The notes beneath the pieces are model-generated. The model was given only the letters and a program-made list of their open reading frames with translations, did no database searches and was not told the DNA's origin. A DNA stretch of 64,000 nt from Paludibacter sp. (GTDB lineage Bacteria > Bacteroidota > Bacteroidia > Bacteroidales > Paludibacteraceae): assembly GCA_031292575.1 (NCBI GenBank), contig JARLGX010000003.1, positions 1 through 64,000 of the forward strand. The letters run 5' to 3'. Numbering within the stretch: position 1 is the stretch's first letter; every line of letters starts with the position of its first letter. The translations under genes and the position numbers were made by a program. Below, one piece after another: positions 1 through 64,000 of this stretch.

Positions 1-225
1 AATATCTCGAGAATTTTCTCGTACTTTGTTAGGAAGTTGTTCATGATATTTATGTGATTGGTAGTTAGATAAATATACGGATTTTATCCGACATGAACAA
101 CTTTTTTTATTACTATTTTATAAATGCACTACGGGTTATATACATTTAAATACAGGGAATTAGTATTGTGGAAGTATTGTAAAACCACCCATGTTGAATA
201 ATATGTTCGTACATGAACAATAAAA
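1..225. other. Non-coding left edge with inverted motif copies
   Basis: I see no credible gene here. The 9-mer TTGTTCATG at 37-45 recurs in inverted orientation as CATGAACAA at 92-100 and 212-220. The first pair extends to a 12-bp inverted repeat (34-45 against 92-103), followed by a T-run on the plus strand. The third copy lies in a near-palindrome at 204-219 (TGTTC, six bases, GAACA). These could be a long-loop terminator for a gene beyond the left edge or a protein-binding site. Confidence 0.4.
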
Positions 226-250
226 AAACCTCCCAAAATGTGGGAGGTTT
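226..250. terminator. Terminator closing EPS cluster 1
   Basis: A perfect 10-bp stem (226-235 with 241-250, AAACCTCCCA pairing with TGGGAGGTTT) encloses a 5-nt loop. An A-run lies on its low-coordinate side, so a minus-strand transcript meets hairpin then U-run. It is the first such structure after the last gene of cluster 1 and would also stop plus-strand transcription weakly. Confidence 0.75.
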
Positions 251-273
251 AAATTAGAATATGCAAAAGTAAC

Positions 274-650
274 TAACGTGAGTTCGATATAAGCAAGCTC
301 CTATGAATGAACTGAATTTCATTTTAAAATCCTGAAAGGTGGAGTGTAAAAAATCTGATTTAAACAAATAGTTTTTTCCCTTGCTCCTCTTTGTTCGGTG
401 CTACGCACCTTATAATTGTCATTTTTTTATAATGCTACAAATGGTTCGCAACTACGTTGCTGTTAAGTGCGTAGCACCATACTATTTGTAGAAAAATTAA
501 ACATTGAAAACAAAGGTGCGTAGCACCGAACATAAAATGAAGATTGAAATAAAAACATGTATTTATAACTGTGAAACCTGATTTTTTTCACCACATCCTT
601 CGGACTTATAAACAGAGAGATTAACTGAATCTTAAATCGAACTCACGTTA
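274..650. repeat. R1a: 377-bp non-coding element with 15-bp terminal inverted repeats
   Basis: The ends are TAACGTGAGTTCGAT (274-288) and its exact reverse complement (636-650). Both outer dinucleotides are TA, which would fit a TA target duplication of the kind made by IS630/mariner-type elements (inference). Inside, a 20-bp inverted repeat (392-411 with 513-532) is built on the hairpin core GGTGC-TAC-GCACC, and a further copy of the core lies near 468-480. There is no open reading frame of note. A second, shorter copy in the same orientation lies at 25858-26150, on the other side of EPS cluster 1. Confidence 0.75.
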
Positions 651-656
651 TTTTAT

Positions 657-2024
657 TTAAAAAGCATTTAAATGAGCATTTTTACCAAACACTGTCATAA
701 GAATAATTCTAAGATCCCACATAAAAGTCCAGTTTTCGAGGTAAATCATATCGTATTCCACTCTTTTTTCCATCTTCCAAAGCACATCTGTCTCTCCACG
801 ATATCCGTTTACTTGTGCCCAGCCAGTAATTCCCGGTTTCACGTAATGGCGAACTTTATAATGGTCTATAAGTTCCGAGTACTGATCGGTATGCTTCAAC
901 ATGTGTGGACGTGGTCCAACTATTGACATTTGCCCCAATAAAACATTAAAGAATTGTGGAAACTCATCCAAGTTTGATTTTCGAAGAAAACGGCCAATTG
1001 AGGTAATCCTATAATCGCCCTTTGTTGCTTGTTTTTCATCCGCATCTTCACTCACACACATACTTCTGAATTTTAAACATTTAAACGTTTTGTTATTGAT
1101 TCCGGTACGCTTTTGAACAAAAAACACCGGACCTTTAGAACTTAATTTTATCAATAAACATATGATGGGAAACAACCAACTAAAAACAAATAAGATTACA
1201 AAAGACGAAAAGAAAATATCAAACAAACGTTTAACAAAACGCGAATTTAAATCGTCGAGAGGTATTTCTTGTGGATTAATAACTATTAGAGAACCAACTG
1301 ATTCCAAATTTCTACGACAATATTGATTTTCGGGAACAAAACGCAGTCTTACACCTAATTTGTTACAAACACCAAGTAATTCTTTGGTTTTATTTAAATC
1401 ATTATAGGCAGATACAGTAACAAAAAGAATATCTATTTGATGTTGATTTACCAATTTGGTCAAATCATCAATTTGACCTAACGCTTCCTTATTATCATCT
1501 TGTTTTTCAGAAATATAACCCATAAACTCATAACCCAGCATCGGATTATTGTTTAATAAATCACGAAGAAAACGACCCATCTCGTTAAGACCAATAATAA
1601 ATACTTTGTGTACGAAATTACCTTTGGCTCGTCTGTATTTTAGATATTTGTATAAAAAATAGTAAAAAATAAGTTTCCCAACATAATATACAGCAATGTA
1701 TTCTAATATAAAAGTGCGGGAAAATGTTCGGGGTAAGAATATCTGAGCCGATATGAACGACACTGCAATAAAAATGAATATGCGCCTGTTAATGCGCTTT
1801 ACTCTATTTAAAAAATCGTCATGTAAATAAAGATTTCTTCTCGATGATAAAGAATAAGTTATAACTCCGGTCAGATTAGCGTGTAATAGATATAAACTAA
1901 CTTCATGAATGCTTAATTCGTTAATAAATGAAGTTAATGCAAAGACTATAGCAATAGCTATATTCAATATAATCAAATCAAAGGACAGATACAGAAATTT
2001 CAGATCGGTTTCACTTGTATTCAT
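657..2024 (-). CDS. Undecaprenyl-phosphate sugar phosphotransferase (WcaJ type)
   Basis: This enzyme starts repeat-unit synthesis by moving a sugar-1-phosphate from a nucleotide sugar onto undecaprenyl phosphate in the inner membrane. The N-terminal part has about four hydrophobic segments. A Rossmann-like middle segment follows (FIIGLNEMG, about residue 140), then a membrane hairpin and the bacterial sugar transferase domain (about 260-455) with KFRSM, DEFPQ, GPRP and KPGITGWAQVNG. Length is usual for the family. The frame opens at a TTG at 2051, but the ATG at 2024 (MNTSETD) is preferred. It is the last gene of cluster 1 and the only initiating transferase seen in the window. Confidence 0.93.
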   Translation of the reverse strand: MNTSETDLKFLYLSFDLIILNIAIAIVFALTSFINELSIHEVSLYLLHANLTGVITYSLSSRRNLYLHDDFLNRVKRINRRIFIFIAVSFISAQIFLPRTFSRTFILEYIAVYYVGKLIFYYFLYKYLKYRRAKGNFVHKVFIIGLNEMGRFLRDLLNNNPMLGYEFMGYISEKQDDNKEALGQIDDLTKLVNQHQIDILFVTVSAYNDLNKTKELLGVCNKLGVRLRFVPENQYCRRNLESVGSLIVINPQEIPLDDLNSRFVKRLFDIFFSSFVILFVFSWLFPIICLLIKLSSKGPVFFVQKRTGINNKTFKCLKFRSMCVSEDADEKQATKGDYRITSIGRFLRKSNLDEFPQFFNVLLGQMSIVGPRPHMLKHTDQYSELIDHYKVRHYVKPGITGWAQVNGYRGETDVLWKMEKRVEYDMIYLENWTFMWDLRIILMTVFGKNAHLNAF

Positions 2025-2321
2025 AGAAAAGAATTTTAAACAGATGTACAATAAATTTCATACGTAATTAATTTTTCATTCAGGATTAAATTTATTCAGA
2101 CCGGTTGGAACTTGCATGCAAATTCTAGCTTAGAAGTTCTTTTTGTACTTTATATTATTAAACTTTGGTTCAGAAGCTTCAGTAAATAATTTTGATAGTT
2201 GAGTTAGTAACTTCTGGTTAGGATGAAGATTATGGTTCATTTTATAAATCTAAAATCTATAGTTATAAGTTTAAATTTATCAACTTTATATCATCACATT
2301 TCATATAAAGCTTTCTTTTCA

Positions 2322-3029
2322 TCAAGCCATTATTATTTTTTCCCTAACAACATACCCTATAAACTTAACATTACCTATTAAATATCTGCGCCACATTCGC
2401 CGGGGCTCTTTAATCAGGCGATACGACCATTCAATGCCTAACTGTATCATCCAATTTGGAGCCCTGGTTATAGTCCCCGCATAAAAATCGAAAACAGCTC
2501 CGATACAACATACATGACCTACTTGTAATTGATCGAAATGACGGTAAGCCCATTTTTCTTGTTTTGGAGCAGTCATTCCTACAAAAAGCACATCTGGTTT
2601 CACAGCATTTACCGCATTCATCATCAGTTTATTTTCATCTTCGTTGAATTCAGGTTTGTACGAAGGTGAATACGTGTAAACCTGCACGTTTGGAAATTCT
2701 ATTTTGGCTCTTTGGCGTATTTTCTGCAAAGTATCTTCCGAACTGCCTAAAAAAAAGCATTTTCCACCTAATGCATTAATACGTTCCATTTCGTAATAGA
2801 ATAAATCTGCACCGGCAATTTTTTGTAATTTTTCACCGGTTAACATGCGAATTGCCCACACTACACTTATGCCATCGGGTAATAGAACATCACTGTTTTG
2901 AAGTGCGTTATGAAAATCAACATCATTCTGTAAAGTATTAAATGAATGAGCATTGAGTGTACTTATAAGAGCTTTCGACTGTGTGATTGTATGTAGAGGT
3001 TGGTTAAACAAAGTATAATTTTGCAACAT
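2322..3029 (-). CDS. WecG/TagA/CpsF-family glycosyltransferase
   Basis: This GT26-family enzyme transfers an N-acetylhexosamine(uronic acid)-type sugar to a lipid-linked acceptor; the exact donor cannot be read from sequence. Family marks are LLPDGISVVW (the conserved Asp region), FVGMTAPKQEKW, and the block GAVFDFYAG followed by RAPNW and EPRRMWRRY near the C-terminus. At 235 residues it has the usual length. It sits next to the WcaJ-type gene, so it may add the second sugar of the repeat unit (inference). The ATG at 3029 is the first in frame. Confidence 0.9.
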   Translation of the reverse strand: MLQNYTLFNQPLHTITQSKALISTLNAHSFNTLQNDVDFHNALQNSDVLLPDGISVVWAIRMLTGEKLQKIAGADLFYYEMERINALGGKCFFLGSSEDTLQKIRQRAKIEFPNVQVYTYSPSYKPEFNEDENKLMMNAVNAVKPDVLFVGMTAPKQEKWAYRHFDQLQVGHVCCIGAVFDFYAGTITRAPNWMIQLGIEWSYRLIKEPRRMWRRYLIGNVKFIGYVVREKIIMA

Positions 3030-3180
3030 AATTATTTCTTTTAAGGGTTAATTTAATAGATTATAATTTGTATTTTAATTATTGCCTTTATTATCGAATA
3101 AATTAAATAGACTAGATATATGTAACAATTTAAGTTCTTATAATGTTTGTTTAATATAGAGAATATTCTACAATTTTATA

Positions 3181-5394
3181 CTACACTTCCACAACCAGTT
3201 GTAGTATTTCTTTCATCCTGTTCTCAAACTTAGCCAACGTAAATTCCTTTTCGTACTTTAGTCTTCCTGCTTTTCCCATTTGCTGGCGCAATTCAGGGTT
3301 CAGAATCAATAATTCTAATTTTTCTGCCAATGCCTTAACATTTTTCTGAAGTACAAGATATCCGGTAATCCCTTCGTCTACAATATCGGGGATTCCGCCT
3401 TCGAAAGTAGATACAATAGGTAAAGAGAATTGCATGGCTTCCAAGAGCACTAAAGGAAAACATTCATTGGGATAATAAGTAGGAAAAGCAAAAATATCAG
3501 CATTGGTAAATGCATCTTGTTTATCTTTTCCATATTTCTTTCCTAAATAACTCACATTTTTTGTTAATCCATTTTTCTGCACTTTTTTATTGAATTTAGC
3601 AATACTCAAATCGCCCTCTGCACCAATAAAATCGCATTCAAATTCAATTCCTTTTTTCCGTAATATTAAACATGCATCCAATAAAACAAAAATTCCTTTA
3701 GAATCAATTAGATTTGACAAGAATAAAATTTTAACTATTTTAGTTGTTGAAGGTAATTGTTGGGTAGAATCTGAAGCTATATCTTCAATTCCATTCGGGC
3801 AAATATGAACCCGCGATTTGGGGACAAACTGTTCAATGTCCTTGTACAATTTGTTCGAAAGCAATATAATATCTGCATCTTTGAATACATATGGATAAAG
3901 TAGCTTGTAGCTCTTCTTGTTTTGAAATTTACTTACCCCTTTATTGTGAAGATGATATATCCTTTTGACATTAAATATCCGCAATATGCCAACCAACAAT
4001 ACATCTTTATAAAATGATGCACCAGTCGTGGTTAAGGCAATATAACAAATATCGGGCTTTTTCTTTATCATTTGCATAATTAACTCGAAACATAAAGAAA
4101 TAAACCGGCATGCTTTCAAAAAACTCAATTTCCCCGTTTCATTCATCGTACGGGAAATGAGCAAATTAATATAGCTGCATTCAAATGAATTATTAATTAC
4201 GTTACTATTATTTACCAACTTCCCAACAACTGATGAACCATGTACAGGTGGTGGAATGTGCAGAATAAAAAGTATTTTTTTTTGAGGAATTTCAATTATT
4301 TTTTCTTTTTCAATAATCTGTTGTAGAATTCCATTAAACCTATATTCAAATTTATCAACAATAAAATCTTTTTCATATTTCAATCTTCCAGTTTGTCCCA
4401 TTTGTAGGCGTAATTCAGGATTATTTATTAAAATTTCTATTTTATCAGCAAACGCCTCAACATCTTTTTGATTAACCAAGAACCCCGTAACACCCTCGTC
4501 TACAATATCAGGTATACCTCCTTCAAGAGTAGATACAACTGGCAACGAATATTGCATTGCTTCCAATAAAACCAATGGGAAACAATCATTAAACGTTGGA
4601 TGCACGAAAATATCGGCATTATTAAAAGCATTTTCCTTATCTTTTCCGAATTTTTTTCCAACATACTTAACATGATCTATTAAATCCATTTCCAGCACTT
4701 TCGATCGAAACTCGTATTCGCTTATATCTCCAGCACCCCCCACGAAAGTACAATGAAAATTAATTTTTTTACGTTTCAGAATTTGACAAACCTCCAGAAG
4801 TACAAATACACCCTTTGATTCCATTAGGTTTGATAAAAAAAGTAATTCGATTACATCTTTTTTATTCCTGTTATTTGGCGTTATTTCTATGTCTGTTATT
4901 CCATTTGCACAGTAATAAACATGGTCTTTGTTTACATATTTTTGAATATCAGGGTATAAATATTCAGACAATAAAATGACTCTTGAATTTTTAAAAACTA
5001 TCCGATATAATAAATTATCAAAAAAACTATCTTGATATAAAGTAACCCCTTTATTATGAAAATGATATACCAGTTTTATTCCAAATAGTTTAACCAATAA
5101 AGCCAATGATGCATCTTTATAAAAAGGGGTACATTTAGCAGTCATCGAAATATAACAGAGGTCAGGACGATTAAAAATAATATTCCATAACACCTGGTAT
5201 AAAATCCTAATATAGCGGAATAGCTTAACGACTTTTGTTTTCCCAATTTCTTCAATAGTCTGAGATGTACCCAAATTAATGTATTTGTATTCAAAAGTTT
5301 CATTTATAATCTTACTATCTTTTATCTGTAAACCCACCATAGCAGCTCCATGAACAGGAGGTGGATAATGAAGAATAAAAAGCACTTTTTTCAT
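3181..5394 (-). CDS. Fused tandem GT4 glycosyltransferases
   Basis: One 737-residue frame holds two complete GT-B (GT4) glycosyltransferases head to tail. The first covers about 1-365 and the second starts at residue 372. Both begin KK(V/I)LFILH followed by PPPVHG, and both carry the C-terminal donor-site block FPLVLLEAMQ...GGIPDIVDEG. A short linker (EKEKIIEIPQ) joins them and there is no Met at the junction, so the second half cannot be an independent start. The halves are clearly similar along their whole length, which points to a local gene duplication followed by fusion. Each half probably transfers a different sugar in the cluster 1 pathway; donors are unknown. Confidence 0.9.
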   Translation of the reverse strand: MKKVLFILHYPPPVHGAAMVGLQIKDSKIINETFEYKYINLGTSQTIEEIGKTKVVKLFRYIRILYQVLWNIIFNRPDLCYISMTAKCTPFYKDASLALLVKLFGIKLVYHFHNKGVTLYQDSFFDNLLYRIVFKNSRVILLSEYLYPDIQKYVNKDHVYYCANGITDIEITPNNRNKKDVIELLFLSNLMESKGVFVLLEVCQILKRKKINFHCTFVGGAGDISEYEFRSKVLEMDLIDHVKYVGKKFGKDKENAFNNADIFVHPTFNDCFPLVLLEAMQYSLPVVSTLEGGIPDIVDEGVTGFLVNQKDVEAFADKIEILINNPELRLQMGQTGRLKYEKDFIVDKFEYRFNGILQQIIEKEKIIEIPQKKILFILHIPPPVHGSSVVGKLVNNSNVINNSFECSYINLLISRTMNETGKLSFLKACRFISLCFELIMQMIKKKPDICYIALTTTGASFYKDVLLVGILRIFNVKRIYHLHNKGVSKFQNKKSYKLLYPYVFKDADIILLSNKLYKDIEQFVPKSRVHICPNGIEDIASDSTQQLPSTTKIVKILFLSNLIDSKGIFVLLDACLILRKKGIEFECDFIGAEGDLSIAKFNKKVQKNGLTKNVSYLGKKYGKDKQDAFTNADIFAFPTYYPNECFPLVLLEAMQFSLPIVSTFEGGIPDIVDEGITGYLVLQKNVKALAEKLELLILNPELRQQMGKAGRLKYEKEFTLAKFENRMKEILQLVVEV

Positions 5395-5520
5395 CGTAAT
5401 TTATAATTAATTTGCAATTTAACAACTCAACAAGACTTTATAAAACTGTATCAACTTTGAATCTCTCCAAAAGCACAAAAATATTTTCTCCTGTAAGTTT
5501 TATTCTATATAGTCAACAGT

Positions 5521-6993
5521 TTAAATATTAAAATCATAAACACTTAAAAGTTTTAATCGAATTTTACGTATAAGTGGATATTGAAATACTTTGCGAAACA
5601 GCAAATTAGAAGTTGGATTTGCAGCCATTACAACCATAATTACCATAATAATAATTTTCCATAAGGGTTTATGTCCTTTGTAAACATTATAATTAAACAA
5701 ATAATAAGCTTTCTTAATCTCTGCTTTTGAAAAGTTTGGCAAATCAATTACTGATTGCCTTCGTTCTATTTGGATGGCTAAATCATCTTTGATATATCCA
5801 TTTTTCACACATACATCATAAAGTTCTGTGCCTTGATACGGGTAAAAAACCTGTGTAAAATGTTTATCAGGCTGGCATTGCCTATTTAACAAAACAGTAT
5901 CTTTATGACTACTCAGAGTTTCACCGGGAAGTCCAATCATGTTAAATACTAAAACTTTTAAATCGTGCTTCCGAGCTAACGAAACAACTTTAAGAAAGTC
6001 CTCGTTTGAATAGTATCTCTTAAGTACCTCGCCTCTGATTTTGGCATTTCCAGATTCTAATCCGATATTTATTTGTCGGATATTTGCTTTTCTAAGAGCA
6101 ACAAATAAAGCTTCATCAATCGAATCGGGAGTGATTCTAAAATTACATCCATAAGTAATTTCACTTGGTAATGTCTGATTAAATTTTTCCAGTTGGTCAC
6201 ATAATTCAAGCATCCATTTTTTATTAATGGCAATACTTTCGACTTCAAAATACATTCTCGGAAGTGGGTGATTTTCATTAACCATCGAAATTTCCTTAAT
6301 AATTGATTCGACAGAACGCATTCTCACGTATTTACCTGGAGCAACTTTTCTAAACGCATGATTTGAACAATAAGCACACTCGTATGGACAACCTCGACCT
6401 AATAATACTGAAAATCTATCGTTGAGTTGTTCCCTTATCCAAGGCTTCCACATTTCCCGATCGGGAAAAGGCAAAATATCTAACTCTAAAAGAAAGTCTC
6501 TCGTCTTGTTTTTCTCAATAGTTCCATCGGCAGATTTTATCCATAAATTAGCAATTCCTTGTGGAACTGCTCCACTTGCTAATTGATTACATAATTCGAG
6601 CGTTGGGTACTCTCCTTCACCAATACATAAAGCATCAAATGAACCAGATATAACATCCTCAGGGCTTAGAGTTGGATAAGCTCCACCTACAATGACATAT
6701 TTCTCAGGCCATTGTTTTTTAATCAGACTTGCTATTTCCTTAATAAAAAAATATTGGGATTGTATAGTTGTAAGACAAATCAGATTTGGATCAAATTCAT
6801 CAACAGCTGTTTTAAGTAACTTTGTACTTACTTTCCATTGGTTACTTCCCAATACTAAAAGTTGTGTTTGATGTTTATTAGCCTTTAGGAAGGAAGATAT
6901 ATATGAAATACCCAACTGTATTGACTCCCAGGATCGCATTGGAGTTCTCGATGATTGAACATCATCGAGCGAATAAATGAATAATACCTTCAT
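5521..6993 (-). CDS. B12-binding-type radical SAM enzyme in EPS cluster
   Basis: The N-terminal third has the alpha/beta pattern of a cobalamin-binding domain (MKVLFIYSLDD, then VIVGGAYPTLSPEDV and IGEGEYPTLEL). The radical SAM core follows, with the cluster-binding motif CPYECAYC (Cys202, Cys206, Cys209) and a GLESGN segment. Family knowledge says such enzymes cleave S-adenosylmethionine and use cobalamin for methylation or skeletal chemistry; no particular reaction can be assigned. There are hydrophobic residues near the C-terminus (about 440-460). Its place among glycosyltransferases suggests it modifies a sugar or lipid of the EPS (inference). Confidence 0.85.
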   Translation of the reverse strand: MKVLFIYSLDDVQSSRTPMRSWESIQLGISYISSFLKANKHQTQLLVLGSNQWKVSTKLLKTAVDEFDPNLICLTTIQSQYFFIKEIASLIKKQWPEKYVIVGGAYPTLSPEDVISGSFDALCIGEGEYPTLELCNQLASGAVPQGIANLWIKSADGTIEKNKTRDFLLELDILPFPDREMWKPWIREQLNDRFSVLLGRGCPYECAYCSNHAFRKVAPGKYVRMRSVESIIKEISMVNENHPLPRMYFEVESIAINKKWMLELCDQLEKFNQTLPSEITYGCNFRITPDSIDEALFVALRKANIRQINIGLESGNAKIRGEVLKRYYSNEDFLKVVSLARKHDLKVLVFNMIGLPGETLSSHKDTVLLNRQCQPDKHFTQVFYPYQGTELYDVCVKNGYIKDDLAIQIERRQSVIDLPNFSKAEIKKAYYLFNYNVYKGHKPLWKIIIMVIMVVMAANPTSNLLFRKVFQYPLIRKIRLKLLSVYDFNI

Positions 6994-7096
6994 ATTTAGT
7001 TATATTTAAATTATATTCATTAAGAATCCATTTATAACCGGTCATAATATCTATTTTTAAATTGAAAATTTCTATTTCACATAAAAACAGATAGGT

Positions 7097-7834
7097 TCAT
7101 TTATTACTTAGTATTTTCCAACATTCAGTATTAGTCAAGTATGCTATTTCTTGTTGGAATGCCAGCATTTCCAATACCATTTCAAATTCTTTCCAAAGTC
7201 CATATTTCTCAATTTCCCAAGAATGACCCCATAGATGAAATAAACCACCGGTCGTCATAATCCTGCTCATTAAAATTTCAGTCAATTTCGCGAAATTTTT
7301 ATTTCCTTTATAAAAAAAATAGTTTTGTACGATTGGAAACAGGAATGTATTTTTCAAACAATGTGCTGTCAAAACACTGCTGCTGTGATTGTATGCCTGA
7401 ATGCTTGTATCCATCAGGTAAGGGTGCAAATCTAATGATGTATGCAACAATCTGGTTGTTCGACCAAACAAAAAACCTGCCTCTTTTACCAGATTAATAT
7501 CGCGCTGTGAGTATTTGCCACCAGGGTAGCAAAAAGCATCAATTTGTTTTCCCAACTGATTCTGAAGTATATTTTTACATTCAGAGATTTCATAGTTAGC
7601 CTCTGATTTTCCGAGGGTATTCAAATAAATGTGATTAACTGTATGTCCACCAATTTCATATTTATTGGCAATATCATTTAACAATGTTGCATTCATTACC
7701 GGATTTTCATTGTTTCTGATAGGGACATAAAATGTACCTTTCATATTGTACTTATCCAATAATTCAGCTATTCTAATATCAAGGGCATATCCATCATCCC
7801 AACTTGTAGTGATGATTATTTGTTTTTTATCCAT
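7097..7834 (-). CDS. Polysaccharide deacetylase (NodB domain)
   Basis: This is a carbohydrate esterase 4-like protein that removes N- or O-acetyl groups from sugars. Motif 1 is TTSWDDGY near the N-terminus with the paired Asp, motif 2 is HTVNH (the two His metal ligands), motif 3 is around CYPGGKY, and a late motif is HLWGHSWE. At 245 residues it is a bare NodB domain with no signal peptide, so it probably works in the cytoplasm on a precursor. Its start overlaps the end of the next upstream gene by 19 nt, suggesting coupled translation. Confidence 0.88.
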   Translation of the reverse strand: MDKKQIIITTSWDDGYALDIRIAELLDKYNMKGTFYVPIRNNENPVMNATLLNDIANKYEIGGHTVNHIYLNTLGKSEANYEISECKNILQNQLGKQIDAFCYPGGKYSQRDINLVKEAGFLFGRTTRLLHTSLDLHPYLMDTSIQAYNHSSSVLTAHCLKNTFLFPIVQNYFFYKGNKNFAKLTEILMSRIMTTGGLFHLWGHSWEIEKYGLWKEFEMVLEMLAFQQEIAYLTNTECWKILSNK

Positions 7835-8736
7835 GAAATTTTAGAAAATCTATCTTTCAACCTACTCGTATAAGAATAATGCTTGCAGAATTGCTTCATA
7901 ATATATTTCTCTACCTTAATATCTTCTAAAAAAGAAAAAGTTCTTTTTTCTGAGATATCCAACGTTGTTTCAAATCTATCACTTTTACATTTCGTATGCG
8001 TTGATTCGGAAGTAAAACCATTATTCATTACTTTCGATTTTACGGGGAAAACATCTAAATAATTATTCATATACTGATGAAATGTAAAACGAACGGCCCA
8101 TGAATCAATCTCACCCTTAACTTGACGATGTAGCAATCGGGAAAGATCGCTTCCTCCAAGATTGAATTTGATATGTTTTAATAAATTCCACTTAAATGAA
8201 GAATAGCTTTTCAATTCCCAATCGACATGTTCCCAGCGATCGAGCCAGGTTCCCCATCCCCAGGATGAAGCCCGTAATGAAAAGGCAACATCATATTTAT
8301 AATTTTTATGTAATTCTAATGGAAAGGAAAATCCTGAAACACTAAATACCCTTTTTTGCTCCTCATAAAAAGTCAACGCCTGATTCATAAAATCTAAAAA
8401 ATTAGTAGACAATATCAGATCATCTTCCAATACAATTACTTTGTGGTATTCTGTAATGATTTTTGTAATGCCTGAAATAATTGAATTTGCTAAGCCTTTA
8501 TTAACTTCACTTTCGAAAATTGTTATATTTGCGAAGCCTTTAATTTGATGAATATAATCTCTAACTGCTTGTATTTTTACTTTATCGCATTCTCTTTTAT
8601 ACCCATCTGAAAAAATAAATAACTGACTATCAGATGCTAAATTGTTTTTTTGCAAAGACTCAACTGTTATTTTCGTTTCATTAAGTCGAGAATAAACAAA
8701 TAAACAAATTGGGGCTAATGTAGTGTTATTCTTCAT
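7816..8736 (-). CDS. GT-A fold glycosyltransferase
   Basis: A 306-residue transferase with the GT2-like opening PICLFVYSR, an FSDG segment, and VLEDDLILS, where the acidic triplet replaces the usual DxD metal site. A later block rich in aromatics (SWGWGTWLDRWE) is typical of this group of EPS glycosyltransferases. There is no membrane segment. It overlaps the deacetylase gene by 19 nt. The sugar donor is not predictable. Confidence 0.82.
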   Translation of the reverse strand: MKNNTTLAPICLFVYSRLNETKITVESLQKNNLASDSQLFIFSDGYKRECDKVKIQAVRDYIHQIKGFANITIFESEVNKGLANSIISGITKIITEYHKVIVLEDDLILSTNFLDFMNQALTFYEEQKRVFSVSGFSFPLELHKNYKYDVAFSLRASSWGWGTWLDRWEHVDWELKSYSSFKWNLLKHIKFNLGGSDLSRLLHRQVKGEIDSWAVRFTFHQYMNNYLDVFPVKSKVMNNGFTSESTHTKCKSDRFETTLDISEKRTFSFLEDIKVEKYIMKQFCKHYSYTSRLKDRFSKISWIKNK

Positions 8737-8805
8737 ATTTGATAATTTTCAGTACAAACGTATTTTATCTATATTAGTGTTGAAATGCCAAATTGTATTT
8801 TAATT

Positions 8806-9855
8806 CTAATGGTTTGATATTATTGAGTCCCCTACCTGTGTTTTCCATTTTTTTCTCCTGTAGTATTTAATTGCATATCTTATTGGTTTAGAAAATTTTG
8901 AAAGTCTAAAGTCAATCAAAATCCGTAAAACAATTGCCTTAATCTTACTATAATAATAATCCAACGAATAAGCTCTGTAGATAAAGTATGAAAACATTGA
9001 GTGAGGTTTTCCTAACAGTCTATTTTTATATTCATTATCTCCCGACAAAAAATGGAATGCTAACATTCCTTTTTCAATTGAAGTTTCAATTAAATATAAT
9101 ATGCATAGTTGACCTACATTGTATTTTGAAAAATTATTATCATGTGAAATAACTTGCAAGAAAATTTTCTTATTCAATATAGTAGCTATACAACCGGCTG
9201 CAATCACTCCATCTATTTCGATATAGGCAACACATCCATAGTGCTGTGAATATCTAAAAAAATTAATTTTATCATCGTTATTTTTCCCTGGAACAATTCC
9301 TTTATAAATCATCCGGTCAATATTCATTTGTACTATTTTATCAATTATACCCTCGTCAATATCGGCTTTATATATCGTTTCAAATTTGATTTCCGGATAA
9401 TCTCTTAACAACCTTGCCTTATAGTTTTTTAAGTGCTGCCTGGTATTACGTCCAAGATCTGAAAAATATTCATCCATCGATGATGGCAAGTCTATTATAT
9501 GATCAGTTGACCTGTCAAATAGAAAGGATCTATTTATAAGATAGTTTTTATACGATGAGGAAATTATAATTTTTTTGATTGATGGATAAATCTCAAATAG
9601 TTTATTTGAACATGCTTTAATAATTTCCTGATCGATAGCAACATATGAATTCAGGCATCTGGAAGTATCTTTACAATTCCCAAATATCAACAAATCAATC
9701 AACTTATTATCTTCGCGAACAAGCATAAAATTAATTTTATACTTAGGAGTATATACCTCTATATATCGACATGTGGTTAAGAAAGAATCATATTTTTCTA
9801 TTAAAAAGGATTCATATTCTAATGGTAATTCTTTGAAACATTCAACTGAAATCAT
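8806..9855 (-). CDS. FemAB/GNAT-like acyltransferase, copy 1
   Basis: The 349-residue protein has two GNAT-like halves. The conserved C-terminal portion (GCVAYIEIDG, then FHFLSGDNEYKNRL) matches the Acetyltransf_6/FemAB pattern used by CelD- and BioF2-like enzymes. It probably transfers an acyl or aminoacyl group to an amino sugar in the EPS (inference). The next upstream gene encodes a close relative with the same N-terminal sequence pattern, so the pair arose by tandem duplication. The ATG at 9855 gives MISVECF, matching its sister. Confidence 0.75.
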   Translation of the reverse strand: MISVECFKELPLEYESFLIEKYDSFLTTCRYIEVYTPKYKINFMLVREDNKLIDLLIFGNCKDTSRCLNSYVAIDQEIIKACSNKLFEIYPSIKKIIISSSYKNYLINRSFLFDRSTDHIIDLPSSMDEYFSDLGRNTRQHLKNYKARLLRDYPEIKFETIYKADIDEGIIDKIVQMNIDRMIYKGIVPGKNNDDKINFFRYSQHYGCVAYIEIDGVIAAGCIATILNKKIFLQVISHDNNFSKYNVGQLCILYLIETSIEKGMLAFHFLSGDNEYKNRLLGKPHSMFSYFIYRAYSLDYYYSKIKAIVLRILIDFRLSKFSKPIRYAIKYYRRKKWKTQVGDSIISNH

Positions 9856-9899
9856 GCGTTATTTTTAAAACTGTATAAATACATATGAATTTAACAATG

Positions 9900-10964
9900 C
9901 TATGCTGAAATTTTCTTCAAATTAGAGCTGACACTGTCTGTTGATTTAACTTTTCGTTTATTCTTTCGATAGAATTTAATTACCTCTCTAATTGGTTTTG
10001 AATACTTTGATCGTTCTATATTACTCAAAGCATTAGAAAACAATGTTTTGATTCCATCCATGAAGTAATTGAAAGAATATTTTCTGTGTATAGAATAGAA
10101 ATATAATACATGATTTTTAGCCAACAATCTTTTTTTATATTCATTCTCGCCCCACAAAAAATGAAAAGTTGCCATACCCTTCTCAATTGAGGTCTGAATT
10201 AAATAGAATATACATGATTCTCCAACATTGTATTTTGAGAAATTATTATCATGGGCAATTACATGAGCAAATATTCTTTTCTTTAATATGGTTGCTATAC
10301 AACCGGCTACAATCAATCCATCTATTTCGATATACGCTACACAACCGTAATGCCGTGCAAATTGATAAATATTATTTTTAAATGCCTCATCGATTGCCGG
10401 AGTTTTCCCTTTATATTCCATCCTATCTTTATTGAGTAGTATTATTTTATCAATTATGCTCTCATCAATCTCTAATCCAAATTTTGTAATAAATTTAACT
10501 GCTGGATAATCTCTTAGCAGCCTTACTTTTCGATTTTTTATATTTTTACGTGTATGATATCCTAATTCCAAATAATAATCATCAATGGTCAAGGGTAAGT
10601 CTAATATCTGATCATCGGATTTAAAATTCAAAAAAGATTTTTTTAAGTTATAATCCACATAAGATGCATCTATTTTAATTTTGTTTATAGCAGGATATTT
10701 TTCAAATATTTTAGTTGTACATTCAGTTATAATATCTTGATTAATTTCTGCAAGTGAATTAAAGCATAAAGAAGTGTTCCCTATATTCCCGAACAATAAC
10801 AATTCTATCAATTTATCATCTTCATATACAAGCATGTAATTAACATCATAAGATGGATAATATATTTCTGCATATCGACAGGTAACCATAAATGAATCGT
10901 ACTTTTCTATAAGAAACGATTCATATTCCAGAGGTAAGCCGTTGAAACATTCTATTGAAATCAT
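9900..10964 (-). CDS. FemAB/GNAT-like acyltransferase, copy 2
   Basis: A paralogue of the gene just downstream. It opens MISIECFNGLPLEYE and ends with the same GCVAYIEIDG and FHFLWGENEYKKRL blocks. The frame extends to a TTG at 10976, but the ATG at 10964 aligns with the sister protein's start and is preferred (354 residues). Differences are spread along the whole length, so the duplication is not recent. Different acyl donors or acceptor positions for the two are possible but unproven. Confidence 0.75.
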   Translation of the reverse strand: MISIECFNGLPLEYESFLIEKYDSFMVTCRYAEIYYPSYDVNYMLVYEDDKLIELLLFGNIGNTSLCFNSLAEINQDIITECTTKIFEKYPAINKIKIDASYVDYNLKKSFLNFKSDDQILDLPLTIDDYYLELGYHTRKNIKNRKVRLLRDYPAVKFITKFGLEIDESIIDKIILLNKDRMEYKGKTPAIDEAFKNNIYQFARHYGCVAYIEIDGLIVAGCIATILKKRIFAHVIAHDNNFSKYNVGESCIFYLIQTSIEKGMATFHFLWGENEYKKRLLAKNHVLYFYSIHRKYSFNYFMDGIKTLFSNALSNIERSKYSKPIREVIKFYRKNKRKVKSTDSVSSNLKKISA

Positions 10965-10976
10965 ATATTGAAGCAA

Positions 10977-12104
10977 TTAGTTTTTAATGATTTTCGTCCA
11001 TTCTTCAATAAAATCTTTTTGAGTATCTGACATTAACGATGGTTTATTTTCCATGTCAATTTCTTTTATAACATCAATTGAATTCAAGAAAATATTCAGT
11101 TTATCAATAGTTTCGTTTTCATTCAACGGATCGAATACAATTCCGCTGTCCGATTGAATTAAGTATGAAGCCCCTGCATATTTTGAGCAAAAAACTTTAT
11201 TTCCAAAAATAAGTGCCTCATTTACAACTGCCCCAAATGGTTCATATGTACTTGGTAACACAAAACCGGATGAACATATATACCATGCATAAAGTTCCTT
11301 TTCATCGTATTTACCAGGCAATAGTATTTTATTTTCTAAATGTTTTTCTTTGATTAAAGCTTCAATATCATTTTTGTCTTCGCCATCGCCTACTAAAATA
11401 AATACCACTTTATTGTCCTTAAATAGCACTGGATTTGTTGTTTTTATGAATCTAATTAGACCCTTCACTTCTACAAATCGACCCACAAATAATAATACTT
11501 TCTTATCTTTTAATTTATACTTTATAGTATATTCATTTGCAATTTTCTCTAATTCCCCGGGATTATTTCGTAATCTTTGAGGATTTTGCAATATAGGCGA
11601 CACGATGATTTTATTCTCTTGCAAATTAAATCTGTTCCGGTAAAATTCCGAAACTTCTTTGGACAGCACTATCAAATAATCTAACCGCTTTACTGAAATT
11701 TCACGTGCAAAAAAACGAACTTTTGACTGCACATGATTACAAATTTCTAAACTATCATCAATGGTTGATCCGATTTGTTGGTGTATAAGACCTATTTTTT
11801 TAAATAATATCAAATACTGAGTTGTAAATGAATATTCATAACCTATTATTATATCCGGTTTTTTTCTTCTTATTATATTTAACATTCCAAGACGAAAAAC
11901 TCTTTCCTTGTAACAAATTCCTTTAAGCAAAAAGGAATATTTACATTTTAATAATAGAAGTAATTTACTTTGATTATATTTAAAATATGGAACATTAGCA
12001 AATAGGAATACAACTTCTAAATCATATATTTGATTTAAGTCATTGTATTGGTCAATCATATAGGGAGCCAATGCGGGATTAAAAATCAACATCTTTTTCT
12101 TCAT
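10977..12104 (-). CDS. GT4-family glycosyltransferase
   Basis: A retaining GT-B transferase. The C-terminal half shows KVLLFVGRFVEVKGLI, VGDGEDKND, LPGKY and PSTYEPFGAVVNEALIFG with the family's donor-binding Glu residues. The N-terminal half is the acceptor domain, with IIIGYEYSF and a basic, hydrophobic surface suited to membrane association. The frame extends to a TTG at 12140, but the ATG at 12104 (MKKKMLIFNP) is the better start. It is separated by only a few bases from its neighbours in cluster 1. Confidence 0.87.
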   Translation of the reverse strand: MKKKMLIFNPALAPYMIDQYNDLNQIYDLEVVFLFANVPYFKYNQSKLLLLLKCKYSFLLKGICYKERVFRLGMLNIIRRKKPDIIIGYEYSFTTQYLILFKKIGLIHQQIGSTIDDSLEICNHVQSKVRFFAREISVKRLDYLIVLSKEVSEFYRNRFNLQENKIIVSPILQNPQRLRNNPGELEKIANEYTIKYKLKDKKVLLFVGRFVEVKGLIRFIKTTNPVLFKDNKVVFILVGDGEDKNDIEALIKEKHLENKILLPGKYDEKELYAWYICSSGFVLPSTYEPFGAVVNEALIFGNKVFCSKYAGASYLIQSDSGIVFDPLNENETIDKLNIFLNSIDVIKEIDMENKPSLMSDTQKDFIEEWTKIIKN

Positions 12105-12173
12105 ATTCCTAATTATATCTCTTTTGAACTCTAATAACAAACCAGTTAAAATTAACGATTAACTTTTCATTAG

Positions 12174-13070
12174 TTACTTTGAAATTTCCACTTTCGTTTT
12201 CTTAAATTTATCCCAGATAAATGGAAACAAAGTTTTTAACCATAGCATAGTAAAATAGTAGGGATACTGATATTTAAAATGTTTCTTTAAATAATAGGAT
12301 TGTTCATTGTAGCCCAATCCTAATGGACTAAATAAATAATTTATACGATCTTTTAAAGAAGAGTTAGATGGTAACCAACTATTGCCGTGGTCATCTCCAC
12401 AAATTCCACCAAAACCAGGACATACTAAAACTGGAATTTTATGTTCTGAAGCCATGAGTGTGTAATCATAATCTCCAAATTGATGTATGTATTTTTTATC
12501 CAAAATCCCAATAGCTTTAACCACGTCCTTTGTCACCATTAATATATTTGCATTTGCCATAGTGCAAGGTGTTGGAACATCTGTTGGTTTAACCAACTTC
12601 GATTTAATTTTAAATCCTCTGTGAGTGATTAATGTACCACCATAAGAAATTTTTGAATTTAACTCATCTTTGGTTGAGCAGGCGTAAATACCCGATTGAT
12701 TGTACTGTTTTAAACAAAACTCATGAGTAAGTAAAAGGTTGTCAAGAAATAATTCATTTAAAACCACGTCATCATTTAATAGCAAAAAAGCATCGTAGTC
12801 AATATCTTGCTTCAATGCAGTTTCCCATGCCAACCTCATACCTCCCGACCAAAACAATTCTCCGGAACCATTTGTAATATTTATTTCTGGAAATTTTTTT
12901 GATATTTCTTCATTAGTACCATCGGTAGAGCCATCATCTACTAAATATATATCAAACTTAATTTTATGTTTTGACAAATCAATTGCTCTATACACTGATT
13001 TTAAACAATTAATCGTCTTATCTTTTCTATTATGGCATGTGAGTAAAATTGCTATCTTTTCCATATCCAT
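12174..13070 (-). CDS. GT2-family glycosyltransferase, rhamnosyltransferase-like
   Basis: An inverting GT-A transferase. It opens IAILLTCHNRKDKTINCL, with LVDDGSTDGT (nucleotide binding), LLLNDDVVL (metal-binding acidic motif) and SGGMRLAW, a block frequent in rhamnosyltransferase-like GT2 proteins. A hydrophobic stretch lies near the C-terminus. ATGs at 13070 and 13064 are both possible. The donor sugar is not certain. Confidence 0.87.
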   Translation of the reverse strand: MDMEKIAILLTCHNRKDKTINCLKSVYRAIDLSKHKIKFDIYLVDDGSTDGTNEEISKKFPEINITNGSGELFWSGGMRLAWETALKQDIDYDAFLLLNDDVVLNELFLDNLLLTHEFCLKQYNQSGIYACSTKDELNSKISYGGTLITHRGFKIKSKLVKPTDVPTPCTMANANILMVTKDVVKAIGILDKKYIHQFGDYDYTLMASEHKIPVLVCPGFGGICGDDHGNSWLPSNSSLKDRINYLFSPLGLGYNEQSYYLKKHFKYQYPYYFTMLWLKTLFPFIWDKFKKTKVEISK

Positions 13071-13074
13071 TTAC

Positions 13075-14352
13075 TTATGTTTTTAATTTGGGGGTGACTT
13101 CAAGTTTTCGATATCTTTTGTCAAAAATTCCGCGGACCCAAATAGTAAGCTCTCTATTTGTCATAGTTCGGAATGATTCAGAAAAGCATAGACCAATAAT
13201 TAACCAAAGAAAGAAATAATTCATATCAAAATCAGTAAACTCTTCTACCCATGAGTAGAACCATCTGAAAGCAATAAAAATACCTAATAACTTGCAAATA
13301 TAATTTCGTGATCGATTAACACATAAAAAAGATGCATAGAAAAAAACAAAAGTGTATAAAACTACACCTATTAGACCCAAGGCATTGAAAATATTTAATA
13401 TACCAACTTCTGATCCCTCTCTGCCTTTTGATCCTTCATTATAAATAGAATCGAAAAAAGTTTCTGAAATATATCCAGACACAGCACTTTCTCCAAAAAG
13501 CCAGGTATTTCGAATAATGCCGGATTGTATCACTTCTTCATATATAAATGTACGGGTATCCGCTGTTAAGGATTGATCTTCATTTTCTCCAGTTTTTGTC
13601 TTTTCAGTATAACTGTAATCACCTTTTATATATGAATCCATATCAAAAACATCGAATATTCCTGTAACAGCTAAAATAAATAATAAAACAGGAATTACAA
13701 ATATTAAAATTCGTATTAATTCTAAAATTTTTTTTGAAATTACATGTCTTAAATAATAGACAGACATTAAACCAAAACTGACTATAATTCTTATTAAATT
13801 AGAACGACTATCAATACAGGAAAGAAAAGAAAGAACTGCTATTAATATAATTCTGACTTTCCATTTTTGTGATAATAAAGGAATGAAAATAATAAAATAA
13901 TAAATTGGAGAAACAAAACGAGCAAAACCATCGGTATTAATTGATTTTAAAGAAAGGAAGAAAACAATTATTGACAAAGGAAGAAGATATTTAATAAAAT
14001 TGAAGAATATTTCTTGTGTTATTTTATTTTTACTACCTAAAACACTAACTAAAGGTAATAACATAATCAAAATGTTATATAACAAAAACGATTTCCAGTC
14101 CCAATAATTTTCTGCCTCAAAAAACCCTCTGAGAATTGCTATACAACCCCAAATTAAATAAATAAATATAATTAGATTGAGTCTGGTTATTTGCGTTTCA
14201 AGCTTAATGAGAATATAAAATATAATAATCATCAAGGAATACGATGCAGCTGCACCAATGTAGGTGGCTGATGCATTCGAATCTATTACAAAGAGAAGTT
14301 GTTTAATTCCTAAAAATAGGGTACCAAATAATAGTAATGTTTTTAATTTCAT
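13075..14352 (-). CDS. Wzy-like EPS polymerase
   Basis: A polytopic inner-membrane protein with roughly ten to twelve hydrophobic segments and one larger periplasmic loop (about residues 215-310, hydrophilic, after GIFDVFDMDSYIKG). This is the layout of O-antigen polymerases and ligases. It would join lipid-linked repeat units in the periplasm. A longer frame starts at an ATG at 14400 but overlaps the preceding gene by 41 nt. The ATG at 14352 (MKLKTLLLFG) lies 7 nt past that gene's stop and puts the first membrane helix at the start, so I chose it. Confidence 0.8.
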   Translation of the reverse strand: MKLKTLLLFGTLFLGIKQLLFVIDSNASATYIGAAASYSLMIIIFYILIKLETQITRLNLIIFIYLIWGCIAILRGFFEAENYWDWKSFLLYNILIMLLPLVSVLGSKNKITQEIFFNFIKYLLPLSIIVFFLSLKSINTDGFARFVSPIYYFIIFIPLLSQKWKVRIILIAVLSFLSCIDSRSNLIRIIVSFGLMSVYYLRHVISKKILELIRILIFVIPVLLFILAVTGIFDVFDMDSYIKGDYSYTEKTKTGENEDQSLTADTRTFIYEEVIQSGIIRNTWLFGESAVSGYISETFFDSIYNEGSKGREGSEVGILNIFNALGLIGVVLYTFVFFYASFLCVNRSRNYICKLLGIFIAFRWFYSWVEEFTDFDMNYFFLWLIIGLCFSESFRTMTNRELTIWVRGIFDKRYRKLEVTPKLKT

Positions 14353-14359
14353 TTTATTA

Positions 14360-15475
14360 CTATCTACTTCGTTGATATAAATTGAAAATACTTTCAACAT
14401 TCTTTTGCATATAAAATTTATTATTTACTAATAAATTTGCTTTTTCAGAAAGCTGAGAGGCAACATCAGGATTTGAAATAAGAAAATCTATTTTATCTGC
14501 AAGTGTTTTATAATCAGGTGGTATTATCACGCTTACCTCCATCTCTTTATTAAAATCACGGAGGCCAGGTACATCATATAAAATAGTTGGAATTTTACAT
14601 GCCATTGTTTCTATTGTCGTAATTGGAATTCCTTCAAATTTACTTGTCATTAAATAAATATCTGAGGCAATTAGGTATTTTCTTACATCAGATTGATTTC
14701 CATAAAATCGTACATTTTCTGAAACTCCTAATTTTTTTGCTAATTCAATCTCATCATCTTCGACTTCTCCTTTGCCCAAATGTAGGTACAAAATGTTTGA
14801 GTATTTCTTTACTATCATTGGTAAAGATTTGATTATTTCAGAATGTCTTTTGATGTGGCTACATCCTCCAATAGAGATTAATACCACTGAATCATTTTGT
14901 ATTTCTAATTCCTTACGAATCATTGTTTTTTCTCCGTCAGCAGCGGGATAAAAGCGCTTACTTCCATACCAATTATAAATTTTTGTAGTTTTATTATGAT
15001 ACAATTTTAATTCATGTTCGTATACTGAATCACTAATAGTTTGGAAACGACACTTAAAGATATGTTTTGAAGACAAACGTAACAAAACATGATAGGGATA
15101 TGAATAAAAATGAGTTGGAAAAACATTATGAAAAGTATAAACCGAGCGTTTGCCAGCTAACCATGCACAAAGAGCCATACCCCACATGGTTCCACTCGAA
15201 TGGATATGAACCACATCATAATTATTTTGTTTTAAAAACGAAATAAACTGAATGTAATATGCAATCCGTTTGAAATAATTTTCTAAAGGAGGATAGGGCT
15301 TATGTAATACTGTGTACCCAGCTTTTTCAAAGAAAGGTGCATACTCTCCCAAATTACCAGCTGTTGCTACAACAGTAAGTTCACAACCTTTTTCTTGAAA
15401 CAATGGTGCTGCATCTACATACATAATCTCAGCACCGGAAAACTTTAGCTCGTGTAAAATGTGTATAACCTTCAT
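14360..15475 (-). CDS. GT4-family glycosyltransferase
   Basis: A retaining GT-B enzyme beginning MKVIHILHELKFSGAEIMY, with a glycine/serine-containing acceptor loop. HIHSSGTMWG and FHNVFPTHF sit in the N-terminal half. The C-terminal half carries ISIGGCSHIKRH, YLHLGKGE and SKFEGIPITTIETMACKIPT (family EX7E-like region). At 371 residues it has the usual length. It lies between the acyltransferase and the polymerase in cluster 1. Confidence 0.88.
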   Translation of the reverse strand: MKVIHILHELKFSGAEIMYVDAAPLFQEKGCELTVVATAGNLGEYAPFFEKAGYTVLHKPYPPLENYFKRIAYYIQFISFLKQNNYDVVHIHSSGTMWGMALCAWLAGKRSVYTFHNVFPTHFYSYPYHVLLRLSSKHIFKCRFQTISDSVYEHELKLYHNKTTKIYNWYGSKRFYPAADGEKTMIRKELEIQNDSVVLISIGGCSHIKRHSEIIKSLPMIVKKYSNILYLHLGKGEVEDDEIELAKKLGVSENVRFYGNQSDVRKYLIASDIYLMTSKFEGIPITTIETMACKIPTILYDVPGLRDFNKEMEVSVIIPPDYKTLADKIDFLISNPDVASQLSEKANLLVNNKFYMQKNVESIFNLYQRSR

Positions 15476-15478
15476 ATT

Positions 15479-16168
15479 TTATTCAATTTGATAATCTAAT
15501 GACCACGATACGTCATTTTTTATGACTCGTAAAGGATTTCCGGCACACAATGTACCATTTTCAATATTTTTGGTTACAAGACTATTCATGCCAACAATTG
15601 CATTGCTGCCAATCGTAACCCCTTTTAAAATTTTAACATAGCTGCCGATCCATACCTTATCACCAATATTTATTGGTTTTTCAGGATTGATAAAATTACC
15701 ACCTTTATCATAGATTGAATGAGTATCAGATGCCCATATCTCAATATTGTCTGCAAAAAGACAACCCTCACCAATTGTTATATCATTATTTTTCCCAACA
15801 TTTACTATTCTAACTTGACCAAATGTAGTCTTTTCTCCAATTATAATATTGCAATTTGATCCGCGAAGATTTATTATGGCTCTTCTAAGTTTAACCCCAT
15901 TCTTTATAATTATTTTATTGTTTTTCCCAATAATTGAAATTTGACAATTCTCAATAAATGCTTTTGTAAAAATAATTTCATTATTAATTCCATTAACAAG
16001 AATCCAAGTATTATATATTTTAGAACCAATAACTCTGATTAAACTTCCTTTAGTAATGGAGATCCTAAAACGAAAATAAAATGATTTTGAGCTAATTACT
16101 CCATGATGAGACCACACATACAATGTATATAATATATTAAATAATATTTTACACCACTTTTTAATCAT
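15479..16168 (-). CDS. Left-handed beta-helix (hexapeptide) acyltransferase
   Basis: Repeated hexapeptide-type turns run through the middle and C-terminal parts, ending with the xenobiotic/sugar O-acyltransferase signature: DTHSIYD (probable catalytic His), GDKVWIGSYVKILKGVTIG, and CAGNPLRVIK. The N-terminal section has extra beta-helix coils of a looser kind. It probably acetylates a sugar of the cluster 1 polysaccharide using acetyl-CoA. It starts 16 nt after the upstream gene ends. Confidence 0.85.
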   Translation of the reverse strand: MIKKWCKILFNILYTLYVWSHHGVISSKSFYFRFRISITKGSLIRVIGSKIYNTWILVNGINNEIIFTKAFIENCQISIIGKNNKIIIKNGVKLRRAIINLRGSNCNIIIGEKTTFGQVRIVNVGKNNDITIGEGCLFADNIEIWASDTHSIYDKGGNFINPEKPINIGDKVWIGSYVKILKGVTIGSNAIVGMNSLVTKNIENGTLCAGNPLRVIKNDVSWSLDYQIE

Positions 16169-16184
16169 AATCCATTTTATTATT

Positions 16185-17168
16185 TTACCAATAACAACTT
16201 CCTTCTACTTTGCTGGAATCTGCAGGTTTTGCAGTATCACCCGGACGTATCCAATATTCATTCATTAATGACGAGTAGCTTCCGTAAGGTATTCCCCATT
16301 TTTTAGTTCCATAATTCGGATCTTCCCAGCGTTTTCCTCGAATACCAAACAGCAATTGGAGACTTCCGCCCATGTGTATTGACTTTTTTCCCATTTTTTT
16401 CACATGAGCCGCTAAGGAAAAACCATACGCTCCTGCACCTATCAAGCAAATATCATAGTCAACACTATCTATTTCAGCTTTCATATAATTAAGAGCTTCA
16501 AACCAATCGACAAATTTTGTTTTCTCATTAGCGAAACTCATAACAGCTTTCACTGTTTTCAATTCAAAATCTGGTAGAATATTGCGCTTAAATATTAAAT
16601 CTTTTCTTTTGTATTGTTCTTTTATCTCATTTTCAAAGGGATGAACTACTAATATTTTTCTCCCTTCTAATGCTCTTGTCCATGGATTCTCAGACCAGAA
16701 AGGTTCTAATAATCTCAAATGAACTTTCTGAGTCTTTTCCAGTTCATCTTTAAAAATAACTTCTTGTTCCAACCATGAACCTAAAACATCAATTTGTTGA
16801 ATATCCTGCAGCATAAGTTCGCAAAATTTCTCAATTTTCTCAATTTTTGGAGGAAAAAAACCAGCATTTACATTCATATGATTAATAATTGGTGTTTCCC
16901 ACCACCAAGGTAGCTCGTCTCCAATTATGTAATCTATATATTTCGGAGTATTCTTTTTTACTCCTACATAATTTATTAAGCATGACATTTCAACACTTCC
17001 AAAACGTGCAATCATCCGTGGTTTGTCATCTATTAATGCTTCATAGATTATATTTGAAGCAATATCAGGATCATTTACACATTCAGGTTTTCTTAAGGTG
17101 TTTGCTCGAACACATTTAAAATAAAGCTTTCGTAGCCCCTTTAAAGTATTTATTGAAAGTTTATTCAT
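16185..17168 (-). CDS. GT-D-like domain protein, putative glycosyltransferase
   Basis: I do not recognise a characterised function. The N-terminal PRMIARFGSVEMSCL resembles the nucleotide-sugar-binding RFG..E motif of GT-D fold enzymes (DUF1792-type). The C-terminal part has DICLIGAGAYGFSLAAHV and a glycine-rich GGSLQLLFG block, as in uncharacterised Bacteroidota EPS-cluster proteins of this kind. There are no membrane helices or signal peptide. Its place between an acyltransferase and a fucosyltransferase-like gene fits a transferase role; this remains an inference from fold resemblance. Confidence 0.6.
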   Translation of the reverse strand: MNKLSINTLKGLRKLYFKCVRANTLRKPECVNDPDIASNIIYEALIDDKPRMIARFGSVEMSCLINYVGVKKNTPKYIDYIIGDELPWWWETPIINHMNVNAGFFPPKIEKIEKFCELMLQDIQQIDVLGSWLEQEVIFKDELEKTQKVHLRLLEPFWSENPWTRALEGRKILVVHPFENEIKEQYKRKDLIFKRNILPDFELKTVKAVMSFANEKTKFVDWFEALNYMKAEIDSVDYDICLIGAGAYGFSLAAHVKKMGKKSIHMGGSLQLLFGIRGKRWEDPNYGTKKWGIPYGSYSSLMNEYWIRPGDTAKPADSSKVEGSCYW

Positions 17169-17252
17169 ATTACTTAATTTTAAAATTTAATTTTATAACA
17201 ATGCTCTTGTTTAATAAATATAATACATTGTACATAATCCTTTTCCAATAAA

Positions 17253-18290
17253 TTATTTGGAAGAGTCAATAACTAAACCATTTTTGATAAAATTGTCTAC
17301 CACTTCACTTTCTAATAAACCATCTTCATTAGTCAATATCCAATCACTTGTTTCCGGATATCCATGCCAAAAGTCTTTTGGGCAAACTTTTGTTCCATTG
17401 TTAAGTAATGCAGGTTTATACGAAAATGAGCTTTTACTTGTAATCAATAAATCGGCATAAACCATGTGTAAAAACGAGTCCTGAGCACTCATATCCAAAC
17501 AGAAATGAATATTTTCAAATTCTTCAAAATCGGCGAAGTCTTTTCTATTTCCCTGAGAGAACAAATAAATAGCTATCGGCTTTATCGGTTTAAGATTTTC
17601 TATTATAGTTGAAAGCGCTGTTTTAAAATAGTCATTTGTCTGCCATCGCATTAATAAATTTTGATTATGATTTATCTGACCCTCAACAATGTCTCCTCTT
17701 CGAACATGTATTGCAATATTAAAATTATCTTTCGAATAGATTAGTTTATCCTTATCTCTTGCTTTTGTTTTGTAAAACTTATCTTTAATTTCATCAATTA
17801 CTCCAAATTGGTCACGATAAAATTGATCTTGTTCAGCCACAAAAACGACTCGTTTATTGCTGTACGATGCAATAATATTTTTTATAAGCGTCGCTTCTTT
17901 GCTATTGAATTCATGAAATAATGGAAGCAAAACTTTTTTATAACCTTGTTCTTCAACTAATTTTTTAGCCGTTATTTCATTATCGCCAAACCCTAAAAAC
18001 TGTTCCCATGAATTTTGCGTAAATGGGAAATGTGCAAATTTTAATCCGAATTGTTTTGCAAACCAGTACCCAGCTATCCAGTTAGCCATTTGATGACCAA
18101 TACCTGCTCCGGGATTCGGTCTTGCTCCATAATAAAAAGATTCTTTCTTTGTAATTTTATTCTTTTTATTGAACAAATAATGCCAAAAAGATTGATAAAT
18201 ATATGGATATACGCTTTTATCCCGAGTGTAGGAAACTATATAATACCACAACTTGGCTTTTACTTTAAATAGAAAAAGTTTAATTATCAT
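17253..18290 (-). CDS. GT11-like alpha-1,2-fucosyltransferase family protein
   Basis: The mid-protein motif IHVRRGD is the hallmark of alpha-1,2-fucosyltransferases (HxRRGD binds the GDP-fucose phosphate). The N-terminal GAGIGHQMANWIAGYWFAK corresponds to the family's GxLGNQ-type motif. The C-terminal LLITSKSSFSYKPALLN matches the SxFS..A block. Length is a little above typical GT11 enzymes. This suggests fucose or a related deoxyhexose in the cluster 1 polymer. No GDP-fucose synthesis gene is in the window. It overlaps the next gene by 11 nt. Confidence 0.78.
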   Translation of the reverse strand: MIIKLFLFKVKAKLWYYIVSYTRDKSVYPYIYQSFWHYLFNKKNKITKKESFYYGARPNPGAGIGHQMANWIAGYWFAKQFGLKFAHFPFTQNSWEQFLGFGDNEITAKKLVEEQGYKKVLLPLFHEFNSKEATLIKNIIASYSNKRVVFVAEQDQFYRDQFGVIDEIKDKFYKTKARDKDKLIYSKDNFNIAIHVRRGDIVEGQINHNQNLLMRWQTNDYFKTALSTIIENLKPIKPIAIYLFSQGNRKDFADFEEFENIHFCLDMSAQDSFLHMVYADLLITSKSSFSYKPALLNNGTKVCPKDFWHGYPETSDWILTNEDGLLESEVVDNFIKNGLVIDSSK

Positions 18291-19095
18291 ATATATTTTT
18301 TCTCTTTATTAAATCAGAATAGCTCCCTAAGAGTCCAACTTTGACAATTTTCCACTTAATTATTATCCTACTTTTGATAGTATTCGGAAGTTCATGATAA
18401 TAACCTCTTTTATCAAAATCTACATTATAATTTATACTTTTGAGGTGCTCAATAGCTTCACTAAGCCATTTACCTTTGTGTAAACAACCGGCTAGATGGT
18501 AAGGAATCGGATTATATTTTTCATTAATAACAGCAGCGAGTTTAATATGCATTTTTTCCGCCCTTAAAGTTCCATACCATTCTGAAGTCCATGGATCTTC
18601 GTGAGGTAAAGCCATTTGATAAAGCATAGACTTTTTCCAAAAAGCTATTTGATATGAAAACATAATATAAGGTGCAGGCGAAGTTACCATAAACAATTCT
18701 TTATGGTCAGTTTCTTTTGTATTAGGATATTGTTGGTTTGTCAAACACAATGAATCTAATTTCTTCTCTACAAAAAAATTAAAATACTCGAAAATTTTCT
18801 TGTTATTCACTTTCCCCATAAAAATATAGTCAATCATCATTAACAGTATATTTTCAGACTTAATCTGATCTAATCCTTTTCGAAAAGTTATTCCAAATGT
18901 TTTGTTATAACCAACTTGAGTACAAATAATATTTAATCCTTCAGTCGAAAATGTTTTTTCTTCTGTATTTAAATATATTTTACCAGAATATTCTGGCCAA
19001 TAAATCTTGAATAAATCAAAAAAAATTGGCCATATGTCTGAGTAAGAATCAGCAGAACTAATAAATATAGGGCAATTATTCATACATAAATTCAT
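18280..19095 (-). CDS. Unrecognised EPS-cluster protein, possibly GT-A-like
   Basis: A 271-residue soluble protein that I cannot place in a named family. It starts with a strand-rich segment (CPIFISSADSYSDIW) typical of an alpha/beta fold and has ILLMMIDYIFMGK in the position where GT-A enzymes carry their acidic motif. A conserved-looking HEDPWTSEWYG lies in the middle. Two ATGs (19095, 19083) are possible starts. It sits directly after the flippase gene and overlaps the fucosyltransferase-like gene, so a glycan-building role is likely but unproven. Confidence 0.6.
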   Translation of the reverse strand: MNLCMNNCPIFISSADSYSDIWPIFFDLFKIYWPEYSGKIYLNTEEKTFSTEGLNIICTQVGYNKTFGITFRKGLDQIKSENILLMMIDYIFMGKVNNKKIFEYFNFFVEKKLDSLCLTNQQYPNTKETDHKELFMVTSPAPYIMFSYQIAFWKKSMLYQMALPHEDPWTSEWYGTLRAEKMHIKLAAVINEKYNPIPYHLAGCLHKGKWLSEAIEHLKSINYNVDFDKRGYYHELPNTIKSRIIIKWKIVKVGLLGSYSDLIKRKNIYDN

Positions 19096-19229
19096 TTTAA
19101 AAGCAAACTGGTGATTGAAAACATTTAAATTGACAAAGTGTTGTTTTTTCTACAATTTGTATGTTTAACAAGAAAATAAAATTATTTAAATTTAAATTAT
19201 AACTAAGATTAAGAGTACTTTAATTCATT

Positions 19230-20786
19230 TTATTGGCTCAATTTGGGATTTCTAATACGATTTTTTAATTTCACAATCGGAATCTTCATTATTTGTCGAG
19301 CCATTGATTGTTCTTCATTTGTAAACCCCAAAAACCAAACAAAAATAAAGAATGTGATTGTACTCGTAACTCCAACTAAAAGTAATTTTGTAAACCCATC
19401 ACCCAATAAAAAATATGGAATTAAGGAAAATATAACAATTAACATACTAGTTGTTAGACTTGGAAAAATAACTTTTCGCAAATACAGATTGATTGATAAA
19501 TCACAAACATTTTTGGTGAAGTACAAAGTTATTATTCCACCACAAATTGCATATCCTATGAAAACGATATATAATGCATAGGGCGGAAAATTAAATTTAA
19601 AAAGAACATATGTTATTACCAATGGAAACAAATTCAAAATAGAGTTTGATATTTGATACGAACGTATTTTACCAACAGCTGCAATCGTATTTCCCATAGT
19701 TATGTACAATTGTTCTATAACATTCCTAATTAGTAAAAGTCGACAAAAAACAATAGTGAAATCAGGGACTTTTTTCAACCAAACATTAAGAATATAAGGC
19801 ATTTCAATGTATACCGGAATAATAAATAAAATTGATAAGAAAAAAGACATTTTAGTTCCTGTCATTGAAACTGACAGCATCTTTTGCCTGTTTCCGGAAC
19901 CTTCACTTTTGTCTATAACAGGATTAATTGCTTTTAACATATTCATTGCAAATGCGCCGAGCTGTCCACTTACTTGATTAGCAATCCCCTGAGCTGCATT
20001 GACAATTGTCCCAAAAAACATATTAATAACTATTCCTTGTCCGTAATTGGCAAGTATACTACTTGATGATCCTAAAAATGTCCATCCGGCAAATTTTGTC
20101 ATTTCGTTAAATACAGGTTTATCAAAATGTGTTTTAATATCAATTCGGCATTCATAATACATTCTACTACAATAGATTCCTTTAAACACTAAAAGTAAAA
20201 ATGAAATTGCGGCCGTCAACAACCCAAAGATAAATAACTTATCGAAATTTGCGTAAGTGATATAGAATGCTATTGCTAGCCTTAGAATCGCTTCAACAAT
20301 TCCAAATATTGAAAATACCAACATATTTTCTCTCGCATTTAAGGCAGCTTCATATGGAACTGAAATAATTGTGAAAAGCGTGCTTACAATCATAAATTGA
20401 TAAATAAATTTAGCCACTTTTATTCGTCCCTCAGGAATTACTAAAACACTTTTAAACAAAAAATATCCGACAACCTCAAGCAACAATAGTAAAATGATTG
20501 CTATAGTTAAATGCAAAAGAACACTTACATTAAAAATTGTTTTTACTTTTTCATGATCTCCAGCTCCTTGCGAAAATGACATAAATCGTTGTGTTGCCGA
20601 AGCCATAGCTGAATTTAAAAACGTAAGCATGGCAATTGCACCAGCAACAACATTAAAAATTCCAAAATCAACAACTCCCAATGCTGCTAAAACCAAACGC
20701 GTAGTATATAATGAAATAAAAACAGTTACAGCCATTCTTGCATAAAGAAAACCTGTGTTTTTAGCAACCCTGTGTGCAGTCTCCAT
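19230..20786 (-). CDS. Wzx-type lipid-linked oligosaccharide flippase
   Basis: A 518-residue polytopic membrane protein with about twelve to fourteen hydrophobic segments. It opens RVAKNTGFLYARMAVTVFIS with LYTTRLVLAALGVVDFGIFN, the usual start of Bacteroidota polysaccharide transporters of the MATE-like superfamily. It would move undecaprenyl-linked repeat units across the inner membrane. It lies just downstream of wzc in cluster 1, the usual position. Confidence 0.88.
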   Translation of the reverse strand: METAHRVAKNTGFLYARMAVTVFISLYTTRLVLAALGVVDFGIFNVVAGAIAMLTFLNSAMASATQRFMSFSQGAGDHEKVKTIFNVSVLLHLTIAIILLLLLEVVGYFLFKSVLVIPEGRIKVAKFIYQFMIVSTLFTIISVPYEAALNARENMLVFSIFGIVEAILRLAIAFYITYANFDKLFIFGLLTAAISFLLLVFKGIYCSRMYYECRIDIKTHFDKPVFNEMTKFAGWTFLGSSSSILANYGQGIVINMFFGTIVNAAQGIANQVSGQLGAFAMNMLKAINPVIDKSEGSGNRQKMLSVSMTGTKMSFFLSILFIIPVYIEMPYILNVWLKKVPDFTIVFCRLLLIRNVIEQLYITMGNTIAAVGKIRSYQISNSILNLFPLVITYVLFKFNFPPYALYIVFIGYAICGGIITLYFTKNVCDLSINLYLRKVIFPSLTTSMLIVIFSLIPYFLLGDGFTKLLLVGVTSTITFFIFVWFLGFTNEEQSMARQIMKIPIVKLKNRIRNPKLSQ

Positions 20787-20809
20787 TTATAAGATGTTAG
20801 GTTATTAAA

Positions 20810-23212
20810 TCATTTTTTATTTTTAGTCCCTTCATTTCCGTAGCCATACTCATATTTTTTACCTAAACCATACCGATAACCTGCTCTGTTATTATCTACA
20901 TCATTTAGTACAAAATACATATTCTTCAGCTTCTTACCTATAAATAAATTGCTGGCATCCTCAATACTTCTTTTGGCAGTAAAATTAGCGCGTACAATAT
21001 AAAGACTTACATCTGCAAAACGGTTCAGGGTAAAGCCATCAGAAACTATTCCAATAGGTGCACTGTCAATAATTATATAGTCGTATTGATCTCGCAATTC
21101 AGTTATCAGTTTATCTAATGCAGGTTTTGCTAATAACTCATTCGGATTTGGTGGGATGGGACCCGAAGTAATTACAGATAAATTAGGATGAATACCGGAG
21201 GGTCTGATTAGTTGGTCTTTTGTAAGATGTCCGGTAAGAAATAGTGTAATACCGGTCTCATTATTCAGCGAAAGATTTTCTGCCAATTTCGGTTTTCGAA
21301 CATCCAACCCTATAACCAACACTTTTTTATCAAGCAATGCCAGACTCATGGCAAGGTTTAGGGCTACAAATGTTTTACCCTCACCACTGACACTCGATAC
21401 AACGTTGATTACCTTTTTTTCAGCACTATCCAATACAAATAATAAATTGGTACGTAAAAGTCGGACTAATTCTGTAAAACTATCAGTACTATTTTCCTTA
21501 ACAATAACATTCTCCTTCACCTCGGTTTTAGAAATTTCACCCAATACGGGCACAATTGATAATGCCTCCAGCTCTTCTTTATTTTCAATTTGATAACGGA
21601 GTAGATCCCGTATTTTAACTCCTACAACCGGAATAACAAAACCAATGATAAGTGCAATTATCAAAATCATTGATTTGCGTGGCGAAACCGGACTACCGCT
21701 ACTGCCCGGATTATCAATAATCTTCGCAATAGGTTCTACTACAGACATATTCAGGTATTTTTCTTCCTTTTTCTGAAGCAGGTACAAAAACAATCCTTCT
21801 TTAACACCCTGTTGGCGTTTTATTTCAGTATATTCACGTTCCTGACGTGGTATGGCTCTGATATGTGCTGCATTTTCGCTATTCTTTGATAAAAGATCTT
21901 TCTGGGTAATTAAAAGATTATTTTTTTCATTTCGCACACTGGATTGAACTGTACTAAACATAGAACTAATCTGACTTGTAAGGTCAATCATTGCCTGGTT
22001 GCTACTGGAAGCAATGCGCGAAAGTCTATTTCGCTCTAATATCAATTTATTGTAATTATTAATTAATTCGCTTAAACCTGCACTTTGCATACCTGCACTC
22101 GTAGGAAGTAGCTGATATTTATTCTCCTTTTTGTGCATATAATCATCAATATCCGAAACAATAGCCAATTGAGTTTCTACGTCGAGTCGTTTTTGATCAA
22201 AATTTCCTGTTTGCTGGATAAACAAATTTGCTTGCGATTGAATATCTGTCAACCCCTGAGCTTGTTTGTAGCTTTCAGCCTGCGATTCCACATCGCCAAG
22301 TTCCTTGGTAAGCGTCATAAGTCGATTATCAATAAACTGTGCTGTTTTGTTAGCCATGGCAGCCTGGTCGTCCATATCCTCCCTATTATATACTTCAACC
22401 AATTTATTCAAAAAGTCTTTTCCAAGTTGCACGTTTGATGTTTTTAATGTTATATCTGCAACAGAAGTAGTTTTAGAAGTCAATTCCATTTTTAAACCTC
22501 CTAACATCTGAGCAGCTTTATTCATAGGGTTTTGTATATCAACGTCAATTAGCATGTCTTCAGTTGGTCTGAATTTACCTCTTGCTATATAAATCTTACC
22601 AAATGGCAATATAACCTGATTATCTGATATAGAAGCTTTTACTTTATACATTTTGTCTTGATATGTACCCGAAAACTCATATTCGCCATAAGGATGTACT
22701 AAAATTTCGAATTCAAATCCTTTAGTCATATTATCTAATATAGTATCCGGCAATCGTACAAGAATAGGACATTCTGAACCATAAAGTATTTTATCTTTAA
22801 ATGTTCCTATTTTAGGATATTTTTTATCGATTCCAAGATTCTTTACAAGCTGAAATGTTCCTATATGCGTATAGTTGGTATAGATACCTAATTCACGGAC
22901 CACTTGTTCCACTAAAGTCGATGTCTTTAGCATTTCCAACTCGTTGTCTACATTATTTTTTTGAGTAAAAAGCCCCAATTCTTTAAAGGCATTCACTTCA
23001 GGTCCTCCTCCCCCTTTTTGGTCATCCTTTAATAATACTGAAGTCTTAACTTCATAATTAGGCAAAGTAAATTTAAGTTTCACTACTGCAATGATTAAGC
23101 ATATGGCTATAGTAGCAACAAACCATTTCCAATAAGAAAAATACTTAATAAATATGCCTATAAAATCAATTGGTTGTTCGAATTCTTCATCCGGGTCTGA
23201 GTACTTATTCAT
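20810..23212 (-). CDS. Wzc-type polysaccharide co-polymerase with tyrosine autokinase (cluster 1)
   Basis: An inner-membrane protein controlling chain length and export. It has an N-terminal Wzz domain with two transmembrane segments (about 28-48 and about 510-530) flanking a long periplasmic coiled-coil region. A cytoplasmic BY-kinase follows with Walker A SSVSGEGKT, Walker A' VLVIGLDVRKPKL and Walker B YIIIDSAPIGIVSD. The C-terminal tail is tyrosine-rich (YRYGLGKKYEYGYG), the expected autophosphorylation cluster. The frame opens at a TTG at 23218, and the ATG at 23212 is preferred. It is clearly paralogous to the wzc of cluster 2. Confidence 0.93.
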   Translation of the reverse strand: MNKYSDPDEEFEQPIDFIGIFIKYFSYWKWFVATIAICLIIAVVKLKFTLPNYEVKTSVLLKDDQKGGGGPEVNAFKELGLFTQKNNVDNELEMLKTSTLVEQVVRELGIYTNYTHIGTFQLVKNLGIDKKYPKIGTFKDKILYGSECPILVRLPDTILDNMTKGFEFEILVHPYGEYEFSGTYQDKMYKVKASISDNQVILPFGKIYIARGKFRPTEDMLIDVDIQNPMNKAAQMLGGLKMELTSKTTSVADITLKTSNVQLGKDFLNKLVEVYNREDMDDQAAMANKTAQFIDNRLMTLTKELGDVESQAESYKQAQGLTDIQSQANLFIQQTGNFDQKRLDVETQLAIVSDIDDYMHKKENKYQLLPTSAGMQSAGLSELINNYNKLILERNRLSRIASSSNQAMIDLTSQISSMFSTVQSSVRNEKNNLLITQKDLLSKNSENAAHIRAIPRQEREYTEIKRQQGVKEGLFLYLLQKKEEKYLNMSVVEPIAKIIDNPGSSGSPVSPRKSMILIIALIIGFVIPVVGVKIRDLLRYQIENKEELEALSIVPVLGEISKTEVKENVIVKENSTDSFTELVRLLRTNLLFVLDSAEKKVINVVSSVSGEGKTFVALNLAMSLALLDKKVLVIGLDVRKPKLAENLSLNNETGITLFLTGHLTKDQLIRPSGIHPNLSVITSGPIPPNPNELLAKPALDKLITELRDQYDYIIIDSAPIGIVSDGFTLNRFADVSLYIVRANFTAKRSIEDASNLFIGKKLKNMYFVLNDVDNNRAGYRYGLGKKYEYGYGNEGTKNKK

Positions 23213-23504
23213 AATCAATTAATTAAATTTTTTAACTGTAAAATAATAGCGTTTATCTATTAGAGTTTATATCGAATAGAATGTTTTTGAATTAGGAATC
23301 TAAGAAATAAGAATAAGCACTAAGGTACTAAGTGCATAAAGAGACACTAAAAAATTCATATAAATATGCACAGCGAGAATAAAAATAGTTATTCCTTTAT
23401 TCTTCTGAATCAATGATTTCGAGAAATTTACTTACAAAAAAATTAGTAAATATTTTGTTTTCAGCTCCATAATAAATTAATCAGAATAAAGCTATTAGAA
23501 ATAT

Positions 23505-24437
23505 TTAAAATTTCACCTTGAAAACAGTCAATGCTATACTGGTTAATGTCAACAAAACAGATAAAGAGGAAATGCCAAACGATTCTGCTGCACCATAATT
23601 TGATGACTTCGATTTCGATTTATTTGGCTCTACATATACAACATCATTTTGTTCCAGATAATAAGCAGGCGAATAAATAATATTCCGATCATTCAAATTC
23701 AACGTAATATATTCTTTAGAACCGTCGTAATTTTCGCGTAATACCTTTACATTGTTGCGTTGTCCGTAAATTGTTAAGTCACCGGCCAAAGCCAATCCTT
23801 CAAAAATTGTAAGCCGGTCATTAGTAGTTTCATATTTTCCGGGTCTAAGAACTTCTCCCAATATATTGACCGAATAATTTGTAAACCTGATAGTAATAAT
23901 GGGTGTTTCTTTGGTAAAAGCAGATGCCAACTTTTTATGTAAAATCGATTCAAGCTCACCACGGGTTAATCCGGCAACCTTTATTTTCCCAAAAACAGGA
24001 AATTCGATATTTCCATCATTATCCACTTCATAGGTCTGCAACGTTGGCTGGGTAGAAAGGATATTTTGAGTAGAGGCAGTTTCTATTTGAGGCATTATAA
24101 GATTATACATACGGGAAGCATCGGGTTCGGAACTAACCACGGTAATGCTAAGCATGTCTTTTGGCTTTATGCGAGCTTCGTATAATCCTTCTGAATTTTT
24201 TTCTAAATCGTAATTTTCGGAAAATTTTGATTGTGAAGAAAGTACCGTACTTTTTTGTAAGTTTAATGAACTGGCTTGATTGCTGTCGGAACCTAAAGAA
24301 TTCTTTTGAGGGTTTGAGCGTTCTGTTGAATTGTCAAGCTTTTGAAAGTATGCAATATCTTTCACTCCTGCACAGGAAGCCAATAAAAAGATAGTCAATA
24401 CTAAGAAAGGAACTTTGAATATTACATTGTAATTCAT
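23505..24437 (-). CDS. Wza-type outer-membrane polysaccharide export lipoprotein (cluster 1)
   Basis: A lipoprotein signal ends in LLASC, with lipidated Cys22. A linker rich in Ser, Asn and Gln follows (about 30-85), longer than in the cluster 2 paralogue. The polysaccharide export domain (RIKPKDMLSITVVSSEP; VDNDGNIEFPVFGKIKVAG) comes next, then an SLBB-type domain (VNILGEVLRPGKYET) and a C-terminal hydrophobic segment. It forms the export channel with Wzc. It is the first gene of cluster 1, with a structured leader upstream. About 290 nt of untranslated sequence separates it from wzc. Confidence 0.92.
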   Translation of the reverse strand: MNYNVIFKVPFLVLTIFLLASCAGVKDIAYFQKLDNSTERSNPQKNSLGSDSNQASSLNLQKSTVLSSQSKFSENYDLEKNSEGLYEARIKPKDMLSITVVSSEPDASRMYNLIMPQIETASTQNILSTQPTLQTYEVDNDGNIEFPVFGKIKVAGLTRGELESILHKKLASAFTKETPIITIRFTNYSVNILGEVLRPGKYETTNDRLTIFEGLALAGDLTIYGQRNNVKVLRENYDGSKEYITLNLNDRNIIYSPAYYLEQNDVVYVEPNKSKSKSSNYGAAESFGISSLSVLLTLTSIALTVFKVKF

Positions 24438-24540
24438 AAATGGTATTTTTTAATCTGATTTAAATTACATTGATTTGACAAAAATGAATGATTGTAAATA
24501 ACAAACCTTAAAGTAAAAGATGCGGTATGTTTTACACAAC

Positions 24541-24574
24541 AATGTTCGTCAGTCCCAACCGGAAACAACGAATT
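24541..24574 (-). promoter_or_regulatory. 34-nt leader stem-loop upstream of wza (cluster 1)
   Basis: On the plus strand the arms are AATGTTCGTC and AACGAATT. In RNA of the coding sense, UUCGU...CC pairs with GG...ACGAA across 24545-24556 and 24561-24572, with three G-U pairs, one mismatch and a 4-nt loop. An element of identical length and near-identical outer arms stands upstream of the cluster 2 wza at 42452-42485, while the inner stem and loop differ. The gap to the wza start is 103 nt. A role as a recruitment or antitermination site for UpxY is inference. Confidence 0.55.
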
Positions 24575-24580
24575 TATATT

Positions 24581-24607
24581 CAAAATTAAATATTAAATGA
24601 TTCCAAA
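24581..24607 (-). promoter_or_regulatory. Possible promoter for EPS cluster 1
   Basis: Minus-strand TAATTTTG (24581-24588) fits the Bacteroidota -7 box TAnnTTTG. A TTTG 15 bp further upstream (24604-24607) could be the -33 element, although the spacing is shorter than the usual 19 or so. Transcription would begin close to the outer arm of the leader stem-loop. The TTTG lies in a longer stretch also found upstream of the second wza (24604-24620 against 42523-42540). Confidence 0.4.
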
Positions 24608-24620
24608 AAATCCACACTGT

Positions 24621-25286
24621 TACATAAAAATTACAACAATCAATATCTTTTTATAATTGTTGTTTCTATATTAATTACTTGAGATAAAAAACATTAAACA
24701 GCAAAAGTAATCATAATTTGTGAATCATTATAGTTTAATAGGATTCTATTTAAAATAATGTTTAAAATAGTTATCTACCTATGTATTGTTTAACAATGAC
24801 AATGAGAAAAAAGTTTTGGACAAAAATCAAAATATTTACTTTGTAATAGAAATTTATTTTAAATAGCAGTGCCTGATTATGGCTACTACATTGATTTATA
24901 AGCAATGAAAAGAATAGATCACTTTATTTTGAATAATAATTTATCTTTCAGAGTTATCCATAAAAATATTTATTGGGGGTAAAAGCAAAAAATTAGAGCA
25001 TAAGTCAAACCGGATATGTTTTAAAATGGAATTTTTTATATCGAACTCACTAAGTAATGGCACAAATATAATGTTGCATATTTTTCAATGGCGATAATAT
25101 TTTACATCCCTTTTAGAGGCTTGAGGCGATAAAACACAGTTTATAAACTACCCCTAATTATCTCCCTTTAGTCACTGACCGTTCGATTCTCCCAAAAAGG
25201 AACTTGAAGTATACAACTGTATTGAGAAAACGTACTCTTTGAAAAATTCGACATTATTTAAGTTTTCAACCATGCTTTTTTAAGCG
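24621..25286. other. Intergenic sequence without a gene upstream of EPS cluster 1
   Basis: No open frame with gene-like features is seen. The one notable item is TATATCGAACTCAC at 25037-25050, the exact reverse complement of GTGAGTTCGATATA at 25862-25875 inside R1b. It may be the remnant of an R1-type right end, and it makes the 25.04-25.87 kb block look as if bounded by 14-bp inverted repeats. Confidence 0.45.
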
Positions 25287-25329
25287 AAAAAAAATACCTC
25301 CATAAAGCACAAGAATGCTCTCGGAGGTA
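25287..25329 (-). terminator. R2a hairpin with U-run, likely terminator
   Basis: TACCTCC (25295-25301) pairs with GGAGGTA (25323-25329), with an inner AGCA/TGCT stem. Eight A residues lie on the low-coordinate side, so minus-strand RNA crossing array A would meet a hairpin and then a U-run. Its 32-bp core (25303-25334) recurs at 26276-26307 with three differences. Confidence 0.6.
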
Positions 25330-25332
25330 AAT

Positions 25333-25503
25333 TTAGTTTATGTTTACATCGTTTATTGAATAGACCCTAAACTCCATTTCATAACAAGTAAATTGAATTT
25401 CACGATAAGTAAATGACATTTCACAACAAGTAAATTGAGTTTCACAATAAGTAAACTCCATTTCACGATAAGTAAATTGAATTTCACGATAAGTAAACTC
25501 CAT
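25333..25503 (-). CDS. Possible 56-residue heptad-repeat ORF inside array A
   Basis: Because the array period is 21 bp, the minus strand stays open across units 1-6 and encodes seven-residue repeats of the form (M/I/T)-(E/Q)-F-T-Y-R-E, then the tail MEFRVYSINDVNIN. It runs from an ATG at 25503 to a TAA at 25333, four bases before the R2a hairpin. An in-frame stop at 25546-25548 closes the frame upstream. I see no clear ribosome-binding site, and the rest of the array is not open in this frame, so translation is doubtful. Confidence 0.2.
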   Translation of the reverse strand: MEFTYREIQFTYREMEFTYCETQFTCCEMSFTYREIQFTCYEMEFRVYSINDVNIN

Positions 25504-25817
25504 TTCACGATAAGTAAATTGAGTTTCACGATAAGTAAATTGAATTTACCGATTGATAAAAACGATTTAACAATATGAAAACATAATTTCCCAATAGGAA
25601 ATAGGCATTTTTTATCGAAAAAAATTAAATTTCATTCTGAAAATTAAAATTACCGACATGAATAATCAATTTCACGATAAGTAAATTGAATTTACCAACA
25701 GGTAAATTGAGTTTACCAACAAGTAAATTAGATTTACCTATCGGTAAAAATGCTTTCACGATAGTGAAAAGGCGTATAACTACCGTGAATATGCGATTTC
25801 AGATTTATGAAAACAGC
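25377..25817. repeat. Array A: 21 units of a 21-bp palindromic repeat
   Basis: Units start at 25377, 25398, 25419, 25440, 25461, 25482, 25503, 25524, 25545, 25566, 25587 and 25608, resume at 25670, 25691, 25712, 25733, 25754 and 25775, and end with 25797-25817. The period is 21 bp with only about one base of slippage around 25608-25669 and one more near 25775. Each unit is a roughly 16-bp palindrome plus a 5-bp linker. The arms differ between units but stay complementary: TTTACC/GGTAAA, TTTCAC/GTGAAA, TTTCC/GGAAA, TTTTTT/AAAAAA, TTTCA/TGAAA. Units 2-8 are nearly uniform, as if recently amplified. Confidence 0.85.
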
Positions 25818-25857
25818 TTGATTGATATAATTAGTATTCTATTGGAAAGATATTAAT

Positions 25858-26150
25858 TAACGTGAGTTCGATATAAGCAAGCTTCTATGAATGAACTGAA
25901 TTTCATTTTAAAATCCTGAAAGGTGGGGGTGTCAAAAATCTGATTCAAACAAATAGTTTTCCCTTGCTCCTTTTTGTTTGGTGCTACGCACCTTATAATT
26001 ATCATTTTTTTATAATTCTACCAATGGTTCGCAACTACAAGGTGCGTAGCACCGAACATAAAATGAAGATTGAAATAAGAACGTCTGTTTATAAATGTGA
26101 AACCTGATTTTCTACACCACATCCTTCGGGTTTATAAACAGAGAGATTAA
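25858..26150. repeat. R1b: truncated second copy of the terminal-inverted-repeat element
   Basis: It begins with the same TAACGTGAGTTCGAT end and follows R1a (274-650) in the same orientation with scattered base changes. It lacks an internal stretch of about 60 bp of R1a, including the extra hairpin core. It loses similarity after GAGAGATTAA, so the right terminal repeat is missing. No transposase gene is seen near either copy. Confidence 0.75.
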
Positions 26151-26275
26151 GTGATGGTTATAGATAGCGTACTATTACCTTAGTTAAATATTTGTAAACT
26201 AAACCATTTCACCAAATAATGTTGATTTCTTAAATGGAAAGGCATACTCTTTTAAGTCTTAAAAAAGCACAGCCG

Positions 26276-26307
26276 TAAAGCACAGGATTGCTCTCGGAGT
26301 TAAATTT
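26276..26307. repeat. R2b: second copy of the 32-bp R2 core
   Basis: It matches 25303-25334 at 29 of 32 positions (shared TAAAGCACA and TGCTCTCGGAG). The outer stem of R2a is not conserved here, so it is a weaker hairpin. R2a and R2b bracket array A and R1b. Confidence 0.55.
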
Positions 26308-26571
26308 GAGCTGGCACGTGGGTTGATGATTAAATAAAATGTTTTTAAAAATTGAATTGAAGCAAGCGTATTAGGGTGGTCTAAGTGCCTATATCTAAAA
26401 ATCTAATATAAATAGGCTTTTTGTGGGAGTGGTTCGGGAATGAATAAAAAAACTACAATTGAGATTTTTAGTATTTCAGGTTCAAGATATAGAGGAATAT
26501 GTATTTAAAATTGGTTGCGTTATGGAAGAAAGAACTCCGGTCTTCCTTTTAAACCTTCAAATGCAAGCTCA
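26308..26571. other. Non-coding spacer downstream of the beta-helix gene
   Basis: No gene is seen. A short inverted repeat, GGAAGA (26524-26529) with TCTTCC (26541-26546), lies about 25 nt beyond the stop of the minus-strand gene at 26572. It lacks a clear U-run, so it is only a weak terminator candidate. Confidence 0.3.
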
Positions 26572-27879
26572 TTAATTTCTTGTTACCAATATCTTTCTCA
26601 CTTCAATTGTCTTATTATTGTTATCGGATATCATTACTAAATAAATACCAGTATTTAAATTACTGGTATTTATTTCTGTTCTACTGCTTGTCAGGGATTG
26701 TTCTATAATTCTTTGACCGCTCAAATTGTAAATAGCAATTTTTTCGTTGTTTAAGGTGTCTAACGTAACTACCATAGATTTACCAAACACTGGATTTGGA
26801 TAAATTTTATATCCTACCGTTGGAGTAATCGTTGTTCCGGTAGTTGTTCCAGTAGTTACTGCTGCTTTAGCTCTTGAAATATCCTGAGGAAGTATGGACG
26901 CATTCAATGTACGGTCAACTATATTAGTATTTAATCCAATAGCCTTAGCGCATTTATTCCCTGCATAAGATAAAGCTATATAAGTATGTTCGTCACCATT
27001 ACTTATATAGTATAGTCCCCTGTTATTCCTCCATGTGTTTTCTCTACATGCAGTAGTGTCTGAATTAGTGGTAAAATTAGTCATAATATAGCCATCAGCA
27101 TTATTACTTGGATTAGCCAATGCCTGTGATTGATAGATAATATTATTTTCAACAATTGTATTTGTTGCACCCGCATTCCCAATAGCTCCGCTTGTTATAT
27201 TTACTACTATATTATTTTTAACATGAATATAAGAACCGCCATTGTCGCCAAATGTTATTCCACTACCCGTATGGTTTGCCGTATTATAATCGCCACCTCT
27301 GAACCAATTTCCAATTATCTCTATGGAGTCATTTACTGAACCGTACGAAGCATATATGCTAACCATATCATCCACGTGAGACTGTAAATGTATATTCTCA
27401 AAACTATTAAAGTTTATCTGACTCCCCCCACCACCATTCACACTTGCGAACATAACTGCATGATGTCCAGGCCATCCACCAATGATATTTTTAAAATAAT
27501 TATGAATAACTTTAATTCCCGACGATGTGCCATTATTAAATGGATTAGAAGCATTACTGTTTGAAAGTATTCCATCAGCAACTGAATCAAATACGCAATC
27601 TTGAATTATCAAATTCTTAGAATTTTCTGCAGAAATAGCTCTAAAAGCAGACTTAGAAAATTTACAATTTTGGATTGTAATATTAGTGCACTCCCATAAA
27701 TTAATGTTATTTTGACTAAGTCCTGTGAAACTTAAACCATCTATTACCTTATTACTTACACCGCCCCAATTAATTGCCCCTGATGGAGTATATGGACCGG
27801 TGTATCTTGTTCCTTGTCCATAAGTGGAACTAAGAAATATTAGTAGCAATATTGAAATTAATAAAAACTGTTTTTTCAT
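26572..27879 (-). CDS. Secreted right-handed beta-helix protein with T9SS sorting domain
   Basis: It has an N-terminal signal peptide (MKKQFLLISILLLIFLSS, cleavage near TYGQ). Parallel beta-helix coils rich in Asn run over about 35-330 (NLIIQDCVFDSV, INFNSFENIH, IHVKNNIVVNI, TIVENNIIYQS), the pattern of pectate-lyase-like carbohydrate-active or adhesive proteins. A Thr-rich linker follows, and then a C-terminal domain beginning YKIYPNPV and ending GIYLVMI...RKILV, the type A sorting signal of the type IX secretion system. It should be exported and anchored at the cell surface. Lying next to the EPS locus it may bind or cut the polysaccharide (inference). Confidence 0.85.
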   Translation of the reverse strand: MKKQFLLISILLLIFLSSTYGQGTRYTGPYTPSGAINWGGVSNKVIDGLSFTGLSQNNINLWECTNITIQNCKFSKSAFRAISAENSKNLIIQDCVFDSVADGILSNSNASNPFNNGTSSGIKVIHNYFKNIIGGWPGHHAVMFASVNGGGGSQINFNSFENIHLQSHVDDMVSIYASYGSVNDSIEIIGNWFRGGDYNTANHTGSGITFGDNGGSYIHVKNNIVVNITSGAIGNAGATNTIVENNIIYQSQALANPSNNADGYIMTNFTTNSDTTACRENTWRNNRGLYYISNGDEHTYIALSYAGNKCAKAIGLNTNIVDRTLNASILPQDISRAKAAVTTGTTTGTTITPTVGYKIYPNPVFGKSMVVTLDTLNNEKIAIYNLSGQRIIEQSLTSSRTEINTSNLNTGIYLVMISDNNNKTIEVRKILVTRN

Positions 27880-28480
27880 AATATTAAATTAGAAGAAATT
27901 TTACATGACAAAGATAAACAATAGCTTGTAAATATCAGATAAATAGACTATTGTAGCAGTTGGTTTGTTATTGTAGTAATTTTTACTGCAATTTTTATTC
28001 ATAAGTTCCCGGAAGCTGAATAAGAATGTTTGAAATACGTTTAGTAACATTCAACGGAATAACCTATAATATAAAACGATAACTTTTTATAAATTAGAGT
28101 TTTGACTTAAAAAAATTGTTATTGTTGTATGTCGGTAATAATAACTTTATTATTCTCAATATATTATTTTTTGAAAATATAAAAAAAGTATAGTCAGCTC
28201 TATTAAAATTGCATTTATTAGGAAATATGTGAAAAATATGTTTAGAAATATTATGTTTATTTTAGCATTACAGCTATTTATTTATTATATTTTAACTATA
28301 TTGAGTTGAACATTTTGATTCAAAAACTAAAGTTATAGTAAAATATTTGACAAAGTTCAATGAAGTTTAACTTTAAAGTCGCGTTTTATTTCTAATAAAA
28401 TATATTAAAATACTGAATATTAGCATATACCAATAGAATAAAAGCTTGAATATTTAGTATTCAAAAAGTTGAGGGCAAAA
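27880..28480. other. Non-coding spacer between OmpA-family and beta-helix genes
   Basis: No gene-like frame is seen in this very AT-rich stretch. The only supportable items are the promoter box at 27909-27916 and the palindromic terminator at 28481-28510, reported separately. Confidence 0.4.
27909..27916 (-). promoter_or_regulatory. Promoter -7 box for the beta-helix gene
   Basis: Minus-strand TATCTTTG is a perfect match to the Bacteroidota TAnnTTTG box, 29 nt upstream of the start codon at 27879. A convincing -33 TTTG is not visible. Confidence 0.45.
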
Positions 28481-28510
28481 AAAATCTCCAATGTATACAT
28501 TGGAGATTTT
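28481..28510. terminator. Perfect 30-bp palindrome, terminator of the OmpA-family gene
   Basis: The two 15-base halves are exact reverse complements (AAAATCTCCAATGTA and its complement), with A- and T-runs at the ends. It begins 26 nt past the stop codon of the minus-strand gene and would terminate transcription from either side. Confidence 0.75.
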
Positions 28511-28535
28511 TAGTTAATAGAAATTAACTGCATTT

Positions 28536-29819
28536 CTAATTCACCGGAATAAACCGAAACTCAACAAGTCGATTCTTTTTACGACCATCTTCGGTGTCGT
28601 TAGTATCAATTGGTTTTGTATTTCCATTTCCTGAAATAATTATACTTGACGCTGGAACATTTTTATCTAATAAATAATTTCTTACAGCATTTGCTCTTCT
28701 CACCGATAATGTTTTATTATATTCTTCAGTTCCAATAAAATCGTTATATGCAGACACAGCCAATTTGATTGAAGTTTTATTTTCCAACAAAATTGAGGCA
28801 ATTTTATCTAAAAGTGAATATGAATCCGTAGATATAACATCCGAATCGAATTCAAACTCAATATTCTGTATAGAATCTGAGTCTAAACCAAGATTCATAG
28901 GCGAAATAATAGCATTCTCTTTTATTATTTTCTTTATTTGTTTTTTTATGGCTTCATTATCAGCTTCTATTGTTTTAATATGCTTCAATGTCTCAATTGT
29001 ATTTTCATCGGTAGTTTTATCCTTGCCCTGAAATAGTTTTGTATAGTATTCACCTATCGGCATATTTCGTGCATGTTTCTTGAAGCCATTTGCATTCAGT
29101 TTATAGCGAAAACCAACAGTTGCCGTGAAGGCGTCGCAATATCCTTTTGCCCAACTGATTCCGCCTAAATTACCTCTGTCGTAATAACGATATTGAACTT
29201 CAGCTCCCAATGCAAAAGATTTAGTTAAGTTGTATTCCATATTTAATCCAATTTTGGCCATTAAAGTAATAGGAACAACATGATTTGAATCGGGTATTGT
29301 TTTATTATTAGCATCCGATAATTTAAAATGGTAGAAACCTACACCTACACCCAAATCGCCGTAAATATCCAATTTATTCCAAAATCCCGATCGGTAAGAA
29401 GCATATAAGTTAGATAAATTTACTGATGAATAAATTATTGCATCGTGAGTATATCCATCTAGGGTTCCTATTTGGGTGGAATTTATGTGATATTGGTGTC
29501 CGTAAGGATTATAATTGTATTCCAATCCAAGTCCGACAAGCGGATTAATTGAGTATTCCAACGTTCCACCATAGATTAAATGAACCGTGGCACTATTACT
29601 TAAAGGACCCGGAATTACGCGAAAATAATTTCCGCCCGCCTTAATACCAATAGACCAATGCGATAGTGGAACGTATGTACAAAAATTTTGGTTCAAGGAA
29701 TCTTCTTCCTCAGCAGATAATGTATTATATACTAAATGTGCAGGCATTTTAATTACCTCCTGGGCACTAGCATACACAATTGAAAAGGTCAAAAACAACA
29801 AATAGAATAATCTTTTCAT
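28536..29819 (-). CDS. OmpA-family outer-membrane protein
   Basis: A signal peptide (MKRLFYLLFLTFSIVYASAQ) is followed by an eight-stranded-barrel-like region (WSIGIKAGGNYF, GLGLEYNYNPYG, ALGAEVQYRYYDRG, ATVGFRYKL). A helical linker follows (about 255-310), then a C-terminal OmpA/MotB peptidoglycan-binding domain with the signature SVRRANAVRNYLLD and RKKNRLVEFRF. It would tie the outer membrane to the cell wall. It stands between the two EPS clusters, as OmpA-like genes often do in this phylum, but a direct part in EPS export is not shown. Confidence 0.88.
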   Translation of the reverse strand: MKRLFYLLFLTFSIVYASAQEVIKMPAHLVYNTLSAEEEDSLNQNFCTYVPLSHWSIGIKAGGNYFRVIPGPLSNSATVHLIYGGTLEYSINPLVGLGLEYNYNPYGHQYHINSTQIGTLDGYTHDAIIYSSVNLSNLYASYRSGFWNKLDIYGDLGVGVGFYHFKLSDANNKTIPDSNHVVPITLMAKIGLNMEYNLTKSFALGAEVQYRYYDRGNLGGISWAKGYCDAFTATVGFRYKLNANGFKKHARNMPIGEYYTKLFQGKDKTTDENTIETLKHIKTIEADNEAIKKQIKKIIKENAIISPMNLGLDSDSIQNIEFEFDSDVISTDSYSLLDKIASILLENKTSIKLAVSAYNDFIGTEEYNKTLSVRRANAVRNYLLDKNVPASSIIISGNGNTKPIDTNDTEDGRKKNRLVEFRFIPVN

Positions 29820-30069
29820 GATTTTTTTTATTTTAAAAATATAATAAATTGAATTTGGGTTTGTAATTTACTGCAACTATAATTTTCAATTAAAATTGGT
29901 CATGCATTTATCCTTTTTATTAAGAGATTACAACTTTCATGGTTTATCCCTGCAAAATTAGTCAAATAATCAAACATTTGAGTCAGCACATTATTTTATG
30001 TTGTACTTTTTCAAATGGATTTGGCATGCAATTTCAAACCGTGCTACATTGAACCAATACAATCCAGAT

Positions 30070-30831
30070 TTATTTATATTTAATTAAACGTGGCATCAAA
30101 TACTGTGGAATTTTTCTGGTAATTTTGCAACCCAACGTAAACACGCCCCATAATTTATACAATTTAATAATCTGTAAGTCTTCGGTAGATTTTACTTTTT
30201 GAAGGCTTGCAGTAGTACTCTTACCTCCCATACGCATTTTAACTACCCACTCATTAAAGAATACTTTTTTAATCTGATCATTTGTAAACCAACCCAAAGT
30301 TATTCCATAATCACCAGCAATTGAATACTTTGTTTTATACATACCATATTTTTCAAAAACTTCTTTTTTTACATAAATAGTGGTATGTAAAGGAACCCAG
30401 CCAAAATGAAGATATATTTTGTGAAAAGGTTTAGCAGAATATATACGTTTCACTTTATTTGTATTTTCTTTATCTACATATTGTCCATTGGCATATACTA
30501 AATCAGCATTCGTTTTTTTGAAAACATCAACCATTTTCTCTACGGTAGTTGTATCGTAAAATAAATCATCGGAATGAAGTATTCCAATAATATTGCCCGT
30601 TGCTTGTGATATCCCCTTATTGAGTGCTTCATAAGGACCATTGTCCACTTCGGATTTATAATAAGCTAAATCATTTTGATAAGGTTCTATCTGTTTTTGC
30701 GTTCCGTCAGTTGAACCACCATCTATTATTATATGTTCAATTTCGTGGTAGGTTTGATTTCTAACAGATTGAATGCAACTTTCTATAAAAGACTTGTTAT
30801 TCAAAACAATAGTAATTATAGACACTTTCAT
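30070..30831 (-). CDS. GT2-family glycosyltransferase
   Basis: The short GT-A enzyme opens MKVSIITIVLNNKSFIESC and has IIIDGGSTDGTQ, the DNGPYEALNKGI block and HSDDLFY with the metal-binding acidic pair. This subgroup commonly transfers sugars in colanic-acid-like pathways (WcaA/WcaE-like). It is the last gene of cluster 2, 10 nt after its neighbour. Confidence 0.88.
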   Translation of the reverse strand: MKVSIITIVLNNKSFIESCIQSVRNQTYHEIEHIIIDGGSTDGTQKQIEPYQNDLAYYKSEVDNGPYEALNKGISQATGNIIGILHSDDLFYDTTTVEKMVDVFKKTNADLVYANGQYVDKENTNKVKRIYSAKPFHKIYLHFGWVPLHTTIYVKKEVFEKYGMYKTKYSIAGDYGITLGWFTNDQIKKVFFNEWVVKMRMGGKSTTASLQKVKSTEDLQIIKLYKLWGVFTLGCKITRKIPQYLMPRLIKYK

Positions 30832-30841
30832 ATTTATTTGA

Positions 30842-31738
30842 TTATTTAATTGTTTGATTTTTATTTATAAATTTCAATATTGCATCTTTGTCATTATTAA
30901 ATTGACTTTTAAGCTCATAGATTTTTGTATCTACTAAAAAACGATACCATAAACCCTGTTGAAAATGCCATATCAAACCTTGCTTTCCATCTAAAAAACC
31001 GCGAAGTAAAATGTATCGATAGATAAAATTGATAAAAGGGCGTACAAATAGAGGGAAATTCATGTATTTCAGTTTCAACCATCTTTTACGCTCTGCATCA
31101 TTTCCCCAAAATTTTGCCGAAACACTTTTTTCAACTTGTAAACTTGAATGTGTCAAAAAAAAATCTTTAGCTTCGCGACTTGCATAATCATTATGCTTGG
31201 CTATCCACCACGATAAATCATTCAGGTTATTATCCACAAAGTCCAGTTGAAGTTGCACTGCTGAGCCTTCACTTAAAATAATGTGCTCATCCATCCAGCG
31301 ATTCTCACATTTACCAATACCGGTTCTAAAAATTCTCAAATTCCATTTTGGATACCAACCTCCGTGCAAAAGAGGTTTCCCCATAAAAATAATTTTTCTG
31401 CTTACCAAAAGCCCTGTAACCGTACTCGGTAAATCCAATAATTTTTGATGCAAATTGATATTATTTTTGTTATCAATATATTCATCGGCATCAATTCGTA
31501 GTATCCAATCAGATTCAATATCGCAGGTATTTAACGCCCAATTAAACTGGGTTGCCTGATTCACAAACCTATTTTGAATCACTTTTACACCAAATTCATT
31601 TACAATTTCAATTGTCCTGTCATTGCTAAAAGAATCTACAACATAAATTTCATCAACAATTCCTTTTAGTGAATTGATACATCGGGCTATGTGAAGTTCT
31701 TCGTTATATGTGAGAATAATTGCAGCAATTGTTGACAT
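30842..31738 (-). CDS. GT2-family glycosyltransferase, WaaE/KdtX-like
   Basis: Opens STIAAIILTYNEELHIARCI, with VVDSFSNDRTIEI and the acidic motif LRIDADEYID. RWMDEHIILSEG in the middle is the signature of the WaaE/LgtF-type subgroup (beta-1,4-glucosyltransferase-like). A hydrophobic C-terminal section with many aromatics may associate with the membrane. The stop of the upstream gene is 2 nt away. Confidence 0.88.
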   Translation of the reverse strand: MSTIAAIILTYNEELHIARCINSLKGIVDEIYVVDSFSNDRTIEIVNEFGVKVIQNRFVNQATQFNWALNTCDIESDWILRIDADEYIDNKNNINLHQKLLDLPSTVTGLLVSRKIIFMGKPLLHGGWYPKWNLRIFRTGIGKCENRWMDEHIILSEGSAVQLQLDFVDNNLNDLSWWIAKHNDYASREAKDFFLTHSSLQVEKSVSAKFWGNDAERKRWLKLKYMNFPLFVRPFINFIYRYILLRGFLDGKQGLIWHFQQGLWYRFLVDTKIYELKSQFNNDKDAILKFINKNQTIK

Positions 31739-31740
31739 GG

Positions 31741-32298
31741 TTAGTTGATTATTTCTCTGTTTTTGATAAATTTTGCAGGATTGCCTCCAACTACAGTCCA
31801 GGCAACTACATCATTAAAAACTGCTGAACGTGCTGCCACTACAGCTCCTTGACCGATATTGACCCCTGGGCCTATAAAAGCATCAGCTGCCACCCAAACC
31901 TGATCTTCCAACACGATCGACTTTAGAATTAATGGGTGTTTTGAATTTGTTATATCATGACTTGAAGAACATAAATAGGTTTTTTGAGAAACAGTGGTAT
32001 TTGCTCCAATGCTAATTTTACCTTGATTATAACATTCAACTGTTGGACCCAAGCACGAATATTCTCCCACTTCGAGATTCCAGGGAGCCCATATTTTTAC
32101 ACTTGCATAAATGTTGACATGTGAAGATAACTTAGCACCAAAAATTTTAAGAATAAAATTGCGCCAGAGACGAAAAAACTTTAACCCAAACGGACGAAAA
32201 AGCAGCCAATAAGAAATATTCCATAATGCTCTGCCAATTTTATTAGACAAACTAAAACTGGATTCATATTTCGACAAATCAATTTTTTGTTGATTCAT
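31741..32298 (-). CDS. WcaF-like sugar O-acetyltransferase
   Basis: A 185-residue hexapeptide-repeat protein with the order typical of putative colanic acid acetyltransferases: an N-terminal aromatic-rich helix (GRALWNISYWLLFRPFG), KIWAPWNLEVGEYSCLGP, CSSSHDI (probable catalytic His), and VWVAADAFIGPGVNIG followed by VVGGNPAKFIK. It would O-acetylate a sugar of the cluster 2 unit. It is tightly packed in the operon, 3 nt after the methyltransferase gene. Confidence 0.88.
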   Translation of the reverse strand: MNQQKIDLSKYESSFSLSNKIGRALWNISYWLLFRPFGLKFFRLWRNFILKIFGAKLSSHVNIYASVKIWAPWNLEVGEYSCLGPTVECYNQGKISIGANTTVSQKTYLCSSSHDITNSKHPLILKSIVLEDQVWVAADAFIGPGVNIGQGAVVAARSAVFNDVVAWTVVGGNPAKFIKNREIIN

Positions 32299-32301
32299 AC
32301 G

Positions 32302-32922
32302 TTAGATTTTTGAATTAATTACCATAGATTTCCATATAAATGGCACTCTGCCACAACCTTTAAAATCAATTATTTCAAATCCGTTTTCAACAAATAATAC
32401 TTTGAGAGTATTGTACGACCAGAATTTAATATGACCACCATCCCAAAGCGCAGTAAAATGTTTGTCCCATGCATTAAAAATTGAAAGCATCAAGTTTTTC
32501 AAATAGCCATGATAGGGTGTGGAAATAATCAGATTTCCACCTGATGATTTTTCTAAAATTGCTTTACAGAACTGAATATATCGACGTGGGTCATATAAAT
32601 GTTCAATTACTTCCGTAGAAATAATTGTCTTAAATTTTATATCAATCAACTCATTAGGCAGTTCATCCTTCGTTAAATCCTGAATATAGAAACGACCTTG
32701 ATTTATGCTGTTAGCAATTTCAATTCCTGAAAACGATGCATCAATGCCATACACATTGTAGCCTTTACTGATCAAATAATTAGCAAACGATCCATTACCA
32801 CAACCGACATCGAGTATTGGAGAACCATCTGAAGGCAACATTTTTAAAATCGGAATCATAAAATAAGAGTGGGCTTCCGTTAGTTTCTCGTCATTCCAAT
32901 TGTAATCTTTATATACTGGCAT
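32302..32922 (-). CDS. Class I SAM-dependent methyltransferase
   Basis: Motif I is ILDVGCGNGSFANYL, with VYGIDAS after it and TIISTEVIEHLYDP in the motif II region: a UbiG/COQ5-like Rossmann methyltransferase. In this setting it probably methylates a sugar or a lipid-linked intermediate. The frame opens at a TTG at 32931, but the ATG at 32922 (MPVYKDYNW) is preferred (206 residues). Confidence 0.87.
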   Translation of the reverse strand: MPVYKDYNWNDEKLTEAHSYFMIPILKMLPSDGSPILDVGCGNGSFANYLISKGYNVYGIDASFSGIEIANSINQGRFYIQDLTKDELPNELIDIKFKTIISTEVIEHLYDPRRYIQFCKAILEKSSGGNLIISTPYHGYLKNLMLSIFNAWDKHFTALWDGGHIKFWSYNTLKVLFVENGFEIIDFKGCGRVPFIWKSMVINSKI

Positions 32923-32958
32923 ATTTATCAATTTTATTCAAACAAATACATTCCGAAT

Positions 32959-34044
32959 CTACAATATCTGGCAATAAAATGAAAACAATTTCTCTGTTAA
33001 ATCTTTTATTTCATACTTTTCTTTCACCAACTTTTTACCTTGCAATCCCATCGTTTTAAGTTGATCGGGCGTTGAGTTTACCGCTTCAGTTAATGCCCGA
33101 GTCAGGTTAGCTACATTTAAATCGATCCACCATCCGCATTTAAATGTTTCCAATTCCTGCCAGGGAGTTCCGGTAGTAGTTATTACAGGTAATCCGGTAG
33201 CTAATGCCTCCGGAACCACAAATCCGAAATTTTCACTGTATGTGGATAACACAAACAAATCCGATTGTTGCATAAGTTCCCATTTTGATTCGCCATAAAT
33301 ACCACCTACAAATTCAAACTGATTTGAAACATTTCGTTGAACTGTAAGCTTTTTTAATGAGTCTATATAAGTTGAACTACCTTCACCGGCTATTGTTATT
33401 TTCAAGTAACTAAGTTGTAATTTGGCAACGGCTTCAATCAAAAATTCAATTCCTTTTTTGTGATGGATTCTCGAAAGAAATAAAATATTTTGTACATTAT
33501 TCCATTCAGTCTTTTCTTTAGCATGACTTATTTCAATACCATTAGGAATAACACAGGCGGGTTGGTTATATCCCAATTTTCTGATTTGATCCAATTCTGA
33601 TTTTGCAGTAGCGTGCAAAAAATCAACGTTATTTAATGCCTTTCGCTGGTATAATACTAATCCTATTTTCTTTTTGAATGAATGCCGGTTCAGAATATAA
33701 GGTTCTAACATTCCGTGGGGAGAAAGTAATACTTTAATACCCAATTGTTGTGCTGCCTTTTGAAATAACCATATTTGTGGTTCCCATATACCATTAATGT
33801 GCACGATATCAGGTTTTTCATCCTCCAAAAGCTTACGAAATTTCTTTTTTAATGTAATTAAACGGATTAATGAAAGATTGAGAAAATGGACTTTCACTCC
33901 AATTATTTCTGTTGCATTTGGAGATGTACCGGTAACTACAACCAAATCGACCATTTTTTTCAATTCGTCGGAAAATAAATGCATATAGACCGTAGGTCCT
34001 CCTGCAGATTTATCGATGGATGTAATAAAATGGATTACTTTCAT
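32959..34044 (-). CDS. GT4-family glycosyltransferase
   Basis: A retaining GT-B enzyme. It opens MKVIHFITSIDKSAGGPTVY, has SPHGMLEPY in the acceptor half and NILFLSRIHHKKGIEFLIEA, and ends with STYSENFGFVVPEALATGLPV (EX7E region). It is 361 residues, the usual length. Its ATG overlaps the stop of the upstream GT2 gene by 4 nt, so translation is probably coupled. Confidence 0.9.
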   Translation of the reverse strand: MKVIHFITSIDKSAGGPTVYMHLFSDELKKMVDLVVVTGTSPNATEIIGVKVHFLNLSLIRLITLKKKFRKLLEDEKPDIVHINGIWEPQIWLFQKAAQQLGIKVLLSPHGMLEPYILNRHSFKKKIGLVLYQRKALNNVDFLHATAKSELDQIRKLGYNQPACVIPNGIEISHAKEKTEWNNVQNILFLSRIHHKKGIEFLIEAVAKLQLSYLKITIAGEGSSTYIDSLKKLTVQRNVSNQFEFVGGIYGESKWELMQQSDLFVLSTYSENFGFVVPEALATGLPVITTTGTPWQELETFKCGWWIDLNVANLTRALTEAVNSTPDQLKTMGLQGKKLVKEKYEIKDLTEKLFSFYCQIL

Positions 34045-34862
34045 TTATTATTTTTCTTCGGATTAAAAAAAGAGTTCATTCTTCTTAATCCTTTGAACTT
34101 GATGAATCTTTTAAAATAGATTCGCATATTAGTTATTCTAAATAATATTTTTTCTATAAATGCAATGGCAGTATTTGTTTTCACATTAGACATCAACCTG
34201 CGATGCTCTTCATTCTGTAATATTTCATTTGAAGATAGTTGACCTGCTTGAATTGTGTATGATGCGCAAATCTGATTTATATATTTAAAATTTGTATTGG
34301 CTTCAATAGCTCTCAACCAAAAGTCTGTGTCTGCTACAAGCATATAATTTTCATTAAAGCCATTTAGCTTTAAAAACAATTGAGTTCTAAAGAGTGTGGC
34401 CTGCTGCGTAAACAGTACTATGTTTTCTGAAAGAAGGGCTTTAAAAGCTTTGAAACGAGGCGAAGATGTTTGTTCTCCAATAATTTTTCCACTTTCATCC
34501 ACATAGTTTACGCGGCCATATACAACATCAGCATTCGGATTATCATCCAGCTCAGCAAATAGTTTTGAGAAATCACTGTTCCAATAATCATCATCATTTA
34601 TATAGGTCATATACTTATAATCTTTTGCAAAAGTCAACAAAGCAAAATTCAATGCAGAATATATTCCTTTAGTATTTTGGGGCTCGGGAAGTATTTCTAC
34701 ATAAGGATGTGTAGATTTAATAAAGTTGCACATTGAAATTGGAGCAACTATAATATGCTTCACTCTTTTTCCACCAATATCTTTAACTGTTTCTATTGTG
34801 CGGGATAATGAAACTCTGTTTCCGAGTGTCGCTGTTACTACTAATGTATCGGTTATTTGCAT
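34041..34862 (-). CDS. GT2-family glycosyltransferase
   Basis: GT-A fold: TLVVTATLGNRVSLSRTI at the start, HIIVAPIS, and MTYINDDDYW as the metal-binding acidic motif. RFKAFKALLSENIVLFTQQ and VADTDFWLRAI follow, usual for the acceptor-side region of GT2 enzymes. The C-terminus is strongly basic. The last four bases overlap the start of the GT4 gene. Confidence 0.85.
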   Translation of the reverse strand: MQITDTLVVTATLGNRVSLSRTIETVKDIGGKRVKHIIVAPISMCNFIKSTHPYVEILPEPQNTKGIYSALNFALLTFAKDYKYMTYINDDDYWNSDFSKLFAELDDNPNADVVYGRVNYVDESGKIIGEQTSSPRFKAFKALLSENIVLFTQQATLFRTQLFLKLNGFNENYMLVADTDFWLRAIEANTNFKYINQICASYTIQAGQLSSNEILQNEEHRRLMSNVKTNTAIAFIEKILFRITNMRIYFKRFIKFKGLRRMNSFFNPKKNNK

Positions 34863-34980
34863 GTAAACTTATTAAATATACACATGAATACTTCCATTCA
34901 ATACTCTAAGCCTTTAAATATATTCATTTATAATCATATTGCTTTATAATATTTTTTAATCAGCTCTATAAACACTATCT

Positions 34981-36225
34981 CTATTTTTTTAAGATATAGT
35001 TTTGTTTTCTTAAAACCATCTTGTTGTATTTATTGAATCTTTCATATTCGACAATTATTAATGCAGCAAAAATTGGAAACGTAGTTCTCAATAAGCCGAG
35101 CGGAGAAAAAAGAAATGCCCAAATCATATCAATTAAACTTACAATTAATATTGGATAGATTTTAGGTCTGTATTTTGAATTTATAATAATTATATAATAC
35201 CGAAATAATTTAACGAACATAAAAAGTGTTGCTATAAATCCTATAATACCCGCATATGCCCAAGAACCTAATAACACTGAATGTGCAGGAATATAACCAA
35301 TTGATTTATAAGATGACATGCCATTTATTTTTGCATTTAAAGCCATGTAGATGCCATTTGGATCTTTTGCCCAAGAACCATGTCCCAAAATAGGTTTGTC
35401 TATTATAGCCTGAATAAGTACAAAAAAATCAGTTCGACCATGATAAATTAATTCAAATGGATTGTATGGATTTTTAGATCTGCTTAATTGAGTAAAAGCG
35501 TTACTCCCTCCAAATCCATGAAATAAAACCTGATTTACATAGTAAATATAGGCCAAATAAAAGACAACACCAATAAATAATATTAATCCGAAAATTTTCA
35601 AATAAGTAAATCTTATATTTTCAATTTTTAAATATAAGATAAATGATGAAACTATAAAAATCAATCCATTAGAGCGAGCATCTAAAGAAATACAAATAAA
35701 ACCGTATAACATAAATAAAATGGCTGTTATGCGTTTTATATTAAGGCTAAATAGGTAATAGCTTATTACCAAAAGTAAGGGATTTAGAAATACTACAAAA
35801 CGTGATTTGAAAATATTTGTGTTTTCTGCCCAGTTATATATAACGCTTAAATCACTATTACCAAATAGAAGTCTTATTACAAATAGGAAAAATAAATAAT
35901 AAATTATTCCATTGTTGTTTTTTGATATGTAATTAACGAGAAAGATAGTTGAAACTATCGAAAATAACATTAATGCCCAGCCTCGTAAGTAGTCCGTAGG
36001 AATACTATTATTGAATAAGTCACTAACAATTTGAGCAAGTAATAAAACAAGTAAACTTACTATGACAATTCTTAACCCCTTATACTTACGAATCAATTTT
36101 CTTTTATTAATAAAGGGGAATGTAACTAAAGCAATAACTTCGGCAAGCATTAACTTACCTACTATGTCAATTATTATCCTAGTTGTAACAGCATAAATTG
36201 AAAGGAATAATTTATTTCTATTCAT
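34981..36225 (-). CDS. Wzy-like O-antigen/EPS polymerase (cluster 2)
   Basis: A 414-residue polytopic membrane protein with about ten to twelve hydrophobic segments. A larger outside loop lies at about 250-310 and contains GHGSWAKDPNGIY and GYIPAHSVLLGSWAYAG; HS in such a loop is typical of the O-antigen ligase/polymerase family (Wzy_C). It would polymerise the cluster 2 repeat unit. The cluster 1 polymerase shows little similarity, as expected for different polymers. Confidence 0.83.
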   Translation of the reverse strand: MNRNKLFLSIYAVTTRIIIDIVGKLMLAEVIALVTFPFINKRKLIRKYKGLRIVIVSLLVLLLAQIVSDLFNNSIPTDYLRGWALMLFSIVSTIFLVNYISKNNNGIIYYLFFLFVIRLLFGNSDLSVIYNWAENTNIFKSRFVVFLNPLLLVISYYLFSLNIKRITAILFMLYGFICISLDARSNGLIFIVSSFILYLKIENIRFTYLKIFGLILFIGVVFYLAYIYYVNQVLFHGFGGSNAFTQLSRSKNPYNPFELIYHGRTDFFVLIQAIIDKPILGHGSWAKDPNGIYMALNAKINGMSSYKSIGYIPAHSVLLGSWAYAGIIGFIATLFMFVKLFRYYIIIINSKYRPKIYPILIVSLIDMIWAFLFSPLGLLRTTFPIFAALIIVEYERFNKYNKMVLRKQNYILKK

Positions 36226-36228
36226 TTA

Positions 36229-37476
36229 TTAGGTTTTTGTCAATAACTCTGTATATAATTTGGCAACCTCATTACCGTAGTTTTCCCAAGTATGTTCTGT
36301 ACTAATGGTTACTGACGCATTACGTCCTAATTTTTCGCGTAAATTTTCACTATTAATTAGAATTTTAATTGCATCAAAGAGTGCTTCGGATGAATCATCT
36401 GGTATGATCCAACCATTTTCTCCATGAACAATTGGCGATCCGCTTTTCGATGAAGTAATTACAGGTAAACCGGCTGCCATAGCTTCTTTTTGAGACTGAG
36501 CCCCACCATCACTGTAAGATGGGAAAATGTAAATGTCAGAGTTAGTCAAAAACGACTTTAAATCATCTTGAGGGACATGTCCATGCATTTTAACTCCAAC
36601 GTGATTTACAAACCATGCAGGAATATCATATTTTTCGGAAACAGAACCAATAATATCAATCTGAAATGCTATGTTTGCTTCAATCAACCTTTCAACGGCT
36701 TCAATTATAAGATTTGAACCCTTCCATCTCTGAAAGCTTCCAGTATAAAGTAATTTGACAGCATTATGAATACTATAATGTTGCTTTAAATTAACAAAGT
36801 CTTGCCGCACTCCTAAAGGTATCACATAAATTAATTGACTGTTAAATCCATACTCGATTAGACTATTTTTTACATACTCACAGCTAGTTAAAATGTAATC
36901 TGAGGTTTTACAATCATCTAAAACCATTTTCCATAAACCTGAATGTACATCAAAAGGCATTTTCATACCTCTATATGCCTTTGAAAGCTGATTGTATATT
37001 TCTAACGGATGTGCAGTACTTTGGTCTGATAACACAATCATACCTTTTCTTTTTGCTTTTTCAATTGCTCCGGAATTTCCCGCGGCCGTCCGTACATGAA
37101 AAATATCTGCATCTTTTATGTATTTCTTTGATTGCAGTCCAAATAATTTCCACCCTAAAAATATGGCTCTTTCGCGGTTTATTAATTTACTTTTAGACAG
37201 AATTAAAAGAAAATGCATTGAAAATTCTGCAAAAGAACAATGTTTAATTTTATCAAATTCTATTTCATCAGGTTTTCTTTTACGTAATCCATAAGAAATA
37301 TTTTTACGACCAACAAATCGTCCAAGTATATTTATAATCGTATCGGGTATATATTTAGATGGTACCCAACCGGTTATTACCTTCACATCAACACCTGAAT
37401 TCTTTATAGCTCTTGCACTCTCTATTAGATGTAGACGCCCTTGACCCGTAGAAATAATTACCTTAAGTTTATCCAT
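36229..37476 (-). CDS. GT4-family glycosyltransferase
   Basis: A GT-B enzyme of 415 residues opening LKVIISTGQGRLHLIESARA. The C-terminal half has KLLYTGSFQRWKGSNLIIEA, GHVPQDDL, IFPSYSDGGAQSQKEAMAAG and GWIIPDDSSE. A basic patch and a hydrophobic stretch in the N-terminal domain fit peripheral membrane binding. It lies between the flippase and polymerase genes of cluster 2, with 3 nt to the polymerase. Confidence 0.88.
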   Translation of the reverse strand: MDKLKVIISTGQGRLHLIESARAIKNSGVDVKVITGWVPSKYIPDTIINILGRFVGRKNISYGLRKRKPDEIEFDKIKHCSFAEFSMHFLLILSKSKLINRERAIFLGWKLFGLQSKKYIKDADIFHVRTAAGNSGAIEKAKRKGMIVLSDQSTAHPLEIYNQLSKAYRGMKMPFDVHSGLWKMVLDDCKTSDYILTSCEYVKNSLIEYGFNSQLIYVIPLGVRQDFVNLKQHYSIHNAVKLLYTGSFQRWKGSNLIIEAVERLIEANIAFQIDIIGSVSEKYDIPAWFVNHVGVKMHGHVPQDDLKSFLTNSDIYIFPSYSDGGAQSQKEAMAAGLPVITSSKSGSPIVHGENGWIIPDDSSEALFDAIKILINSENLREKLGRNASVTISTEHTWENYGNEVAKLYTELLTKT

Positions 37477-37514
37477 TATTAATTTCTATTACTCTTTATG
37501 AATATTGGAAATAA

Positions 37515-38891
37515 TTACTTTTGGTTTTCTATAAAATTATTTCTTCTCTGCCTTTTCCAAGCCATTTTCAAGTCAGCTATTGAATCCCCAATTAAACTCT
37601 CCAACGGCTGTTCAATTAATTTACAAGCACTAGGTAAAACAGTTACGAATAATATTAAATCTAACAAAAAATTTCCAATTGCTGCACCTGTTAAACCAAA
37701 TTGCCTCGATAAAAAGTAAGATGCAATTACAGCTAAAATTGCAACTACCAGTGCTTTGATTGTAAAATTATAAGGTTTGTTGGCTGCTATCAACACATCG
37801 GACGACATCCACCAAGTACCGCTAAACAAAATTCCAATAATAAAGATATTCCACATCATTGTTGGCGGATTCAATGCTTTTCGGGTCCATAACTCATAAA
37901 ACCAAGGTCCTCCAACAAATAAAAGCATCATCCCTCCTATGGCAATAATTACAATTATAGATAATCCAATCCGAAATATTTTACGGGCTTGTTTCAGGTT
38001 TCCGGATCCAATTTCAAATTGCAATTCGGGTAATACCGAAGCAATTATTGTTGAATTGGCTTGATTAACGGCTCTGGTTAATGCTCGAACTGTATTAAAT
38101 ACAGTTACTGCCACGGGTCCTAAAACAATACGAACCACGAAAGTTGTGCCTTGAAAAAATACTGCTTGCCAAACAGGCGAAAGCAAAAAACCAAATCCTT
38201 TGTGAATTAATGATTTTATATCCGATTTTAAAACTACTCCTTTATATTCTTTAGTTATTGGAAGAATTCTATGTGCTACAAAACCATATGATAAAATAAA
38301 CAAAACAGTAATAATCAGATTGGTTAAAGCAAATTGAACAACGCCTCCACCCAATAACAAAACTATTAAACTAAAAATTAATACCGCGGACGAATAAACA
38401 CTTAGCAAAATCATGCCCAATGATGCCCTTCGTGCTGCCCTGAAATGAGCTTCGTACAATTGTTGAAAAAAAAATATAATGCGCGAGGCCATTAGGAACG
38501 AAACTGCCAGAATAGCTTGTTGTTTTACAATTAATGATTTATCGAAGATATGATAATAACTGAGAATAAAAATCAATAATATTGATACTAAAATGCTGGA
38601 AACAACTATAAATATAATGGATAGGAAACCACTTTTGGCTATATTGGCAGCACCTTGTTTGTCGTCGGAAGCATATTTCAAAACAAATGAATTAGCCGCG
38701 GCCGTTCCAAAGCCTAAATCAGAAAATCCAATTATAGTGGGAATTATAGTAAGGGTTAACCATTCGCCATAATAAGCCGCTCCCCAGGTAGTGATAAAAA
38801 ATGGGACAAGTAAAAGCTGTTCAGCAATTTTTATAATTTTTTGTACAGCCGAAGCTAATCCATTTTGAATCAATTTTTTCCTAACAGACAT
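37515..38891 (-). CDS. Wzx-type flippase (cluster 2)
   Basis: A 458-residue polysaccharide transporter with about twelve hydrophobic segments, opening LIQNGLASAVQKIIKIAEQL with TWGAAYYGEWLTLTIIP. The middle contains PELQFEIGSGNLKQARKIFR, a common cytoplasmic loop in this family. It would flip the cluster 2 lipid-linked unit. It is clearly different in detail from the cluster 1 flippase, consistent with a different cargo. Confidence 0.88.
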   Translation of the reverse strand: MSVRKKLIQNGLASAVQKIIKIAEQLLLVPFFITTWGAAYYGEWLTLTIIPTIIGFSDLGFGTAAANSFVLKYASDDKQGAANIAKSGFLSIIFIVVSSILVSILLIFILSYYHIFDKSLIVKQQAILAVSFLMASRIIFFFQQLYEAHFRAARRASLGMILLSVYSSAVLIFSLIVLLLGGGVVQFALTNLIITVLFILSYGFVAHRILPITKEYKGVVLKSDIKSLIHKGFGFLLSPVWQAVFFQGTTFVVRIVLGPVAVTVFNTVRALTRAVNQANSTIIASVLPELQFEIGSGNLKQARKIFRIGLSIIVIIAIGGMMLLFVGGPWFYELWTRKALNPPTMMWNIFIIGILFSGTWWMSSDVLIAANKPYNFTIKALVVAILAVIASYFLSRQFGLTGAAIGNFLLDLILFVTVLPSACKLIEQPLESLIGDSIADLKMAWKRQRRNNFIENQK

Positions 38892-39055
38892 CCTTGCTTA
38901 ATTGTTGATTATATCTATTTAAAATAAAATCTGAATTTTGACTGCGATTTTAGATTGTCGATATAAGTTGGAATTGATAACCACTTATAATATTTTTAAA
39001 ATTCCACGAACAATGATTTTAGGGCAATAATTAGTTTGTAACCAATTATTTGAAT

Positions 39056-41425
39056 TTATTTATCATCTTCACCATAACCGTTCCCATAGCCGTACTTGTT
39101 CCCATAACCATAGCCATATTTTGCGCCATAACCGTTTCTGAACGATGCTTTGTGAAAATCAGTTGCATTCAACAAAAAATACATTCTGTTTAATTTATTC
39201 TGCTTAAACAAATGGGTGGCATCTTCAATATTCTTTTTAGGAGTGTAATCGGCCCGAACCAGGTAAAGGGTCACATCGGCAAAACGGTTAAGCAAATAAG
39301 CGTCCGATACAATTCCCAAGGGTGCCGTATCAATAATAATATAATCGTATTTCTTTTTACAATCTGCAATTAATGTATCAAGTGCCGGCTTAGCCATCAG
39401 TTCTCCCGGATTTGGAGGCACAGGACCGGCCGTTATAACCGATAAATTAGGATGTATTCCCGATGGTCTGATAATCTCATTCTCATTCAGATTGCCCGAA
39501 AGGTACATGGTAATACCCAACTTATTATCTAAACCAATATAATCTCCCAATTTTGGTTTTCTGACATCGAGCCCTACAATCAGCACTTTTTTGTCGAGTA
39601 GTGCCAGACTTATTGCCAAATTTATACAAATAAACGTTTTCCCTTCGCCACCAATACTCGACACCACATTAATTACTTGTTGGTCGGCATCATTAAGTAA
39701 ATACATTAAATTAGTTCGCAACAAGCGGAACATTTCTGTTATTCGGTTAGTACCATTTTCGCGGATTATAATGTTTCCTGTTTGTTCACTTTTTGCTATT
39801 TCACCTAAAATAGGAACAATGGATATTTTTTCCAGTTCTTCTTTGTTTTCAATATGATAACGGAGCAAATCGCGCACTGCCAATCCAATAATTGGCAAAA
39901 TAATACCTAAAATAAAACTTACCAATAATATAACAAGGCTTTTGGGAAAAACAGGAATATCATTGCTACTTGGTGTATCAATAATCTTTGCTTTAGGCAC
40001 TACCACCATCATGTTCAGGGAATTTTCTTCTTTTTTTTGAAGCAGAAAAAGATATAAAGATTCTTTAATCCCTTGCTGACGTTTTATTTCTGCATATTCA
40101 CGTTCCTGACGTGGAATAGCCTTGATACGTCCGGCATTTTCATGGTCTTGCTTCAGCAAATCCTGCCGCACAATTTGTAAATTCCGCTTTTCGTTTTGAA
40201 TGCTTGACTGTACCGTACTGTACACTCCATCAATTTGGGCAGTGAGATCTATCATAGATTGATTCGTTGCGGTAGCCGTTCTGGCGTAACGATTTCTTTC
40301 CAGCAATAGCTTATTATAATTATTAATAAGTTCATTCAGGCTTTGGCTTTGAATTCCTGTACCCGTTGGTAATAAATGATAGCGGTTTTCCTTTTTATGA
40401 ATATATTCATCCATATCTGAAACTACAGCCAATTGAGTTTCAACATCAAGGCGTTTTTGTTCATAATCACCCGTTTTCTTAATGAACAATTCAGCCTCAG
40501 ATTGTATATCGGTCAATCCCTGACTTTGTTTATAATTTTCAACCTGTGTTTCAACATCTTTTAGTTCTTTAGTCAGTGAATCGAGTCGGTTCGAAACAAA
40601 CTCGTTGGTATTAGTTGCCACTAAATTTTGATCTTTCATGTCTTCTCGATTGTACACATCAATCAATTTATACAGAAAATCCATTCCCTGTTCAACGTTG
40701 GAGGTTTTGAGTGTGATATTCACCACAGATGTATTTTGGGATGTCAGTTCCAAAGACATTTTCTTTAAAATCTTATTCGCTATTTTGACTGGTTTTTGTA
40801 TCTTGATTCCAATTGTAGTTTGGTTTTGGAGTATCAATCCACTACATTTGTAATAAACCTTTCCGAACGGCAAAACCACCGTCGAGTCCTTTGATGTAGC
40901 TTTTACTCTAAAGTCTTTATCATTATAAGTGCCACTGAATTCAAATTCATCATGAGGAAAAATAATGACTTTAAATTCTATCGGGTCCTTTATCTTATTC
41001 AATTCAACATTGGATAAAGATATCCGGAGGGGATTGTTATTGCCATACAAAATTTTATTATTAAACGATCTTATTTCAGTATAACTAACATAAAGTCCTA
41101 ATTCTCTGACAACTTCTTCGGTCAAATTAGATGTTTTTAACACTTCAAGTTCGTTATCCACGTTATTTTTCACATCCAGCAGCCCTAAATCTTTCAATTG
41201 TCCAAGTTCCGAAGTGCCACCGCCTTTTTTATCATCTTTGAGTAAAATTGTTGTATTCACTTCGTAAATTGGAGTCACAATTTTTAGATATAAAATGGCT
41301 AAAACCAAACACAAAGCCAACGACATTAAAAATAGCTTCCAATAAGACACGTATTTAAAAAACAAACCAAGAAAATCAACTTGAAGTTCATCATCTACCT
41401 CTTCTGTATCGTAATAAGTATTCAT
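39056..41425 (-). CDS. Wzc-type co-polymerase with tyrosine autokinase (cluster 2)
   Basis: A Wzz domain with two membrane segments (about 30-50 and about 505-525) flanks a periplasmic coiled coil (ETQVENYKQSQGLTDIQSE). The BY-kinase follows with SSIGGEGKT (Walker A), VLIVGLDVRKPKL (A') and YIIIDTAPLGIVSD (B). The tail is a repeated Tyr-Gly sequence (YGAKYGYGYGNKYGYG), richer in tyrosines than its paralogue. The ATG at 41425 is preferred over an upstream TTG at 41431. It pairs with the wza just upstream. Confidence 0.93.
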   Translation of the reverse strand: MNTYYDTEEVDDELQVDFLGLFFKYVSYWKLFLMSLALCLVLAILYLKIVTPIYEVNTTILLKDDKKGGGTSELGQLKDLGLLDVKNNVDNELEVLKTSNLTEEVVRELGLYVSYTEIRSFNNKILYGNNNPLRISLSNVELNKIKDPIEFKVIIFPHDEFEFSGTYNDKDFRVKATSKDSTVVLPFGKVYYKCSGLILQNQTTIGIKIQKPVKIANKILKKMSLELTSQNTSVVNITLKTSNVEQGMDFLYKLIDVYNREDMKDQNLVATNTNEFVSNRLDSLTKELKDVETQVENYKQSQGLTDIQSEAELFIKKTGDYEQKRLDVETQLAVVSDMDEYIHKKENRYHLLPTGTGIQSQSLNELINNYNKLLLERNRYARTATATNQSMIDLTAQIDGVYSTVQSSIQNEKRNLQIVRQDLLKQDHENAGRIKAIPRQEREYAEIKRQQGIKESLYLFLLQKKEENSLNMMVVVPKAKIIDTPSSNDIPVFPKSLVILLVSFILGIILPIIGLAVRDLLRYHIENKEELEKISIVPILGEIAKSEQTGNIIIRENGTNRITEMFRLLRTNLMYLLNDADQQVINVVSSIGGEGKTFICINLAISLALLDKKVLIVGLDVRKPKLGDYIGLDNKLGITMYLSGNLNENEIIRPSGIHPNLSVITAGPVPPNPGELMAKPALDTLIADCKKKYDYIIIDTAPLGIVSDAYLLNRFADVTLYLVRADYTPKKNIEDATHLFKQNKLNRMYFLLNATDFHKASFRNGYGAKYGYGYGNKYGYGNGYGEDDK

Positions 41426-41551
41426 ACTCAATTAAAAATTAGAATCATAAAACTTGGATTATAAAAATATGGAGTTAGAAATGAGAGCAGGAATATGCGA
41501 AAAAAACCAACTATCGGAACTTAAAAAAGAGGACAAAAAAGATTCCGGGTT

Positions 41552-42364
41552 CTATTTTATAATAGTAATAACCAAACTTGACAATGAAAATAATATAGAC
41601 AATGCAGAAATTCCAAATGATTCAGCTGCCCCGAAATTTGAAGAGTTAGCTTTTGATTTATTAGGTGCTACATACACCACATCGTTTTGTTCCAAATAAT
41701 AGGCAGGAGAATAGATAATATTCTCATCAGTTAAATCAACGGTCATGTACTTTTTAGTTCCATCGGCATTTTCCCGTAATACTTTGACATTATCACGTCG
41801 CCCATAAATGGTCATATCGCCGGCTAATGCGAGTCCTTCAAAAATCGTCAACCTTTCATTACCGGTAATATATTTACCTGGTTTAAGCACTTCACCAACA
41901 ATATTTACAGAGAAATTAGTTATGCGGATAGTAACTATGGGGTGTTCTTTGTTGAACGCACTTGCCAACTTATTTTGAAGAAGCAATTCAAGTTCGTTGC
42001 GAGTTATGCCTTTTACTAATAATTTGCCTAATACCGGAAAATCAATAAATCCGTTTTCGTCCACCAAATATGTTTGTAAGGTAGGCATCGATGATAAACT
42101 AACCGGAACATTATCGGTGATTTGTGGCACCACAAGGTTATAAATCTGTGACGTAGCGGGTTGGGTTGTTACGACAGTAATACTTAGTAAATCCAACGGT
42201 TTTATTCTTGCACAATGTACGCCTTTTAGTTGATTTTGCGGTAATGAATCATTTGTGTTATCGAGTTTCTGAAAATAAGTAACTTGTTTAACTCCGGCGC
42301 AAGAACTAATCAAAAAAGTAACTAAAATCAAAAAGAATGGAAAGATCGATTTATTAAATTTCAT
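41552..42364 (-). CDS. Wza-type outer-membrane polysaccharide export lipoprotein (cluster 2)
   Basis: The lipoprotein signal ends LISSC with Cys22, followed by AGVKQVTYFQKLDN, nearly the same as the cluster 1 copy. The export domain (RIKPLDLLSITVVTTQP; VDENGFIDFPVLGKLLVKG) and the SLBB-type domain (VNIVGEVLKPGKYIT) follow, then a C-terminal hydrophobic segment. It lacks the roughly 40-residue polar linker of the paralogue. It exports the finished chain through the outer membrane. Confidence 0.92.
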   Translation of the reverse strand: MKFNKSIFPFFLILVTFLISSCAGVKQVTYFQKLDNTNDSLPQNQLKGVHCARIKPLDLLSITVVTTQPATSQIYNLVVPQITDNVPVSLSSMPTLQTYLVDENGFIDFPVLGKLLVKGITRNELELLLQNKLASAFNKEHPIVTIRITNFSVNIVGEVLKPGKYITGNERLTIFEGLALAGDMTIYGRRDNVKVLRENADGTKKYMTVDLTDENIIYSPAYYLEQNDVVYVAPNKSKANSSNFGAAESFGISALSILFSLSSLVITIIK

Positions 42365-42451
42365 ATATTGGACAGTAGTTGAGAAAGTTTGTAAAAGATA
42401 AATGATTGATTATATTACTTTTAAAATTAAAAATTGAAAAGTAGGCATGAA

Positions 42452-42485
42452 AATGTTCGTCACTCACATCCTTGAGTAACGAATT
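42452..42485 (-). promoter_or_regulatory. 34-nt leader stem-loop upstream of wza (cluster 2)
   Basis: The outer arms are AATGTTCGTC and AACGAATT, as at 24541-24574. The stem is TTCGTCACTC (42456-42465) with GAGTAACGAA (42474-42483), ten pairs with one G-U in RNA, and an 8-nt loop. It sits between upxY and wza, 87 nt before the wza start. Equal length and shared outer arms with different but still pairing inner stems argue for a conserved RNA or DNA hairpin; the UpxY link is inference. Confidence 0.55.
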
Positions 42486-42600
42486 ATCAACATTAAATCA
42501 ATTTAAATTCTATTTTTGTTTTCAAAACAATCCACACACTTTTTAAATCTTGCTACATTACCCCTAGTTAAAACCACTATCTACAAATCTTAATTACCAA

Positions 42601-43113
42601 TTAATTGATCTTTTCAACAAAGGACAATGGTATAATGGTGGTTGCACATCCAAAATTATCAAGCCTGATAATTACTTTATGAATCCCTTTTACCTCAATA
42701 AGTTCGCCCATCAAACCCTGCAAGGGACCTTTACAAATTTGAACAATTTCGCCTTTCTCCATGTGCTCATTGCTGAATTCTACTTCTTCATCCGAAAATT
42801 CTACCATATTGCGAAAACGGGTCATCTGATTATCCGGAATTATTGTTGGGTCTCCTCCTTCTTTCACAAACGCAATTGCTCCATAAATTTTCAGCACTTT
42901 TCTGAAATCATCGGGTTTTATATGTACAAAAATATATCCTCGAATTACTGTAACAGCTACTTCTTTAATTCTGTCGCTCCAGCGATGTTTTAAAATTTTT
43001 ACGGGCAAGTAATGCTCTATGCCTGCAGAAAAAAAACGTTCACTTACTTTCTTTTCTGCCCTGGGAGCGGTGTACACAGCATACCAATGGTGGTCATCAG
43101 ATTGTAAATTCAT
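42601..43113 (-). CDS. UpxY-family transcription antiterminator
   Basis: A NusG paralogue of 170 residues. The NGN domain runs from HHWYAVYTAPRAEKKVSERF through VIRGYIFVHIKPDDFRKV, and a KOW-like C-terminal segment contains GEIVQICKGPLQGLMGELIEV. In Bacteroides, proteins of this family prevent premature termination in the leader of their own capsule operon. Here it is the second gene of cluster 2, after the dehydrogenase. No UpxZ partner gene is visible, and cluster 1 has no copy of its own. Confidence 0.9.
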   Translation of the reverse strand: MNLQSDDHHWYAVYTAPRAEKKVSERFFSAGIEHYLPVKILKHRWSDRIKEVAVTVIRGYIFVHIKPDDFRKVLKIYGAIAFVKEGGDPTIIPDNQMTRFRNMVEFSDEEVEFSNEHMEKGEIVQICKGPLQGLMGELIEVKGIHKVIIRLDNFGCATTIIPLSFVEKIN

Positions 43114-43142
43114 AAATTATTCGTCTATATTATTATCAGTAC

Positions 43143-44432
43143 TTATAATCTACCATCCACCCACCGTCTGTCTATCACAGCTTTTGCATCAAAAACTACT
43201 GCGCCGTTTTTGAAATAACCTTCAAAGTCTATCGATTTAAATTCATCGTGTGCCACAGCAAGCAGCACTGCTTCATATTTTTTAGTTTTATCTAAAGAAT
43301 TTATAATGTCAACTCCATACTCATGCTTAACTTCTTCGGGTAGCGCCCAAGGGTCATAAATATCAACATTCAATCCAAATTCACACAATTCACGGTAGAT
43401 GTCCACTACTTTAGTATTACGGATGTCGGGACAATTTTCTTTAAATGTTACTCCTAAAATTAACACATTTGCATCTTTGATCTTCTGAATTTTCTGAATC
43501 ATCAATTTCAAAACCTTGTTAGCAATAAATGGAGCAATGCTGTTATTAACATGGCGCCCCGAAAGGATTACCTGTGGTACATATCCCAACGATTCAGCTT
43601 TACTGGCAAGGTAATACGGATCCACGCTGATACAATGTCCTCCAACCAAACCCGGGCGATATTTCAAAAAGTTCCATTTCGTTCCCGCTGCTTCAAGCAC
43701 ATCGTTCGTATCAATTCCCACCTTATCAAATATCAATGCTAATTCATTGACAAAAGAAATATTTACATCACGTTGAGCATTTTCAATAATTTTTGAAGCT
43801 TCCGCCACCTTTATACTGGGAGCTTTGTGCGTTCCTGCACTTATAATGGAAGCATACAAATCATTCACTTTGTCTGCAATTTCGGGAGTTGAGCCTGAAG
43901 TAACTTTTTTAATTTTAGTTAAGGTATTTACTTTATCACCAGGGTTAATGCGTTCGGGGCTATACCCCGCAAAAAAGTCAGCATTAAACTTTAATCCTGA
44001 CACTTTTTCTATAACAGGTACGCAATCTTCTTCTGTACATCCGGGATAAGTAGTTGATTCATAAATGGCAATATTGCCTTTGCTTATAACTCTTCCCAAC
44101 ATTTCCGATGCCTTAATCAACGGTTGTAGATCAGGCATATTGAAATTATTGATTGGTGTTGGAACAGTAACTATATAAGTATCATATTCTTTCAAATCGT
44201 TTTCGTTGGATGAAAAAGATAATCCGATAGATGGATGAGACTTATAAATACTGGTTGCTTCAAGCAATCCATCTAAGTCTGCTTCCAACGTGTGATCAAT
44301 TCCTTGTTTCAACTCTTCTACACGCGTATTATTTATATCATATCCAAGTACTTTATACTTTTTCCCAAATTCTATGGCTAAGGGCAATCCAACATAGCCC
44401 AAACCGATAACTGCAATTTTAATTTCTTTCAT
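43143..44432 (-). CDS. Nucleotide-sugar 6-dehydrogenase (TviB/WbpA type)
   Basis: It oxidises a UDP-N-acetylhexosamine to the uronic acid using two NAD+. The N-terminal Rossmann motif is IAVIGLGYVGLPLAIEFG. GYSPERINPGDK and KKVTSGSTPE mark the TviB/VipA/WbpA group rather than UDP-glucose dehydrogenase. The catalytic Cys lies in VGGHCISVDPYYL, and GVTFKENCPDIRNTK is in the C-terminal NAD/UDP domain. It opens cluster 2 and implies an acidic sugar in at least one polymer. The first ATG at 44432 is used. Confidence 0.92.
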   Translation of the reverse strand: MKEIKIAVIGLGYVGLPLAIEFGKKYKVLGYDINNTRVEELKQGIDHTLEADLDGLLEATSIYKSHPSIGLSFSSNENDLKEYDTYIVTVPTPINNFNMPDLQPLIKASEMLGRVISKGNIAIYESTTYPGCTEEDCVPVIEKVSGLKFNADFFAGYSPERINPGDKVNTLTKIKKVTSGSTPEIADKVNDLYASIISAGTHKAPSIKVAEASKIIENAQRDVNISFVNELALIFDKVGIDTNDVLEAAGTKWNFLKYRPGLVGGHCISVDPYYLASKAESLGYVPQVILSGRHVNNSIAPFIANKVLKLMIQKIQKIKDANVLILGVTFKENCPDIRNTKVVDIYRELCEFGLNVDIYDPWALPEEVKHEYGVDIINSLDKTKKYEAVLLAVAHDEFKSIDFEGYFKNGAVVFDAKAVIDRRWVDGRL

Positions 44433-44507
44433 TAATTAAATATATTACCACAAATTTTACTTTAAGTATCTATAAAAATGCAACAAATCAATTATTAAAT
44501 ATAGTTG

Positions 44508-44538
44508 CAAAGATACAATAAAGCATTTGAAAAAACCT
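44508..44538 (-). promoter_or_regulatory. Promoter for EPS cluster 2
   Basis: Minus-strand TATCTTTG (44508-44515) matches the Bacteroidota -7 box exactly. A TTG at 44536-44538 lies 20 bp upstream as the -33 element. The predicted transcript would have a leader of about 70 nt before the dehydrogenase start. Confidence 0.55.
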
Positions 44539-44572
44539 AAAACAGCAATAGAAATTGAATTCTCATAAATTT

Positions 44573-44580
44573 TAAATTTG
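44573..44580 (+). promoter_or_regulatory. Promoter -7 box for the NUDIX gene
   Basis: TAAATTTG fits TAnnTTTG on the plus strand, 87 nt before the preferred start at 44667. A TTG at 44555-44557 is a possible but closely spaced -33 element. It is divergent from the cluster 2 promoter. Confidence 0.4.
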
Positions 44581-44666
44581 TTTTAAAAGGTAAACTTTTA
44601 CTACAACATTTGAAATTATTCGTTTGTTTTCATTTAATTTGTATTTCAATAATAAAATTGTTAAAC

Positions 44667-45179
44667 ATGGTTTCAATTGAGTATTTTCCAGTAGTTAATG
44701 ACCAAGGCGATATAATTGGTAAAGCCACCCGCTCTGAATGTCATTCGGGTTCATTTTTATTGCATCCGGTTGTACATTTGCATGTGTTCAATAAGTCAGG
44801 TGAGTTATTTTTACAAAAACGCGCTTTAGATAAGGATATTCAACCCGGGAAATGGGATACATCGGTTGGTGGACATGTAGATTTTGATGAACAAATAGAA
44901 CATGCATTAATCAGGGAAGTTAATGAAGAGCTCGGAATTGTTGACTTTGTACCTAAATTTATTAAACGTTATAAATTTGTATCGGACAAAGAAGCCGAAT
45001 TAGTTCATAGTTATTATACCATTTACGATGGGCCTATTCAAATTGACCCAATAGAAATATCAGAAGGAAAATTTTGGAAAATAAACGATATTGAAAATCA
45101 AATAGGGAAACAGGTTTTCACTCCTAATTTTGAACAAGAGTTCAAAGATGTTATTTCAACCCTTACCATAATACCATAA
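44667..45179 (+). CDS. NUDIX hydrolase, isopentenyl-diphosphate isomerase-like
   Basis: The NUDIX box is readable as GGHVDFDEQIEHALIREVNEELGI (shown split: GGHVDFDEQIEHALIREV, then NEELGI), with the catalytic REVNEE segment. The N-terminal ATRSECHSG and HPVVHLHVFNKSGELFLQKR resemble the Idi/YfcD-type subgroup that hydrolyses nucleoside-diphosphate-linked compounds. The exact substrate is unknown. The frame extends to a TTG at 44610, but the ATG at 44667 (MVSIEYFPV) fits family starts. It is the first plus-strand gene after the EPS region. Confidence 0.85.
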   Translation: MVSIEYFPVVNDQGDIIGKATRSECHSGSFLLHPVVHLHVFNKSGELFLQKRALDKDIQPGKWDTSVGGHVDFDEQIEHALIREVNEELGIVDFVPKFIKRYKFVSDKEAELVHSYYTIYDGPIQIDPIEISEGKFWKINDIENQIGKQVFTPNFEQEFKDVISTLTIIP

Positions 45180-45181
45180 AA

Positions 45182-45213
45182 AAACGGTTGACCATTAAAA
45201 TAGTCAACCGTTT
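45182..45213. terminator. Bidirectional terminator
   Basis: AAACGGTTGAC (45182-45192) pairs exactly with GTCAACCGTTT (45203-45213) around a 10-nt loop, with A-rich and T-rich flanks. It sits between two converging genes and can serve both. Confidence 0.8.
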
Positions 45214-45237
45214 CAATTATTTTAGTAAAAAAATTTA

Positions 45238-45579
45238 TTACTCGATAATCTCATCTACTGCCTCCAATTCTACCATCAATGAGTCTTTTGGAATTCGGGT
45301 ACCAACTTCCACATTAATTTTCTTTATACGAGCTGTAAAAGGCATCTGTATTCTATTTTGCATTTTCATGGCTTCTAAAATTAAAAGAGGCTCACCTTCA
45401 CTCACAATTTCGCCTTCCTGGACAAAAACATTAAGAATAGTACCTGGTATAATGGATTGTATTTCAAATGCACTTGGATTAATCCATGGTTTTCTATTCT
45501 GAAATTTTTTTGTAAGAAGCGTCTTATATTTTCGAGCCGTTACAGCAAAATCTACATATTCTGGTTTTTTTGTTTCCAT
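45238..45579 (-). CDS. Biotin carboxyl carrier protein
   Basis: A small biotinyl domain protein with the classic EAMKM site, Lys72 being the biotinylated residue. SIIPGTILNVFVQEGEIVSEGEPLL is the preceding half of the barrel (in pieces: SIIPGTILNVFVQEG, then EIVSEGEPLL). The first 35 residues are charged and probably extend the linker. It acts with the carboxyltransferase encoded just upstream, carrying CO2 in a propionyl-CoA carboxylase or methylmalonyl-CoA decarboxylase type complex. Confidence 0.9.
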   Translation of the reverse strand: METKKPEYVDFAVTARKYKTLLTKKFQNRKPWINPSAFEIQSIIPGTILNVFVQEGEIVSEGEPLLILEAMKMQNRIQMPFTARIKKINVEVGTRIPKDSLMVELEAVDEIIE

Positions 45580-45681
45580 ATTATTTTTGTTAGTTACAAT
45601 TTATGTTAGGGTCAAGCCAAAATATATCTAAACCTGACAAATAAACAACTTTAATTAAATTGTAAATGAATAAATTGCACA

Positions 45682-47226
45682 TCAAAACGGTGGAATTCCA
45701 TGTTTCTTAGCTGGACGATAATCATCTTTATTTTTCGAAACTTCAAGTGCATGCAACAACATATCACGGGTTTCAAGTGGTTCGATAACTGCATCAATAT
45801 ATCCTTTAGAAGCTGCTACATAAGGATTTGCAAATTTCTCAATATATTCCTGCACTTTTTGTTGACGCATTGCATCTTCATCTTCAGCTTCCATAATTTC
45901 TTTGCGGAAAATAATGTTCGCAGCGCCTTCTGGTCCCATTACAGCAATTTCAGCACTTGGCCACGCCAACATAAAGTCAGCACCGAGATGACGTGAATTC
46001 ATTGCAATATACCCTCCACCGTAAGCCTTACGGAGAATAACTGTGATTTTAGGCACAGTGGCTTCGGAATATGCATATAGCATTTTAGCTCCATGGCGAA
46101 TCACACCTGCATGTTCCTGATCTACACCGGGTAAATAACCTGGCATATCTTCTAACGTTACAATTGGAATATTAAATGCATCGCAATAACGGATAAAACG
46201 CGCCGCTTTATCAGAAGCATCACAATCAAGCACACCGGCTAAATACATTGGTTGGTTTGCTACGAATCCGATGGTTTCACCGTCCAAGCGGCCAAATCCG
46301 ACTACAATATTCGCTGCCCAAAGCTCATGTACCTCAAGGAATTTAGAATCGTCGGCGATTGCCAATATAATTTCACGAACATCATAAGGTTGCTTTGGAT
46401 CTGCCGGAATAATATTTTCAATATTTTTCTTCAATCTTGGTTCCTTTGGCTCAACCTTTAAAGCTTTTTGTTGATTGCTATGAGGTACTAGTGAAATTAA
46501 TTCTTTGATTTGCTCAAAACATTCTAATTCGCTTAAAGCATAAAAATGAGCATTTCCTGTAATTTCGGCATGAACGCGTGCACCACCTAAATCTTCTTGA
46601 GATATTTTTTCGCCTAATACAGTTTCAATAACATTCGGTCCGGTGATAAACATTTTTGAAATATTTTCAACAACAAAAACAAAATCAGTCAATGCCGGTG
46701 AATAAACGGCGCCTCCTGCACATGGACCCAGAATAACCGAAATTTGTGGTATAACACCCGAGGCCATGGTATTGCGATAAAAAATTTCGCCATAACCAGC
46801 TAATGCCCCAATACCTTCCTGAATACGAGCACCTCCTGAATCATTTATCCCGATACATGGCACTTTCATTTTAAGTGCATGATCCATAATTTTAGTAATT
46901 TTACGGGCGTGTTTTAGTCCCAGAGAACCTCCCATTACAGTAAAATCCTGTGCATAAATACAAATTGGAGCACCATTCATTGTACCGGTTCCGGTAATTA
47001 CACCATCTCCAGCTAACTCTTTGCTGGCCATTCCGAAATTACGTTCTTCGTGTTCAACGAAAAGGTCATATTCGTGGAACGAATTGGCATCCAACAATGC
47101 AAGAATACGATCGCGGGCAGTCATTTTGCCCATAGCTACTTGTTTTTCAATGGCTTTGTCGCCGCCACCTTTTTCTACAATAGCTTTTTTTTGCCGCAAT
47201 GCCAGAATGTTTTTCTTTAAAGTCAT
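45682..47226 (-). CDS. Acyl-CoA carboxylase carboxyltransferase subunit
   Basis: The 514-residue crotonase-fold transferase has two domains. Marks are GGGDKAIEKQVAMGKMTARD, VITGTGTMNGAPICIYAQDF, GINDSGGARIQEG, LGPCAGGAVYSPALTDF and, in the second half, EDMPGYLPGVDQE and RKAYGGGYIAMNSR. This is the subunit shared by propionyl-CoA carboxylase (beta) and methylmalonyl-CoA decarboxylase (alpha). No biotin carboxylase or membrane decarboxylase subunit is nearby, so direction of use cannot be decided. It is cotranscribed with the biotin carrier. Confidence 0.92.
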   Translation of the reverse strand: MTLKKNILALRQKKAIVEKGGGDKAIEKQVAMGKMTARDRILALLDANSFHEYDLFVEHEERNFGMASKELAGDGVITGTGTMNGAPICIYAQDFTVMGGSLGLKHARKITKIMDHALKMKVPCIGINDSGGARIQEGIGALAGYGEIFYRNTMASGVIPQISVILGPCAGGAVYSPALTDFVFVVENISKMFITGPNVIETVLGEKISQEDLGGARVHAEITGNAHFYALSELECFEQIKELISLVPHSNQQKALKVEPKEPRLKKNIENIIPADPKQPYDVREIILAIADDSKFLEVHELWAANIVVGFGRLDGETIGFVANQPMYLAGVLDCDASDKAARFIRYCDAFNIPIVTLEDMPGYLPGVDQEHAGVIRHGAKMLYAYSEATVPKITVILRKAYGGGYIAMNSRHLGADFMLAWPSAEIAVMGPEGAANIIFRKEIMEAEDEDAMRQQKVQEYIEKFANPYVAASKGYIDAVIEPLETRDMLLHALEVSKNKDDYRPAKKHGIPPF

Positions 47227-47257
47227 AAAACTTTTATTTAATTAAACATAAAGTTAT

Positions 47258-47318
47258 GGGTTGATTTTATTCAACCCTAATATCGGGAACAAAAGTAACA
47301 CTTTTATTGTTAAAGTGT
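47258..47318 (-). promoter_or_regulatory. Promoter and two dyads upstream of the carboxyltransferase
   Basis: Minus-strand TACTTTTG (47290-47297) matches the -7 box; a TTG at 47320-47322 lies 22 bp upstream. An inverted repeat ACACTTT/AAAGTGT (47298-47304 with 47312-47318) fills the spacer between the boxes, as an operator would. A second one, GGGTTGA/TCAACCC (47258-47264 with 47271-47277), would form a hairpin in the leader. The regulator is unknown. Confidence 0.4.
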
Positions 47319-47353
47319 GCAATTTTGAAAATCGTTACAATTAATGTGGATAA

Positions 47354-47875
47354 TTATTTGGCAATCAACTTTTTTAAAATATTGTTTCTCGCGGCATTAA
47401 AACCTTTGGAGTAATCGTCAGGTGAAATAGTTTCGAGATAAGTTCTAAATTCAGTTATAAAATCGGGTTCTATTTTGCAAATTTCAAATAAAATCTTCAT
47501 CGAAATTACCTGAACAGATATGGCTGATCTTGGAGATATCATCCTCTCAAAACATGTGTTAATAAACTCTACAGAAATGGAACTTGGCAAAGCTATATTA
47601 TTAAGTATTGATAAACATCCTCGTTGTAATCCAGCATTCTTTGTGGAAATTATCAGGCTCGCAAGTTCGTTAAATTGCCTATAGGTAAACCATTCGGGAT
47701 GTTTTTCACTAATCTTCTGACAAGCCCAGGCGGCTCGCCAGGCTACTTTGTTATCTGAATCGAATATCAATTGGTAAACGATATTAAAATCGAATGGATT
47801 TGCAAAAATTTCTTCAACTAAATGATCCACAAAGTGTTTGGATAGCGGACGGAAAAGTTGCTCTCGATAATCCAT
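47354..47875 (-). CDS. HEAT-like repeat protein of unknown function
   Basis: A 173-residue all-helical protein, not assignable to a named family. Helical pairs with a HEAT-like rhythm are visible (KVAWRAAWACQKISEKHPEW; LQRGCLSILNNIALP; SVQVISMKILFEICK). No signal peptide or membrane segment. Such proteins often act as scaffolds. It is followed by the promoter of the carboxyltransferase gene and preceded by the DUF721 gene with a 37-nt gap. Confidence 0.75.
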   Translation of the reverse strand: MDYREQLFRPLSKHFVDHLVEEIFANPFDFNIVYQLIFDSDNKVAWRAAWACQKISEKHPEWFTYRQFNELASLIISTKNAGLQRGCLSILNNIALPSSISVEFINTCFERMISPRSAISVQVISMKILFEICKIEPDFITEFRTYLETISPDDYSKGFNAARNNILKKLIAK

Positions 47876-47912
47876 ATTTATTTAATTAACAGCAAACAAA
47901 TAACAGAATTTT

Positions 47913-48203
47913 CTACTTAAACACTATATCAACAATTACTTCGGCTCCAACATATATGTTTAGCGATTTCCTTATTTCCTCCCGCGACAAAAACAAATCG
48001 TGACGCAAAACCGAAGAAGTCAGACTTACGTACAACACTTTGTTCCTAATACTTAAATCGGAGGTATATTTCATAATATTATTCCCCAGCACCTGAGGCC
48101 AGGCATCAATTAATCGCCTTTCGAACAGTGGCTTGTCTAAATGCTGTTCTTTCAATACCTGAAGAATAACATCACTGAGCAATTCAGTATTTTTCTTACG
48201 CAT
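47913..48203 (-). CDS. DUF721 (DciA-like) protein
   Basis: Short protein with the DUF721 pattern: an N-terminal helix (LLSDVILQVLKEQHLD), then RLIDAWPQVLGNNIMKYT and LYVSLTSSVLRHDLFLSREE. Relatives include the helicase-loading protein DciA and small nucleic-acid-binding proteins (family knowledge). The frame opens at a TTG at 48215, but the ATG at 48203 (MRKKNTELL) is preferred, giving 96 residues. Confidence 0.8.
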   Translation of the reverse strand: MRKKNTELLSDVILQVLKEQHLDKPLFERRLIDAWPQVLGNNIMKYTSDLSIRNKVLYVSLTSSVLRHDLFLSREEIRKSLNIYVGAEVIVDIVFK

Positions 48204-48227
48204 TAATTTTAACAATTAGAATTCGTT

Positions 48228-49178
48228 CTAACGCAATTTCAAAATTTGACCCAACTTAGCTCCTGCAGAATAATCCATGTTATTCATTTTGTAAAGACTT
48301 ACTATCTTTATTCCATAATCCTGAGCAATACTATGCATAGATTCACCTTGTTGTACAGCATGCGTTTCAGAGTTCTTTGGAGCTTTATTCTTTTTGTACG
48401 AAATGAAAACACGCGTTCCAGGTTTCAATTCTTGAGTAGAATTAATATCGTTATAACTACGTAAACGTTCTTCACTCATTCTAAATTCATCGGCAATCGC
48501 CGCATATGAATCGCCAAACACAGAAGTAACAAATTTCACTCCATTTACTTTATAAATTTGATGATTTACTACCGCTTTTATTGATCCTATTGATCCCCCA
48601 GATTCATTATTTTCAGTTTTATTTGAAGCGTTATTATCACTAAAATTCTGTACAGTAGCAGCCACCTCTAAATCAAAACGATGTAAATCATACGTTTCAA
48701 TTATTGAAATAAGTTTATATGCATAAGTCGGATCGGTGGCATAACCTGCCTTTTTTAAACCATAAGCCCACCCTTCATAATCGGTAGGTTTCAAATTAAA
48801 TAGAAATGAATAACGGGGTCTGGTCTTTAAAAAATTTGCATGATCTTCATACGAATCAGTCACTTGATCATATTTACGGAAACATTCTCCTTTTTCATCG
48901 TCATCGCGGTAAATCTTTTGTCCCGTCCAGTCTGTGCATTTAATACCAAAATGGTTATTCGATTCTTTTGCAAAACTGCTTTGCCCTGCACCCGATTCCA
49001 ATAAGCCTTGCGCCAGAATAATGCTGGCAGGAATTCCATGCTCTTTTTGTTGTTTCTCAGCCAGTTGTTGATATTGTTGTATGTAAGCCATGTAAGCTCG
49101 GTTTCGAGTTTGCGCAAAAGCTAAACTACAAATAAATAAGAACGTAACAAGAAATTTAACCTTAATATTAACTTTCAT
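48228..49178 (-). CDS. Secreted glucosaminidase with LysM domains
   Basis: A signal peptide (MKVNIKVKFLVTFLFICSLAFAQ, in pieces MKVNIKVKFLVTF and LFICSLAFAQ) is followed by a GH73-type N-acetylglucosaminidase domain with catalytic Glu in LAQGLLESGAGQSSFA and the YEDHANFLKTRPRYSFLF block. A Ser/Asn-rich linker and two LysM-like modules come next; the last is HAVQQGESMHSIAQDYGIKI. It cleaves peptidoglycan in the periplasm. The frame extends to 49208, but the ATG at 49178 puts the signal peptide at the N-terminus. Confidence 0.88.
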   Translation of the reverse strand: MKVNIKVKFLVTFLFICSLAFAQTRNRAYMAYIQQYQQLAEKQQKEHGIPASIILAQGLLESGAGQSSFAKESNNHFGIKCTDWTGQKIYRDDDEKGECFRKYDQVTDSYEDHANFLKTRPRYSFLFNLKPTDYEGWAYGLKKAGYATDPTYAYKLISIIETYDLHRFDLEVAATVQNFSDNNASNKTENNESGGSIGSIKAVVNHQIYKVNGVKFVTSVFGDSYAAIADEFRMSEERLRSYNDINSTQELKPGTRVFISYKKNKAPKNSETHAVQQGESMHSIAQDYGIKIVSLYKMNNMDYSAGAKLGQILKLR

Positions 49179-49205
49179 CCTCAAAATTATTGTTTTAATT
49201 TGCCA

Positions 49206-49263
49206 CAAATTTAAAACTAATTAATCAAAATATCCGTTTTGATTAGAAAATTTCATATTTTTG
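49206..49263. promoter_or_regulatory. Divergent promoter region
   Basis: On the minus strand TAAATTTG (49206-49213) serves the glucosaminidase gene. On the plus strand TATTTTTG (49256-49263), with a TTTG at 49238-49241, serves the cytidine deaminase gene. Both match the -7 box; the -33 spacings are shorter than ideal. Confidence 0.4.
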
Positions 49264-49337
49264 TACTTATTCAAATAAATTGATCGGCTATCAATCAAAT
49301 TATGTAACTCAATCAAGTAATTATTCATAAACGTATT

Positions 49338-49820
49338 ATGCAAAGAAAAACAATAGAAACTAACTTATCAATATATAAATTTGATGAACTTGAAGAGAGT
49401 AAACAAGAGCTTATACATAAAGCAAAAGAGCAAGTAAACAAAGCCTATGCGCCTTATTCCGGATTTTTTGTTGGTGCAGCGGTAGAATTAGAAAACGGAG
49501 AAATCTTTGCCGGAAGTAATCAGGAAAACTCTGCTTATCCTTCGGGACTTTGTGCTGAACGCATAGCCATGTTTTATGCCAACGCCCAATATCCGGATGT
49601 GGCTGTAAAATCTATTGCTATAGCTGCATTTACAAATGGTAATTACCTTCAGGAACCAATTACACCTTGTGGTTCGTGCCGACAGGTTTTACTTGAATCA
49701 GAAATGCGTTTTGAAAAAGATATTACAATTTTGCTTTACGGCACAAAGTACGTTTTTGTATTAGAAAATGTAAAGCAACTCTTGCCATTATGCTTTGAAA
49801 AAAATAATTTACAGGGTTAA
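49338..49820 (+). CDS. cdd: Cytidine deaminase
   Basis: It hydrolyses cytidine and deoxycytidine to uridine forms in pyrimidine salvage. The zinc site is complete: Cys72-Ala-Glu74 (Glu is the proton shuttle) and Pro110-Cys111-x-x-Cys114. AYAPYSGFFVGAAVELENG binds the substrate. The length (160) is slightly above the short tetrameric type because of an N-terminal extension of about 25 residues. It starts at the ATG at 49338. Confidence 0.93.
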   Translation: MQRKTIETNLSIYKFDELEESKQELIHKAKEQVNKAYAPYSGFFVGAAVELENGEIFAGSNQENSAYPSGLCAERIAMFYANAQYPDVAVKSIAIAAFTNGNYLQEPITPCGSCRQVLLESEMRFEKDITILLYGTKYVFVLENVKQLLPLCFEKNNLQG

Positions 49821-49948
49821 TTCTCAATTTTTACAAGCCTGTTTTTAGCATATTTCTTGTTTTTTTCAATAATTATAAGTACATTGCGAACCTAAAACAG
49901 AAAGGAATATTCAATCTTTCAATTTTTAATTTGGAAACCAATAACATA

Positions 49949-50332
49949 ATGAAAAAAACAAAATTCAATATTGAATATCAACTCAAATCAGCATCAATTA
50001 ATGTTCTCTGGAATTCAATCAGCAACCCGCTGGGATTGGCTGAATGGTTTGCCGATGGAGTAACTGTTGATGGAAATGATTTCACTTTTTCGTGGGATGG
50101 AAATGAACAAACTGCCAGTTTAATTCATACAAAACAAAACAATAACATTCGGTTTCAATGGATTGAAGATTCGAATACTGATTTCTACTTTGAATTAAAA
50201 ATAGCTGCAATGGAAGTTACCGACAATCTGGCATTAGTAATAACTGATTTTGCGGAGCCCAATGAAAAAGACGATTTAATTATGCTTTGGAATAAACAAG
50301 TAGAGGTACTGAGACGAAAAACAGGAATTTAA
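49949..50332 (+). CDS. START-like (SRPBCC) domain protein
   Basis: A small helix-grip protein of 127 residues. FNIEYQLKSASINVLWNSIS begins the fold, SNPLGLAEWFADGV and FTFSWDGNEQTASLIH follow, and FRWIED-like strands complete it. This is the AHSA1/START-like group common in Bacteroidota. The ligand is unknown. The frame opens at a TTG at 49931; the ATG at 49949 (MKKTKFNIEY) is the preferred start. Confidence 0.82.
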   Translation: MKKTKFNIEYQLKSASINVLWNSISNPLGLAEWFADGVTVDGNDFTFSWDGNEQTASLIHTKQNNNIRFQWIEDSNTDFYFELKIAAMEVTDNLALVITDFAEPNEKDDLIMLWNKQVEVLRRKTGI

Positions 50333-50479
50333 TTGAACTTTTTCTGTTCCTATTTACTGTTTACGACGTGTTATTACAAAATTTAGAATAAGACCATTTG
50401 GCACAATATGCTAAATGGTTTTTTGCCTCATAAAAATAGGAACAAGCTGCATATTAAGCTAATTTCGCAAAACTAATAC

Positions 50480-50509
50480 TTGATTATTGAACTTTTTGCA
50501 GTAATTTTG
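50480..50509 (+). promoter_or_regulatory. Promoter for the lptF/G-ribBA genes
   Basis: TTG (50480-50482), 19 bp, then TAATTTTG (50502-50509): a good match to the Bacteroidota consensus at the expected spacing. The start codon at 50530 follows about 20 nt later, giving a very short leader. Confidence 0.6.
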
Positions 50510-50529
50510 TTGCTCCAAAAAAAACACGT

Positions 50530-51987
50530 ATGTTTCAATTGAAAAAAATCGATTCTTATATTTTTAAACGCTTTTTTACGTTGTTTTTGATGACTTTCCT
50601 CATCTGCATTTTTATTTTATTAATGCAATTTTTATGGAAACATGTCACTGAATTAGTAGGCAAAGGAGTTGGTTGGTCAGTTTTATCTGAGTTTTTCATA
50701 TATGCAGTCTTTTCGCTGATTCCAATGGCATTACCACTTGCCATTTTATTAGCCTCGCTGATGACATTTGGAAATTTGGGTGAGAATTTTGAACTTTCAG
50801 CCATGAAGTCTGCCGGCATTTCTCTTTTTCGAATTATGCGCCCGTTAATTATCTTTATTTCATTTGTTTGCGTAGGTGCATTTTTCTTTTCAAACTACGT
50901 GTTACCAATTTCTCAGACCAAGTTATGGACTTTAATCATATCATTAAGAGAAAAATCGCCTGAATTTGATATTCCGGTAGGAGAGTTTTATTCGGGAATC
51001 AATGGCATAAACATTTATGTCAGAGAAAAAGAAAAACATTTGCTTAAAAACTTGATGATTTACGATTTCTCGGGCGGTTTTGAAAATGCAACTGTTATGG
51101 TTGCCGATTCAGGACGTGTACAATTTACATTGGACAAAAAATACATTTTGCTCTCACTTTATGATGGCGAGAGCTTTGCGAATTTAACTAATCAGCGAAT
51201 AAGCAGCTCTGCTTCAAGCATTCCCTATCGTCGTGAAACATTTAAAACGAAAGATATTTTAATCGATTTTGATTCTGGATTTAATCGGTTCAGCGAATCT
51301 ATGCTTCAGGACCAGCATGTTAGTAAAAATCTTAAGCAACTTACCCAATCTATCGATTCTGTTAGTAAAATTGCCACATCTACAAGTAGAAATATAGCAA
51401 AAGGATTAATTAATCAACATTTCTTCGGAAGAGATGTTTTAAGTAATATTCATGTTACAGACAGTTTAAAGAAAGACAAAAAAATATTGAATGCCGACTC
51501 TCTTTTCTTGTCATTAAATCAAGAATCGATGGTTCGGGTTGGAAATTCGGCCTTAGACAAGGCCAAATCCATGAAAGATCAGGTTACGTACAATAAAGTG
51601 ATGTTGGATGATCCTGTGAACTACGTTATTCGTCACGAAATTGAGAGACATAGAAAATTTACACTCTCATTTGCATGTTTAATTTTTTTCTTTATTGGAG
51701 CCCCACTTGGAGCTATTATACGAAAAGGCGGTTTAGGAATGCCGGTAGTAATTTCTGTAATAATGTTTATAATCTATTATATCATTGATAACACTGGTTA
51801 TAAAATGGCACGCGAAAGTATTTGGCCTACGTATGAAGGCATGTGGCTAAGTTCTTTTGTACTATTACCTATCGGAATCTTCCTTACATACAAATCAGTG
51901 GTAGATGCGACGATATTTAATGCGGTACCATTTATAAAAATATGGAATGTGATTAAAATTAAGTATAACACCATTCGCAACAAATAA
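50530..51987 (+). CDS. LptF/LptG-family permease (YjgP/YjgQ)
   Basis: An inner-membrane component of the lipopolysaccharide export ABC transporter. It has membrane helices near residues 12-35, 55-80 and 100-120 ([38 protein letters not shown]), a long periplasmic beta-jellyroll middle, then three helices at the C-terminus ([30 protein letters not shown]). [13 protein letters not shown] is the coupling region to the ATPase. Which of the two (F or G) it is cannot be told. The middle domain is longer than in enteric bacteria. Confidence 0.88.
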
Positions 51988-52006
51988 AACTAATTTGATT
52001 GAATAT

Positions 52007-53230
52007 ATGAAATCAACATTAAATACGATTGAAGAAGCCATTTTAGACATAAAAAATGGAAAATTTATAATAGTAGTAGATGACGAAGACCGTGAAAATG
52101 AAGGTGACTTTATATGCGCAGCCGAAAAAGTCACTCCCGACATGGTTAATTTCATGATTACTCACGGTCGTGGAGTTGTTTGTGCGCCCTTAACCGAAGA
52201 TAGGTGTGACGAATTAGAATTAGAAATGCAGGTTGATAAAAACACTTCAATTCATTCAACTCCTTTTACCGTAAGTGTTGATAAATTGGAAGGATGCACC
52301 ACTGGTGTTTCAGCCGCAGATCGTGCCGCAACGTTTCAGGCATTAGCTAATCCAATTTCAAAGCCCGACACCTTTGGTCGTCCTGGGCATATTTTCCCGC
52401 TCAGAGCCCGCAATAAAGGAGTATTACGCAGAGCCGGACACACTGAAGCTGCAGTAGATTTGGCTCGTTTAGCAGGGCTCTATCCAGCCGGAGCTTTAAT
52501 CGAAATAATGAACGAAAATGGCACTATGGCCAGGTTGCCTGAACTAATGGAAATCGCCGATAAATTTGATTTAAAGATAATCACAATTAAAGATTTGATA
52601 GCTTACCGACTGAAAACAGAATCGTTAGTAGAAATGGGCGAAAAAGTTAATATGCCTACAAAATACGGTAATTTTAAACTCATTCCTTTTCGTCAGGTTT
52701 CTAACGGAATGGAGCATGTGGCACTTATTAAAGGCGAATGGGAAAAAGACGAACCGATTTTGGTTCGGGTACACTCTTCTTGCATTACCGGTGATATTTT
52801 TGGATCTATGCGCTGCGAATGTGGTGATCAACTTCATAAGGCAATGCAACTTATTGAAAAAGAAGGAAAAGGTGTTGTTGTATATATGAATCAGGAAGGT
52901 CGTGGAATAGGATTGATGAACAAAATCAAAGCCTACAAGTTGCAAGAAGAAGGCATGGATACGGTTGATGCTAACCTTCATTTAGGTTTTGATGCTGACG
53001 AACGTGACTACGGCGTTGGAGCACAGATATTGCGCGAGATAGGCGTTACAAAGTTTCGTTTAATGTCAAATAACCCTGTGAAACGTATTGGTTTAGAAGC
53101 TTATGGATTGTCAATTGTTGAAAATGTGGCGTTGGAAATAGAACCAAATCAGTATAATGCATTTTATATGCAAACCAAAAAGAATAAAATGGGACATGAT
53201 TTGAAATATGTAAAAGGAAAAGACGAGTGA
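52007..53230 (+). CDS. ribBA: Bifunctional DHBP synthase / GTP cyclohydrolase II
   Basis: It catalyses the two entry reactions of riboflavin synthesis. The N-terminal DHBP synthase part has [21 protein letters not shown] and [14 protein letters not shown], and [14 protein letters not shown]. The C-terminal cyclohydrolase II part has [20 protein letters not shown] with the three zinc-binding Cys and [19 protein letters not shown]. Both parts look complete. The frame opens at a TTG at 51995, and the ATG at 52007 is preferred. It starts 19 nt after the permease gene, so they are probably cotranscribed. No FMN riboswitch is evident. Confidence 0.94.
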
Positions 53231-53297
53231 GATTATGACTTTGTAAAGTACAAAGATTGAAATATTATTCAGTTGAAATATCTGAAAAAATAAATTT

Positions 53298-54059
53298 ATG
53301 AAAACAGCTTTAATTACAGGAGTAACTTCGGGTTTTGGGCATGCCATTGCCTTACGTTTAGCCGGATTGGGTTATAATCTGGTCATTACCGGTCGCCGGA
53401 TTGACCGATTAAATGAACTTACAAAACAACTAAAATTAGATTTTCCCGTAGAAGTATTTCCGCTTTGCTTTGATGTACGAGATAACGAAGCTTGTACCAA
53501 AGCTATTCAATCTCTTCCTGAATCTTTTCAAAAAATTGATTTATTAGTTAATAATGCTGGACTTGCTGCCGGAGCCTCGCCTTTTCAGGAAAGTGATTTG
53601 ACCGATTTCGACCAAATGATTGATACCAATGTAAAAGGTTTGCTCTACATGACTAAATTAATTGTTCCGGGAATGATTGAACAAAAAAGTGGTCATATCA
53701 TTAACATATCTTCTATTGCCGGTATTGAAGTTTATCCAAACGGAAGTGTTTATTGTGCGTCGAAACATGCTGTAAATGCCATTACAAAAGGCTTACGCAT
53801 TGATTTGATTCAACATGGAATAAAAGTAAGTTCGGTTTCGCCAGGTTTAGCCGAAACTGAATTCTCGATTGTACGTTATCATGGGAATGAAGAAAAAGCA
53901 AAAGCAGTTTATGCCGGACTGATACCTCTTAATGCCGAAGATATTGCTGATACGGTGGAATTTATCGTTACCCGACCGGCACATGTAAGCATTAACGATA
54001 TTCAAATTAATCCTGCGCAACAGGCTAACACGTATATATCACACAGAAATAGCAATTAA
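53298..54059 (+). CDS. SDR-family oxidoreductase (YdfG-like)
   Basis: The classical short-chain dehydrogenase fold: TGVTSGFG (residues 7-14, cofactor loop), VITGRRIDRL with basic residues suggesting NADP preference, NNAG, and the catalytic Ser in NISSIAG with YCASK (Tyr-x-x-x-Lys). GLAETEFSIVRYHG matches the YdfG/serine 3-dehydrogenase subgroup acting on 3-hydroxy acids. The physiological substrate is uncertain. It starts 67 nt after ribBA. Confidence 0.88.
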   Translation: MKTALITGVTSGFGHAIALRLAGLGYNLVITGRRIDRLNELTKQLKLDFPVEVFPLCFDVRDNEACTKAIQSLPESFQKIDLLVNNAGLAAGASPFQESDLTDFDQMIDTNVKGLLYMTKLIVPGMIEQKSGHIINISSIAGIEVYPNGSVYCASKHAVNAITKGLRIDLIQHGIKVSSVSPGLAETEFSIVRYHGNEEKAKAVYAGLIPLNAEDIADTVEFIVTRPAHVSINDIQINPAQQANTYISHRNSN

Positions 54060-54140
54060 TATGTTCATTAATGTTACCTAAAACTCCTCCAAATCAAGAT
54101 ATTTTTGACTAGTAATAACATTATTTAAAAAATTTATCTT

Positions 54141-54148
54141 ATTTTTGT
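54141..54148 (+). promoter_or_regulatory. Promoter -7 box for the DUF349 gene
   Basis: TATTTTTG matches TAnnTTTG, 80 nt before the start at 54228. No well-spaced -33 element is visible. Confidence 0.35.
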
Positions 54149-54227
54149 ATCAGCATATTTTATGCCTTCTAAATTTGAACTTTTTGGTTGAAATACAAAA
54201 CCAAATTTATAAAAATAAATATTGAAA

Positions 54228-56249
54228 ATGAGCCCACTTGATTTAAACAAGGATCCTGAAATCGTACAAAGCGTAACTTCTGAAGTATCTAATACAACAG
54301 GAAACTCCAACGTTGTTGATAATATTGAAGTAACAAATGATACTCAAGTAATTGAATCCGTTGAAGTACCTGAAATTACAACAGGAACTGAAGTTACTCC
54401 TGAAATTAAAGAAACTGACGTTACAGAATCAGTTGTAGAAACAGAAAAAATTAGCGAATCAGTTACCGTAGCACAACATGAAAAAAGCTTGGAAACAGAA
54501 GTTGTAAAACAACCTGAAGTAGTAAAATCAGCCAAACCCGATTACAATTTAAATACGAAAGCGGAATTGATTGAAGCTCTTAAGTTGCTTATAAACAAAG
54601 AAGTGGATGCAGTAAAAGATGAGGTGGAAACTATCAAACAATTATTTTATAAGAAATCAAAAGCAGAAATTGAAGAACATAAAAAGTCTTTCATTGACAA
54701 TGGTGGAGATGAAGTTGAATTTTTAGCTCCTAAAGATGAATTAGAAGATTCATTTAAAGCTTTGCTGAATGAGTTTAGAGCAAAAAAGGCTGCGTTGATG
54801 GCTCAGGTCGAAAAAGAAAAAGAAACTAATCTGATTCAAAAACAACATTTGTTAGGACAAATGAAAGTGTTGGTTGACAGTAATGATGACGTTTCAACAC
54901 ACATTAATGAATTCAGAAACTTGCAACAAAAATGGAGATCAATAGGTCAGGTGCCTGCAAGTGCTTCAACTGAACTTTGGAAACAATATAATCTTTATCA
55001 GGAATCTTTTTGGGACTTGATAAAAATAAATAATGAACTTCGGGAATACGATTTCAAAAAAAATCTGGAATCGAAAACCTTACTTTGCGAAGCAGCTGAG
55101 AAACTGGCAGATGAAACAGACGTTATTTCTGCTTTTCAACAATTGCAAAAACTACATGAGGAATGGCATGATTTAGGTCCGGTTGCCCGCGAAATACGGG
55201 AACAAATCTGGAACCGCTTCAAAGAAGCATCTACAGCCATAAATAAAAAACATCAATCCTATTTCGACACCGTTCGCAAACTTGAAGATGAAAACTTCGA
55301 AGCTAAAAATGCATTGTGTGAAAAAATTGAAGCATTCGATTTCAGTAACCTGAATAACTATAAGGCATGGGACGATGCAACAAAAATTGTTTTAGCATGG
55401 CAAGAAGAGTGGAGAACGATTGGCTTTGCACCCCGCAAAATAAATCAAAAAATATTTGACCGTTACCGCAAAGCTTGTGATGCCTTTTTTGCAGCAAAAG
55501 GTGAATTCTACAAAGAAACAAAAAACGAATTGACTCAAAATGCTGACAAGAAAAAAGCTTTATGTGAAAAAGCAGAAGCTTTAAAAGACAGTGTTGAATG
55601 GAAAGAGACTGCTGATAAACTGATTCAATTACAGAAAGAATGGAAAACAATCGGTCCGGTTGCTAAAAAATATTCCGACGAACTGTGGAAACGATTCATT
55701 ACAGCTTGCGATTTCTTCTTTGAGCAAAAAAATAAGAGTACATCAGGTCAACGAAATGTAGAAGCTGAAAATCTGGCTAAAAAGAAAGAATTGATTGCCA
55801 AAATTGCTGCATTCGAAAAAACCGAAAATTCCTCCGAGTCGCTTGCAGCCATACGTGCCATGATGGCCGAATGGAATACTCTCGGACATGTTCCTTTCAA
55901 AGAAAAAGATAAAATTTACAAAGAATATCGCGAAGCTGTGGATAAGCAATTTGAAGCTTTGAACGTAGATTCTTCAAACCGCCGCATGGATTCTTTCCGC
56001 AATAACCTGAAAGATATGAGTGGCAAAGGAGAAAATAAACTTTACCGTGAACGTGAAAAGCTTATGCGTGCTTATGAACACCTGAAATCGGAAATTGCAA
56101 CATACGAAAACAATATCGGGTTCTTTTCATCTAACTCCAAAAAAGGTGGTGGACTGATTAAAGAAATGGAACGTAAAATTGAGGCACTAAAAGATGAAAG
56201 TAAATTGATTGAACAAAAAATTAATTTGATTGACGAAAACATCGAATAA
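54228..56249 (+). CDS. DUF349-repeat protein
   Basis: A 673-residue, highly charged helical protein. The first 110 residues are acidic and low in complexity (many Glu, Val, Thr). Several DUF349 repeats follow, each with the W-x-x-x-G pattern (QKWRSIGQVP, EEWHDLGPVA, EEWRTIGFAP, KEWKTIGPVA, AEWNTLGHVP). The C-terminus is a long coiled coil with SSNSKKGGGLIKEMERKI. Function is not established for this family in Bacteroidota. The frame opens at a TTG at 54222; the ATG at 54228 is used. Confidence 0.88.
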   Translation: MSPLDLNKDPEIVQSVTSEVSNTTGNSNVVDNIEVTNDTQVIESVEVPEITTGTEVTPEIKETDVTESVVETEKISESVTVAQHEKSLETEVVKQPEVVKSAKPDYNLNTKAELIEALKLLINKEVDAVKDEVETIKQLFYKKSKAEIEEHKKSFIDNGGDEVEFLAPKDELEDSFKALLNEFRAKKAALMAQVEKEKETNLIQKQHLLGQMKVLVDSNDDVSTHINEFRNLQQKWRSIGQVPASASTELWKQYNLYQESFWDLIKINNELREYDFKKNLESKTLLCEAAEKLADETDVISAFQQLQKLHEEWHDLGPVAREIREQIWNRFKEASTAINKKHQSYFDTVRKLEDENFEAKNALCEKIEAFDFSNLNNYKAWDDATKIVLAWQEEWRTIGFAPRKINQKIFDRYRKACDAFFAAKGEFYKETKNELTQNADKKKALCEKAEALKDSVEWKETADKLIQLQKEWKTIGPVAKKYSDELWKRFITACDFFFEQKNKSTSGQRNVEAENLAKKKELIAKIAAFEKTENSSESLAAIRAMMAEWNTLGHVPFKEKDKIYKEYREAVDKQFEALNVDSSNRRMDSFRNNLKDMSGKGENKLYREREKLMRAYEHLKSEIATYENNIGFFSSNSKKGGGLIKEMERKIEALKDESKLIEQKINLIDENIE

Positions 56250-56260
56250 AATAAAAAGTA

Positions 56261-56291
56261 AAAAACCTCAACCAAATCGGTTGAGGTTTTT
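56261..56291. terminator. Bidirectional terminator
   Basis: AAAAACCTCAACC (56261-56273) pairs exactly with GGTTGAGGTTTTT (56279-56291) around a 5-nt loop. It lies 11 nt after the DUF349 stop codon and on the downstream side of the converging receptor gene. Confidence 0.85.
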
Positions 56292-56367
56292 TATTGATTG
56301 GACTACTATGATTCTAAAGTTATTCTTCCAACATAATTATATTATTGAAGTTTTCCTTACAATCAAT

Positions 56368-58821
56368 TTACTGCCCACCTCCACCCGATTGACTTCCACC
56401 TTTTACATCGTCGTTCTCAATGGTTTTGGATACTTTTTTAATCTGGTCTTTCAACTCACCAAACCTGTAACTGACTGACAAACCAAACGACTGTGCTTTA
56501 TATGATTGCGTATAATCCTCTCTGTAATCGGCAGTTTGTAAATAACCAGAATAAAATTTTCTTTCAGGGAAAGGATTCCTGGCTGAAAGCGAAACATTTA
56601 ATTTCTTTTTCAGGAAATCGCGTGATACTGACAGACCATAATAATAAAACGCTGAACTCTGACCTTGTAAGTTAATTCTCGCTGAATAATAACCACCATA
56701 ACCCGAAAGCTTGATTTCTGAAGGCAACGTAAATTCACCATCCAGCGAAACAGAGTAATTAAAACCTTTGTTATTCAAACCACTTCCATCATTAGTTGCC
56801 ATGGACATATAAGCCAAATTACTGTTCAAATTTATCCGAACAGCTTGATTGGGTTGCCAGTTTCCGTACAAGGATAAACCCGTGTACTGGCTTTTTCCGA
56901 TATTCTTATACGTGCTGTAAGTCACCGTGTCATTTAACGATTTGCTAACTCTTTCGATGGAATTATTGGTAAAAGAGGTAAACAAACTGGTATTCAGCGT
57001 AACCTTGGGAGTTATATAACTGTAATCAAACGAAAAAGAGTTATTTATTTCAGGATTCAAATCAGGATTTCCCTGGCTTAGCGAAAACGGATTGGAATTG
57101 TCCAGAAATGGATTCAGATACCAGATGCCCGGGCGGCTGATCCGCTGGGTATAACTTAATTTCAGATTATTTGCATCATTAAATTTATAGTCCAGAGTTA
57201 CCGAAGGAACCAAATTCTTGAAGTTTACATGAAAAGCAGTATCGGTAACTATCACATTTGACCAGGTTTGTTCGTAACGAAGTCCTGCCCGTGCACTGAT
57301 TTTTTTTAGTTTCAACGTATAACTTGCATACGCTCCCAAAATATTCTGGGTTTGGTCAAAATTGTTTTTCGGCTGATTGGGCATGGGTTCCCAGGCATCT
57401 GTTGTAACATTCTGCAGGTAATAGTTATTAATACTGTTGTTTAAACGCAAGATATACTTGACCCCAACATCAATGACATGAATTTTATTAAACGGCTCTG
57501 TATAATCCACCTGAAATGTATGTTCATCACCACTTGCATTGTACAAAATATGCTGATTGTAACTCGTATAATTCAACACCCCGGTTAAGTCAGACGTATT
57601 ATCCGTATTATCGGGTGTATGACTCAATTTATACGAAATGGTAAGAAGCTGTTCCGGCTTTTTAAACGTTCGCTGGTAATCGAGCGACAAATCCATTCCA
57701 CCCCAGGAGTTATTGCTTGAGGTTAATTGTTTGAATGCAGAAATAGTATCTCTCAGAGCATTCATTGAATTTGTGCCTGCATGATCAACTGATTTACTTC
57801 CTCCGTTGTAACCTCCAACCGTCAGACTTATTAAATTTAACGAATCAAATTCGTAACTGGCTTCCAAATTCCCGTAATAAAACCGGTATTCTGCATCCGA
57901 ATTGGCATATTGATGAATATATTTAACCGATTGGGAATTAAAATTAGTCACATTCCGGTCATAGGTCTGCCCATTTTGGCTTTGGTTATTGTAATTCAGG
58001 TTTGCCGTTAAACCGAATTTTCCTTTTTTGGTCGATAAATAAAGACCTTCGTTATAACCACCTCTTGTATTGACCGATGAACGAACCGTTCCGGTAAGTC
58101 CGTTCAGCGAATGGTCCATCACGATATTGATAATACCGCCAACTCCCTCGGCATCGTATTTGGCACCTGGATCGGTAATCACTTCTATGCTTTTTATACT
58201 CGATGCCGGAATGCTTTTCAACACTTGCGATGGATTGTTAGTCATCATACCCGATGCTTTTCCATTCACATAAATCTTGAAGTTAGTTGATCCTTTGAGC
58301 TGAATGTTATCATTACCATCAACCGTCACCATCGGGACTTTCCGTAACATATCCAGTGTATTTGACGATTGTGCTTCGGGATCCGATTTCATATCGTAAC
58401 TGATTTTATCCAAATCGACTTTTACTAACGGTTTTAATGCAGTGACCGTGACTCCGGCCAAATCTTTGGAAGCAGCTGACATGGATATTTTACCCAGACT
58501 CATTGTTTTTTGATCTGAGGCAATGGTAATGTTGCGTGCGTATTTTTTCATACCAACCGATTCAAAACTCAGCATATAATCGCCGGTTTTATTCAATACC
58601 AATTCAAAATTACCTTTGGCATCCGAAGCAACCCGTTTCAGATACACATCGGGGGTAGCAGCAGACGAAACCGAAATGGTAACATACGGAATTGATTCTT
58701 TTGAAACTGAATCCAGTACCAAACCTTTTACTGTGCAACTGACATTGGGAGCAGCCTGAGAGAAGATAGAAATAGTAAACAAACAAAAAAAGATAGCGAT
58801 GATTGACGTTTTTTTATTCAT
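56368..58821 (-). CDS. TonB-receptor-like outer-membrane beta-barrel protein
   Basis: A signal peptide (MNKKTSIIAIFFCLFTISIF) is followed by a carboxypeptidase-like regulatory domain (CTVKGLVLDSVSKESIPYVT). A plug domain with LDMLRKVPMVTVDGNDNIQL and IEVITDPGAKYDAEGVGGI comes next, then a 22-strand-type barrel of the outer membrane beta-barrel family (LSYTQRISRPGIWYLNPF). The C-terminus ends in a Gly/Ser-rich tail rather than a typical final aromatic strand. The ligand is unknown, and no SusD partner is present. Confidence 0.87.
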   Translation of the reverse strand: MNKKTSIIAIFFCLFTISIFSQAAPNVSCTVKGLVLDSVSKESIPYVTISVSSAATPDVYLKRVASDAKGNFELVLNKTGDYMLSFESVGMKKYARNITIASDQKTMSLGKISMSAASKDLAGVTVTALKPLVKVDLDKISYDMKSDPEAQSSNTLDMLRKVPMVTVDGNDNIQLKGSTNFKIYVNGKASGMMTNNPSQVLKSIPASSIKSIEVITDPGAKYDAEGVGGIINIVMDHSLNGLTGTVRSSVNTRGGYNEGLYLSTKKGKFGLTANLNYNNQSQNGQTYDRNVTNFNSQSVKYIHQYANSDAEYRFYYGNLEASYEFDSLNLISLTVGGYNGGSKSVDHAGTNSMNALRDTISAFKQLTSSNNSWGGMDLSLDYQRTFKKPEQLLTISYKLSHTPDNTDNTSDLTGVLNYTSYNQHILYNASGDEHTFQVDYTEPFNKIHVIDVGVKYILRLNNSINNYYLQNVTTDAWEPMPNQPKNNFDQTQNILGAYASYTLKLKKISARAGLRYEQTWSNVIVTDTAFHVNFKNLVPSVTLDYKFNDANNLKLSYTQRISRPGIWYLNPFLDNSNPFSLSQGNPDLNPEINNSFSFDYSYITPKVTLNTSLFTSFTNNSIERVSKSLNDTVTYSTYKNIGKSQYTGLSLYGNWQPNQAVRINLNSNLAYMSMATNDGSGLNNKGFNYSVSLDGEFTLPSEIKLSGYGGYYSARINLQGQSSAFYYYGLSVSRDFLKKKLNVSLSARNPFPERKFYSGYLQTADYREDYTQSYKAQSFGLSVSYRFGELKDQIKKVSKTIENDDVKGGSQSGGGGQ

Positions 58822-58907
58822 TGCAATGGGTTATTTAAATGAGCAATACATACTTCTATTTACAGGATGACTCTGAGACACCCTGTAAATAAAGTGTATT
58901 TTTATAA

Positions 58908-59453
58908 TTATTTTTTAATCGGTTTAGGTTGCAAATATTCCTCCATATTGATGCCTGCGGGCAGCAGTTTCTTTAAAGATTCGGTTGGTCGTAGCCAAAC
59001 AACAACTGTATCTTTTCTGCTTACCAGTTTCGTTTCAGCTATGCATATTGCAACAGGAAGTAATTTCATGTCGGCCGGTAAATTCTCATTATCGAGACTT
59101 TGTTTTCCATGCGGGTCACCTATCAAAAGCGGGTAAAAGTCATTTTTAGTTAGCTCTTTATTTACAAGCAGGCTATCGGTACCATTCTTTGTTTTTAACG
59201 TGTCGGTTGTATTGAAGTGAATGGTCGTAACATAATTATCGTTGTTGCAGACGAAAGCCAAACAAGGATACTTTTCGTTGTCTTGTTTCCAATTTGGATT
59301 TTCATTTTTGTAAAACACCCCTTTTTCATTCAACACAATTCCAAGAGGCTTTAATTGGGCCGCATTCAGGTACAAGTAATCATGTTTCGAAGTTCTGGTG
59401 CAACTGCTTATTGCTCCCAAAAGAATAACAGCAAGAAAAATTTTTGTTTTCAT
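58908..59453 (-). CDS. Hypothetical lipoprotein
   Basis: The signal ends LGAISSC with Cys18 as the lipid-attachment site. The remaining 160 residues are rich in beta-strand-like segments (LAFVCNNDNYVTTIHFNTTD; LVSRKDTVVVWLRPT) and match no family I know. It lies 31 nt downstream of the S41 protease gene and so probably shares its transcript. Function is unknown. Confidence 0.72.
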   Translation of the reverse strand: MKTKIFLAVILLGAISSCTRTSKHDYLYLNAAQLKPLGIVLNEKGVFYKNENPNWKQDNEKYPCLAFVCNNDNYVTTIHFNTTDTLKTKNGTDSLLVNKELTKNDFYPLLIGDPHGKQSLDNENLPADMKLLPVAICIAETKLVSRKDTVVVWLRPTESLKKLLPAGINMEEYLQPKPIKK

Positions 59454-59484
59454 TTTGTTTTAAATTAAATGTGAGTATTTGAGT

Positions 59485-61473
59485 TTAAAAAGATTTATCA
59501 ATTAATCCTAAAGTGAAATTTAGTATTTTATCTTCTTTTTGATATGCATCATCTACAGTTGACTTAATTATATAGTCAGGTATTACTCCACGACCCCATG
59601 GTATTCGGGGAATTCGTTCCTCACTGAATATATCTTTTACTAAAGGCATATACAATTCAAGTCCCGTTTCGCCTAACATTACATTGGCAAACTTTTCTGC
59701 ATTTAATTGATAATAAGTAGAACCCGTTTCCCTGCCAACAATGATTCCCCTGTTATATTTCACCATCAATCCGGCAAAAACCGCCGAAGCAGAGAATGAA
59801 TACTCATTTGTAAGCACATATACTGTTCCTCCAAAATGAATACTATCATTTGGTTTTATGAATTCAAAATGTTCAGTATTTAAGTAATAACCGGTTTTTC
59901 CCTGCACTGAATTATATTCAGGAAAGATATTTCCTGAATTTGTAAAGTTGGAAGTGTATTTAAAGAAATTGTAGGTGTCATTTTTATTCACCATACTTTG
60001 AGAACTCGATTGAAAAGAGGTATTTGCAAAAATTGCAAACAAATTATTCATTACCTCAGTTGAGCCGCCACGATTAAACCTCAAATCAATAATCAGGTTT
60101 TTTATATTTGAAGCAGAAATATCTTTAATAAAATTTCTGATTTCTTCTTCCTCTTTTTGAAGTAAATCGAATGTACCCAACTCCAGATAGGCACATTTAT
60201 CTGTAATTTTTTTTAAAACAAGATTCTTTTTTGTTTTAGCCACATAGTTGATTTCTGGTTCAGGTATATTTGTTTTTGAGAATTTATCAACAATATGCTC
60301 TCCAGTTACAAGCATGATATCCAAAACAAAACCGTCATTAGCCTGGTAAAGTGCACGGTAATATTTCATAAATCCGTTCATCAAAGCTCTTTCTTTCGAA
60401 CTTTCAATAAAACCATCAGAACCATATACTGTATTTTTTACTTTTTTGATTACCAAGCCGGCATCTTCTCCATTAATTTTTGCCACTTCCTTGTCTAAAT
60501 AGGCATTGTATTTATTAATACAACTCACTATTCTTAGCTTACCATCTACTACCCCAAACATAAAAGGGGCTTCCGATTCATCATTCACTTTATATAATGA
60601 GGCTCTTAATGCAGTGTGACTATCTCTCAATGCCAACATAACCGGCAGTAAAAGGTTCCTGAATTCCTCAGAAGTCATAGGCTCTGAAATGTTTCTTTTT
60701 AAGTTTTCAAAAATGCTGTCCATTTTTATTTTCGAAGTATAATCATAAAGTCCTGGATGACCCTCTTCCAATGAATTTCGAAAAATCTGAAAAGCTTTAA
60801 GTAATGAATCGGTTGGGTGTTTGTAGTTTAAATAATTTATTTTACTAACTTTAGGAGGTAAAAAAGTTGTTTTTAATCCAAAAACAGACATAGGATCAAC
60901 CGATTTTGAGGATAAGGAGTGGCTAAAACAAATAGAAGGTGTATCTATTTTCCAGTAACAGTAACCTACTTTTCCAATTACATCACCTTTTTTTAGCAGT
61001 TCACCGGTTTTATATAATTTAGTTGGGCGTAATCCGGAAATAATATAATTCTCACCTTTTGCAATAGCTATTGTTATACTAACAGATATAAATTTAGCAT
61101 TAACCGGCTTATCTTTTTTCGATTTATTAATATAATCAGTAATATCAATTCGCTTCTTTTTATCGAACATATCAATTTCACCTATTCTCTCAACATTGTC
61201 AAAGCTATTTACCATTATGCAATAAGCTAGCGAAGAATGATAAATATAGCTTATACTTATTATTTTCCCATCTTTCGGACATAATACGTTTGTATTTTCT
61301 TTTGCTCCAATTATCAAATTGTCAATATTAAGCTCCTCCCCTATATATTCCTGAGGTTTACTAAGTATAACCTCACCCTGTTTTGCATCCTGAATGGGCC
61401 ATAAAGCAGAACTGTTTTGAGCAAAAGTCATCTCAAGACATAGCAAGAATCCAAATAAGAGGAAAATTCTCAT
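59485..61473 (-). CDS. S41 peptidase with an N-terminal M23-like domain
   Basis: A signal peptide (MRIFLLFGFLLCLEMTFAQ) precedes two parts. Residues about 25-205 look like a LytM/M23 beta fold (KDGKIISISYIYHSS, LKKGDVIGKVGYCYW, CFSHSLSSKSVDPMSVFG), but the usual metal-binding H-x-H is not obvious. Residues about 220-655 form a C-terminal-processing-type S41 peptidase: helical bundle, PDZ-like part, then NLIIDLRFNRGGSTEV and TNEYSFSASAVFAGLM with the candidate nucleophile Ser, and GRETGSTYY. It is predicted periplasmic or surface-exposed. The two-part layout is unusual. Confidence 0.8.
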   Translation of the reverse strand: MRIFLLFGFLLCLEMTFAQNSSALWPIQDAKQGEVILSKPQEYIGEELNIDNLIIGAKENTNVLCPKDGKIISISYIYHSSLAYCIMVNSFDNVERIGEIDMFDKKKRIDITDYINKSKKDKPVNAKFISVSITIAIAKGENYIISGLRPTKLYKTGELLKKGDVIGKVGYCYWKIDTPSICFSHSLSSKSVDPMSVFGLKTTFLPPKVSKINYLNYKHPTDSLLKAFQIFRNSLEEGHPGLYDYTSKIKMDSIFENLKRNISEPMTSEEFRNLLLPVMLALRDSHTALRASLYKVNDESEAPFMFGVVDGKLRIVSCINKYNAYLDKEVAKINGEDAGLVIKKVKNTVYGSDGFIESSKERALMNGFMKYYRALYQANDGFVLDIMLVTGEHIVDKFSKTNIPEPEINYVAKTKKNLVLKKITDKCAYLELGTFDLLQKEEEEIRNFIKDISASNIKNLIIDLRFNRGGSTEVMNNLFAIFANTSFQSSSQSMVNKNDTYNFFKYTSNFTNSGNIFPEYNSVQGKTGYYLNTEHFEFIKPNDSIHFGGTVYVLTNEYSFSASAVFAGLMVKYNRGIIVGRETGSTYYQLNAEKFANVMLGETGLELYMPLVKDIFSEERIPRIPWGRGVIPDYIIKSTVDDAYQKEDKILNFTLGLIDKSF

Positions 61474-61610
61474 GTTATTTGATTTGATTCGAATTATTCT
61501 GTTATAATAATTTTATTTAGTCGTCCCTTCCACCTTAACAGCAATATCCGATTGTCGGGCTTAGTTTCCTCACTCATTCACAACAAAAAACACATTACTT
61601 AGTATAGCAT

Positions 61611-61850
61611 TTAATTCCTTTTCCTTATCCGAAGTATTTCTTTTCGGGTGGGGCAATTGCAAATAACATATTTTCCAAAGTTCAACCTGTAATGGCAAAT
61701 GGCATCGTTGCAATGGACTATGTGAATTTTGCCTTCGAGCAAGCGTTCTAATTTTCCGTTTAGTTTAAAGAATTCATTATCCGCATTTACGCATTCATGT
61801 CCTCTTTTACAATGAATGGTTTCCTTGATTATTTTTTCGTCTATTTCCAT
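61611..61850 (-). CDS. Small Cys-rich protein
   Basis: A 79-residue charged protein with six Cys (14, 20, 47, 52, 64, 66) and several His, in patterns such as CKRGHEC, CNDAIC and CNC that could bind zinc or an iron-sulfur cluster. There is no signal peptide. It has a clean ATG and stop and stands alone in its strand. I do not recognise the family. Confidence 0.55.
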   Translation of the reverse strand: MEIDEKIIKETIHCKRGHECVNADNEFFKLNGKLERLLEGKIHIVHCNDAICHYRLNFGKYVICNCPTRKEILRIRKRN

Positions 61851-62230
61851 GTAAGTTTAAGGGTCACTTTGAAAAATCTGTTTCAGCGTAAGCCAGTTTT
61901 CTTTTTGTGATACAAATGTTTATATTTGGTTAATTTAAACTACGAAAGTAATTGTTATATTTAACTCTTGCTTCAATATAAATGATATTTATGCAATATT
62001 AAATTTTAATAACTTTAAAGTCATAAATACGGAATGAGTTAGATCATCAATCTTTGTTTTTGCAGTTTTTTATTCAGTCGTTACTATCAATCAACCAACG
62101 TTTCGATTTAATTTGAACATATATTTACCGGATAATATTTTTAATCCAATCGGGAGATGTTGTTGTTCAAAACATTGTGTATTTCGGCCAGTAAATAGTA
62201 ACTTTTTCATATCCAAGAGCATCACTTAAA
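61851..62230. other. Intergenic sequence without a gene
   Basis: I see no gene, tRNA or clear regulatory box in this AT-rich stretch, which leads into array B. Confidence 0.4.
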
Positions 62231-62462
62231 CACTCTGGAGTGTTATCGGGTCACTCTAAAGTGTGGCTGAGTCAGTAGCGAGTGTCTAACTCCCACTCTT
62301 TAGTGAGACCGGGGCACTCTTCAGTGGGTCACAAACCTATCAGGAGTGTCTTTGGGTTACTCTTTACCGGGTTCGAGTCAGTCAAGAGTGTTATTGAATC
62401 ATTTTTAAATGGAGTCAGGTGAGACAGGAAAGTCTCATTTATTCTCGAAAGTGTATTCGGCT
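62231..62462. repeat. Array B: 11 units of a 21-bp palindromic repeat
   Basis: Units start at 62231, 62252, 62273, 62294, 62315, 62336, 62358, 62379, 62400, 62421 and 62442: a 21-bp period with a single extra base. Each unit is a 12-bp dyad plus a 9-bp linker. The dyad is CACTC-TG-GAGTG in the first unit, CACTNNNNAGTG in several, and CATTT-TT-AAATG in unit 9, so both arms change together. Stop codons interrupt both strands, so it is not coding. The sequence is unrelated to array A, but the period and design are the same. Confidence 0.8.
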
Positions 62463-62495
62463 CACTTTTTCAATATTCTTCAATAGACTTATTAG

Positions 62496-62536
62496 AAAAA
62501 GTGAGGCTTCAATTTATGAAGCACTCACTTTTAAAA
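62496..62536 (-). terminator. Terminator of the hypothetical gene at 62551
   Basis: On the minus strand AAAAGTGAG and GCTTC pair with GAAGC and CTCACTTTTT around a 7-nt loop, with one unpaired base. The U-run follows the stem, 15 nt past the stop codon. Confidence 0.75.
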
Positions 62537-62550
62537 ATACAAACATAACT

Positions 62551-63021
62551 TTACTTTGTTACTGTATCCGGTTTTGCTTTGGTTTTTTTAAAAAACACAG
62601 ATAGTTGTTCGTAGATTGCACTAAGCCCGGGTATTTTATCTTTGTTTTGCTTAATGGAAGCATACACTTCGAGCGAACTTACCAGTGTATCGCTTCCTAC
62701 AGCGGTGTATGTTTTCTTCACACCTTCCATCAATTCAGTGATTTGATTAAAAATCGGACTCAGGGTTTTAAAAAGTTGGTAATCGCGTATGAATTCTTCC
62801 TTATCGAAGATAGCCGGAAGAATTTCTGGATGCGTTTCGAATACCTGATAAATCTGATCGACAAAAGGAAGATAAGCATTTCCGGGTTTGAACAGCGTGT
62901 TGACTTCGGATTTCTGCAAGGTTGATAAAAAAGGCATCTTATCCTTTGCTGCGGTTAAACTTTGTTGAACTTCGGCTGCATCTGCAGCAGGTAATGTAGC
63001 TGAAATGAGATTCTGAACCAT
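62551..63021 (-). CDS. Hypothetical helical protein
   Basis: A 156-residue soluble protein made almost entirely of predicted helices (AAEVQQSLTAAKDKMPFLST; IRDYQLFKTLSPIFNQITEL; SSLEVYASIKQNKDKIPGLS), with a Lys-rich C-terminus. No signal peptide and no family that I recognise. It has a good start ATG and its own terminator, and its codon use looks like that of its neighbours, so it is probably real. Function unknown. Confidence 0.65.
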   Translation of the reverse strand: MVQNLISATLPAADAAEVQQSLTAAKDKMPFLSTLQKSEVNTLFKPGNAYLPFVDQIYQVFETHPEILPAIFDKEEFIRDYQLFKTLSPIFNQITELMEGVKKTYTAVGSDTLVSSLEVYASIKQNKDKIPGLSAIYEQLSVFFKKTKAKPDTVTK

Positions 63022-63518
63022 TGTAATAGAATTTAATTGTTTATAATTTATTGAGATTAGATAAATTTTAATTCTCAGTACTGAAGTGTAGTTCTACACT
63101 TTATCTTCCGTGAAATTCTTTAATCAAGCGGCACAGTCCTTGCAAAATTTCGGGTTAAATTTGTCTGTCTCTTATATTTAATGCTAAGGTTTTGAGACAT
63201 ATTGCTTGGTTCACTATACTCCATCCGACTGTACCGCCTGTTAAGAAAACATCAGAGATTAATGATGCTGCAATATTATAGCAATTTTAATTAACAATCT
63301 CTCACAAGGCACTACCAAAGCACTCACAAGCTTCTAATATTTGAACTAAAAAACATTAACTAATTATTAACATGTGTATCTTTTTATGTTTTTAAAAAGG
63401 ATTTTTTTAATTGTATTCTATCTTTTCACAAATTAATTGTACTTTTGAAGTGAAAAAACAGCCCTTAAATAGAAAATATTAGAATTTTGTGATAACTATA
63501 TATTGATAACCGAAAATC
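63022..63518. other. Intergenic region upstream of the right-edge gene
   Basis: No gene is seen. The region between two divergent genes holds one good plus-strand promoter box (63440-63447), an inverted repeat GTGTAG/CTACAC near 63086-63099, and otherwise unremarkable AT-rich sequence. Confidence 0.4.
63440..63447 (+). promoter_or_regulatory. Promoter -7 box for the right-edge gene
   Basis: TACTTTTG is an exact match to TAnnTTTG, 71 nt before the start codon at 63519. The nearest TTG upstream (63411-63413) is further away than usual. Confidence 0.45.
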
Positions 63519-64000
63519 ATGTCCCCAAAACAAATTTTTTATCTAGCCTTTGCTTGCTTGCTGCTTATTTTTACAACTCAGGCATATCTGGTAAACGATT
63601 ATTTTCAAACCACACGGGCTGGATTAATAAGAGAATCGGATGCAATACTCGAAGAAGCTTTCAAAAAAGATTTAGAGGTAAGGCGAAAATTATTTAAAAA
63701 TTCAGAGAATGAAAATTTAAATTTGGCTGAACCAAATGCTTCGATAAACAAAACTACAACCTACGATTTCAGCAAAAGGAGCGACTATATTAACAACATA
63801 ATAGGTTTACTCGACTTGGCAATCAATATGCATATAAGTGACAGGATTCCAATCAATATCAACCATCTTGATAGTATAACCAGTTCGGTTTTGAACTCCA
63901 GACGCATTAATACTTCTTATTCAATTAATATAGTTGATCCAAAAACCGGAAAAATTTTTCAAAGTTCGAATCAGGATAAAATTACTCATTCCTTGTTTCA
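63519..64000 (+). CDS. N-terminal part of a probable sensor histidine kinase (cut by window edge)
   Basis: An open frame from the ATG at 63519 runs to the end of the window (160 complete codons). It starts MSPKQIFYLAFACLLLIFTT, a membrane anchor. A predicted extracytoplasmic region follows, containing the helix SDAILEEAFKKDLEVRRKLF and the strand-like YSINIVDPKTGKIFQSSN. This layout is typical of Bacteroidota two-component sensor kinases, but no kinase motif is within the window, so the call rests on layout alone. Confidence 0.5.
   Translation, partial: MSPKQIFYLAFACLLLIFTTQAYLVNDYFQTTRAGLIRESDAILEEAFKKDLEVRRKLFKNSENENLNLAEPNASINKTTTYDFSKRSDYINNIIGLLDLAINMHISDRIPININHLDSITSSVLNSRRINTSYSINIVDPKTGKIFQSSNQDKITHSLF

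Follow-up and report, generated by a model that had tools for sequence, protein, structure and literature searches.

What makes and maintains a row of short palindromes between two genes when its period is kept and its sequence is not? The question is raised by array A, a run of about 21 units of 21 bp in a stretch of 64,000 nucleotides (the window) from a Paludibacter genome. This genome measures 3.46 Mb and belongs to a GTDB-type genus, of which 48 genomes were compared. The first-pass annotation had described a 21-bp phase held over 21 units, with palindrome arms that co-vary, and had offered three readings: a protein-binding array, a structural RNA or the substrate of an amplification process. 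The features of the locus are collected in Table 1.

Table 1. Array A and the features that surround it, with positions in the window.
Feature	Position	Strand	Remarks
Polysaccharide export protein gene	23505..24437	-	PF02563, 2.2e-17; start 940 bp from array A
Terminus of the MITE family of 25860..26154	25036..25052	-	2 mismatches; tip towards array A
58-bp direct repeat, first	25277..25334	+	78% like the second, which lies across array A
Decayed IS256-family terminus, TTTACATCGTTTATTGAATAGACCC	25343..25367	+	4/25 mismatches to CTGACACAGTTTATTGAATAGACCC; tip faces array A
Array A	25368..25817	+	About 21 units of 21 bp, TTT-N3-N4-N3-AAA-N5
Homogeneous block of array A, adjoining the IS256 terminus	25377..25544	+	8 near-identical imperfect dyads TTTCACgataAGTAAA, recurring 5-nt spacers
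Divergent block of array A	25545..25817	+	13 units with differing arms; 4 units with 6/6 pairs
MITE copy	25860..26154	+	Terminus ACGTGAGTTCGATATAA at 25860-25876; right terminus not recognised
58-bp direct repeat, second	26250..26307	+	Both repeats contain AAAGCACAAGAATGCTCTCGGAGGTAAATTT
Secreted protein gene, C-terminal sorting tail	26572..27879	-	PF18962, 4.4e-13; stop 755 bp from array A

When the sequence from 25377 to 25817 is set out in rows of 21, it follows the layout TTT-N3-N4-N3-AAA-N5 with some departures. TRF returned a period of 21 or 42 at 25368-25547 and at 25679-25738, and also gave 42 bp as a period of the homogeneous block. When periods 15-30 were compared over the 64-kb window, the top result in 15 of 15 parameter settings was period 21, at or overlapping the array. 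The period and the layout are thus real, but the phase is not continuous: it is broken by one 20-bp step (25629-25649) and one 22-bp step (25775-25797). A CRISPR array was rejected, as the annotation had done for want of spacers, since the units adjoin, the 5-nt spacers recur and there are no unique spacers. Membership of a REP/BIME family was also rejected, the consensus unit (at most 3 mismatches) having no copy in its own genome outside array A. We found no relative with the same array.

The co-variation of the arms holds for one part of the array. The eight units at 25377-25544 pair essentially through the outer TTT/AAA positions (3/6 pairs, and 4/6 in the first unit), whereas the units at 25608, 25691, 25733 and 25754 have all 6/6 pairs. 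Of the 39 inner pairs in the last 13 units, 24 are complementary, where 15.4 would be expected with the right arms dealt anew (p = 0.0045). The same test over all 21 units is not significant (25/63 against 20.5 expected, p = 0.11), because the first eight units are copies of one imperfect dyad. Hence, the claim that the arms co-vary stands for the last 13 units, but not for the first eight, which are near-identical and show no co-variation. One of the arm pairs put forward earlier, TTTTTT/AAAAAA, is of low complexity and is poor evidence of co-variation.

The 2.1 kb between the polysaccharide export and the secreted protein genes hold no open reading frame of 70 aa. The array starts on the base after the decayed IS256-family terminus, with no gap, and its right end stands 42 bp before the MITE copy. 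The earlier statement that the array is not a known insertion sequence overlooks these neighbours. The MITE copy aligns to a complete copy at 276-648, over 276-628, with 275 of 354 columns identical, and the interior of the MITE carries an inverted repeat, GGTGCTACGCACC ... GGTGCGTAGCACC. The terminus family has 23 matches in the genome against 2 for the control, and ACGTGAGTTCGATATAA is identical to the first 17 bases of the Porphyromonas gingivalis MITE239 terminus as given in PMC4596501. The 58-bp repeat was not found in the other stretches of the same genome that were searched. Array A is thus flanked by a solo IS256 terminus and a MITE, and mobile DNA has accumulated in the gap that holds it.

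We scanned 411 kb of this genome for chains of dyads at periods 14-32 and 40-44; the window and locus L034 had been chosen, while 20 further stretches were unchosen. At the higher threshold, chains occurred only at periods 21, 41 and 42, and the lower threshold added one chain at period 20 and two at period 25. A control for mirror symmetry gave one chain at the higher threshold (period 14) and five at the lower one (periods 14, 14, 16, 21 and 25). The annotation had named shuffled AT-rich sequence as a comparison that could undo its dyads; one dinucleotide shuffle of the 411 kb gave no chain at the five periods tried, and so no period-21 chain at the lower threshold. In G068, a genome of another genus, 223 kb of stretches unchosen for arrays contained no period-21 dyad chain. 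At locus L034 (5570-6110, contig C23 of the genome of array A), a 7-bp repeat tract (GAGTAAA/GAGCAAA) is followed directly by a 21-bp dyad array and another stretch of 21-bp period. The gene downstream of these arrays is presumably sugar nucleotidyltransferase-like.

We then counted periods with TRF in 1.33 Mb of the genome of array A and its genus relatives, taken without regard to arrays, and classed the arrays that were intergenic. The count leaves out periods below 17, arrays in open reading frames, the CRISPR-like rows of L119 and the bait arrays (array A, L165 and L167). The two TRF rows of L122 were counted as one array, L116 was counted at 21 bp although TRF also gives 42, and the two blocks of L148 were counted as two arrays. 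This left 16 intergenic arrays with periods of 21 bp (five), 22 bp (two), 24 bp (one), 41 bp (three) and 42 bp (five). Fifteen of the 16 (14 of 15 if the blocks of L148 are merged) thus fall on 21, 22, 41 or 42 bp (binomial p ~2e-15 against a flat distribution over 17-62, with both the range and the set of periods picked post hoc). The 266 kb drawn from 20 further genomes of the order, a small sample, contained no such intergenic array. In the unchosen stretches of G068, the periods of the intergenic arrays were 22 and 54, again counting from 17 upwards. The rows left out at L119 (13788-17341, contig C8 of the genome of array A) correspond to a CRISPR-like array with the repeat CTTCCAATTGAACCCAATGGAATTGAAAT.

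The 16 arrays sampled in this unbiased way have an excess of dyads when taken together (sum of z 24.7, with a null standard deviation of 4.1 when columns are shuffled within arrays); seven are significant singly at p ≤ 0.05 and nine are not. This excess and the last 13 units of array A both support the earlier proposal that dyads and a two-turn period are kept while the sequence differs. Array A thus belongs to a class of palindromic minisatellites in intergenic DNA that share a basic unit of 21 bp, the period being 42 or 41 bp where two unit types alternate. Three sets of loci (L242 and L173; L274 and L120; L262 and G033:C3:2098-2460) have the same array sequence at two or more places in one genome, which implies that array sequence can be copied within a genome. 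In each of these sets, one member has a good IS256 terminus; at the other it is absent (L173), or else decayed or absent (L120).

Arrays like these were sought in more distant genomes. The plain TTT-N10-AAA frame was rejected as a defining feature: the pattern TTT-N10-AAA-N5 matched 9 of 149 genomes and its reversed control matched more (13 of 149). In G068, three arrays have the layout of array A; two of them show changes in both arms (TTTCCGtcaaCGGAAA with TTTCTGtcaaCAGAAA, and TTTGTGtcttCACAAA with TTAGTGtcttCACTAA), and the third consists of near-dyads TTTCTCttggGAGAAA. Across 84,980 species genomes, a pattern with fixed TTT/AAA and free inner pairs retrieved 37 stretches; 25 come from records that bear the name of Bacteroidetes or its subgroups, and the rest are scattered. 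In a set of 27 distinct arrays from other genomes, complementarity of the innermost pair was seen in 24 against 13.6 expected; in the same arrays, the wholly free fifth pair is complementary in 12 against 6.9 (p = 0.025) and the fourth in 19 against 14.0 (p = 0.056). The class is thus beyond chance by its inner complementarity and its period, while simple 21-bp arrays with other letters are equally common. A covariance model, R1, matched in 5 of the 48 genus genomes, the place in G045 among them being no convincing array; its training rows had been picked for good dyads, so that its pair counts are biased and were not used as evidence. Arrays of the same layout, TTTCCG/TTTCGG-NNNN-CYGAAA, are also present in Treponema metagenome-assembled genomes (L072, L074 and L087), where they could result from transfer between phyla or from a binning error.

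Within the genus, the class is closely associated with an IS256-family terminus. The sequence TTTATTGAATAGACCC, or most of it, lies directly before array A and the arrays of L116, L156 and L171; L147 was added by searching loci for the terminus. That the 25-base form is an IS terminus is shown by an intact copy in G014 (L279), whose inverted termini lie 1.3 kb apart and are flanked on both sides by an 8-bp target duplication, TATTTCCC. This copy encodes a 403-aa transposase of the IS256 family, of the Mutator type (PF00872, 1.9e-105; NF033543, 3.3e-125). With at most 3 mismatches, the terminus is present in 13 of 60 genomes, i.e. in 13 of the 36 from the genus and in none of the 24 others. The 41 places and L147 make 42 distinct sites, which leave out the window, L156 and L171 (more than 3 mismatches). 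At 22 of these 42 sites, an array of 21n bp stands directly outside the tip, against 17 of 4000 random 250-bp windows (Fisher p ~1e-36), although three sites with a weak 21-bp signal (L244, L255 and L257) were scored as having no array. Conversely, 6 of 20 arrays examined have a terminus at an edge within 9 mismatches, against 0.17 expected, or 5 of 19 without L147, which had entered through the terminus search. The 24 terminus-linked arrays (the 22, array A and L156) also have more dyads than expected (sum of z 32.1, with the standard deviation taken as 4.9), while 17 of them are not significant singly.

Many of these termini are solo. Arrays lie directly outside the tip of 7 of the 20 ends with IS sequence inside and of 15 of the 22 solo termini, the distinction being a cut-off in the local alignment of the 90 bp inside the terminus. 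At two more solo termini the array lies on the inner side, and L242 has repeats to either side. Of the 15 solo termini with arrays outside the tip, nine have 0 mismatches and three (L242, L266 and L280) keep some IS sequence inside. A second inverted terminus was not found in the available sequence within 1.4 kb of array A or of the other scanned sites (best 8-13 mismatches, the intact IS aside). Array A was therefore rejected as a MITE with an internal minisatellite of the BrickBuilt type. The best target duplications around solo termini match at 7 of 9 positions (L260 and L156), with at most 6 of 9 in the other 22 rows, and a duplication spanning terminus plus array found no support. Solo termini, which make up 22 of the 42, would be odd if they were mere decayed IS copies, given that perfect ones are common.

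The explanation that we prefer, and in which we place about even confidence, is that these are palindromic minisatellites that grow by slippage, have their arms kept alike by template switching in hairpins and are used as landing sites by an IS256-family element. Arrays would grow by replication slippage or by unequal exchange of entire units. Units in single strands would fold into hairpins that prime short template switches, in which one arm is copied from the other, so that both arms could change together without selection on a product. An IS256-family element would land at the edges of palindromic DNA and would later be reduced to a solo terminus. A function of the array for the cell would not be needed. 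Template switching within a hairpin copies arm onto arm in one event, and PMC8794818 argues that RNA stems arise and persist in this way; it would thus explain joint arm changes in arrays whose sequence is otherwise not kept. The 21- or 42-bp unit is not accounted for by slippage and template switching, and the arrays without a significant dyad of their own and the many perfect solo termini also speak against the explanation. Array A itself is a palindromic minisatellite that is real and not random. Its class, with units of two or four helix turns and a tie to IS256-family ends, is most likely DNA of a selfish or neutral kind on which IS also land. Among the readings offered at the outset, the substrate of an amplification process is the one that fits best.

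The tie to the terminus could also run the other way: transposase acting at the IS256-family end, with or without the rest of the IS, would repeatedly duplicate the DNA outside it in steps of one or two turns and so make the array. We consider this unlikely. It would suit arrays that start directly outside the tip at 22 of 42 termini, nearly every one with a different sequence, and periods of 21 and 42 bp that approximate two and four helix turns. It would also suit array A itself, in which the most homogeneous units adjoin the terminus. Furthermore, Foldback elements and the Mutator-type Tm1 are described as carrying tandem repeats in their termini (PMC3169594). The last 10-11 bp of the tip are copied at the junctions of L245, L249, L250, L264 and L147, and also of L257, where the array is weak; the first five are those of the 24 arrays that start with a tip copy of 9/10 or better. 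However, at a looser cut of 7/10, tip-like words are as common at termini without arrays (4/20) as at those with arrays (6/24). The units do not resemble the terminus, and the 22 arrays show no growth gradient from the tip, the mean identity at a lag of 42 being 0.56 at the first step and 0.83 at the fifth, then falling.

The IS copies themselves also argue against this order of events. Matching 8-bp duplications flank three IS copies among 14 ends (TTGAAATT and TGAAGATA in the same genome as array A, TGAATTTG in G019), and each of the three has an array on one side only. IS ends of the genome of array A are identical over the 90-100 bp seen, yet their three arrays have diverged strongly, with a self-identity of only 0.49-0.64. 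Arrays also exist without the terminus: G028 has arrays and lacks the terminus in its whole genome, and none within 6 mismatches was found at the G068 loci or at the loci of the 37 stretches. Since arrays are also present where the IS is not, and seem to be the older of the two, the IS256-family element most likely inserts where an array already stands, much as some IS enter REP palindromes, an analogy joined here to an association and to target duplications observed in sequence. PMC1525189 describes IS of five families that target REP palindromes, and the IS256-family ISRm5 was at such a palindrome in 5 of 7 cases. No clean empty site turned up when the genus was searched with L262. The homogeneous units next to the terminus of array A and the tip copies at array starts suit an IS that acts on an array. 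That the terminus, even solo, would be an amplifier through which transposase duplicates or rebuilds the outside DNA by helix turns, giving locus-specific palindromic arrays of 21 or 42 bp, seems rather improbable to us; if true, it would be a de novo source of hairpin DNA.

We also doubt that the arrays act as RNA, their transcript forming a string of small hairpins that would protect, space or attenuate mRNA in leaders or between the genes of operons. Three G068 arrays fill gaps between co-directional genes, as this reading would have it, but among 15 genus arrays seven lie in divergent gaps and one in a convergent gap, co-directional gaps being also present. A selected RNA should have its mismatches as G-U on the transcribed strand; in the five arrays tested, the single mismatches are G-T or A-C according to the array, regardless of the strand transcribed. 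No Rfam family matched the window at gathering score. A case in favour is L118, where the array at 18081-18263 stands 15 bp after a promoter-like box, TATCTTTG, and before a FecCD permease gene; in G033 and G038, a box of this kind is followed instead, by eye, by a single long hairpin of another sequence. Against this, 20 of 26 orthologous permease gaps measure only 7-70 bp and the six longer ones (102-291 bp) have by eye no array; these 26 were read from the loci of 29 relatives, three of which gave no gap. Within 90 bp of the 50 edges of 25 arrays, the promoter box TANNTTTG is near only L118 (15 bp) and one edge of L037 (7 bp), and its other six matches are 50-80 bp from array edges, so that such a box was rejected as a general companion of arrays. 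A leader-hairpin role is possible at L118, but not in general; the structural RNA first suggested is, overall, rather unlikely. The whole gap at L118 (17979-18312, contig C7 of the genome of array A), between the genes of a periplasmic binding protein and of the permease, holds a terminator-like hairpin, the TATCTTTG box and the 21-bp dyad array.

Binding by a dimeric nucleoid or regulatory protein, with one dyad per two turns on one face of the helix, is in our view quite unlikely. The period of 21 bp with steps of 20-22 bp, the dyads and the intergenic position, often upstream of genes, are what such a protein would call for. Yet several arrays have no clear dyad, and the arms differ between arrays of one genome. 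Within one genome they include TTTAC/GTAAA, TCCGA/TCGGA with TCTGA/TCAGA (both in L118), TCTACA/TGTAGA (L122) and GTCCTC/GAGGAC (L120), so that no single sequence could be read by one protein; the protein-binding array first suggested is accordingly unlikely. Finally, we dismiss as very improbable a derivation from a protein repeat seven residues long (seven codons making 21 bp): one minus-strand frame is by eye open over part of array A and some 21-bp arrays elsewhere do lie in open reading frames, but periods of 22 and 41 bp and steps of 20 and 22 bp break the frame, no open reading frame of 70 aa covers array A, and a stop-free 21-bp unit stays open by mechanics.

The palindromic minisatellites that we favour resemble several known systems without matching them. 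Like REP/BIME elements, at which IS of five families including IS256 insert (PMC1525189), they are intergenic palindromes, but here the sequences are mostly the locus's own and the units of 21 or 42 bp stand head to tail. BrickBuilt elements and MITE464/PgRS of P. gingivalis are, as described in PMC4596501, likewise intergenic tandem repeats (of 23 and 41 nt) with IS termini and predicted stem-loops. Their repeats lie inside a pair of IS5-type termini and the BrickBuilt copies share one repeat, whereas ours lie outside the tip of one IS256-type terminus and vary by locus. The account in PMC3169594 places the IS256 family with Mutator; Foldback and the Mutator-type Tm1 also tie short tandem repeats to Mutator-type ends, but there the repeats are inside the element and of one sequence, and here they are outside the tip. 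The TAACTGA direct repeats of some Bacteroidetes, Paludibacter included, are also intergenic and of short period, but PMC4679880 describes a single invariant heptamer, which in its main genome mostly stands immediately ahead of start codons, with no dyad required. The titles and opening abstract lines of the literature on 21-bp palindromic repeats of Bacteroidetes, tandem repeats of Paludibacter, minisatellites of helical period, and IS256 with tandem repeats or palindromes gave no account of such arrays. The tie between array A and an IS256-family terminus is new here.

Co-variation between arms is regarded as the best evidence that a structure is under selection. Arrays that combine co-variation with mostly locus-own sequences and IS targeting would offer a natural way to test whether dyads can arise and persist through template switching alone, and would call for caution in RNA searches in Bacteroidota. 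Their narrow set of periods (21, 22, 41 and 42 bp) calls for a mechanism that counts helix turns. At solo IS256 termini with arrays, the choice of a target by the IS and duplication driven by its end can be separated experimentally.
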